From a virus, in IMG/VR virus record IMGVR_UViG_3300042373_001130, positions 1 through 29,590 of that record: a stretch of DNA of 29,590 nt. One strand, 5' to 3'. The position numbers and the translations under genes are program-made. The stretch's first letter is position 1. The number at the start of each line of letters is the position of its first letter. Below the pieces are notes generated by a model. It saw only the letters and a program-made list of their open reading frames with translations, was not told the origin of the DNA and made no database searches. This document shows positions 1 through 29,590 of the stretch, in pieces.

Positions 1-691
1 TAAAGATAGTTTTTGTATTGTGATCTATAACAACATTGTCAAGCATTCCATGATAGCCAAATGTTTGTTCACTTGGTTCGGCCTTAATAAATAACTCATT
101 AAAAACTTCAATGGTTTTGTCATCTTCATCTTTGTCTAATTGTAACAGTGTTCTAATGTCCTGATTAGCTCTAAGCACTTCTACAGAAATTCTGCATGCT
201 GCTAATGTTGGCTCATCAACTACTGTTTTATCTAAACTAGCTTTGAGGAATTCAAAATAATCAATGTTTTCTTGAGTTAAGATCTTGTCAATTCTTTGTT
301 GATCAGTTTTAAGAGCTTGGTATAAGTTAACTGTAAGAAGTTGTGTAAGTATTTCTTGAGAGTAATCAGACAAATTTAATGAATTATTTCCTAATGTCAA
401 GTGATATCTGAAAATATTATCAATAATTTTTTTTTGGCTATCCGTAGGGATCTTGCCAGGCATTGTTAAAAATTGTTTATCATAGTTCTCTTCCTCAAGT
501 AACAAACAGTGCAGAACACGCCCTGCTACCAGGTGCGCGTCTGTACTGTCCTCTCTTTGGTTGAGCACATAATGATTGTAAAACATTACAGGGGAAAATA
601 ATAACTTATTAATCCCACTGTAACTAAAATAAAACTTTTTCTTGTAGAAAACTTCAAGTTCATCAGAACCAGTCAATATCTGGAGTGCCAT
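1..691 (-). CDS. PD-(D/E)XK exonuclease (exodeoxyribonuclease VIII-like), partial
   Basis: The frame is open from an ATG at 691 to the left edge of the window, so only the first 230 residues are visible and the C-terminus is missing. The order of motifs resembles the phage exonuclease VIII/PDDEXK_12 group: a 'YSGINKLLFSP' segment near residue 19, then 'GRVLHCLLLE' near residue 55, and a late 'YHGMLDNVV' segment with the first catalytic Asp. The D/E-x-K pair would fall just outside the window. Such enzymes degrade DNA ends during recombination or replication. The start lies 29 bp inside the 3' end of the preceding gene, which indicates translational coupling. The family call is by motif pattern only. 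Confidence 0.75.
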   Translation of the reverse strand, partial: MALQILTGSDELEVFYKKKFYFSYSGINKLLFSPVMFYNHYVLNQREDSTDAHLVAGRVLHCLLLEEENYDKQFLTMPGKIPTDSQKKIIDNIFRYHLTLGNNSLNLSDYSQEILTQLLTVNLYQALKTDQQRIDKILTQENIDYFEFLKASLDKTVVDEPTLAACRISVEVLRANQDIRTLLQLDKDEDDKTIEVFNELFIKAEPSEQTFGYHGMLDNVVIDHNTKTIF

Positions 692-2021
692 TTGTGTCTA
701 TTTGATTGTTATTTAATTCAGATTCGGAAATTTCAGAAACAGCTTCTGGTTCTAATACATCTGTGTCATCTTCTTCTTCCTCTTCTAAAGTTAATGAAAC
801 TTCTATGTCTTCATTATCTACTCCATAAAGTAAATGTGACACTTCTTCCTCACTGGCAACTTCAAAATTGTCTTCAGTTGCAAACTCAGATTCTGGAATT
901 TCTTCTGTTATGTCTTCAATAACTTCTTCAACAGTTAGAATTTCAGATACTGGGTTTACAAAATCTTCTTGTATTCCATAAGTATAGTTACTATTAAGTT
1001 CAGCTAAAAGATCTGGAACAACAGAAATAGTTTTTACTGTAAAGAATGTGCTATCTCCTCTATTCTGGATATCTTTAGATGCATAAGTCAATAAGATATC
1101 AAGATTATCAGAAGTAAGTTGGCCTTTATCTATTAAAGAGTTTACTACTTTATCAATGTCAGTATCAAGATAGTTTTTATCTTTACCTAAATAACTAATT
1201 AAAGACTTAAAGTTGACATGAGTCTTAGTCTTTGAGCTACTAATATTATAAGCATACTTATAAAACAATAACTCTAGATAAATAAGACTTTCTGTATATT
1301 TAGAATTAGCCATGATTTCCATAGCAAGAACATGATTATCAGTATCAGAACTATCTAACATTTCAGAAAGATGATCAAACATTACTTTGTCAATCTCAGT
1401 AGCATCTTCACCATTCAATACATTAATTACAGAAGATTCATCTAGTATAGTTTTATCTTGTAAAAATTTGTAAAGCTCTTGATACTCTTCTTTGACAATC
1501 ATTAAGTTTTCACTATAACCAAAAGTCTCATCTTTAATAATTGAGTGCTCACTGTTTATCATTTCTTTTAGATTATAATCAACAGCAATGAGGTCTTCAG
1601 TATAAAATTCAAGAGATGTTTCAACCTTTTCTATATCATACTCATCCATTTTTGGTTTAACCAATTCAAAAAATGCTAAAAACTCTTTAATAGGACATTT
1701 ATACAACCAATTTGTACTAGTCATTTCATTAAGACTTTTCTTTGAACCAAAAAATACAGTTGCTTGATTGAAGTCTCTTACATTTTTAACATTGTGTTCA
1801 ACACATACATTTTTAAACTTTACTCTAGGTACATTTACATTTGGTAAAAAGAAAATTTTATCTCCTTTAGTTGGTGTATAAGGTATTTTATTCAAAGATA
1901 ACTCATCTGAAATATCTTGTCCAAAACCTCCTACATGTAATTTAATACTAAATGATACGGTACCAATTTCATTTACATAGTCATATCTTGAGATTCCAGA
2001 CTTTATTTGTAATATATTCAT
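663..2021 (-). CDS. Conserved phage protein of unknown function with acidic C-terminal tail
   Basis: This is a 452-aa protein whose family I do not recognise. The first 120 residues look like a compact beta-rich domain, the middle is helical, and from about residue 365 onward the sequence is very rich in Glu and Asp. It ends in 'PDIDWF', an acidic tip closed by an aromatic residue. Acidic tails ending in an aromatic residue occur in single-stranded DNA-binding proteins such as T7 gp2.5, so a DNA-binding or partner-docking role is conceivable but is inference. It follows a terminator and overlaps the start of the exonuclease gene, so these two probably form one transcription unit. Confidence 0.85.
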   Translation of the reverse strand: MNILQIKSGISRYDYVNEIGTVSFSIKLHVGGFGQDISDELSLNKIPYTPTKGDKIFFLPNVNVPRVKFKNVCVEHNVKNVRDFNQATVFFGSKKSLNEMTSTNWLYKCPIKEFLAFFELVKPKMDEYDIEKVETSLEFYTEDLIAVDYNLKEMINSEHSIIKDETFGYSENLMIVKEEYQELYKFLQDKTILDESSVINVLNGEDATEIDKVMFDHLSEMLDSSDTDNHVLAMEIMANSKYTESLIYLELLFYKYAYNISSSKTKTHVNFKSLISYLGKDKNYLDTDIDKVVNSLIDKGQLTSDNLDILLTYASKDIQNRGDSTFFTVKTISVVPDLLAELNSNYTYGIQEDFVNPVSEILTVEEVIEDITEEIPESEFATEDNFEVASEEEVSHLLYGVDNEDIEVSLTLEEEEEDDTDVLEPEAVSEISESELNNNQIDTNGTPDIDWF

Positions 2022-2030
2022 AATTAAAAA

Positions 2031-2056
2031 TTAAAAAGGGGAGTTTTACCTCCCCT
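2031..2056 (-). terminator. Intrinsic terminator after the MoxR gene
   Basis: On the minus strand a perfect 7-bp stem (AGGGGAG / CTCCCCT, positions 2056-2050 and 2043-2037) with a 6-nt loop is followed directly by a run of T. It lies in the 45-bp gap between the MoxR-like gene and the 452-aa gene, the expected place for a rho-independent terminator that ends the primase-to-MoxR unit. Confidence 0.85.
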
Positions 2057-2066
2057 GTTAAACAAT

Positions 2067-3236
2067 TTATTGTACAGCCATTTTGACTACATTAGTATTC
2101 ATCATCATTTTAGAGAACTTGTTTTTGTTTCCATTAACAATCTCTTTGACCATATAATATCTTAAGTCATTTGTAAATGCATCACAGTCAGTAGTTAACT
2201 TAACTAATCTATTAATCATTGCATCCGGTACTGGTTTAGTATCAGCATAAGTCAATGAATAATTAATCAATCTGGTAGCAATAACACTAGAGATATCTGC
2301 TCTAAAGTCATCATCTTTACCTACTGCACCTGTTAAAGCTCCCATAACATAAGCTTCATCTTTTGTAAAGGTATCTTCCGGAGATATAATTCTATCTAAT
2401 TTGTTATTAATAAACATAGTAAACATACTAGAGAAATCAACACCAACTGAACCTTCACCAATCATTTGGATTAACGGAAGATCATCTTCAAACTTAGGAA
2501 TAGAACTAATACCATTAAAGAAAGTAGTCACAGATCTTGGATTAACTCTTTGAGTTACAAGTTCTGGATTCATCAACATAAAGTTAATACATCTACCATC
2601 AATCTTAGCTTGTTCTGCCCATTTAGCCCATACATTTACATCATACTTCAACTCAACAGAAATAAATCTTGTTTTCTGAGCTACATCTAGACTAGTAACA
2701 TTATAGTCACCATTGTCTGGATTAGTAGTCAAGATAACATGCCAGTTCTTTGGTAACTTCCAAGAAACATATTCTTGTCTATCTAATATTTCCATAGTTG
2801 CTTGCATAAAGCGGTGATCAGCTCTAGTATAATCATCTAATACTAAGAAACCACCTTCACCTTTACCTTGAATCCATTCCGGAGCAGCATGAGACATGCG
2901 TTTATCTACAATCTTAAAGCCTGCTTTTTGAGCTGCTTGAATCTGTGCTTCATTAATCCATTTAGTTTGCCCTTCAGCATTCTGGATTTGAAATTCTTTT
3001 ACAGGAAAACCTACTAAATCACCTAATTCTTCTAACTGAGATAAATTAAGTTTTACTACTTGCATGTTTAACTCTTTACCCAACTGCATAATAGCTGAAG
3101 TCTTACCAAGACCAGCATCACCTTCAATATTAATAGCCACAGGAACTTTTCCTTCAGTCTGGATATGTTGGTTATTCTTAACCATGTGTTTAATAAAACT
3201 TTTTAATTCTTCTACATTTAATTGAACTTGACTCAT
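2067..3236 (-). CDS. MoxR-type AAA+ ATPase
   Basis: This 389-aa ATPase has the Walker A motif GDAGLGKT at residues 39-46, Walker B 'FLVLDD' at 130-135, a sensor-1 Asn in 'TTNPDN' near 172, and a probable arginine finger in 'QKTRF' near 190. MoxR-family ATPases act as chaperones that remodel a partner, usually encoded next door, that carries a von Willebrand factor A (VWA) domain. That partner is the gene immediately upstream, 11 bp away. The substrate in the infected cell is unknown. The gene ends at a terminator, so it is the last gene of its operon. Confidence 0.93.
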   Translation of the reverse strand: MSQVQLNVEELKSFIKHMVKNNQHIQTEGKVPVAINIEGDAGLGKTSAIMQLGKELNMQVVKLNLSQLEELGDLVGFPVKEFQIQNAEGQTKWINEAQIQAAQKAGFKIVDKRMSHAAPEWIQGKGEGGFLVLDDYTRADHRFMQATMEILDRQEYVSWKLPKNWHVILTTNPDNGDYNVTSLDVAQKTRFISVELKYDVNVWAKWAEQAKIDGRCINFMLMNPELVTQRVNPRSVTTFFNGISSIPKFEDDLPLIQMIGEGSVGVDFSSMFTMFINNKLDRIISPEDTFTKDEAYVMGALTGAVGKDDDFRADISSVIATRLINYSLTYADTKPVPDAMINRLVKLTTDCDAFTNDLRYYMVKEIVNGNKNKFSKMMMNTNVVKMAVQ

Positions 3237-3247
3237 AATTCTTTTTT

Positions 3248-4561
3248 TTATAATTCTAACTTAATAACTTTACCCGGAAGATCATTATTCATTTCTGATC
3301 TTTCTGATATAACCCATAGGACATTACCTTTAGGTCTAACTGAAGCATCACATTCACCATCTGTAAAATATACTAGACTGGTAAACTCTCTCTGATGTTC
3401 ATTATAATATTCTAAGACAGGATCAAATTGTGTTCCTCCTCTACCATGAACTTCAAGTTCATTCTTTCCTTTATAAGATTCAATACTACGGATACTAGTA
3501 TCACACTGTATTATAGTAATATCTACTCCTGCTTTATAAATATGATGTATCTCAGACATAAACTCAGTCAATTCATCATTACTTACAGAACCTGAAGTAT
3601 CAATAGCTAATAGCATGTGTTGTTTCATCTTTATCTTAAGACCTGGATTGTCAGAGAATCTTCTATTCTCTTTTCTTCTAATCTTTTTAGTATAAACTTT
3701 TGAACTAACACCGGTAAATCTTCTGATATATCCGCGCCAATCAAATTTAGCTGCAGTAATTTCATCTAATTTAATAACACCATCAATCTCACCAGGTATA
3801 GTACCTCTTTTCTTTATAGTTTGATCTTTAGCATCAGATAAAACTTTTTGCAATTGCTTTTCAATTAACTTTTGCTCAGCTTCAGTAAGATTCTCAAAGT
3901 CTTCCCATGTACTATGATCAGGCATTCCATCATTATCTCCTTGATCCATTTGATCACATAGAGCATCAAAATTAGAATCACCTGAAGTACCAGTTTGATC
4001 TTTCTTATCCTTAGCTTCTCTTAGCTTATCATAATAATAATTAGCACCTGCTTTAATATCTAGATTTAGATCAGCATAATCTTCTAACATTACACCTCTT
4101 GGCGGAAGTTTATCAGCAATTGCTTTTAGTTCCTCTAGTGTAGCATTATTTTCTTTAGCATATTCTAATTCAAGCTGTACAGCTGTTTTAAGAGCATTAA
4201 AACCATCAGCTGATAACTCGGCTCCTGGAAGCCATGTTCTATCAATATACTGATTGATTTCCATATCCATAGCAATGTTTGCTAGTCTCTTATCTGAATA
4301 CTTAAAGTATGTAGTAAGATGACCAAATGCAATATGCAATAATTCATGTTTAAGTAGACCTAGTCTATGTTCTTCACTAAGACTCATCCAAAATGTTTCA
4401 TTTATACATAACTGATAATTGATACCATTTTTACTTACACCAGCTGTTGGGACTCTTTTGTCATCCCATAGCTTGTTTAACATAATGAGAAAGAACCCGT
4501 AATAGGGCTCTTTCAACATTAAATCTTTACATATTTTACTAAGACTTTGTTGTTTAGTCAT
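3248..4561 (-). CDS. Metallopeptidase-like plus VWA-like protein (DUF2201/COG3864 type)
   Basis: This 437-aa protein has two parts. The N-terminal part carries an HExxH zinc motif (H72-E73-L-L-H76), with a further His at 81 and an 'AMDMEINQYID' helix after it, as in the putative metallopeptidase domain of DUF2201 proteins. The C-terminal part, from about residue 315, is VWA-like, with the metal-ion adhesion site 'DTSGS' near 320, a 'GGTQF' segment and 'TDGE' near 403. The linker is acidic and low in complexity. In bacteria this architecture is paired with MoxR ATPases, as it is here. The start overlaps the end of the upstream gene by 8 bp. Whether the peptidase centre is active cannot be told. 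Confidence 0.9.
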   Translation of the reverse strand: MTKQQSLSKICKDLMLKEPYYGFFLIMLNKLWDDKRVPTAGVSKNGINYQLCINETFWMSLSEEHRLGLLKHELLHIAFGHLTTYFKYSDKRLANIAMDMEINQYIDRTWLPGAELSADGFNALKTAVQLELEYAKENNATLEELKAIADKLPPRGVMLEDYADLNLDIKAGANYYYDKLREAKDKKDQTGTSGDSNFDALCDQMDQGDNDGMPDHSTWEDFENLTEAEQKLIEKQLQKVLSDAKDQTIKKRGTIPGEIDGVIKLDEITAAKFDWRGYIRRFTGVSSKVYTKKIRRKENRRFSDNPGLKIKMKQHMLLAIDTSGSVSNDELTEFMSEIHHIYKAGVDITIIQCDTSIRSIESYKGKNELEVHGRGGTQFDPVLEYYNEHQREFTSLVYFTDGECDASVRPKGNVLWVISERSEMNNDLPGKVIKLEL

Positions 4562-4964
4562 TTCCTTTTAGTTTAATGGAAACTTCAAATTTCTCAGCTG
4601 GATAACCCATCTGACCTAAGAAGCCAATCATATTTTCAGTAAACAATTCCATGAAAAGTTCAATAGATTGATTACTAGCTTTACCTTCTGTCATTGCTGA
4701 TAGACAAGAACCAGTGCTTAACTCAGCACCTTCTTCTTTAGTAAATTTAGTTACAGCATTTCTAATTGCTATTTCACAAGTAGGACATGCTGTTTCCCAT
4801 TCTTTTATAGATAACTTACCATATTTATATAATACAATAAGTTCACCTAAATATTTTTCTGTGTCAACTCCTTTAAGAGCTTCAAATGCCACCACAGCAT
4901 TTTCATTATCTGTAGAACGTAACATGTTCAACAGGTTCTTTGTTTCTTCTTTGCTAAAAATCAT
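4554..4964 (-). CDS. Unknown protein in the MoxR-VWA operon
   Basis: This is a 136-aa, mostly helical protein whose family I do not recognise. It has a 'CPTC' pair near residue 60 and one further Cys near 106, which could bind metal or form a disulfide, but there is no second CxxC to make a clear zinc ribbon. Its stop overlaps the start of the VWA/metallopeptidase gene by 8 bp, so the two are likely made together. This makes it a candidate third member of the MoxR-VWA module, which is inference from position. Confidence 0.8.
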   Translation of the reverse strand: MIFSKEETKNLLNMLRSTDNENAVVAFEALKGVDTEKYLGELIVLYKYGKLSIKEWETACPTCEIAIRNAVTKFTKEEGAELSTGSCLSAMTEGKASNQSIELFMELFTENMIGFLGQMGYPAEKFEVSIKLKGND

Positions 4965-4965
4965 A

Positions 4966-5088
4966 TCATTTAATATTTAAAAAGGTAATCAAATCTTGAA
5001 CTTTTTCCATTATCTCATCTTTAAGTTCATCTGTAAGTGTTTGTAATTCTAAATTGTACAACCACTCATTAAATTCATCTTCTGTCAT
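4966..5088 (-). CDS. Small acidic protein, 40 aa
   Basis: This short ORF starts 'MTEDEFNEWLYNLELQ' and ends '..FLNIK'. It is acidic and predicted helical. Its ATG shares one base with the stop of the upstream gene (TGATG), and its own stop lies two bases before the next ATG. Tight coupling on both sides is the main evidence that it is translated. The function is unknown. Confidence 0.7.
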   Translation of the reverse strand: MTEDEFNEWLYNLELQTLTDELKDEIMEKVQDLITFLNIK

Positions 5089-5429
5089 CAGTCTTCAATT
5101 TTAAGTGTTTTAATCATCCATTCTGTGGGTGTATTAATATTATCCACCCATTCTTTTGCACTTGGAATATATCCATTGCAATCTTCTTTTACATGTTGTT
5201 CTCCAACATATCTTATGTAGACTCTTTTGCCTACAGAATTTACAAAATAAGTACCAAAAGTTTTTTCACATTCAAATATACCCTCACTATGATGACGGAA
5301 CATTCTATGTTTACTGTGACCAATCCAGGCCTTTGTAGCATCAAACCATTCATGAATATGCATATATTCTGATGGTTCACCACCCCATTTACGGGCACTG
5401 CTTCTACTATGATCATATGGGTGTGACAT
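5088..5429 (-). CDS. DUF6915-like conserved protein
   Basis: This 113-aa protein has a distinctive conserved pattern: an N-terminal 'SHPYDHSRSSARKWGG', then 'HEWFDATK', 'RHHSEGIFECE' and 'IRYVGEQHVKEDC'. I recall this as a family of small bacterial and phage proteins, probably DUF6915, with no known biochemical role. The many conserved His residues and the Cys could bind metal. It lies inside a string of coupled small genes between the GIY-YIG nuclease and the MoxR-VWA genes. Confidence 0.8.
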   Translation of the reverse strand: MSHPYDHSRSSARKWGGEPSEYMHIHEWFDATKAWIGHSKHRMFRHHSEGIFECEKTFGTYFVNSVGKRVYIRYVGEQHVKEDCNGYIPSAKEWVDNINTPTEWMIKTLKIED

Positions 5430-5430
5430 A

Positions 5431-5688
5431 TTACAAATTTTTAAATTCTTTTTCTAGATCTAATATCTCCAAAGTAATACTGTCATATTCTTTTTTAATT
5501 AGATCATCTATACCTTCTTTATCATATAAAGACACTTCATTTTTTCTAGAAAAAGATCCCGTTGAATAATTTACTACTGCTGATATAGAACAAGATTTTA
5601 GAGCATTTTCAAGTCCTCTCTGTCTAAATTTAAGAGTATTAATCTTTTCTTGTAATTCTTTAGCTTCTTTAAATTTTAATTCATCCAT
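5431..5688 (-). CDS. Small coiled-coil protein
   Basis: This 85-aa protein has a helical N-terminus ('KEAKELQEKINTL') and a charged C-terminal helix, with a short Ser-rich middle. It is compatible with a helical hairpin or coiled-coil dimer. Its start overlaps the end of the upstream gene by 8 bp. No family is recognised. Confidence 0.75.
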   Translation of the reverse strand: MDELKFKEAKELQEKINTLKFRQRGLENALKSCSISAVVNYSTGSFSRKNEVSLYDKEGIDDLIKKEYDSITLEILDLEKEFKNL

Positions 5689-6112
5689 TATAGTCTAAAG
5701 TTTGATTAATTAAATTACCAGCATGAGTATAGTGCTCTGTATTAGTAATATAAACTGAGTTATCAATTGTATATTTACCAGAAGGAACAAGAATAGACAA
5801 CACACCATAACCTCCATCATTGTTCCACCAATCCTCAATATCACCAAGAATTTTATCATTGGCAAAATCTTCAATATCTGAATAAATTCCACTATCAAGA
5901 TCACTTAAATTTGGAGCTGCGTCATGTCCATATGTAGGTAATTCTGAAATATAATCAAATGCTATTTCTTCATCTTTATCTAAAGTTTGAGTAGTATACA
6001 TAATACTGTCAATACATCCTGAATCACCACCACCAGAATATTCTACTCTAATACCGGTCACACCACGGTCAGCCAACTGTAATAGAAGGCCTGTCATATC
6101 AATTTCTGTCAT
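5681..6112 (-). CDS. DUF6878-like acidic protein
   Basis: This is a 143-aa, strongly acidic protein. Near residue 22 it has 'VEYSGGGDSGCID', which resembles the '(Y/F)xGxGDSGxI' signature I associate with DUF6878 proteins of bacteria and phages. A 'DIEDWWNNDGGYG' segment follows near residue 93. The function of that family is not known to me. It overlaps its neighbours on both sides by a few bases, so it is part of the same polycistronic message. Confidence 0.75.
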   Translation of the reverse strand: MTEIDMTGLLLQLADRGVTGIRVEYSGGGDSGCIDSIMYTTQTLDKDEEIAFDYISELPTYGHDAAPNLSDLDSGIYSDIEDFANDKILGDIEDWWNNDGGYGVLSILVPSGKYTIDNSVYITNTEHYTHAGNLINQTLDYNG

Positions 6113-6324
6113 AATTTTGCTTTTTGTATAAAATATTTTGCTACTTCAGGAATGTGTTTCTTGTAATAAGGTTGATTATCCTTACACCAAGTTTTTACTT
6201 CCTCTTTACTCTTAAATGGCTTTTGCCAAGAGTTATTATTCATAATCATATTAAATGTTGGTTCTAGCTCATCAATAAATGCTTGAACTGTCCAACCTTC
6301 CCTGATATGTCTGTCATTACTCAT
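6109..6324 (-). CDS. Small protein of unknown function
   Basis: This is a 71-aa basic protein beginning 'MSNDRHIREGWTVQAFIDEL'. A longer frame reaches back to 6393, but that version would overlap the nuclease gene by 68 bp. The ATG at 6324 comes one base after that gene's TAA stop, which fits the tight spacing seen throughout the operon, so I take it as the start. The text around 'REGWTVQAFIDELEP' suggests a small helical domain. No family is recognised. Confidence 0.75.
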   Translation of the reverse strand: MSNDRHIREGWTVQAFIDELEPTFNMIMNNNSWQKPFKSKEEVKTWCKDNQPYYKKHIPEVAKYFIQKAKL

Positions 6325-6325
6325 A

Positions 6326-6751
6326 TTATTTTGTTTTAAAAAAGCGTCCCAAGATATTCCCATTAAGGAATCCTTCTTTTTCAAGCACTTCATATTTAAA
6401 CTGGTGCTTTACTTCTTGATAAGTCAATTCCATTGCTGAGTAGCAAATCATTAGAATTTCCCTTTTAATTACAACACCTGCTTTGTGAGCATCTTTAAGA
6501 GTTTTATTACTACTATAGTATTTCATAAAGTCAGGTCTAAGTTCCCGGGTGTATTTCTTTAACCTCTTGTCAGTAGACATAGCCAAAGCTTTCTTACCCA
6601 TAGGTTTTTTTATATTAGCAAAGAAGTTCTTCTTGCCAATGTATGCAACAGACTTACCATCAATGATAGCAGTCATAATGTAAATGAATCCAATACCTCC
6701 TTCTGGAATACAGGAATCATCAAACTCTTTACCTTTATATATCCAACTCAT
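6326..6751 (-). CDS. GIY-YIG-like endonuclease
   Basis: This 141-aa protein has the parts of a GIY-YIG nuclease in order: 'GFIYIM' near residue 21 and 'AYIGKK' near 36 (the GIY and YIG strands), an Arg in 'YTRELRP' near 70, a 'FMKYYSSNKTL' segment, 'REIL', a Glu in 'TYQEVKHQF' near 113 and an Asn in 'FLNGNILGRF' near 129. Phage proteins of this size with this pattern are usually free-standing homing-type or repair-type endonucleases. The start codon overlaps the coiled-coil gene upstream (ATGA). No intron or split target gene is visible nearby. Confidence 0.82.
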   Translation of the reverse strand: MSWIYKGKEFDDSCIPEGGIGFIYIMTAIIDGKSVAYIGKKNFFANIKKPMGKKALAMSTDKRLKKYTRELRPDFMKYYSSNKTLKDAHKAGVVIKREILMICYSAMELTYQEVKHQFKYEVLEKEGFLNGNILGRFFKTK

Positions 6752-7023
6752 ACATATTTTATAGTTAAATGATAAACATCTATTCTTAATCTTAACTCCA
6801 TGTTCTCTAACTCAAATATTGCAAGCTTTTTATTTAACTCTTCAACTTGTTCTTCAAGAAGTTCATTTTGTTCTCCAAGAGTTTCAATTTGATCTTTTAA
6901 ATCACCAATTTCAGTATTTACATCTTCTAATTCTCTTTCAATTTTTTCTCTTAGATTATCAAATTCATATCTTGCAGAAGAGATATGATCTTCTAAATCA
7001 TTCATTGATTTTTCTAAACTCAT
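6748..7023 (-). CDS. Coiled-coil protein
   Basis: This 91-aa protein is almost entirely one long amphipathic helix with heptad repeats of Leu, Ile and Val between Glu and Lys ('EIGDLKDQIETLGEQ'). That predicts a parallel coiled-coil dimer of about 80 residues. It overlaps the primase stop codon and the nuclease start by 4 bp each, so it is translated with them. A bridging or scaffolding role for primase is possible but rests on position only. Confidence 0.85.
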   Translation of the reverse strand: MSLEKSMNDLEDHISSARYEFDNLREKIERELEDVNTEIGDLKDQIETLGEQNELLEEQVEELNKKLAIFELENMELRLRIDVYHLTIKYV

Positions 7024-8003
7024 AATGCTTGTTTTAATAGTGGAAATAATTTATCTCTTACAGCTTCAACACCATAGTCTTTTACAGAATCTGATAGATC
7101 TTTAGACATGTCAAGTACTACAAAGTTAAAACCATACTTGTCTTTATATCTCTGAGCAGCTTTTATGCCAGGCTCATCATTATCAAACAGTACAATGATT
7201 TTATCATAGTGTGGTATTAGTTTACTCATTACAGATTCTCCAATCATAGTATTTTCACTATCCGGAGCAATACATTCTACATTACTAATACCAAGCTTTC
7301 TAAAACACATAAGATCTTTAAGTGATGATGTAATTACTAAGTACTTACAATTATACTGTAATTGATCTATTCCCTGAACATAATTTTGAACTTTAATAAA
7401 CTTCTTATTTATATTCTTAGGCATGTAGATTTTATACAGTTCACCATCATCTCTAAAATAACCATATAAGAAAGGTTTATTAAATGCAAATGAAGTCATA
7501 GAGCTATCTTCTTCTTTTTTCTCCATAGTAAAATATGCCAAAGGTGCCACATTATATGTTGTCAAAAGTGTAGAGCTAATCTTAAAGCTTGTCCAAAAAA
7601 TAGAATCTAAGTTAGTCCAGTGTCTCATTTCATAATCAACTACTTTGAACTTATCATGGAATTTAAACTCTGTTTTAGGTTGTACATTATGATTTAGAAC
7701 ATAGTCTTGATAATCATTTATTATTTTACTAACAGCATTTCCTCTTTCAGGTAAGTTAAACAATAACTTTACTAATTGTATGTTATCTCCCTGATAACCA
7801 GATGAAAAATCCTTAAACTTATAAATCATATTGTTACTATCCATGTAAATAAACATAGATGGTATCTTATCTTTAGAATTAAATGCAGAAAGTATTTTAA
7901 TATCTTGACCTAAAAGTTTTTCCTTTAAGTTTAAATAATATTCAAAAGGCCATTCTATAGGCACCTGAGAAAGTTTAGATATTATATTCTTAGTTGAAAT
8001 CAT
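7020..8003 (-). CDS. DnaG-type primase with degenerate TOPRIM domain
   Basis: This 327-aa primase makes RNA primers at the phage fork. Residues 35-75 match the zinc-binding domain fold of DnaG ('KDKIPSMFIY', 'YKFKDFSSGYQGDN'), but without the metal-binding Cys. A TOPRIM domain spans about 220-305: 'VITSSLKD' at 223-230, 'VLFDNDEPG' with Asp274 and Asp276, and 'DLSD' near 302. The usual catalytic Glu of the first TOPRIM motif is Ser226. The frame reaches back to 8051, but those codons are the arms of a hairpin, so I choose the ATG at 8003. Confidence 0.88.
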   Translation of the reverse strand: MISTKNIISKLSQVPIEWPFEYYLNLKEKLLGQDIKILSAFNSKDKIPSMFIYMDSNNMIYKFKDFSSGYQGDNIQLVKLLFNLPERGNAVSKIINDYQDYVLNHNVQPKTEFKFHDKFKVVDYEMRHWTNLDSIFWTSFKISSTLLTTYNVAPLAYFTMEKKEEDSSMTSFAFNKPFLYGYFRDDGELYKIYMPKNINKKFIKVQNYVQGIDQLQYNCKYLVITSSLKDLMCFRKLGISNVECIAPDSENTMIGESVMSKLIPHYDKIIVLFDNDEPGIKAAQRYKDKYGFNFVVLDMSKDLSDSVKDYGVEAVRDKLFPLLKQAL

Positions 8004-8018
8004 AATCAGATAATTAAA

Positions 8019-8056
8019 AATTAATGGGGACACCTTATCTGACATCCCCATTAATT
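8019..8056 (-). terminator. 12-bp hairpin between the SSB-like gene and the primase
   Basis: A perfect 12-bp inverted repeat (AATTAATGGGGA / TCCCCATTAATT) encloses a 14-nt loop and is followed on the minus strand by a T-rich stretch. It sits between the SSB-like stop and the primase ATG. It could be a terminator or partial attenuator that sets SSB levels above primase levels, or it could protect the SSB mRNA end. Confidence 0.75.
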
Positions 8057-8064
8057 AATTAAAA

Positions 8065-8751
8065 TTAATCTAGAGAGAAATCAGAAGATGTTTTAGATGG
8101 GATAGATAAATTATCATCATCATCACCAAATTTATTTACTTCTTTTACTTCAGCTTTTTTCAAGTGAAGAGCCTCATTGTAAGTCATTAGTTTATCACCT
8201 TCAGTTTCAGTGTAAACATAAGTACCTCTATCAGCTTTTGGTAAATACATATCATAATTAGTATAACCTGTTTTACCAACATACTCTTTACCTGCAATAC
8301 AGAAATCAAGATAGATATCTTTGTAGACACCACTTTTATTAAATGCACTTACAAAGTCTTCAATAGTATCATGTTTACCATCTTGAGATGTGAACCAATC
8401 ACTTACTCCTAATGCTTTAGATAAGTTTTGTAAGAAGATTAAAACTGATCTATCTCTTTGGATCTTGATACCAGTTTTAGTCTCACCGTCTGCAAATGCA
8501 TACTGACTTGCTTTGATTCTACCAATTTGACCAGCATAATGACCTTTACTTGCATCATCTTTGTCAATCATGAAACCTTCAAATCCTTCTAAAGGTTCTG
8601 TTTCTACATTTAATATCATGTGTTTTGCACCATCAATAAATGTAAAGTCTTCCAAGACAATACTGTTAATTTTTAAAGTGTGATTACCTGGTGCAATTGT
8701 TTTTGCCATTCCTGATCCACCTGTTCCTAAGTCTGTTGTACTTAAAGCCAT
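8065..8751 (-). CDS. Candidate single-stranded DNA-binding protein
   Basis: This 228-aa protein has a Gly-rich N-terminus, a beta-rich core ('GNHTLKINSIVLEDFTFI', 'HMILNVETEP') compatible with an OB fold, and a disordered acidic tail with a run of four Asp near 209-213 ending in 'SSDFSLD'. An OB-like core plus an acidic tail is the usual SSB plan. It sits between the Sak4-like ATPase and the primase, and the hairpin after it suggests it is made in excess. No sequence signature proves the OB fold, so the call rests on architecture and context. Confidence 0.65.
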   Translation of the reverse strand: MALSTTDLGTGGSGMAKTIAPGNHTLKINSIVLEDFTFIDGAKHMILNVETEPLEGFEGFMIDKDDASKGHYAGQIGRIKASQYAFADGETKTGIKIQRDRSVLIFLQNLSKALGVSDWFTSQDGKHDTIEDFVSAFNKSGVYKDIYLDFCIAGKEYVGKTGYTNYDMYLPKADRGTYVYTETEGDKLMTYNEALHLKKAEVKEVNKFGDDDDNLSIPSKTSSDFSLD

Positions 8752-8774
8752 TTTGTTTTATTTTTTATTTGTTA

Positions 8775-9497
8775 TTATACATAAATTTTGTCCCAGTGAA
8801 ACTCTAGTTCACCTTTTTCATTCAATTCAGAAACTACAATTTCTTCATTAGTTAAATGCTTTGGTCTTGCACCACAAGTCACTTCTTCACTAGTCTTAAA
8901 TGATAGAATAGTTTTGTTACCTTTTCTATACATATAACCTATTGCATCTGCATTAGCACAGATTAAAGATTTAATTTTACCTGTCAAATCAATGTTTGCA
9001 GCTAATACCATCTCTCCCTTATCATCTATTTGCTTGTCTTTAATGTGACCTGCTAAAATAATATGGGGTGCTAAGGTATCAATAAAATCTAAAACTTGAA
9101 AGAAAGCTTGTCTTAAATATAAATATCCTGCACCATTAGGTAATGATAAGACATTGTCTCCATCATAATTTTTACCCATGCTGGTTTGTTTATATAACTT
9201 TACGGCAAGAGGACCAACCATATCTTCTAAGGCTGTTACAGTATCAATAGTAACATACTTATATGGTTTACCTGCTTCTTTGATAGCTTTACCAGCTTCA
9301 AGTAATTCTTGTAATGAGCTTACTTGAATTTTTAAAGCATCTACATAATTAGAACCTTCTTCTAAATCAATAATAAGATTATTATCTAAACCTGCAAATG
9401 CGGTAGTTTTACCAGTTTTTGGCTTAGAATAAATAATTAATCTTTTAGGATTAGTTGATTCTGATTTTACTTTTGTTGTTGGAAGTACTATACTCAT
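8775..9497 (-). CDS. Sak4-like RecA-fold ATPase (AAA_24 type)
   Basis: This 240-aa protein has a P-loop 'SKPKTGKTT' at residues 24-32, then 'NNLIIDLEEGSNYVDA', a Walker B-like 'YKYVTIDTVTALED' near 105, and 'IILAGHIKDK' near 150 in the sensor position. This is the pattern of phage RecA-like recombination ATPases of the Sak4/AAA_24 group, which work with a single-stranded DNA-binding protein in strand annealing or exchange. The candidate SSB is the next gene, which supports the call. Its stop-start overlap with the upstream gene is 4 bp. Confidence 0.88.
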   Translation of the reverse strand: MSIVLPTTKVKSESTNPKRLIIYSKPKTGKTTAFAGLDNNLIIDLEEGSNYVDALKIQVSSLQELLEAGKAIKEAGKPYKYVTIDTVTALEDMVGPLAVKLYKQTSMGKNYDGDNVLSLPNGAGYLYLRQAFFQVLDFIDTLAPHIILAGHIKDKQIDDKGEMVLAANIDLTGKIKSLICANADAIGYMYRKGNKTILSFKTSEEVTCGARPKHLTNEEIVVSELNEKGELEFHWDKIYV

Positions 9498-10153
9498 TGT
9501 TTAGATATTAATGAATTTAACCAAAGTTTATTACTTACTGGTTTTTTCCACATAATTGCAGCAAAATCAGTAATAGTCATATCTGACATAGGAGAATCCT
9601 CACCAGTAAGAATATCAGCTATTGAAATAGATGCAGTCTCTTCTTTTTTAGGAAATTCTTCTTCAAAATCAGGGAATAAACTACTCTGTAATTTTGGTAA
9701 TTCTTCTTCTTTTGTTTTTGTTTCAGCATCTGCTTTTCTCTTTTCATAAAGAGCATGTGTAATCTCAGTTCCATCTTTTAGAACTGCACACATTTCAGAT
9801 ACAGGGACTGTATACAATACATAAGGTTCACCCTTATAATTTGTACCAGTTTTAGTTTCATATTCCTCTACATAGAAAGGATTGTACTTGTACTTAAATA
9901 ATTGTCTATCCTCTGAAAATGGTATTACATTTGTAACAACATTATTTGCATCAGTAACATTATCATAGAACTCAACATAGATATCTTCTCCTTTACCCAC
10001 TTCAGATTCAAAAAACTGAACATGTCTACCAAACTTACCTTTTTGGAAAAAGGCTGTTTTGATAATAAAAAATGGGTCCGGGTTACCAATAGCTCTAAAG
10101 GTATCCATGTGTTGGACAAAAAATTCTTTTTCTTTTTCTTTTCTTACATTCAT
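9494..10153 (-). CDS. Unknown protein of the replication operon
   Basis: This 219-aa protein has a basic start ('MNVRKEKEKEFF'), a beta-rich region to about residue 130 and a charged, probably disordered acidic segment ('DFEEEFPKKEE') near 165. It ends in a small helical part. I do not recognise the family. It lies between the DnaB-like helicase and the Sak4-like ATPase with overlapping or near-overlapping starts, so a replication or recombination role is likely by position only. Confidence 0.8.
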   Translation of the reverse strand: MNVRKEKEKEFFVQHMDTFRAIGNPDPFFIIKTAFFQKGKFGRHVQFFESEVGKGEDIYVEFYDNVTDANNVVTNVIPFSEDRQLFKYKYNPFYVEEYETKTGTNYKGEPYVLYTVPVSEMCAVLKDGTEITHALYEKRKADAETKTKEEELPKLQSSLFPDFEEEFPKKEETASISIADILTGEDSPMSDMTITDFAAIMWKKPVSNKLWLNSLISKQ

Positions 10154-10162
10154 AATTGTTTT

Positions 10163-11164
10163 TTAAATTGACATTTTCTTTGTTGCTTGGGCAGGAGTGT
10201 CTATTTCAATAATTCTCATGGTAGTCCTATCTAGTTTAAAGAAACTAATTCTAGTTGTACCATTTCTTGACTTCAAAAAGTGAAACACCAACATGTCCTC
10301 ATCATTGATAAGAAATCTTTCTGGACCATATTGTCTAATTTTTCTAATTGAAGGTTTGTTAATTCCCATAACTACATCAGCATGTTGCAATAAAGCATCT
10401 GAACCATAGATATCTGAATCAAGAATATAATTTCCATATTCACCATCCCGTTGTCTATCTGGTGCATCTATGTTTCTATTTAATTGGCTAAGAACTACAA
10501 AAGCAACTGGATATTTCTTTTTCATCATAGTGAGAGCTTCACCTAAGCTATTTAACATCTCAAATTTATCCTTTTGTCCTTTACCTACTCTAAATAGTGC
10601 AGAATGATCAATGCCAACAAGTAAGTTAGTATAAGTACCATCTTCTCTTTGGTTTTGCTCCATTTCATAATGAATTGTAGCACACATCTCATCTACTGTA
10701 CATGCATCATAAACAACATTAATAAAATCACTATTAGTGGTTTTATTATAATAGTCTACACATTTGTAGAATATTTTTTCATCTACGGGATGTCCCCCCT
10801 TACTCATAAGAGTATTGTAATCAGCACCTGTATTCAGACTTAATTTTCTTACCCCACTGGTTTCATCAACCATCTCCATCTGGAATTTAAGAACTCTAAA
10901 TTCTTGGTCAGCATTGTGTTCAATAATATCACTAATCAACTGTTCCATGAATAAAGTTTTCCCAGTACCGGGTCTAGCACCTACTATGGTGATAGTTCTC
11001 CATTCTAATCCATCACAAAAAGCATCATTAAATTTGGGCCATGCACTTTTAAGAGATTGTAACTCCCCTTTTCTTCTTGCTTTGATTTTTAAGATAGCTT
11101 TTCTTAAAGCATCTCTTTCACTAACAGGCTTTAGCGGCCTGGCTCCATTAAATAAATCTGCCAT
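10163..11164 (-). CDS. DnaB-type replicative helicase (C-terminal ATPase domain)
   Basis: This 333-aa RecA-fold helicase has Walker A 'GARPGTGKT' at residues 62-70, a Walker B-like 'LLVGIDHSALF' near 180, a 'VVLSQLNRNID' motif near 225 as in DnaB (motif 3), and 'HADVVMGINKP' further on. DnaB unwinds DNA 5'-to-3' as a hexamer at the fork. The usual N-terminal primase-binding domain is missing: only about 45 residues precede the ATPase core, compared with roughly 150 in bacterial DnaB. Primase recruitment may therefore depend on another protein of this operon. Confidence 0.9.
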   Translation of the reverse strand: MADLFNGARPLKPVSERDALRKAILKIKARRKGELQSLKSAWPKFNDAFCDGLEWRTITIVGARPGTGKTLFMEQLISDIIEHNADQEFRVLKFQMEMVDETSGVRKLSLNTGADYNTLMSKGGHPVDEKIFYKCVDYYNKTTNSDFINVVYDACTVDEMCATIHYEMEQNQREDGTYTNLLVGIDHSALFRVGKGQKDKFEMLNSLGEALTMMKKKYPVAFVVLSQLNRNIDAPDRQRDGEYGNYILDSDIYGSDALLQHADVVMGINKPSIRKIRQYGPERFLINDEDMLVFHFLKSRNGTTRISFFKLDRTTMRIIEIDTPAQATKKMSI

Positions 11165-11167
11165 AAT

Positions 11168-11350
11168 TTAATTGTTTAAAGTCTGGACTTTAGCTTTGTT
11201 GTACATATAATGTAGTATACTTATAATAACTTCTATTGCTATATATTGACCTATTGTAACAGTTACAATAAATAAATCAACAATGAAGAAAGCTATAATA
11301 CTACCTATAATTGCCCAAAAAGTTAAAATCACATTTTTGCTGATTCTCAT
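11168..11350 (-). CDS. Small two-segment membrane protein
   Basis: This 60-aa protein has two hydrophobic segments, around residues 7-30 ('VILTFWAIIGSIIAFFIV') and 32-48. Its start overlaps the stop of the preceding gene by one base and its stop lies 3 bases before the helicase start. It is presumably inserted in the host inner membrane; the function is unknown. Confidence 0.75.
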   Translation of the reverse strand: MRISKNVILTFWAIIGSIIAFFIVDLFIVTVTIGQYIAIEVIISILHYMYNKAKVQTLNN

Positions 11351-11937
11351 TATACAATTCTCTCTTTAAAATAATTAGTATCCTCATCCAAAGAATTATT
11401 AACTTGATCACAGTATGTTGCTAAATCAGATTCAAAAGATTTATCTATGTTTTGCTTCCTGATAAAATATTGTGCAGTCCTCATAAACTCATAGTTCCTT
11501 ACACTGTATTCATCAACATACTTTTCTGTGGCTGACAAAATTGTTGGCCAATCATAATCAAAATTCTCAAAGAACCATCTAAAACTAACTTCAAGATTCT
11601 TGGCATTTACTCTAGCATATTTTCCAGAGGAGAGTTTCCTATTAGGGAATATTTCTACATACTCCTGGATTTTATCTGTAAAGTCCTGACCTAGTAATAA
11701 TTGAGAAGTTTTTTTCTTGGTTTTTTTGAAGAAACTATTAATTTCATCTATAAAGATAATACTTTTTGTTGTTAATTTCAAATCTTTGTCAAGCCATTTA
11801 TCATTTTTTAACTTTGTAACCTCAAGACTTTTACTAACAAAATTATTTGGTACAGTCTTTTCTTTTATACAATGTAATACATAATATGTATTGGGAGTTA
11901 AACCCTCTTGTATTAATCTGTTAAATATTTCTGTCAT
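11350..11937 (-). CDS. Possible replication initiator or helicase-loader protein
   Basis: This is a 195-aa protein in two parts. The first 75 residues ('GLTPNTYYVLHCIKEK...KWLDKD') could form a winged helix. The second ('PNRKLSSGKYARVNAKNLEVSF', 'YEFMRTAQYFIRK') is helical and resembles C-terminal segments I recall from Bacteroidota phage replication proteins. It is encoded just before the helicase, so a loading or initiation role is plausible but unproven. A TTG lies two codons upstream; the ATG at 11937 overlaps the UDG stop (TAATG) and is the better start. Confidence 0.7.
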   Translation of the reverse strand: MTEIFNRLIQEGLTPNTYYVLHCIKEKTVPNNFVSKSLEVTKLKNDKWLDKDLKLTTKSIIFIDEINSFFKKTKKKTSQLLLGQDFTDKIQEYVEIFPNRKLSSGKYARVNAKNLEVSFRWFFENFDYDWPTILSATEKYVDEYSVRNYEFMRTAQYFIRKQNIDKSFESDLATYCDQVNNSLDEDTNYFKERIV

Positions 11938-12650
11938 TACCAAATAATTTTAGTGTTGTGTGTTTTTTCAACAAGATTGTTAACTTCATTGAATACATTT
12001 TGTGAATCCCAAGTTTTAGAACCTGCATATGCAGCACTAGCTGGATGACTCACATAAAATTTGTAGTTGTTTTCATTTACAGCATCAGACCAAGTCTTAG
12101 CTTCTTTACCCATATAAACATAAACTAAGCCGTTTACATTCCAAGTTAAATAATCAAACAAGTAAGCTAAGAAAGGCTGCCATATAGTATAATGTTGTCC
12201 TATTTTACTTACTGTAGTTGATAGAGCTGTATTAAGCATAAGTATACCTTGATTTGACCATCTAGTCAGATCAGGATTTAAAGATCCCGGATGTCCTTTG
12301 TAAACATGCCTGTTAATTTCTTCAAGCATATACTTAAGACTAGTCTCTGCTACATTAGTATTACCACAACTAAATGCAATACCATCAGCTACTTCAAATT
12401 GAGGATAGGGATCTTGTCCAAGAATAACTACTTTAAGTTCATCTATAGGACACTCTTCAAATGCTCTAAACATTTGACTTAACTTAGGTGTAAACCTTTT
12501 ACCTTCTGATGATAATTTTGCTAATTCTTTAATAATATTATCAAAGTCACTACTATATATAAAGCCTCTAAGTTTTATTGCCCAGCCAGATTTTTCTAGC
12601 CTTTGATAAAGTTTATTTTTAATATCTTCAAGATCAAGTTGTTGTTTCAT
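11937..12650 (-). CDS. ung: Uracil-DNA glycosylase, family 1
   Basis: This 237-aa enzyme removes uracil from DNA. It has the water-activating motif 'GQDPYP' with catalytic Asp80, the uracil-pocket 'GIAFSC' near 90, 'LMLNTAL' with Asn140, and the minor-groove loop 'HPASAAY' with His201. The canonical GQDPYH has Pro in place of His, and HPSPLS is HPASAA. The frame runs back to 12755, but the extra 35 residues would lie across the divergent promoter region and have no UDG similarity, so the ATG at 12650 is the start. It is the first gene of the leftward replication operon. Confidence 0.95.
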   Translation of the reverse strand: MKQQLDLEDIKNKLYQRLEKSGWAIKLRGFIYSSDFDNIIKELAKLSSEGKRFTPKLSQMFRAFEECPIDELKVVILGQDPYPQFEVADGIAFSCGNTNVAETSLKYMLEEINRHVYKGHPGSLNPDLTRWSNQGILMLNTALSTTVSKIGQHYTIWQPFLAYLFDYLTWNVNGLVYVYMGKEAKTWSDAVNENNYKFYVSHPASAAYAGSKTWDSQNVFNEVNNLVEKTHNTKIIW

Positions 12651-12659
12651 ATTTTTTAT

Positions 12660-12667
12660 TAATTTTG
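12660..12667 (+). promoter_or_regulatory. Putative Bacteroidota -7 box, rightward
   Basis: TAATTTTG matches the Bacteroidota -7 consensus TAnnTTTG. It lies 16 bp before the ATG of the rightward gene, and a TTG occurs about 16-18 bp further upstream at a plausible -33 position. The match is short and the DNA is AT-rich, so this is a prediction. Confidence 0.45.
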
Positions 12668-12670
12668 TTA

Positions 12671-12678
12671 CAAAGTTA
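12671..12678 (-). promoter_or_regulatory. Putative Bacteroidota -7 box, leftward (UDG-replication operon)
   Basis: On the minus strand TAACTTTG matches TAnnTTTG and ends 20 bp before the UDG ATG. It would drive the whole replication operon. It lies within a few bases of the rightward box, so the two RNA polymerases would compete for the same 33-bp gap. Confidence 0.5.
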
Positions 12679-12683
12679 TAATT

Positions 12684-12989
12684 ATGGCGGTAAAAGTAAA
12701 AGAAATGAAAGATGATGCTATTCTTAGCATTCAGGTAAATAAAGGATATTACCAAATGGTAAAAGCATTATCATTCTATTTATTTATTCAGTTTAAAGGT
12801 GATAACAAAGAAGCTTATCTAAAAGAAGCAATTGAAAAAGGTTATGCAGATTTAGATGATTTACAAAAATCATTTTATACTGTTGCTTTATTGCTTGGTG
12901 AGATAGAAAAAACTGCAATTGCTGAAGGTTTAGTAGTAGAAAAAGAAATTCTTCAACCGGGAGATGAAGGTTATGTAGAACCTAAGTAA
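12684..12989 (+). CDS. Unknown small acidic protein, rightward
   Basis: This 101-aa protein starts 'MAVKVKEMKDDAILSIQVNKGYYQMVKAL' and is largely helical with an acidic C-terminus. The family is not recognised. It is one of only three plus-strand genes in the window. Its start is 33 bp from the divergent UDG gene, and its 3' end overlaps the convergent gene at 12982 by 8 bp. Confidence 0.8.
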   Translation: MAVKVKEMKDDAILSIQVNKGYYQMVKALSFYLFIQFKGDNKEAYLKEAIEKGYADLDDLQKSFYTVALLLGEIEKTAIAEGLVVEKEILQPGDEGYVEPK

Positions 12990-13359
12990 GGTTCATATTA
13001 TAATTATCTCTTCCTATTGCAATACAAGCTTCAATTGCTAAAGCTAACTCATCTTTGCTACAATCAGCAAATGATTTACATATTTGCGCATGTTCTGCCT
13101 CATAGCATAACCCAGATGATTCTTTAATTAATTGTTTCATTTCATTAAAGTTATATCCAGATTCTTTAGCTAATTCTCTTATACATGCATGCACTTTTGC
13201 TAGTTGAGCAACTGATGCATTCTCTGATGTTAAGCCAATAAACATCTCAACTTCTTGGCCTTCAGATAATTTATCTAAAAATAATTGATAATTTAACTTG
13301 GATTTATCATTAGGATAACTTAACTTTCCATCCTGTTTGATTAGTTTTACAGTAAACAT
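12982..13359 (-). CDS. Conserved phage protein, possibly recombination-related
   Basis: This 125-aa protein has a beta-strand start ('MFTVKLIKQDGKL') and a helical body with 'AQLAKVHACIRELAKESGYNFNEMKQLIK', followed by a Cys-containing segment ('SSGLCYEAEHAQIC'). I recall this pattern from Bacteroidota phage replication regions, and it faintly resembles NinB-like proteins, but I cannot support a firm family. It is flanked on both sides by plus-strand genes, and its start is 41 bp from the metallophosphoesterase ATG. Confidence 0.75.
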   Translation of the reverse strand: MFTVKLIKQDGKLSYPNDKSKLNYQLFLDKLSEGQEVEMFIGLTSENASVAQLAKVHACIRELAKESGYNFNEMKQLIKESSGLCYEAEHAQICKSFADCSKDELALAIEACIAIGRDNYNMNLT

Positions 13360-13400
13360 GTTGATTATTTTTTGTATATTAATAATAGATTGATTAAAAT

Positions 13401-14417
13401 ATGGCAGATAAAAGTAATAGAGATAAAGATACTGATATAATACTAGAGTATCTTTCTAATTTTCCAAATGCACCATCTCTAACCTTAGCTAGAAAAATAT
13501 ATGCGGAACACCCAACCTTTTATTCTTTTGAAAGGGTGTACAATAAAGTTAGGTATTACAGAGGTCAAATGGGACCAAAGCACAGAAAAAGATTAAAAGA
13601 TAAAACACATCAACAAGAACTTAAAGTAGAATTTACTATGAAAGAAAAATTCTTACCTGAGTCTTATGCTAGTAAGCGTGATACTTTTGTATTTCCTACG
13701 GGAACCAAATCAGTAGGCATCATCGGAGATGTTCATATTCCTTACCAAGATAATGATGCTATAGAAGTAGCATTTGCTAAAATGGAAGAAGAAAAGATTG
13801 AATCTTTATTCATCAATGGTGACTTATTAGACTTCTATCAGCTTTCATTTCATGAGAAAGATCCAAGAATGGTTCATTTCAAACAAGAAATAGAAGCAGG
13901 AAGACAGTTCTTAGACTATTGTAGATCTAGATTCCCAAGTATCCCAATTTATCTAATTCCGGGTAACCATGAAAATAGATTTGAAAGATACCTTAGAGTT
14001 AAAGCATCAGAACTAATAGACATGGATGAATTTAGACTTGATGTCTTATTACATGTTGCAGAATATGGTGTACAATATATTCCATTTAGATCTAAAGTTG
14101 TCTTTGGTGACTTCTTAATAGAACATGGAGATAAAATTCCAGGTGCAGGTGGTGTAGTACCAGCCCGTACAGCTCTAATGAAATTAAAAACTAACTGTCT
14201 TATCAATCACTTTCACAAAACTAGTTCTAGTATTCAAAGAGTCTATGGACCAGGAGATTCAACAATTATCCGTGGTTATAGCCTTGGATGTTTATGTGAG
14301 CTTACTCCTGAGTATTTAGAGATTAATGAATGGAACCATGGTTTTGCTATATTAAAGAAAGTAGGTGGTCAAGTTCAAGTTAATAATTATAAGATAGAAG
14401 GTAATCAAATAGTCTAA
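13401..14417 (+). CDS. Calcineurin-like metallophosphoesterase
   Basis: This 338-aa protein has an N-terminal helical region (1-65) that could bind nucleic acid, then a metallophosphoesterase domain. The metal ligands appear in order: 'GDVH' (Asp110, His112), 'NGDLLD' (Asp141), 'GNHENR' (Asn189, His190), 'EHGD' (His242) and 'NHFHK' (His270, His272). The final motif is NHxH instead of the usual GHxH. Such enzymes cut phosphodiesters or phosphomonoesters; the substrate is not predictable here. Its TAA overlaps the next ATG (TAATG), so the two genes are coupled. Confidence 0.9.
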   Translation: MADKSNRDKDTDIILEYLSNFPNAPSLTLARKIYAEHPTFYSFERVYNKVRYYRGQMGPKHRKRLKDKTHQQELKVEFTMKEKFLPESYASKRDTFVFPTGTKSVGIIGDVHIPYQDNDAIEVAFAKMEEEKIESLFINGDLLDFYQLSFHEKDPRMVHFKQEIEAGRQFLDYCRSRFPSIPIYLIPGNHENRFERYLRVKASELIDMDEFRLDVLLHVAEYGVQYIPFRSKVVFGDFLIEHGDKIPGAGGVVPARTALMKLKTNCLINHFHKTSSSIQRVYGPGDSTIIRGYSLGCLCELTPEYLEINEWNHGFAILKKVGGQVQVNNYKIEGNQIV

Positions 14418-14707
14418 TGTTTTTAGCAATAGAATTTACAGATAAAGATGGTTCTTATATTGAGCATCTTAATGTTACTCATATAACTAGAATATCATTT
14501 GTTAATGCAATGAATTCTGATGCAGGAACTAAGATCCATTTAAGAACAGGTGAAGTTTTAACAACACCTGCTCCTATGGATTTAATTTCTCAAAAGATTG
14601 ATGAGTGCTGGAAATCAGCAGCTACATTAGTTATCTTTAATATTCTTGCTGAAAAGGCTAAACTGCGTTCTGATGCGGACAATGAAGGATCTCTAGAAAC
14701 TGAATAA
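14417..14707 (+). CDS. Small protein coupled to the metallophosphoesterase
   Basis: This 96-aa protein begins with a beta-rich half ('MFLAIEFTDKDGSYIEHLNVTHITRI', then 'TKIHLRTGEVL') and ends in a helical, acidic half. No family is recognised. The TAATG junction makes it a likely partner of the phosphoesterase. Its last 50 bp are also the 3' end of the convergent gene at 14658. Confidence 0.8.
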   Translation: MFLAIEFTDKDGSYIEHLNVTHITRISFVNAMNSDAGTKIHLRTGEVLTTPAPMDLISQKIDECWKSAATLVIFNILAEKAKLRSDADNEGSLETE

Positions 14708-14921
14708 CTTGTTCTTTATCAGATATTTTGAAGTTAAGTGGCCAGTCTAGGTTATAAATAAACCACTGGTCATCTTTTACTTCATCACTATCTACGGAAC
14801 TTAATGTTAAATTATCAAATACTTCAAGATTATAATAATGATAATCATATCCATTTTGACTTTCTGAGTCATTGATATCTACTTTGATAAAGCCTAAATC
14901 AATTAAATCTTGTTCTGTCAT
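14658..14921 (-). CDS. Small acidic protein, convergent with the plus-strand unit
   Basis: This 87-aa protein starts 'MTEQDLIDLGFIKVD' and carries 'YDYHYYNLEVFDN', a form I recall from small proteins of Bacteroidota phages with no assigned function. The 50-bp tail-to-tail overlap with the plus-strand gene is coding on both strands. It ends the leftward run of small genes that begins near 24.6 kb. Confidence 0.78.
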   Translation of the reverse strand: MTEQDLIDLGFIKVDINDSESQNGYDYHYYNLEVFDNLTLSSVDSDEVKDDQWFIYNLDWPLNFKISDKEQVIQFLEILHCPHQNAV

Positions 14922-14923
14922 AA

Positions 14924-15508
14924 CTATTTATTAAAAGTTGCTATAAATAATTCTTTAGATAACACAGTATGTGGGTAGTCCTTTACAATTTCACTAAGTC
15001 TTACACTTGCTGGACCTATACCCCATTCTCCATGTTCTTCTATTCTTTTCTTTCTCATATTAACTATAGAAAGATACACAAGGTTTAAATTATCAATATC
15101 TTTAGACTGCATCATGTTAGACATATTACGCGCTTCATCTTCAGTTATATAATCTAATACTTTCAGTAATTGGATCTCTGCTAATAAAATAAAAGGCCGG
15201 TAATCACCAGCCTTTGTACCATGATTATAGAGATGCCATAAATAATGTAAATTTTGATCTACATCTTTAGTCATATAAAAATGTTCTTTAACAATTACAT
15301 TAACTAAATGTTTAATCTCAGGAATTTTAATGTAAATATCTTTATATTCCATATATAATTCAAAATCTTCACTTTCTAAATATCTATAATAACCTTTTTT
15401 ACAAAGCATAGCTGCCTGGTTTTCTGTATAACCAGGATACCATTTTGTTAAAAAAGTTTCTATAGGTCTATTTGATAAATGTCTTTTTACTCCATAATTA
15501 ACTCCCAT
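14924..15508 (-). CDS. Unknown helical protein, 194 aa
   Basis: This is a mostly helical protein, rich in Tyr, with no motif I recognise. It includes 'NRPIETFLTKWYPGYTENQAAML' (a possible helix-turn-helix) near residue 12 and 'YITEDEARNMSNMMQS' near 125. It begins the last part of the small-gene run and is followed 2 bp later by the next ATG. Confidence 0.75.
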   Translation of the reverse strand: MGVNYGVKRHLSNRPIETFLTKWYPGYTENQAAMLCKKGYYRYLESEDFELYMEYKDIYIKIPEIKHLVNVIVKEHFYMTKDVDQNLHYLWHLYNHGTKAGDYRPFILLAEIQLLKVLDYITEDEARNMSNMMQSKDIDNLNLVYLSIVNMRKKRIEEHGEWGIGPASVRLSEIVKDYPHTVLSKELFIATFNK

Positions 15509-15554
15509 AAGTTGTTTTAAAATTCTAACTCTTCCTAACCAACTCTTTATCTTA

Positions 15555-15734
15555 TTACTTAAGGAAGTTTATGTATGCTTGAGCTTTTCTTTTAGAATCA
15601 TATACTATTACATTACCTGTGTCATCTTTGACATCACTCCAGAAAAATAAGAAAGCCTTCTTTCTTACTGTGTACTTGATTAATCCATCATTTTGGATTT
15701 CTTCTACTTTGTAGTTTTCTTTTTTTGCATTCAT
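15555..15734 (-). CDS. Small basic protein, 59 aa
   Basis: This ORF begins 'MNAKKENYKVEEIQNDGLIKY' and ends 'AQAYINFLK'. It is basic and looks like a small alpha/beta domain; the 'YDSKRKAQAYINFL' ending is like small phage proteins with a terminal helix. Its ATG lies one base after the upstream stop. No function is assigned. Confidence 0.7.
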   Translation of the reverse strand: MNAKKENYKVEEIQNDGLIKYTVRKKAFLFFWSDVKDDTGNVIVYDSKRKAQAYINFLK

Positions 15735-15735
15735 T

Positions 15736-15954
15736 TTACTCTAGGTTTAAATTATACTCTTCTAATATATCTCTAAGTTTTTCTCTGACTGTCTCATAAG
15801 CTGCAGGATCTTCATTATCTGGACAATATTTAATTTTGCCTCTTAGATATTGATCTAAATCCCAAGCCAATGTCTTCCATCTACCAGCATCTAAAGCTGT
15901 TCTAGCTTCTTCTGCTTCTTCATTAGAATCAAATGTCAGTGTTATCTTTCCCAT
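15736..15954 (-). CDS. Small conserved phage protein, 72 aa
   Basis: The protein has 'ITLTFDSNEEAEEARTALDAGRWKTLAWDLDQYLR'. I recall this pattern from many small proteins in Bacteroidota phages and prophages, with no known activity. It overlaps the upstream gene by 26 bp. The fold is likely a beta strand followed by three helices. Confidence 0.8.
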   Translation of the reverse strand: MGKITLTFDSNEEAEEARTALDAGRWKTLAWDLDQYLRGKIKYCPDNEDPAAYETVREKLRDILEEYNLNLE

Positions 15955-16153
15955 TAGTTATATCTTTTAGTTGATTCCATATGGCTTCAGCATTATCACC
16001 CCAGTACATTTCACAAGTAAACTTACCATCTTCTATTTTACCAGGAGCTTCTGTAAAATAACTTTGTGCTATAAGACTTTTAGGAGCTGTAAACCTATAA
16101 CATTTTTCTTTAACCGGACAATCTTGTCCTGAACACATGGATATATCAGCCAT
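15929..16153 (-). CDS. Cys-rich small protein, possible metal binding
   Basis: This 74-aa protein begins 'MADISMCSGQDCPVKEKCYRF' and has a later 'FTCEMYWGD'. Four Cys at residues 7, 12, 18 and 46 in a C-x4-C-x5-C arrangement suggest an iron-sulfur or zinc site. I recall the 'CSGxDCPxKxxCYR' pattern from phage genomes. The function is unknown. Confidence 0.8.
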   Translation of the reverse strand: MADISMCSGQDCPVKEKCYRFTAPKSLIAQSYFTEAPGKIEDGKFTCEMYWGDNAEAIWNQLKDITNGKDNTDI

Positions 16154-16159
16154 AATAAA

Positions 16160-16615
16160 TTATTTTAAAAATTGATAAGCCCTAGTACTTTCATCTAAAC
16201 TAAAGAAGTAAGTATCTCCACTCATATCTATCATCATATAATCAGATGCTAAGAAACTTGTTAAGAATGCAGCATCATCTTTAATATTATTTTTTACAAT
16301 AGCCATTTTAAGACCTTCTGTAACTCTACCATAAGTAGTGTATTCAGTTATTCTATCTCCTTTTTTAAAAGTAATAACAAAAGTAGCATCCCCACTGTTC
16401 CCAAATTGGTAACCTTCTAACAGACTCAAAAATAAAACTATTTTATTATCTGACTTAGCTAATGATATAGCACCATCATTATCTGGATACTTAAATATAA
16501 CAGTTCTAAAATCACCATCTTGTTTAAGATAGATATTATCTCCTATTACTGTTGTTTCTTGTGCAAAAGTTGTTAAACTTAATAACAATGTTAATGCAAA
16601 TATAATCTTTTTCAT
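16160..16615 (-). CDS. Secreted (periplasmic) protein with signal peptide
   Basis: This 151-aa protein has a typical Sec signal peptide: 'MKKIIFALTLLLSLTTFAQ', with cleavage expected after 'TFA'. The mature part is beta-rich ('TTVIGDNIYLKQDGDF', 'YTTYGRVTEGL') and has no Cys or known enzyme motif. An exported protein in the early region could act at the host envelope, for instance in exclusion of other phages, but this is inference. Its start overlaps the stop of the gene before it, and its stop lies 6 bp before the next ATG. Confidence 0.8.
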   Translation of the reverse strand: MKKIIFALTLLLSLTTFAQETTVIGDNIYLKQDGDFRTVIFKYPDNDGAISLAKSDNKIVLFLSLLEGYQFGNSGDATFVITFKKGDRITEYTTYGRVTEGLKMAIVKNNIKDDAAFLTSFLASDYMMIDMSGDTYFFSLDESTRAYQFLK

Positions 16616-16818
16616 AATTCTTTAGTTTTTTCTTGTTTATATTCTTTATAATTAATCCAGAAACCAATTGCTACTATGATATTCATACCAAAGGAAGCAA
16701 TTATTTCCATAACATCTTCATACACAGTGGTCATTAAATGAATATGACCAATAGTCCAGAATGGTATAGCCAAGTTTTGACTAATCCATACTATAGTAAA
16801 TTTAAGAAAATGTTTCAT
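16612..16818 (-). CDS. Small membrane protein, 68 aa
   Basis: It has hydrophobic segments near residues 5-28 ('FTIVWISQNLAIPFWTIGHIHLM') and 38-55 ('IIASFGMNIIVAIGFWI'), followed by a charged C-terminal tail. It is coupled to the secreted-protein gene (4-bp overlap), so the two may work together at the envelope. Confidence 0.75.
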   Translation of the reverse strand: MKHFLKFTIVWISQNLAIPFWTIGHIHLMTTVYEDVMEIIASFGMNIIVAIGFWINYKEYKQEKTKEL

Positions 16819-16993
16819 TATAGTATTGTTCCGCTTTTAATCTTTGTAATGGATTATCTTCAGCAATCCAAGCATCAATAATCTGTTGCTTTTCCATTTC
16901 TTTGGCTTGTTGAATTATTTCTATTTGATTTAGAGTTGGATATTTTAACTCAAATAATTGTTCTGCTAACCATTCTACTGCTGTTTGTTTCAT
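16802..16993 (-). CDS. Small phage protein, 63 aa
   Basis: The protein begins 'MKQTAVEWLAEQLFELKY' and contains 'QQAKEMEKQQIIDAW' and 'EQYYNETF'. I recall this sequence type as very common in Bacteroidota phage early regions; no activity is known. It overlaps the next gene by 17 bp. Its start lies inside the first copy of a repeated translation-start sequence. Confidence 0.85.
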   Translation of the reverse strand: MKQTAVEWLAEQLFELKYPTLNQIEIIQQAKEMEKQQIIDAWIAEDNPLQRLKAEQYYNETFS

Positions 16994-17052
16994 TGTTCTT
17001 GTTGTTTAGTTATACTTTTCTGTTGTTCAATTGTTATACTTTTATGTTTCAT
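16990..17052 (-). CDS. Possible 20-aa peptide made of a partial repeat
   Basis: The reading frame from the ATG at 17052 encodes 20 residues containing two copies of a 'KSIT' block, each followed by Gln-rich sequence, and ends 'KQQEQ'. Both its start and the next gene's start lie in near-identical 18-bp sequences. It is either a real micro-peptide or a by-product of a duplicated start region. Its TGA overlaps the next ATG. Confidence 0.45.
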   Translation of the reverse strand: MKHKSITIEQQKSITKQQEQ

Positions 17053-17225
17053 TGTTCTTGTTGTTGATTATATTTTTTCATAAATTCAGTATCTTCACTA
17101 GGTAATGACATTCCTAATTCTACGTATTGGTCAACAATATAGGATTCTTCATTACACCAAGTACATCCATGGTGACTCATTCTACTTCCACAATTTTCAC
17201 ATTCTTTCATTGTTCTTTTTGTTTA
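16991..17225 (-). repeat. Three copies of a gene-start sequence (AACAAnAAGAACAATGAAA)
   Basis: Copies lie at 16991-17008, 17050-17067 and 17208-17225. Each contains the stop of one gene, the ATG of the next (ATGA overlap) and the A-rich sequence before it. The upstream products therefore all end in similar tails: 'QKEQ', 'QQEQ' and 'QQEQ'. Confidence 0.8.
17049..17210 (-). CDS. Small zinc-ribbon protein, 53 aa
   Basis: The protein begins 'MKECENCGSRMSHHGCTWCNE': two CxxC pairs 9 residues apart form a compact zinc ribbon. An acidic helix and a Gln-rich tail ending 'QQQEQ' follow. The start overlaps the upstream stop (ATGA). The Cys pattern and the coupling support it as a real gene. Confidence 0.8.
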   Translation of the reverse strand: MKECENCGSRMSHHGCTWCNEESYIVDQYVELGMSLPSEDTEFMKKYNQQQEQ

Positions 17226-17428
17226 AAGTAAGTACTCCATTTCTTTTCATGAGATTCTTTGACAACTACAGCATCCAGTATATCCATATTCCCATCTTTT
17301 TCAGTAAGCTTTAATAATGTTGAGTGTATTAAGTCTACTGTAACATAATCTACAGCCAAACCAGCCATGTTTAATGCAACTAACATCAAATGCTGTTTTT
17401 CTTCATAATCAGATATTTCAACTTTCAT
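17207..17428 (-). CDS. Small conserved phage protein, 73 aa
   Basis: The protein begins 'MKVEISDYEEKQHLMLVALNMAG' and ends 'KKWSTYFKQKEQ'. I recall related sequences in Bacteroidota phages ('ALNMA..VDYVT', 'KW..YF'). It is helical and has no known function. Its last codons form the first part of a repeated gene-start sequence. Confidence 0.8.
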   Translation of the reverse strand: MKVEISDYEEKQHLMLVALNMAGLAVDYVTVDLIHSTLLKLTEKDGNMDILDAVVVKESHEKKWSTYFKQKEQ

Positions 17429-17429
17429 A

Positions 17430-17636
17430 CTACTCCTTTTTTAATTCTTCTTCAAGTAAAAATTTATAATGTAAAGGCAAATACATGCTAAATGTATCAA
17501 ACATATCCATAACTTCTTTTTTACTATACATTCTTTCAGCTTGATATTTAACACCTTCTATAAAAGCATCAACTTGTTCAAGATCATATATTGAATCACC
17601 ATATCTCCTTTTAGCTTCTTTAATATGTTCTTCCAT
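17430..17636 (-). CDS. Small phage protein, 68 aa
   Basis: The protein starts 'MEEHIKEAKRRYGDSIYDL' and has 'VDAFIEGVKYQAERMYSKKEV'. The frame extends to a TTG at 17660, but the ATG at 17636, one base after the upstream TAA, is the better start. It is helical and charged; the 'AFIEGVKYQ..MYSKKEV' part resembles a segment common in Bacteroidota phage proteins. The function is unknown. Confidence 0.78.
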   Translation of the reverse strand: MEEHIKEAKRRYGDSIYDLEQVDAFIEGVKYQAERMYSKKEVMDMFDTFSMYLPLHYKFLLEEELKKE

Positions 17637-17637
17637 C

Positions 17638-18276
17638 TTATTTCTTTTTAAATTGTTCAAGCCATTGTTTAAAATTTTTCCAAGTAAAATAATATTCTTG
17701 ATGAAGCATACTTCCTCTCATATAACCCTTTTTACCTGCTTCAAAAGATAATTTCATATCTTCCTCACTATACACCCTTTCTTCATACCGTATAGTACCA
17801 TAAATAGTTGTTTTTTGTTTAGGCTCTTCTTTTGGAATGATGATTTTGTAATTATCAAACCAATGATTTTGGTATATATTTCCTGATTCATAAGGTAGTT
17901 TATAAGGTTCATTTAAAACATCAACCTTCTCACAACTCGGATTCTTAACAAACCATTCTAAGAAATCATCATCAATAGCCTGTACACTATCTTTGATTAA
18001 ATCTTGGTCTGTTGTTAGGATGATTCTTTTGCAGAAATGTGGATTTGGCTTAAAGGTATGTTTGGTTATAATATGAACATCTCCTACTGGGTCTCTATGA
18101 TAAAAAGCCCCACTATTAAATATAGAACTATCGTAAGGTAATTTTTCATCAGAAGTGATGTAGATATTTTGGGCATGTAATTCATTAGCCTCTTTATCTA
18201 ATACTAATTCACCATTAATAGTGTTTATCCACAATCTACTTGGCTTATCTGTTGGTATTACATGTATGTTTTTCAT
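17638..18276 (-). CDS. Conserved Bacteroidota phage protein, 212 aa
   Basis: The N-terminal part contains 'LWINTINGELVLDKEANELHAQNIYITSDEKL'. The middle contains 'IILTTDQDLIKDSVQAIDDDFLEWFVKNPSCEKVDV', a segment I recall from many phage and prophage proteins of Bacteroidota. Its role is not established. The C-terminal helix carries 'YSEEDMKLSFEAGKKG'. The start overlaps the upstream stop (4 bp). Confidence 0.8.
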   Translation of the reverse strand: MKNIHVIPTDKPSRLWINTINGELVLDKEANELHAQNIYITSDEKLPYDSSIFNSGAFYHRDPVGDVHIITKHTFKPNPHFCKRIILTTDQDLIKDSVQAIDDDFLEWFVKNPSCEKVDVLNEPYKLPYESGNIYQNHWFDNYKIIIPKEEPKQKTTIYGTIRYEERVYSEEDMKLSFEAGKKGYMRGSMLHQEYYFTWKNFKQWLEQFKKK

Positions 18277-18587
18277 ATCAAATCTTTTAAAAGGTTATGT
18301 TTTCTAGTTCTATGTCTTTTCATAGTTTCATTCCATTCTTTACCTCCTTTATAATAAACTTTAGAACCTCCACGGGCAGCTCTATTCTCTAAATCCCTTT
18401 CTTTTTTCTTAGGGTCTTGTATAAAAGTTATAAGTCTTCTGGAAACTTTAAACATAGCAGCTATTTTTCTTTGACTAAGTCCTTGTTGAGTCCAATATAA
18501 AACCATTTCTCTTTGACAAGGTAATAGTTTAACTCTTTTATCTAAAAAAGGAGAATCAAGCTTTAACTTTTCAGTTTTATAAGGCAT
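18273..18587 (-). CDS. Helix-turn-helix DNA-binding protein
   Basis: This 104-aa basic protein has a helix-turn-helix near residues 24-52: 'CQREMVLYWTQQGLSQRKIAAMFKVSRRLI', which resembles sigma-70 region 4 and homeodomain-like HTH. A basic tail follows ('GGKEWNETMKRHRTRKHN'). It may regulate the small-gene region or act on phage DNA. One-base overlap joins it to the upstream gene. Confidence 0.82.
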   Translation of the reverse strand: MPYKTEKLKLDSPFLDKRVKLLPCQREMVLYWTQQGLSQRKIAAMFKVSRRLITFIQDPKKKERDLENRAARGGSKVYYKGGKEWNETMKRHRTRKHNLLKDLI

Positions 18588-19120
18588 TATATCTTTTTAA
18601 GTATTAAACATCCTTCTGAGTCTAGTTTAGGCTTATCTCCAGGTATACAAACACCTTTTTTGTCTATACCATCACAGTTAGGATCAAGACATTCCATCTC
18701 AATCTCAACTTCAATTTCTGTTGGTTGTTGGAGGGATTGGATAATTTGATTTCCTTCTTGAAAATCTAAGTCTTGATGATAAGGATAACCTCTTATAAAA
18801 GAATCTGCTAATTTATGTAAAGATTTTAGAAGATCTTTCTCACTAAACTTTTTATCTTCTAACAACTCTAAAGCTTTTTTGAACCCTTCAATATATGAAG
18901 AACTGAACCCGTAGAAGTTACCTACTTTTGAAGTAAATTCTTTACTTAATTCAGCATTTGCATAATTAACAGCCAACTCTTCCAAGTCATACCCACGTTC
19001 AATTGCTTGACAGTTTTTAATAGATAGCTTTTGAAACCAATCAAGTGATGATGCAATTTTAGAATCATCTTCACCGTATAAATCCCACCTATTTAATCTT
19101 TTTACTAATTTGCCTTTCAT
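18587..19120 (-). CDS. Unknown protein, 177 aa
   Basis: A helical N-terminal region ('LEELAVNYANAELSKEF', 'YIEGFKKALELLEDKKFSEKDL') is followed by an acidic linker and a C-terminal part with three Cys ('MECLDPNCDGIDKKGVCI'). This part may bind metal. Helical segments like 'GFIEGYKKA...FSEEDL' are common in Bacteroidota phage proteins. The function is unknown. Confidence 0.78.
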   Translation of the reverse strand: MKGKLVKRLNRWDLYGEDDSKIASSLDWFQKLSIKNCQAIERGYDLEELAVNYANAELSKEFTSKVGNFYGFSSSYIEGFKKALELLEDKKFSEKDLLKSLHKLADSFIRGYPYHQDLDFQEGNQIIQSLQQPTEIEVEIEMECLDPNCDGIDKKGVCIPGDKPKLDSEGCLILKKI

Positions 19121-19131
19121 ATTATTCTAAG

Positions 19132-19338
19132 TTATTTATTAAAATGGATTAAGAAGCTTATTTTCCTTTTAATTGTAGGATACTCACTTAATAACCATAA
19201 AACTAAGTCATCTTGTTCTGAATCATCAATATGGAACTCTCCATAAGTATTTAACTTGTGTCCTTGTAACACTTCATTTTGTTGTAAATGCTCAGGAATC
19301 TCTGATAATTTAATTACTGCTTTTGTTATATATTTCAT
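19132..19338 (-). CDS. Small protein, 68 aa
   Basis: It starts 'MKYITKAVIKLSEIPEHLQ' and has 'DSEQDDLVLWLLSEYPTIKRK'. It is probably an alpha/beta protein of unknown role. Its ATG follows the upstream TAG after one base. No family is recognised. Confidence 0.72.
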   Translation of the reverse strand: MKYITKAVIKLSEIPEHLQQNEVLQGHKLNTYGEFHIDDSEQDDLVLWLLSEYPTIKRKISFLIHFNK

Positions 19339-19339
19339 A

Positions 19340-19474
19340 CTACTTCTTTTTTTTAACTAAAGGATTAGCTTTTTCTAAACAATCATTACATACCCAAACT
19401 CCAATCTCTTGCATTTCAGATTTAACTTTATCTAAATGACAATAGTAACAATTCTTTTTTACTTCTTTTTCCAT
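19340..19474 (-). CDS. Small zinc-ribbon protein, 44 aa
   Basis: The ORF starts 'MEKEVKKNCYYCHLD' and has 'VWVCNDCLEKANP' later, so there are two CxxC pairs about 21 residues apart, as in zinc ribbons. A Lys-rich tail follows. It lies exactly between two coupled genes, with one base between each stop and start, which supports translation. Confidence 0.75.
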   Translation of the reverse strand: MEKEVKKNCYYCHLDKVKSEMQEIGVWVCNDCLEKANPLVKKKK

Positions 19475-19475
19475 C

Positions 19476-19892
19476 TTAGTTTGTTTTTGTTTCAACAAGT
19501 TCAATTAGTTTGTCAAGACATTCAAGTTCTGCTTCTTCATAAGTATCAAAGTCAACTATATGTTCCCAATAATTTACGGACTCAGGGTGTTTTAAAAAAC
19601 CTATTTTATTATTACCGTATGAATATCTGTGAACTACTTTACCTTTAAATCTATCATATCTAGATTGTATGAAAGAAGGGATCTCATACTCCTCTCTAAA
19701 CCATCTAAATGCTTGTTGGAATGTTGGTCTTGATGTCCAATTTAAAAATGAAGTATTATAGTCCCAACCCTCTATTGTTAAAACATCAGAAAGCATAGGC
19801 TTATTTTCGCCATAATAAGTTAAGCATCTTTCTTTAAATCCAAGTGCTTTGAGCTTTGAAGCCTGCTCATAAGGTATAAATTCTTTTTCCAT
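19476..19892 (-). CDS. Conserved Bacteroidota phage protein, 138 aa
   Basis: The protein has 'MEKEFIPYEQASKLKALGFKERCLTYY', then 'PTFQQAFRWFREEYEI' near residue 56 and 'TYEEAELECLDKLIELV' at the end. I recall this as one of the most widespread unknown proteins of Bacteroidota phages. Its role is not known. Its start lies in a repeated gene-start sequence. Confidence 0.88.
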   Translation of the reverse strand: MEKEFIPYEQASKLKALGFKERCLTYYGENKPMLSDVLTIEGWDYNTSFLNWTSRPTFQQAFRWFREEYEIPSFIQSRYDRFKGKVVHRYSYGNNKIGFLKHPESVNYWEHIVDFDTYEEAELECLDKLIELVETKTN

Positions 19893-19893
19893 T

Positions 19894-19980
19894 TTATTTT
19901 GATTTATTTATTCTTTTACCTACATTATATCCTGCCCAAAACCAAAGTATAAAGCCTATATGTGATAATATTAATACCAT
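19894..19980 (-). CDS. Tiny membrane peptide, 28 aa
   Basis: The ORF begins 'MVLILSHIGFILWFWAGYNVG' and ends in a basic tail ('KRINKSK'). It looks like a single transmembrane segment with a positive C-terminus. It starts at a copy of the repeated gene-start sequence, which supports translation. The function is unknown. Confidence 0.6.
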   Translation of the reverse strand: MVLILSHIGFILWFWAGYNVGKRINKSK

Positions 19981-19991
19981 CTTATTCTGAT

Positions 19992-20084
19992 TTAAGATTT
20001 ATATACTCTGTACAGCGCATAGATTCCAAAAAGAGTAAGACATATTATTGCTACTAATTTGGTCATTTGAATTATATCTTCCAT
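19992..20084 (-). CDS. Tiny membrane peptide, 30 aa
   Basis: The ORF reads 'MEDIIQMTKLVAIICLTLFG' followed by 'IYALYRVYKS'. It predicts one transmembrane helix with a basic tail. The start is a copy of the repeated gene-start sequence, and the stop precedes the next ATG by 11 bases. Confidence 0.62.
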   Translation of the reverse strand: MEDIIQMTKLVAIICLTLFGIYALYRVYKS

Positions 20085-20095
20085 TTTATTCTGAT

Positions 20096-20266
20096 TTATA
20101 GATTAATTTTTCTAATATAAACAACTCTACCTCTACCTACATTTAACTTTTGTAAAACATCCTCTTCACTGTGTGCCCATAATGTAGTTGTTGTGTACTC
20201 TACTTCTATAGGCATTGTGTATGATAACCCTCCAAGTGATGTCCAATATTTTATTTCATACTTCAT
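20096..20266 (-). CDS. Small protein, 56 aa
   Basis: It begins 'MKYEIKYWTSLGGLSYTMPIE' and contains 'TTLWAHSEEDVLQKLNVGRGRVVYI', a beta-alpha-beta pattern. It resembles small phage proteins with 'A.SEEDV...L' helices. It starts in a repeated gene-start sequence. The function is unknown. Confidence 0.72.
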   Translation of the reverse strand: MKYEIKYWTSLGGLSYTMPIEVEYTTTTLWAHSEEDVLQKLNVGRGRVVYIRKINL

Positions 20267-20267
20267 C

Positions 20268-20483
20268 TTATTCTGATTTAGTTTTGTTGTATAAATGTTC
20301 TAGATACTCTTTCTTTTCTGGATTATCTACATTACTCCAATCAACTAATTGTTCTTCTGTAGTTGCTTTAGCCGTTTGAATATATCCAGGTAAACTGTTA
20401 TTCTCTTCTACTGCAGTAGCTACAATCATAGCAATTATAATAACACCAAAGTACCATTTGTATAATTCAATCTCCTTCTTCAT
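20268..20483 (-). CDS. Small membrane-anchored protein, 71 aa
   Basis: An N-terminal hydrophobic segment (residues 8-26, 'YKWYFGVIIIAMIVATAVE') is followed by an acidic, probably soluble C-terminal part. It may be an anchored protein or one with an uncleaved signal. The stop lies one base before the next ATG. Confidence 0.75.
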   Translation of the reverse strand: MKKEIELYKWYFGVIIIAMIVATAVEENNSLPGYIQTAKATTEEQLVDWSNVDNPEKKEYLEHLYNKTKSE

Positions 20484-20485
20484 TA

Positions 20486-20758
20486 TTAGTTCCTGTAAAG
20501 TTTGGCAATTCTTTTTTGTTCTTGCTCTCTCTTCTCAAAATCCTCTCTAAGACAATTTTTGAAGTTTCTTTCAGTGAGCTCAATCTTTTTGATCTCTTCT
20601 GGATCCTCAATATCAAGTAAGATATTTTTTCTTTTTTCTTTTTCATACAATTCCCAGTTATAAATTTCCATTTGTTTCATTTCAGACATTTCTCCAATAG
20701 TTAAACCTTCTGGTATGCCATCATTAGCTTCCATGACCTGCATGTAGACTTCTTTCAT
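20486..20758 (-). CDS. Small charged helical protein, 90 aa
   Basis: It begins 'MKEVYMQVMEANDGIPEGLTI' and has 'MEIYNWELYEKEKRKN', a sequence type I recall from Bacteroidota phages. A second ATG three codons earlier exists (20767); the ATG at 20758 forms an ATGA overlap with the upstream stop and is preferred. It is very charged; the function is unknown. Confidence 0.78.
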   Translation of the reverse strand: MKEVYMQVMEANDGIPEGLTIGEMSEMKQMEIYNWELYEKEKRKNILLDIEDPEEIKKIELTERNFKNCLREDFEKREQEQKRIAKLYRN

Positions 20759-21195
20759 TCTTCCCATTCTAAACCTTTTTTAATTAATTCTCTAATTGCA
20801 GTATGCATATACATATCATTTTTATCAGCATACATCTTTACTTGGCCATATAACATTTGATCCAAACTTAACATGACTTTGCTTCTTTGCTTAAGCTTAG
20901 ATTTTATATTAGGTTCAGGAAAAGTAAATGGAAATAACTTTTGTACTTCTGTAGTATTCTTAATGAATGTACCATCTTGCAATAACAACAAGAAATAAGG
21001 AATCTTTTTAGATATGTTTATTGTACTTCTATCAATTTTAAATATAAAACCTAACTCATCTTCAGTTAAATTAAACTTATAAAACATTAAGGCTAGTAAA
21101 TAGTTTCTATTATCTAAGTAGTTTCTTTTTCTTGTTTTCTTGATTATAAACACATTGGTTAAATAATCCCGGACATCTGTTTCTGTATAACTCAT
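20755..21195 (-). CDS. DNA-binding protein with DnaA domain IV-like HTH
   Basis: Residues 20-65 ('RKRNYLDNRNYLLALMFYK', 'EDELGFIFKIDRSTINIS') follow the pattern of DnaA domain IV: a basic start, a long helix, then a helix-turn-helix ending in a 'DRSTIN' recognition segment like the 'DHSTV' of DnaA. The last 40 residues ('LDQMLYGQVKMYADKNDMYMHTAIRELIKKGL') resemble a ribbon-helix-helix end. A transcription regulator or an origin-binding role would both fit. It carries no AAA+ domain, so it is not a full DnaA. Confidence 0.7.
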   Translation of the reverse strand: MSYTETDVRDYLTNVFIIKKTRKRNYLDNRNYLLALMFYKFNLTEDELGFIFKIDRSTINISKKIPYFLLLLQDGTFIKNTTEVQKLFPFTFPEPNIKSKLKQRSKVMLSLDQMLYGQVKMYADKNDMYMHTAIRELIKKGLEWEE

Positions 21196-21359
21196 AAGAA
21201 AAACGGAAATAATAGCCCTTTAAATTCAGATACTAAGGCCCCAATAGTAATTGTATTTAAGAAGCTATGATCATGAGACCATAACCACATAAAATACAAT
21301 GTCATTATTTGAGACAGCACAACATATAGCCATACTGCTCCTATAAACATTTTTTCCAT
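21192..21359 (-). CDS. Small membrane protein, 55 aa
   Basis: It starts 'MEKMFIGAVWLYVVLSQIM' and ends 'EFKGLLFPFFL', with two hydrophobic segments and a short polar loop ('WSHDHSF'). The stop overlaps the next ATG (ATGA), and this is the evidence for translation. The function is unknown. Confidence 0.7.
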   Translation of the reverse strand: MEKMFIGAVWLYVVLSQIMTLYFMWLWSHDHSFLNTITIGALVSEFKGLLFPFFL

Positions 21360-21375
21360 AAAATTTGATTTTTAA

Positions 21376-21648
21376 TTAGACAGCTAGTTCTTCTTCAATT
21401 AACTCTTCTTCCTCTACTGCATTTTCTAATGATTGATCTATTAAGATACCAAATCTATCAGCATCATAATACTCATAAGGAAAAGAATTTTTAGATAAAG
21501 ATACTTCTTTAAGAAGATATCCAAACTTACCTGCTTGGATACCCATTTTTACTGTTTCAGTAACAGTATAGATAGTGCCTTCCTTAATCCACTCATTTTG
21601 AGGAATCTTAACTGGCTTTTTAGTATCATTAATGCATATGACTTTCAT
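21376..21648 (-). CDS. Conserved Bacteroidota phage protein, 90 aa
   Basis: The protein begins 'MKVICINDTKKPVKIPQNEWI' with 'EGTIYTVTE' next, and later 'NSFPYEYYDADRFGI', a form I recall from many Bacteroidota phages (a small beta-barrel-like protein). It ends in a very acidic tail. The function is unknown. Its first 20 bp overlap the ClpS gene. Confidence 0.85.
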   Translation of the reverse strand: MKVICINDTKKPVKIPQNEWIKEGTIYTVTETVKMGIQAGKFGYLLKEVSLSKNSFPYEYYDADRFGILIDQSLENAVEEEELIEEELAV

Positions 21649-21883
21649 GTTCTTCTACAGTAACTTTAAGTCCCAAAGATACTAAATCTTCACTTATAGT
21701 TTGCATATCATACCATGAACCATTTTTTATATGACATTTACCGTTACTATGTGTAATTAATGCACACTGCTCAGCTTGAATAGGATCATGATTACATAAT
21801 TTAATCAAGCAAGCCATAACATAAGGAAAATCATTTATGTCATCATTGTGCATTATAAGTTTGTGTGTATCAGATATATCCAT
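21629..21883 (-). CDS. clpS: ClpS-like N-degron adaptor
   Basis: This 84-aa protein aligns over its whole length with ClpS of Bacteroidota. The substrate-pocket residues are present with exact spacing: 'HNDD' (Asn13, Asp14) and 'ITHSNGKC' (His45), 32 residues apart as in E. coli (Asn34, His66). 'IQAEQCALI' and the 'VSLGLKVTVEE' strand also match. ClpS delivers proteins with bulky N-terminal residues to ClpAP or ClpCP. Only six residues precede the core, compared with about 27 in E. coli, so the N-terminal extension needed for delivery there is absent. It may therefore inhibit or redirect host degradation. It overlaps the next gene by 20 bp. Confidence 0.88.
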   Translation of the reverse strand: MDISDTHKLIMHNDDINDFPYVMACLIKLCNHDPIQAEQCALITHSNGKCHIKNGSWYDMQTISEDLVSLGLKVTVEEHESHMH

Positions 21884-21900
21884 ATAACTAATATAATAAA

Positions 21901-22992
21901 TTATAATGTAATGTTAAAGTTTTTCCAGAGTATTTTACTTTGGTCAAATCCTTCTAGAGCATCTTTTACCCATTTTTCATCTACAGTGTCTTTATAACAT
22001 AAAATGTGGATAATAGCTTTATCATCAGGATTTAATCTGAGAAGCCGCCCGATGCGCTGACTGGCCTTACGCTCATTACCATAAGCATGCATGATAATAC
22101 CTTGTTTTAAATCTGGTATGTTTATACCTTCATTTAACTGCAGAACAGTTGAAAGTTTATTAATCTTACCATTTTTAAATAAATCTAAGTTTACCTCAGA
22201 TTGGGTATTATTACTATGATAACTATAATTACATAGTTTATCAGCTTGATCTTGAGTATTAGCAAACAGAATACATTTACTTTGGATGTCTTCAAATAAT
22301 TTTTTAGCATAGTGCTCTTTACTTGGATACTCCATCATAGCTTTCATTCTCATAACTCTCATAATATGTACTGGACCAGAACCTGTTTCTAGTCTATTAC
22401 ACCAGTAACTATAGTTCTGAACTTCAGATGTCATAAATGATCTGTTCTTCATATTAACTGGAAAGTTCTTCTGATTACTTAAGTAAAGCTCATGTACAAT
22501 GATTTGATAATCATTTAAGATACCGTTCTCAATAGCTTCATCTGCTTTAAAAGTATATGCTACAGGACAGAATTCATGTACTAACTTACCTTTTTCTGAA
22601 TCTTTATATCTAGGTGGAGTACCCGTTAAACCTAGTACTTTACCTTTATATAATTGCAAAAATCCCCGGTGACTATCAAGTAATGAATGACATTCATCTA
22701 GACATACAATATCAAAGTCTTTTGGATCTTTCTTATTCAGACTTAAGTAAGTAGTAAATACTATTCTACCTAATAAATGATGCATATTAAACTTTTCAGC
22801 ATCATCTTTCCATGACTGAAATATTGCTTTTTTAGGAGCAACTACCAGTATTCTCATTAGTGGTGTACTGTTTCTCTCAATATAGTTTAGGCCAACAAGG
22901 GTCTTACCGACCCCTGTGCCTAAACAGATTGAACTTCTTTGTTTACTATCAGTAGCAGCTAATGCTTCTAGTTGTATGTCTTGTCTGTCCAT
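21901..22992 (-). CDS. Superfamily 2 DNA/RNA helicase
   Basis: This 363-aa helicase has motif I 'GTGVGKT' (residues 25-31), motif II 'DECH' (99-102), motif III 'GLTGTPPR' (121-128) and motif VI 'QRIGRLLRL' near residue 315. It is close to the DEAD/DEAH group of phage helicases (UvsW-like in plan) that remodel branched DNA or R-loops. It lies between ParB-like and ClpS genes, with gaps of 1 and 17 bp. There is no extra nuclease domain. Confidence 0.93.
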   Translation of the reverse strand: MDRQDIQLEALAATDSKQRSSICLGTGVGKTLVGLNYIERNSTPLMRILVVAPKKAIFQSWKDDAEKFNMHHLLGRIVFTTYLSLNKKDPKDFDIVCLDECHSLLDSHRGFLQLYKGKVLGLTGTPPRYKDSEKGKLVHEFCPVAYTFKADEAIENGILNDYQIIVHELYLSNQKNFPVNMKNRSFMTSEVQNYSYWCNRLETGSGPVHIMRVMRMKAMMEYPSKEHYAKKLFEDIQSKCILFANTQDQADKLCNYSYHSNNTQSEVNLDLFKNGKINKLSTVLQLNEGINIPDLKQGIIMHAYGNERKASQRIGRLLRLNPDDKAIIHILCYKDTVDEKWVKDALEGFDQSKILWKNFNITL

Positions 22993-22993
22993 G

Positions 22994-23731
22994 TTAAATT
23001 AAATTGAATACATTCTTTTGAATAAATTTATTAGCATAAGAAGGATCTGACATAACTTTAATTGTTTTAATGTGCTCCTCAATATTTGCTAATGTTTTCT
23101 TATGATCATATGTAGGATAAGCTTGAATAAATACAGTTAAGAATTGTTTCTTAACCCATCTATCAGCAACTCCAATCTTAATAAATAGATCACTAAATGC
23201 TTTACACATTTCTTGAGCTTTAGGATTAGTTACTCTAAACTCTCCATTTTTAATCTTAGCACTAGCAGCAGAAACACTATTATATGAATTATTATTATTA
23301 CAAATTGCTGCAATCATTAAAGATTCTAAATTATATAACCCCATATACTCACTAAGTTTAACATAATCAGGACTATAAAATGAAAATGCATGAATGTAAT
23401 CTTTTAACTGCCAAGACTTAGATGAATTGTTATAATAAGCCATTTTTCTAATAAGGTCTTCTTTGTCAATTACTTCAACATACTCATATCTTACCGGAAT
23501 TTGTTCTCTTCTACAACAATCTAATAAATGATCACCATCTATTACATATGTTAATTTTGATCCTGTAAAGAAATCTACTTTACAACAAATAACTTGTCTT
23601 GTGTTCCCTAATACGCGAACACTTTCTACTAATTCTTGTGTATGCTTAGACAATGTTGGTCTTTGCATTGGTAATCTGTTAAACATATTATAATTTGTTG
23701 TAACAGGAATTTTAATAAAATCATTTTTCAT
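22994..23731 (-). CDS. ParB-like protein with degenerate motif
   Basis: This 245-aa protein has a ParB/Srx-like N-terminal domain: 'LVESVRVLGNTRQVICCKV', then 'YVIDGDHLLDCCRREQIPVRYEYV', which corresponds to the 'DGxHR' box of ParB-like folds with Leu in place of Arg. The C-terminal half is helical, with low-complexity Asn-rich 'CNNNNSYNS'. ParB-like domains occur in DNA partition proteins and in phage nucleases or regulators. The changed motif argues against a canonical CTPase. Its role here is unknown. Confidence 0.75.
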   Translation of the reverse strand: MKNDFIKIPVTTNYNMFNRLPMQRPTLSKHTQELVESVRVLGNTRQVICCKVDFFTGSKLTYVIDGDHLLDCCRREQIPVRYEYVEVIDKEDLIRKMAYYNNSSKSWQLKDYIHAFSFYSPDYVKLSEYMGLYNLESLMIAAICNNNNSYNSVSAASAKIKNGEFRVTNPKAQEMCKAFSDLFIKIGVADRWVKKQFLTVFIQAYPTYDHKKTLANIEEHIKTIKVMSDPSYANKFIQKNVFNLI

Positions 23732-23758
23732 AATCAGAATTTTTAATCAGTTAATAAA

Positions 23759-24172
23759 TTATTTTAACCAGCCCAATGTTCTGGCTTCTGCAGGATTATT
23801 GTGAATATGGTTATGACAGCTCCTGCAAACTGCTAACCATGTACTTTGAATCAAATAAAAGGCTTCTCTGTTTGAACCGGCATATTTATGATGCACATCA
23901 CTGGCACCATTCATACAACCGGTTACAGAGACCTGACATACTGGATTTTCATTTAGAAATCTTTCTCTTAATTTAAGATACTCAACATCTTTCTTTTTTC
24001 TTTTAGAAGAAACCAGAGGGATTTTATAATCAGTTGGTTTCTGTGAACTGTCTGTATCAATGGCTTTTTGGCAACTCCAACAATACTTGCAATACTTGAA
24101 TCCCTCATGGTTCTTCCAGATCATAGATGGTTTTTGACATCCATCACACATTTTAAGTTTACTTTTTATCAT
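23759..24172 (-). CDS. HNH endonuclease with N-terminal zinc finger
   Basis: This 137-aa protein has an N-terminal zinc site ('MCDGCQ', then 'YCKYCWSCQK') and an HNH domain: 'DVHHKYAG' near residue 93, 'LAVCRSCHNHIHNNP' near 116. The plan resembles NinG/Rap-like phage nucleases, which cut recombination intermediates. A homing role is also possible. It overlaps the upstream gene by 14 bp; an internal ATG at residue 8 would skip that overlap but would leave the zinc finger intact. Confidence 0.88.
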   Translation of the reverse strand: MIKSKLKMCDGCQKPSMIWKNHEGFKYCKYCWSCQKAIDTDSSQKPTDYKIPLVSSKRKKKDVEYLKLRERFLNENPVCQVSVTGCMNGASDVHHKYAGSNREAFYLIQSTWLAVCRSCHNHIHNNPAEARTLGWLK

Positions 24173-24635
24173 TTCTCAATCTTGGTAACTGGTTTTGAGG
24201 TCCATCTAAACTTAAAAAGTTTTTAGGTAACACTCCTTCAGCAATAAAGATAGTAATAATTTGAGACTTTTCAATACCTAAATCTTTAAAGTTTAATTTA
24301 TTGATTAAAGCATCATCTGTCTCAGTTTCAGCAAGTAAAGCTTGAGTAATAGGACTCTTTGGAAACAAAGTTTCAAATATAAAGTTAGTATAACTTATAG
24401 TTGTTTGTTGTTTAAGTTTATTGATAACTACTTGAGCTTTCTTATAAACATTAATAACTCTTTGTTTCTTTTTACTACACATGGTAGTTAATTCATCTTG
24501 TGTAAGAGCACTTAGTCCATACAATGCTCTCTTATACAAATAGTTTTGATACTGATTGTATCTGTCTTGTTGATAGCTAGTCACAGTTTGTGACCGCATC
24601 TGATAATTTCTTATCTCTTCTTTTAACTTTTCCAT
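24159..24635 (-). CDS. Unknown conserved phage protein, 158 aa
   Basis: The N-terminal half is basic and Tyr/Gln-rich ('QQDRYNQYQNYLYKRALYGL'), with a 'MCSKKKQRVINVYKKAQVVINKLK' helix near 55. The C-terminal half is helical with 'LNFKDLGIEKSQIITIFIAEGVLP'. I recall a similar protein from crAss-like phages but no function. The upstream TTG at 24644 is not needed; the ATG at 24635 is taken as the start. It begins a long transcription unit after a terminator. Confidence 0.78.
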   Translation of the reverse strand: MEKLKEEIRNYQMRSQTVTSYQQDRYNQYQNYLYKRALYGLSALTQDELTTMCSKKKQRVINVYKKAQVVINKLKQQTTISYTNFIFETLFPKSPITQALLAETETDDALINKLNFKDLGIEKSQIITIFIAEGVLPKNFLSLDGPQNQLPRLRNDKK

Positions 24636-24656
24636 AATATACAATAAAATAATAAA

Positions 24657-24687
24657 TAAAAAATGAGAGAGATTTACACCCCTCTCA
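24657..24687 (-). terminator. Intrinsic terminator after the 157-aa gene
   Basis: On the minus strand TGAGAGGGG pairs with the CTCTCTCA arm (9 bp, some G-U pairs) around a 6-nt loop, followed by six T. It lies 15 bp after the 157-aa gene's stop and 22 bp before the next ATG. Confidence 0.82.
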
Positions 24688-24701
24688 CTATGTGTTTAGT
24701 C

Positions 24702-25175
24702 TTATAATGTAAAATCATTACTTGGCTTCATAGCAGAAGCAGTAACTTGTTGCGTATTATAAGCATTTCTTAATTCTTCAATATTATCATGTTGAATGGT
24801 AACATCAGCAGCATTAGCAGCACTGTTATATACAGTTTTACGGTAAATTGGTTGATCTTCAAATGTACATACAATACCAGTTTTACCTGCAATTTTTAAA
24901 TCTCTATCAGGATTCTTTGTATTAAATGGAGTCAAAGACTCTTTAATAACAATTTTACCATCAAGCATTTGACCTGCATAATAACCCATTTCTTTTAAGA
25001 TACCAATTGGTGCTTGTATTAAAGAACCTAATGTTTGTCTTCTTAAGAAACCATTATCATCAATAACAGTACGTACTTGTTGTAATCTAACATAACCCCA
25101 TTCAGGATTGTTTGCAGATGGATAAATAACTGCACCAGTAGCAGCATCAGCCGCTATAAATACTTTAGAGTTCAT
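24702..25175 (-). CDS. Conserved phage protein, 157 aa, in its own transcription unit
   Basis: The protein begins 'MNSKVFIAADAATGAVIYPSA' and has 'GYVRLQQVRTVIDDNGFLRR', a beta-rich N-terminal half, and ends 'MKPSNDFTL'. That ending resembles the SSB-like protein's 'TSSDFSLD'. I recall similar proteins in crAss-like phages but not the function. A 94-bp leader and a downstream terminator isolate the gene, which suggests strong independent expression, as for a DNA-binding protein needed in quantity. This is inference. Confidence 0.82.
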   Translation of the reverse strand: MNSKVFIAADAATGAVIYPSANNPEWGYVRLQQVRTVIDDNGFLRRQTLGSLIQAPIGILKEMGYYAGQMLDGKIVIKESLTPFNTKNPDRDLKIAGKTGIVCTFEDQPIYRKTVYNSAANAADVTIQHDNIEELRNAYNTQQVTASAMKPSNDFTL

Positions 25176-25210
25176 AACTAAATAAATTAAATAAATAAAT
25201 AAGTGAATTG

Positions 25211-25239
25211 TGAGCAGATTACTCTACTTTAGTTGCTCA
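25211..25239 (-). promoter_or_regulatory. Leader inverted repeat before the 157-aa gene
   Basis: TGAGCA and TGCTCA form a 6-bp inverted repeat around a 17-nt loop in the 94-bp leader, 36 bp before the ATG. It may be a regulatory hairpin in the mRNA leader; the sequence alone cannot show its role. The region is too short and lacks a T-run for a terminator. Confidence 0.35.
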
Positions 25240-25269
25240 AGCTATAAGTAAGGGATATCCTATAAGGAT

Positions 25270-25539
25270 TTATATTTCAGTTTGATCTGAAAGATCTATA
25301 ATATCATCAAATGGTTCATCATCTGATATAATATTGTCAACATTTTCATCATCAGCTAAATAGTCAAAGTCATAATACTTATCTTTTTTAGTCTTAATGA
25401 TTGCTGAGTCTGTAAAGGGATTAATAATATGGTCGCCAAACTCTTGAGACACCATATATTGTATGTCTTGGTCTGTAAGCTCAAGGAATTGATCTACAGA
25501 TAAGTATATTACTTTTCCGTTTGGTAACTGATATAGCAT
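25270..25539 (-). CDS. Conserved phage protein with acidic tail, 89 aa
   Basis: It begins 'MLYQLPNGKVIYLSVDQFLEL', followed by 'TDQDIQYMVSQEFG', and ends in a long Asp-rich tail ('SDDEPFDDIIDLS'). I recall its N-terminal sequence from crAss-like and other Bacteroidota phages. The function is unknown. It lies after a terminator and before the leader of the 157-aa gene. Confidence 0.8.
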   Translation of the reverse strand: MLYQLPNGKVIYLSVDQFLELTDQDIQYMVSQEFGDHIINPFTDSAIIKTKKDKYYDFDYLADDENVDNIISDDEPFDDIIDLSDQTEI

Positions 25540-25633
25540 TGTTTAAAATCCATATTACACTATAAATATATACCTAATATTTTACTTGTGTTAATTAAGA
25601 TTATAAATTCTTGTACTATATAGCTAATACAAT

Positions 25634-25656
25634 AAAAAGGGGACATAAGCCCCCTT
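25634..25656 (-). terminator. Intrinsic terminator after the 139-aa gene
   Basis: On the minus strand AAGGGG, an 8-nt loop, then CCCCTT is followed by a T-run (plus-strand AAAAA at 25634-25638). It lies 42 bp after the stop of the 139-aa gene. The gap 25540-25697 contains this hairpin and no other feature I can support. Confidence 0.75.
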
Positions 25657-25697
25657 GTTATTTTTGTTAGGAAAAGCATATCCAGAGATATACTGCA

Positions 25698-26117
25698 TTA
25701 AATTTCCTTAATTACTTCTAGTTCATCAGCTTGCACAAAAGAAGTATCTATCTTATCATTACCACTAGCATCTACACTAGTATATTGAATGTGGTAATTG
25801 TTATAATCATGATAACCTCTGAATTCTTTTACAGTTACAACAACATTTCCGTTCTCATCACCATATTTGGCTCTAATAGCATCTTTGTTGCAACTATAAC
25901 CCAAATTATTGACACTGATTTTACAAAGAGTACCTGTTGGAATAATATCAGGTAGTTTATCACCAAGCATTAACTTAAAAAATCTATTTATTGCATTATT
26001 ACTTTGACACAGCATAGGAACTAGTAATTTTACAAACTCTTCTGCGTTAGGATCTTTAATAATCTTGGTTAATGCTTTTGCTATATCAGTTTCATCATAT
26101 GTTACACTTATTCTCAT
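25698..26117 (-). CDS. Unknown protein, 139 aa
   Basis: The helical first half ('DIAKALTKIIKDPNAEEFVKLL') is followed by a beta-rich second half ('GTLCKISVNNLGY', 'VVVTVKEFRGYHDYNNY'), which could be a small barrel domain. No family is recognised. It overlaps the upstream gene by 4 bp and ends before a terminator, so it is the last gene of a three-gene unit. Confidence 0.78.
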   Translation of the reverse strand: MRISVTYDETDIAKALTKIIKDPNAEEFVKLLVPMLCQSNNAINRFFKLMLGDKLPDIIPTGTLCKISVNNLGYSCNKDAIRAKYGDENGNVVVTVKEFRGYHDYNNYHIQYTSVDASGNDKIDTSFVQADELEVIKEI

Positions 26118-26335
26118 GTGTTTAATCTTTTGTAGTCTCTAATTTTAGCTAACAAAGATTCATTAAATGTTGTGAACCATTGTTGACCACCAATTCTATT
26201 ACCAATTATAGGTATTTCATCTGTTTCAGGATGTGTAGTTTTAGCACCTGTTTGTACTAATTCTCCTTCTTGATCAATGATATCAGCACTAAAGTCAAAC
26301 CCTAGTGCTGAATCAATTACATTATCTTTCATCAT
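26114..26335 (-). CDS. Unknown protein, 73 aa
   Basis: It begins 'MMKDNVIDSALGFDFSADIID' and has 'PIIGNRIGGQQWFTTFNESLL'. No family is recognised. The start is ATGATG overlapping the upstream TGA, so either Met may be used. It is coupled to both neighbours. Confidence 0.75.
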   Translation of the reverse strand: MMKDNVIDSALGFDFSADIIDQEGELVQTGAKTTHPETDEIPIIGNRIGGQQWFTTFNESLLAKIRDYKRLNT

Positions 26336-26637
26336 AATCCAATTAAATTAGCTAGTGCAGAAAGTTCTTTTGAATGATTAATCTTTCTTTCAAAAATAAT
26401 TACACACACTATGACTTCATTAACATGTTTACACTTTGCAACAATCTCTTCATAAGATTTAGATAGATTACTATGATTCTTAAAACTAGCTAATGTAAGC
26501 TCAATCAATTCATCTCTTCTTTCATCTGTAATACCAAAATTAGTATACAAGTTGTCTGTGCTATCTTCAATAATAGCTACCTTCAATTCATTAGAAGGCT
26601 TTAATTCTTTTTTTCTCTTGAATAGTTTTCCTAACAT
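26332..26637 (-). CDS. Unknown protein, 101 aa
   Basis: It begins 'MLGKLFKRKKELKPSNELK', with a basic N-terminus and a helical body. The frame extends to 26733, but those codons come from the 3' half of the tRNA-like gene ('VTGSNPVCT' is translated T-arm), so the ATG at 26637 is the real start. The function is unknown. Confidence 0.78.
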   Translation of the reverse strand: MLGKLFKRKKELKPSNELKVAIIEDSTDNLYTNFGITDERRDELIELTLASFKNHSNLSKSYEEIVAKCKHVNEVIVCVIIFERKINHSKELSALANLIGL

Positions 26638-26693
26638 AATTCTAAGTTTTAAATAAATAAATAAACAAATGCTGTCTGTTCCAGCTGTCTTAG

Positions 26694-26794
26694 AAGTGCA
26701 GACAGGATTCGAACCTGTAACCAGTTTTAACAACTAGTAAGTTACCTCTGTATTTCTACATTCAACTGCTGTATACCAATTCCGCCACTGCACT
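26694..26794 (-). tRNA. tRNA-like gene with abnormal anticodon region
   Basis: A 7-bp acceptor stem (AGTGCAG / CTGCACT), a D-arm 'GGCGGAATTGGTATAC' and a perfect T-arm (CAGG TTCGAAT CCTG) are intact on the minus strand. The D-arm resembles tRNA-Leu. Between the D and T arms there are about 49 nt, compared with 23 in class I tRNAs, and no normal 5-bp anticodon stem with a 7-nt loop forms. A 7-bp hairpin (ACTAGTT / AACTGGT) could be a long variable arm. 'TTGTTAA' would be a good Asn(GTT) anticodon loop if about 28 nt were an insertion. No CCA is encoded. Confidence 0.6.
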
Positions 26795-27002
26795 ATAATA
26801 TACCCTGTCACTCCAAGTATGTGAATGTTAGATTTTACTTCCTTTCTACCTATGGCTAAGGCATCTACACTGAAGACTATAGATAACATCTCTCTACAAA
26901 CAACTCCATCTTGGTATAGATTCTAACAATGTGACTAATATTCACCTTTAATACCTATTATACTGAGGATTGCTATTTGTTTGCTTCAAGCAGGGTAATA
27001 TT
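26795..27002 (-). other. 208-bp non-coding leader before the tRNA-like gene
   Basis: This stretch has no supported gene. It holds short inverted repeats, such as TGTTAGA (from 26826) against TCTAACA (near 26920). One 50-codon frame runs from here into the tRNA-like gene, but tRNA sequence in frame makes coding unlikely. It could be a leader or a structured RNA. Confidence 0.4.
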
Positions 27003-27200
27003 TTACTTACAATTAGCACAAATTACTGGTACACCCGCAGGCTTACCATTCTTTGGCATTGTCATAAGTTTTGCTTCATCTTCTTGAAGATAAACTTTTT
27101 CTCCTGGTTCTAAGTGTGCTCCACATACTGCACATGTTTTACCAAGATTTTTAAATCCATTTGCAATATCATTAGCAAGAGTTTTATGTACATGTGCCAT
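27003..27200 (-). CDS. Zinc-ribbon protein, 65 aa
   Basis: Two Cys pairs, 'CAVCG' near residue 23 and 'CANCK' at the C-terminus, 36 residues apart, suggest a zinc ribbon; between them is 'LEPGEKVYLQEDEAKLMTMP'. The N-terminus has His residues ('MAHVHKTLAND'). It may bind nucleic acid or protein. One-base overlap couples it to the upstream gene. Confidence 0.82.
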   Translation of the reverse strand: MAHVHKTLANDIANGFKNLGKTCAVCGAHLEPGEKVYLQEDEAKLMTMPKNGKPAGVPVICANCK

Positions 27201-27562
27201 TACTCTTCAGTTTCAGAATTAAACTTAGATTCAATTACACGCTCAATCATACTAACATGATATATAGCATCAAGTGCAGTGATTTTACCTGTTGTAACTT
27301 CAACTTGAATTAAATCATTAACAGATGTATCAACTAATTCTTTAACTAAATTAAATAAAGCTTCATTCTTTTTTTGTGCTACTTCAGCTTTTTGGAACAA
27401 TTGTTCATTTCCATGATGCAACTTGAAATTCTTTGCACATAAGCTATCATAAGCTTCTCTAAGTTCTTCAAATGCTTGTTTATAGTAAGCAGCATTTTTT
27501 ACTGTTTTTTTAGGTACTGTTGTAACCACTTTTTTAGGTCTACCTACTTTTCTCTTTTCCAT
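27200..27562 (-). CDS. AT-hook-containing coiled-coil protein
   Basis: The N-terminus 'MEKRKVGRPKKV' holds an AT-hook core (GRP flanked by Lys/Arg), which binds the minor groove of AT-rich DNA. A long helical region with coiled-coil character follows ('YYKQAFEELREAYDSL', 'QKKNEALFNLVKELV'). It may be an architectural or regulatory DNA-binding protein. Confidence 0.8.
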   Translation of the reverse strand: MEKRKVGRPKKVVTTVPKKTVKNAAYYKQAFEELREAYDSLCAKNFKLHHGNEQLFQKAEVAQKKNEALFNLVKELVDTSVNDLIQVEVTTGKITALDAIYHVSMIERVIESKFNSETEE

Positions 27563-27580
27563 ATGTCTGGTTTTTATAAA

Positions 27581-27835
27581 TTACAAAATTTCTGATATTA
27601 CTATGTAAACTACTAGTAATATTGCTACTGCTACAAATATAACTGCAGCACATCTGATTGGTCTCATTGATCTTTCATAGTTAATTTCATTATCAATGTG
27701 CATAATCTCAACCATAAGATCATTCTTATACATTTCTGCAGTCATAGGATCTGCTCCTATATCATGAACCATACTTAAATCAATCTTTCTCAGCTTCTTT
27801 TTCTCTTCTAGAGCTATAATCTTTTTTCTAAACAT
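27581..27835 (-). CDS. Tail-anchored membrane protein, 84 aa
   Basis: A charged helical N-terminal domain (residues 1-55) is followed by one strongly hydrophobic C-terminal helix ('CAAVIFVAVAILLVVYIVISEIL', about 62-84), so the protein would sit in the inner membrane with its N-terminus in the cytoplasm. The function is unknown. Confidence 0.78.
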   Translation of the reverse strand: MFRKKIIALEEKKKLRKIDLSMVHDIGADPMTAEMYKNDLMVEIMHIDNEINYERSMRPIRCAAVIFVAVAILLVVYIVISEIL

Positions 27836-27845
27836 TTAACATAAT

Positions 27846-28070
27846 TTAACAATTAGTAATTTCTTGTTTAACTTCTTCCCAATATTCATATTCTAAAGTT
27901 AATTGATTTAAAACATCTAATATCTCATCAACTACTATTAATGCACATTTTTTTCCAGCTTCATATCCTATTTCACAGGTAGTATATTTTGCACCTGCAT
28001 ATTCTTGATATTGATAGGTTTGTTTACGCATTTTATAAAACAATTCTTTTGCTTTTTCTTTTGGTGTCAT
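27846..28070 (-). CDS. Small conserved phage protein, 74 aa
   Basis: It begins 'MTPKEKAKELFYKMR' and contains 'KKCALIVVDEILDVL' and 'YWEEVKQEI'. I recall this pattern as one of the commonest small proteins in Bacteroidota phages, with no known function. Confidence 0.85.
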   Translation of the reverse strand: MTPKEKAKELFYKMRKQTYQYQEYAGAKYTTCEIGYEAGKKCALIVVDEILDVLNQLTLEYEYWEEVKQEITNC

Positions 28071-28082
28071 AATTATAATAAT

Positions 28083-28241
28083 TTAAGCAAGAAAAGCTCC
28101 AATCGGGAGCCTTTCTATATATCCATTAGGATACTGTACATCATAAGTATAATCAAAGAACACTTTAATAATCTTAACCACTTCAATTCTCTTAGTAATA
28201 CTAAATGAAGGTGTGATAGCTATATACTGTCCTTCTTGCAT
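28083..28241 (-). CDS. Small protein, 52 aa
   Basis: It begins 'MQEGQYIAITPSFSITKRIEV' and ends 'IERLPIGAFLA', a beta-rich small protein. Its ATG lies one base after the lipoprotein's TAG. Its last codons form a hairpin (see next entry). No family is recognised. Confidence 0.72.
   Translation of the reverse strand: MQEGQYIAITPSFSITKRIEVVKIIKVFFDYTYDVQYPNGYIERLPIGAFLA
28092..28114 (-). terminator. Hairpin at the 3' end of the 52-aa gene
   Basis: On the minus strand AAAGGCTCC, loop CGATT, GGAGCTTTT forms a 9-bp stem (one G-U) ending in T-rich sequence. It lies inside the last codons of the 52-aa gene, so it may be a terminator that overlaps coding sequence, or a chance fold. Confidence 0.45.
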
Positions 28242-28242
28242 A

Positions 28243-28425
28243 CTAGTTATATCTATGTGATTTTCTCATCTGTCTTTGATTGTATTTCTGTGCCTTAGCA
28301 TAGTTACAACCGTGTGATGTAGTTCCACAAGATGACATAAATAATGCCATAATAAACACAACAATCATTGTGTATAAATAGTACATACCTACTGATGCAC
28401 CGCGTGTTTGATCTGAATTTCTCAT
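28243..28425 (-). CDS. Small lipoprotein, 60 aa
   Basis: A hydrophobic segment is followed by a lipobox 'LFMSSC' with Cys33 then 'GTTSHGC'; the mature part is basic ('KYNQRQMRKSHRYN'). This is the usual look of small Bacteroidota lipoproteins. It may act at the host envelope. Translation could also start at Met14 ('MYYLYTMIVV'), which would give a more typical signal peptide. Confidence 0.8.
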   Translation of the reverse strand: MRNSDQTRGASVGMYYLYTMIVVFIMALFMSSCGTTSHGCNYAKAQKYNQRQMRKSHRYN

Positions 28426-28496
28426 TTCTTTTGATTTAAAATAGATTGCCCATAGACTAATGCCATAAGCAATCCCGTGATTAATAATGTGTCCAT
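28422..28496 (-). CDS. Tiny membrane peptide, 24 aa
   Basis: The ORF reads 'MDTLLITGLLMALVYGQSIL' plus 'NQKK', a single hydrophobic helix with a basic end. The start overlaps the upstream stop (TAATG) and the stop overlaps the lipoprotein ATG (ATGA), which is the main support. Confidence 0.6.
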   Translation of the reverse strand: MDTLLITGLLMALVYGQSILNQKK

Positions 28497-28660
28497 TACT
28501 TTCTAAATAAAGGATAACGGAGATTTATAACAAATATCATAGATGATAGTAGTAAGCCTACTATTGAGAACACATAAGCCTCAAAAGTCTCAGCTACAAT
28601 AAGTTCAAATGTACATACAGCACACATGATAGTAATTAATAGATTAAATACATGATTCAT
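28496..28660 (-). CDS. Small membrane protein, 54 aa
   Basis: It begins 'MNHVFNLLITIMCAVCTFEL', contains a second hydrophobic segment ('YVFSIVGLLLSSMIFVI'), and ends 'RYPLFRK'. Two transmembrane helices with a short acidic loop are predicted. The TAATG junction with the next ORF supports translation. The function is unknown. Confidence 0.68.
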   Translation of the reverse strand: MNHVFNLLITIMCAVCTFELIVAETFEAYVFSIVGLLLSSMIFVINLRYPLFRK

Positions 28661-28684
28661 AGTTCATAGTTTTAAGTAGTTTAT

Positions 28685-28939
28685 TTATTTGTACATATAT
28701 CCCCAATAGTGAGCTTTATTGTAGTTAAATTTAGGAACATTATAATTTTGCCAAGTTAATTCTTCTTCAACTTCTTCTGTATATAGTAAATCAAATTCTT
28801 TTGCAATCCATATTAAATAATGTATGTATTCATGACTTCTTTCATTAAGCATTTCTTCAATTGTAATGCCTTTAAATTTACCAAACTTGAATGAGCTTTG
28901 CATACCTAGTATTGGTTTCTTTTTTATTTCTTTATTCAT
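28685..28939 (-). CDS. DUF3820-like small protein, 84 aa
   Basis: It has 'FKFGKFKGITIEEML' near residue 17 and 'YIHYLIWIAKEF' near 38, the 'FGKYKG..I..I....YI.WL' pattern of DUF3820-like domains, which are found alone in phages and next to exonuclease domains. The role is unknown. It is the first gene after the right-end non-coding region. Confidence 0.75.
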   Translation of the reverse strand: MNKEIKKKPILGMQSSFKFGKFKGITIEEMLNERSHEYIHYLIWIAKEFDLLYTEEVEEELTWQNYNVPKFNYNKAHYWGYMYK

Positions 28940-29029
28940 AAGATATAGTTTTAAGAGATTAATAATTTATATTTAGGGCTAATGCCTTATTCCGGAAGAT
29001 GGCTTTATGTTACTCTTATAGGATATAAC

Positions 29030-29110
29030 ACTAATGATAAGACTAATAGTAATAGTAATACTAACAGTAGTGTATATAGACATAGTATTAGCTATATACT
29101 AATAAGTATA
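29030..29110. repeat. AT-rich tract with iterated TAATAG/ACTAAT motifs
   Basis: 'ACTAAT' and 'AGTAAT' units recur from 29030 to 29075, followed by a near-palindrome TAGTATTAGCTATATACTA. Low melting stability and repeated short motifs are typical of origins and of regulatory DNA. Confidence 0.5.
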
Positions 29111-29316
29111 TAAGCATATTAACTAAATCTGTTACTGAGGCTAATGGCATAGATATGAGGATAGTTTTTCACTCAATCATCCTGTAACCCTTATGTACAC
29201 TGCATTTCCGTAAACTTCACTACAGTCTTAGCAAGCATTAAACAGATGTTGTAAGCATCTATTTACATACTATGATTATACTTTAAACATACTCCTTATA
29301 TACTGTTTATTTGTAA

Positions 29317-29343
29317 ACATTTGCTACATACAACAGCAAATGT
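29317..29343. repeat. Perfect 9-bp inverted repeat
   Basis: ACATTTGCT (29317-29325) and AGCAAATGT (29335-29343) are perfect inverted copies around a 9-nt spacer. No T-run follows on either strand, so it is more likely an operator, binding site or RNA structure than a terminator. Confidence 0.7.
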
Positions 29344-29513
29344 ACCCTAAACACCCATATTTTTAAACTAGCACATTTTGTAACTAACTGATTATCAGAA
29401 CAAAAGTGCGGTTGCTCCACCGTGTGGAGACAAAATATTTGCTATGGACAACAGTATGTGTATTCTTGAGAACAATAATAGTTTAAAGTTGTATGAGGAT
29501 GCCGCAGGCTATC

Positions 29514-29543
29514 AAAAAAAACAACACACTCCGTAGAGTGTGT
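29514..29543 (-). terminator. Strong intrinsic terminator closing a unit from the right
   Basis: On the minus strand ACACACTC and GAGTGTGT (8-bp stem, 4-nt loop) are followed by a short GTT and eight T (plus-strand A-run at 29514-29521). This is a classic rho-independent terminator for a leftward transcript that begins beyond the window. Confidence 0.85.
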
Positions 29544-29590
29544 GTTAATCTTAAACAGTAATGTTGCTGAACAAGTGTGCAAAATCTGCT

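Follow-up and report, generated by a model that had tools for sequence, protein, structure and literature searches.

The window, that is, the whole stretch of viral DNA that was analysed, comprises 29,590 nucleotides of IMG/VR record IMGVR_UViG_3300042373_001130 and carries on its minus strand (21629..21883) an open reading frame with an ATG start that encodes a short phage ClpS of 84 amino acids. The translation scores 50.8 bits with PF02617, for which the cut-off is 23 (E 1.5e-13), with ORF residues 5-69 aligned to profile positions 4-68, and no other Pfam family was found at E values up to 1. Directly upstream, on the same strand, is a gene for a DEAD/ResIII-type helicase (21901..22992; phrog_16, E 9.9e-42). 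On the downstream side lies ORF90 (21376..21648, minus strand), encoding a conserved small protein to which no function is assigned, and its start overlaps the 3′-end of the ClpS gene by 20 nucleotides (21629..21648, minus strand) that code for both proteins. An AF2 model of the 84-residue protein, based on a 70-sequence alignment, has a mean pLDDT of 93.4 and contains the ClpS core. ClpS proteins, alone or in complexes, filled the top 25 rows of a structure comparison (Z 12.9-15.3), ahead of ribosomal L7/L12 at Z 9.9, and the nearest solved structures include peptide-bound ClpS. The core fold is that of E. coli ClpS (2wa8, 3o2b: Z 14.2, 26% identity over 78 residues). A sequence-only reading of this DNA had placed an 84-residue ClpS at these positions, which the PF02617 match bears out, and had called for a structural model as a check on the pocket; the model keeps the ClpS fold that holds the pocket.

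Relatives of this protein are widespread in viruses, with at least 558 stretches in viral contigs encoding one. Among 80 of these loci (L017-L096), the pocket asparagine is preceded by more than 12 residues in 73 and by 12 in seven. A scan of viral contigs with an alignment of the short form returned 225 stretches, 80 of which were examined. At least 119 viral stretches also carry a DNA pattern written exactly for the short start, which presupposes that start and is silent on length. In a tree of 194 ClpS sequences, the short proteins are monophyletic (54 distinct sequences, support 0.999, with no others inside), while deeper supports, which bear on where the clade branches, range from 0.0 to 0.9. 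Their pairwise identity spans 40-99%, and 49 of the 54 are exactly 84 amino acids long. The phages that carry them are also united by the neighbouring gene: in a helicase tree of 73 sequences, for which short-clade phages with a helicase of at least 300 amino acids were used, the 50 helicases from short-ClpS phages form a single clade (support 0.991). Absence of the N-terminal extension (NTE) is a trait of a phage clade and not of a single gene.

Twelve residues precede the pocket asparagine in the window protein, compared with 33 in E. coli. The E. coli NTE comprises residues 1-25 (PMC12493166), and residue 1 of the phage model aligns with E. coli residue 23 in the structure comparison, so that nearly the whole of the extension is without counterpart; nothing in the phage protein is equivalent to E. 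coli residues 2-21. The first strand of the model spans residues 7-12, in keeping with the earlier count of six residues ahead of the core. A disordered NTE that could extend to the pore of the unfoldase, a feature expected of adaptors competent for ClpAP-type delivery, is lacking in the window protein. No ATG, GTG or TTG lies in frame upstream of the window start, and the open frame closes 10 codons upstream. Across the clade, 11-12 residues precede the asparagine in all 54 sequences, and the start is retained among members down to 40% mutual identity. Counted as loci, 75 of 81 sequences (80 loci and the window) have 12 residues before the asparagine and two have 11; the other four (L184-L187), which account for two of the 54 distinct sequences (L184 and L185), have 21 residues when read from an upstream ATG, and were scored from an internal M-E-D-L-A-T-H-K start that retains the 12.

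That the start has been misread, so that translation from another start codon or fusion with the helicase yields a longer protein bearing an NTE, is hardly credible: another in-frame ATG, GTG or TTG does exist further upstream in 7/54 short-clade sequences, and in L184 and L185 the internal ATG was preferred to one nine codons upstream, but 36 of the 54 (the window included) have no more than five open codons ahead of the ATG and 46 have fewer than 14, Met1 and Lys8 are present in every sequence, Thr6 in 45 and His7 in 46, and the helicase stop lies 2-39 nucleotides before the ATG at the 53 short-clade loci measured. The claim of the sequence-only reading that the NTE is absent is therefore upheld, since the start is sound and 11-12 residues precede the asparagine throughout the clade.

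The N-degron pocket is conserved. The codons for Asn13-Asp14 (21842..21847, minus strand), the counterparts of E. coli Asn34-Asp35, and for His45 (21749..21751, minus strand), the counterpart of His66, specify the Asn-Asp-His set found in the E. coli protein, and the 32-residue spacing from Asn13 to His45 equals that from Asn34 to His66 over a gap-free alignment, confirming the spacing that had been noted from the sequence. Asparagine and aspartate are present in all 54 short, 63 long phage and 77 bacterial sequences, as is an aromatic residue at the position of E. coli Met40; the histidine is found in 49/54 short, 63/63 long phage and 77/77 bacterial sequences. It is replaced by Asp or Asn in the short-clade proteins L086, L213, L251, L254 and L255, and the specificity of these five may differ. 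From these residues the phage ClpS should still recognize proteins by a bulky hydrophobic first residue.

The short gene is under purifying selection, with a median dN/dS of 0.26 outside the overlap (592 pairs with dS <1.5, from 49 sequences), a value that shows it is not a relic. That it is a host gene decaying without function, as its short length and the loss of His45 in 5/54 sequences could suggest, is very improbable against this dN/dS, the constant length of 84 residues in 49/54, the Asn-Asp pair in 54/54 and the high pLDDT of the model.

An N-terminus as short as that of the phage protein was not found among bacterial ClpS. In the 80 bacterial loci with the closest sequences (77 of them Bacteroidota by record title; L137, L164 and L175 are titled outside that phylum), none has fewer than 24 residues before the pocket asparagine when the longest ATG start is taken, and in the four without an upstream ATG other start codons give 26-44. 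These loci were selected by similarity to the phage query, and a second sample was therefore drawn phylum-wide, consisting of 30 loci from 41 genomes, 40 of which contain ClpS. The profile recovered 29 of the 30; L381, the strongest Pfam match, fell outside the profile recovery and was left out of the 29. An ATG at 26 or more residues is available in 28 of these, and the remaining one (L397), without an upstream ATG, has a GTG/TTG at 27. Two members of this sample are unusual, L390 having a Met at 10 in addition to that at 38, and L391 being a divergent copy that lacks the pocket asparagine. The possibility that host ClpS is itself short was accordingly rejected (NTE-less in 0/80 nearest and 0/29 phylum-wide loci). 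It had been a worry of the sequence-only reading, which held that short Bacteroidota ClpS would weaken the contrast; with lengths of at least 24 and at least 26 in the two samples, and with host ClpS of the phage length searched for at these 80 and 29 loci and not found, the contrast holds.

The same length difference separates the clade from other phage ClpS, of which the other 62 distinct sequences have 23-38 residues before the asparagine (overcalled starts above 40 set aside). In addition to these 62, L072 has 32 residues and falls outside the short clade in the ClpS tree. The long-NTE phage proteins include those of three unannotated phage records of 635-642 kb, LR745206.1, LR756502.1 and LR756504.1 (L008-L010), which have 26-29. 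A corrected DNA pattern for short ClpS matched 85/266 loci, every one a short ClpS of the THK type, with no bacterial or long-NTE locus among them, and found none in 148 bacterial genomes; this pattern is blind to the QYK, DYK, PYK and SHK types and to 11-residue forms. An earlier pattern found none in 296 bacterial genomes, a weak negative in that the Leu codons TTA and TTG were omitted from it.

A second departure from other ClpS proteins is found at the start of helix 3 (residues 58-63, including Tyr58, Asp59, Gln61 and Ile63; 21695..21712, minus strand), which matches the Glu79-Lys84 stretch of the E. coli protein. E. coli ClpS docks on ClpA via Glu79, Glu82 and Lys84, according to PMC12493166. 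Position 58 is hydrophobic in 45/54 short, 2/63 long phage and 1/77 bacterial sequences, and acidic in 9/54, 41/63 and 49/77 of the same sets, respectively. At position 61, hydrophobic residues occupy 48/54 short, 20/63 long phage and 5/77 bacterial sequences, and basic residues 0/54, 28/63 and 53/77. Proline at position 62, present in 45/63 long phage and 72/77 bacterial sequences, is absent from all 54 short ones, 44 of which have a Glu that occurs in none of the long phage or bacterial proteins. Position 59 is acidic in 38/54 short, 25/63 long phage and 49/77 bacterial sequences. Position 63 is hydrophobic in 54/54 short and 35/77 bacterial sequences and also in 62/63 long phage sequences, and so does not set the short clade apart. 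All counts for the short proteins come from one clade with shared ancestry and do not represent independent events, and bacterial ClpS also vary at the docking positions.

Exact E. coli equivalents for these positions were considered and rejected, because a profile alignment places two extra E. coli residues ahead of helix 3 and leaves the register uncertain by two. With a constant offset, positions 58, 61 and 63 (Tyr58, Gln61 and Ile63 in the window) correspond to Glu79, Glu82 and Lys84; with the two-residue gap, it is Ser56, Asp59 and Gln61 that correspond. Position 61 is a docking position under either register, and Gln61 of the phage protein replaces Glu82 or Lys84 depending on which applies. 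With helix 3 altered in this way, the short proteins may not dock on ClpA at all.

The gene order around the short ClpS is constant. Homologues of the helicase and of ORF90 were each found at 53/53 other short-clade loci, and the overlap between ClpS and ORF90 is 20 nucleotides in 52 of the 54 sequences and 23 in the other two. ClpS and ORF90 are thus probably translated together, and the conserved tail of ClpS is dual-coded. For that reason the C-terminal pattern E-x-[YH]-E-[SG]-x-[ML]-[HY] was rejected as a functional motif, as the same bases encode the start of ORF90. For ORF90 itself, neither Pfam nor PHROG gave a match at 0.01, and its structure matches are SH3-like, weak and non-significant (best Foldseek E 0.24); residues C5, P12, Y27, T28, P57, R65 and F66 are invariant in 54 sequences. 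Parts of this arrangement extend beyond the clade. A helicase lies upstream of ClpS at 24/62 long-NTE phage loci (56 of the 62 include at least 1,500 bases upstream) and at 0/80 bacterial loci, with a gap to ClpS of less than 100 nucleotides in 14/25 long-NTE loci when L072 is included, and an ORF90 homologue is present at 12/62 long-NTE phage loci, in none overlapping ClpS. Since the locus is partly common to long-NTE phages, loss of the tail in one phage lineage would be the simplest account. Two further small genes in the window have homologues near the short ClpS, one (20486-20767) at 50/55 short-clade and 0/62 long-NTE phage loci, and the other (16612-16818) at 51/55 and 0/62, the latter comparison carrying little weight because only 4/62 long-NTE loci hold 5 kb downstream.

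In every segment compared (14,084, 10,252 and 506 bases), the window and a viral contig of 114,550 bases are identical, and contigs of the short clade reach 112-123 kb. Seven of 23 protein queries from the Crassvirales phage cr52_1 were matched at 1e-3, mainly replication proteins: AAA (45% identity), DnaB (34%) and primase (28%) in the window, and DNA polymerase (27%) and endolysin (43%) elsewhere on the 114,550-base contig. The TerL and portal of cr52_1 gave no tblastn match at 1e-3 in positions 1-110,000 of that contig. By these comparisons the phage appears crAss-like in its replication genes only. Within the replication module, positions 2067-4561 of the window encode an AAA ATPase (phrog_1297) beside a VWA/metallopeptidase-like protein (DUF2201), the latter matching a PHROG labelled HNH endonuclease, a label that looks wrong. 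The nearest cellular ClpS, together with helicase relatives in Flavobacterium phages (29) and Bacteroides phages (29) among 81 records, points to a Bacteroidota host.

With regard to the Clp machinery, neither ClpP nor the Clp N-domain (Clp_N) was found in 11 short-clade contigs of 84-117 kb, which may be fragments, and ClpS would therefore act on host machinery or alone. In 15 short-clade contigs, also possibly fragments, a single ClpS was found in each and L/F-transferase in none. On the bacterial side, a ClpA model searched against 11 genomes gave two uninterrupted full-length matches, in the genomes of L098 Avrilella (L263, 795 bits) and L167 Capnocytophaga (L264, 772 bits), and none of the 11 reached the ClpA cut-off of 993. 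The other nine gave matches split into two halves of up to 433 bits each. Such a split match to a ClpA model would be expected of ClpC and ClpB, which have a middle-domain insertion. The split matches suggest that the usual host partner may be ClpC, and with an uninterrupted match in only two of 11 genomes, what holds for E. coli ClpA may not apply here.

Several known systems resemble the short phage protein in part. NTE-deleted E. coli ClpS has reportedly been made in the laboratory (in work said to be by Hou in 2008, Roman-Hernandez in 2011 and Rivera-Rivera in 2014); it is likewise a core without a delivery tail, but is man-made and leaves the remainder of the protein unaltered. Chromosomal ClpS of Bacteroidota are the nearest cellular relatives found and have QAEQCA, GK..VK.G and the aromatic gate residue in common with the phage protein, from which they differ in the residues before the asparagine (at least 24) and at helix 3, where position 58 is mostly acidic, 61 mostly basic and 62 mostly Pro. 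Long-NTE phage ClpS, including those of the Mahaphage-sized LR745206, LR756502 and LR756504, are phage-encoded too and in part lie beside the same helicase, but have 23-38 residues before the asparagine and no overlap with ORF90. Agrobacterium phage Atu_ph07 encodes ClpS as well as ClpA, ClpX and ClpP-like proteins, as stated in PMC6102473; its ClpS has 100 amino acids and is a fold match to the phage model in BFVD (E 3.0e-06), and the presence of its own Clp machinery sets it apart from the short-clade contigs. Other jumbo phages encode ClpS, for which PMC7824862 proposes a role in guiding targets to host ClpAP. In PMC7162821, on huge phages, the term 'ClpS' is absent from the main text, although three records of the sizes reported there encode one. 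Phage ClpS is thus already published; the NTE-less phage subfamily was not found in print, in a literature search whose coverage is thin for subscription journals.

In the E. coli complex the D1 ring contains NTE residues 16-26 and, for two of three classes, D2 contains residues 2-15. The NTE passes through the channel of the unfoldase, and barring its entry inhibits delivery (both from PMC9663308). By this argument, which stands for ClpA-like partners, a ClpS core without the NTE should bind yet not deliver. The reading favoured here, tentatively and at somewhat under an even chance, is that the short phage ClpS binds N-degron proteins without hand-over, acting as a shield or a competitor. 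The ClpS core would seize proteins with a bulky hydrophobic first residue, but it has no tail for the host unfoldase to pull and is changed in the helix with which E. coli ClpS docks on its unfoldase. With the tail missing and the docking helix altered, bound proteins would be held or shielded and not handed over, leaving an N-degron-binding core cut off from the protease. Host ClpS-dependent degradation would be lowered during infection by one of two routes, sequestration of N-degron proteins (processed phage proteins or host ones) or occupation of the unfoldase N-domains. Given the changed helix 3, free sequestration is about as likely as decoy docking. Weighing against the favoured reading are the loss of His45 in 5/54 short-clade sequences, the origin of the helix-3 counts in a single clade, and the register with the two-residue gap, in which position 59 is the counterpart of Glu82 and is still acidic in 38/54 short sequences. 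The sequence-only reading had proposed that the protein competes with host ClpS or protects phage proteins. Its foundations stand, namely the retained pocket and fold, the absent NTE and the contrast with bacterial ClpS, and its version of a competitor on ClpA is complicated by helix 3 and by the split ClpA matches. A narrower form, in which this tail-less, helix-altered and selected ClpS is a natural anti-adaptor of the N-degron pathway, capping bulky N-termini and thereby guarding phage proteins, or stabilizing host ones, from proteolysis by the host, is possible but doubtful.

Delivery could still take place if no NTE is required by the unfoldase of Bacteroidota (in most of them probably ClpC), or if it is the tail of the substrate itself that goes into the pore; the protein would then be an ordinary adaptor, redirecting host proteolysis to targets chosen by the phage. 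This alternative is unlikely. The retained pocket and fold, the lack of an uninterrupted ClpA match in 9/11 bacterial genomes and the view in PMC7824862 that phage ClpS likely brings targets to host ClpAP are consistent with it, but helix 3 is changed, and the NTE is dispensed with in none of the 80 nearest bacterial loci and in no other phage sequence collected, a retention that suggests that the NTE is needed in these hosts.

No more probable is a role within a phage complex. Here the repurposed core would attach by its remodelled helix 3 to a partner encoded by the phage, for instance the helicase or ORF90, and its pocket would be used for a phage protein. Both neighbours adjoin ClpS at 53/53 other short-clade loci, all 54 overlaps are of 20-23 nucleotides, and the hydrophobic helix-3 positions could suit such a contact, but the helicase is also upstream of long-NTE ClpS at 24/62 loci, and the overlap suggests coupled translation rather than contact.

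Work on E. coli ClpS describes an NTE that powers hand-over, and a phage clade that lacks this tail offers a natural test of that model, one that is sharpened by other phages that keep the NTE, some of them beside the same helicase. If the favoured reading of a core that shields N-degron proteins is true, the short ClpS would be a small reagent for blocking the N-degron pathway and, in infection, a phage counter to that pathway in bacteria.
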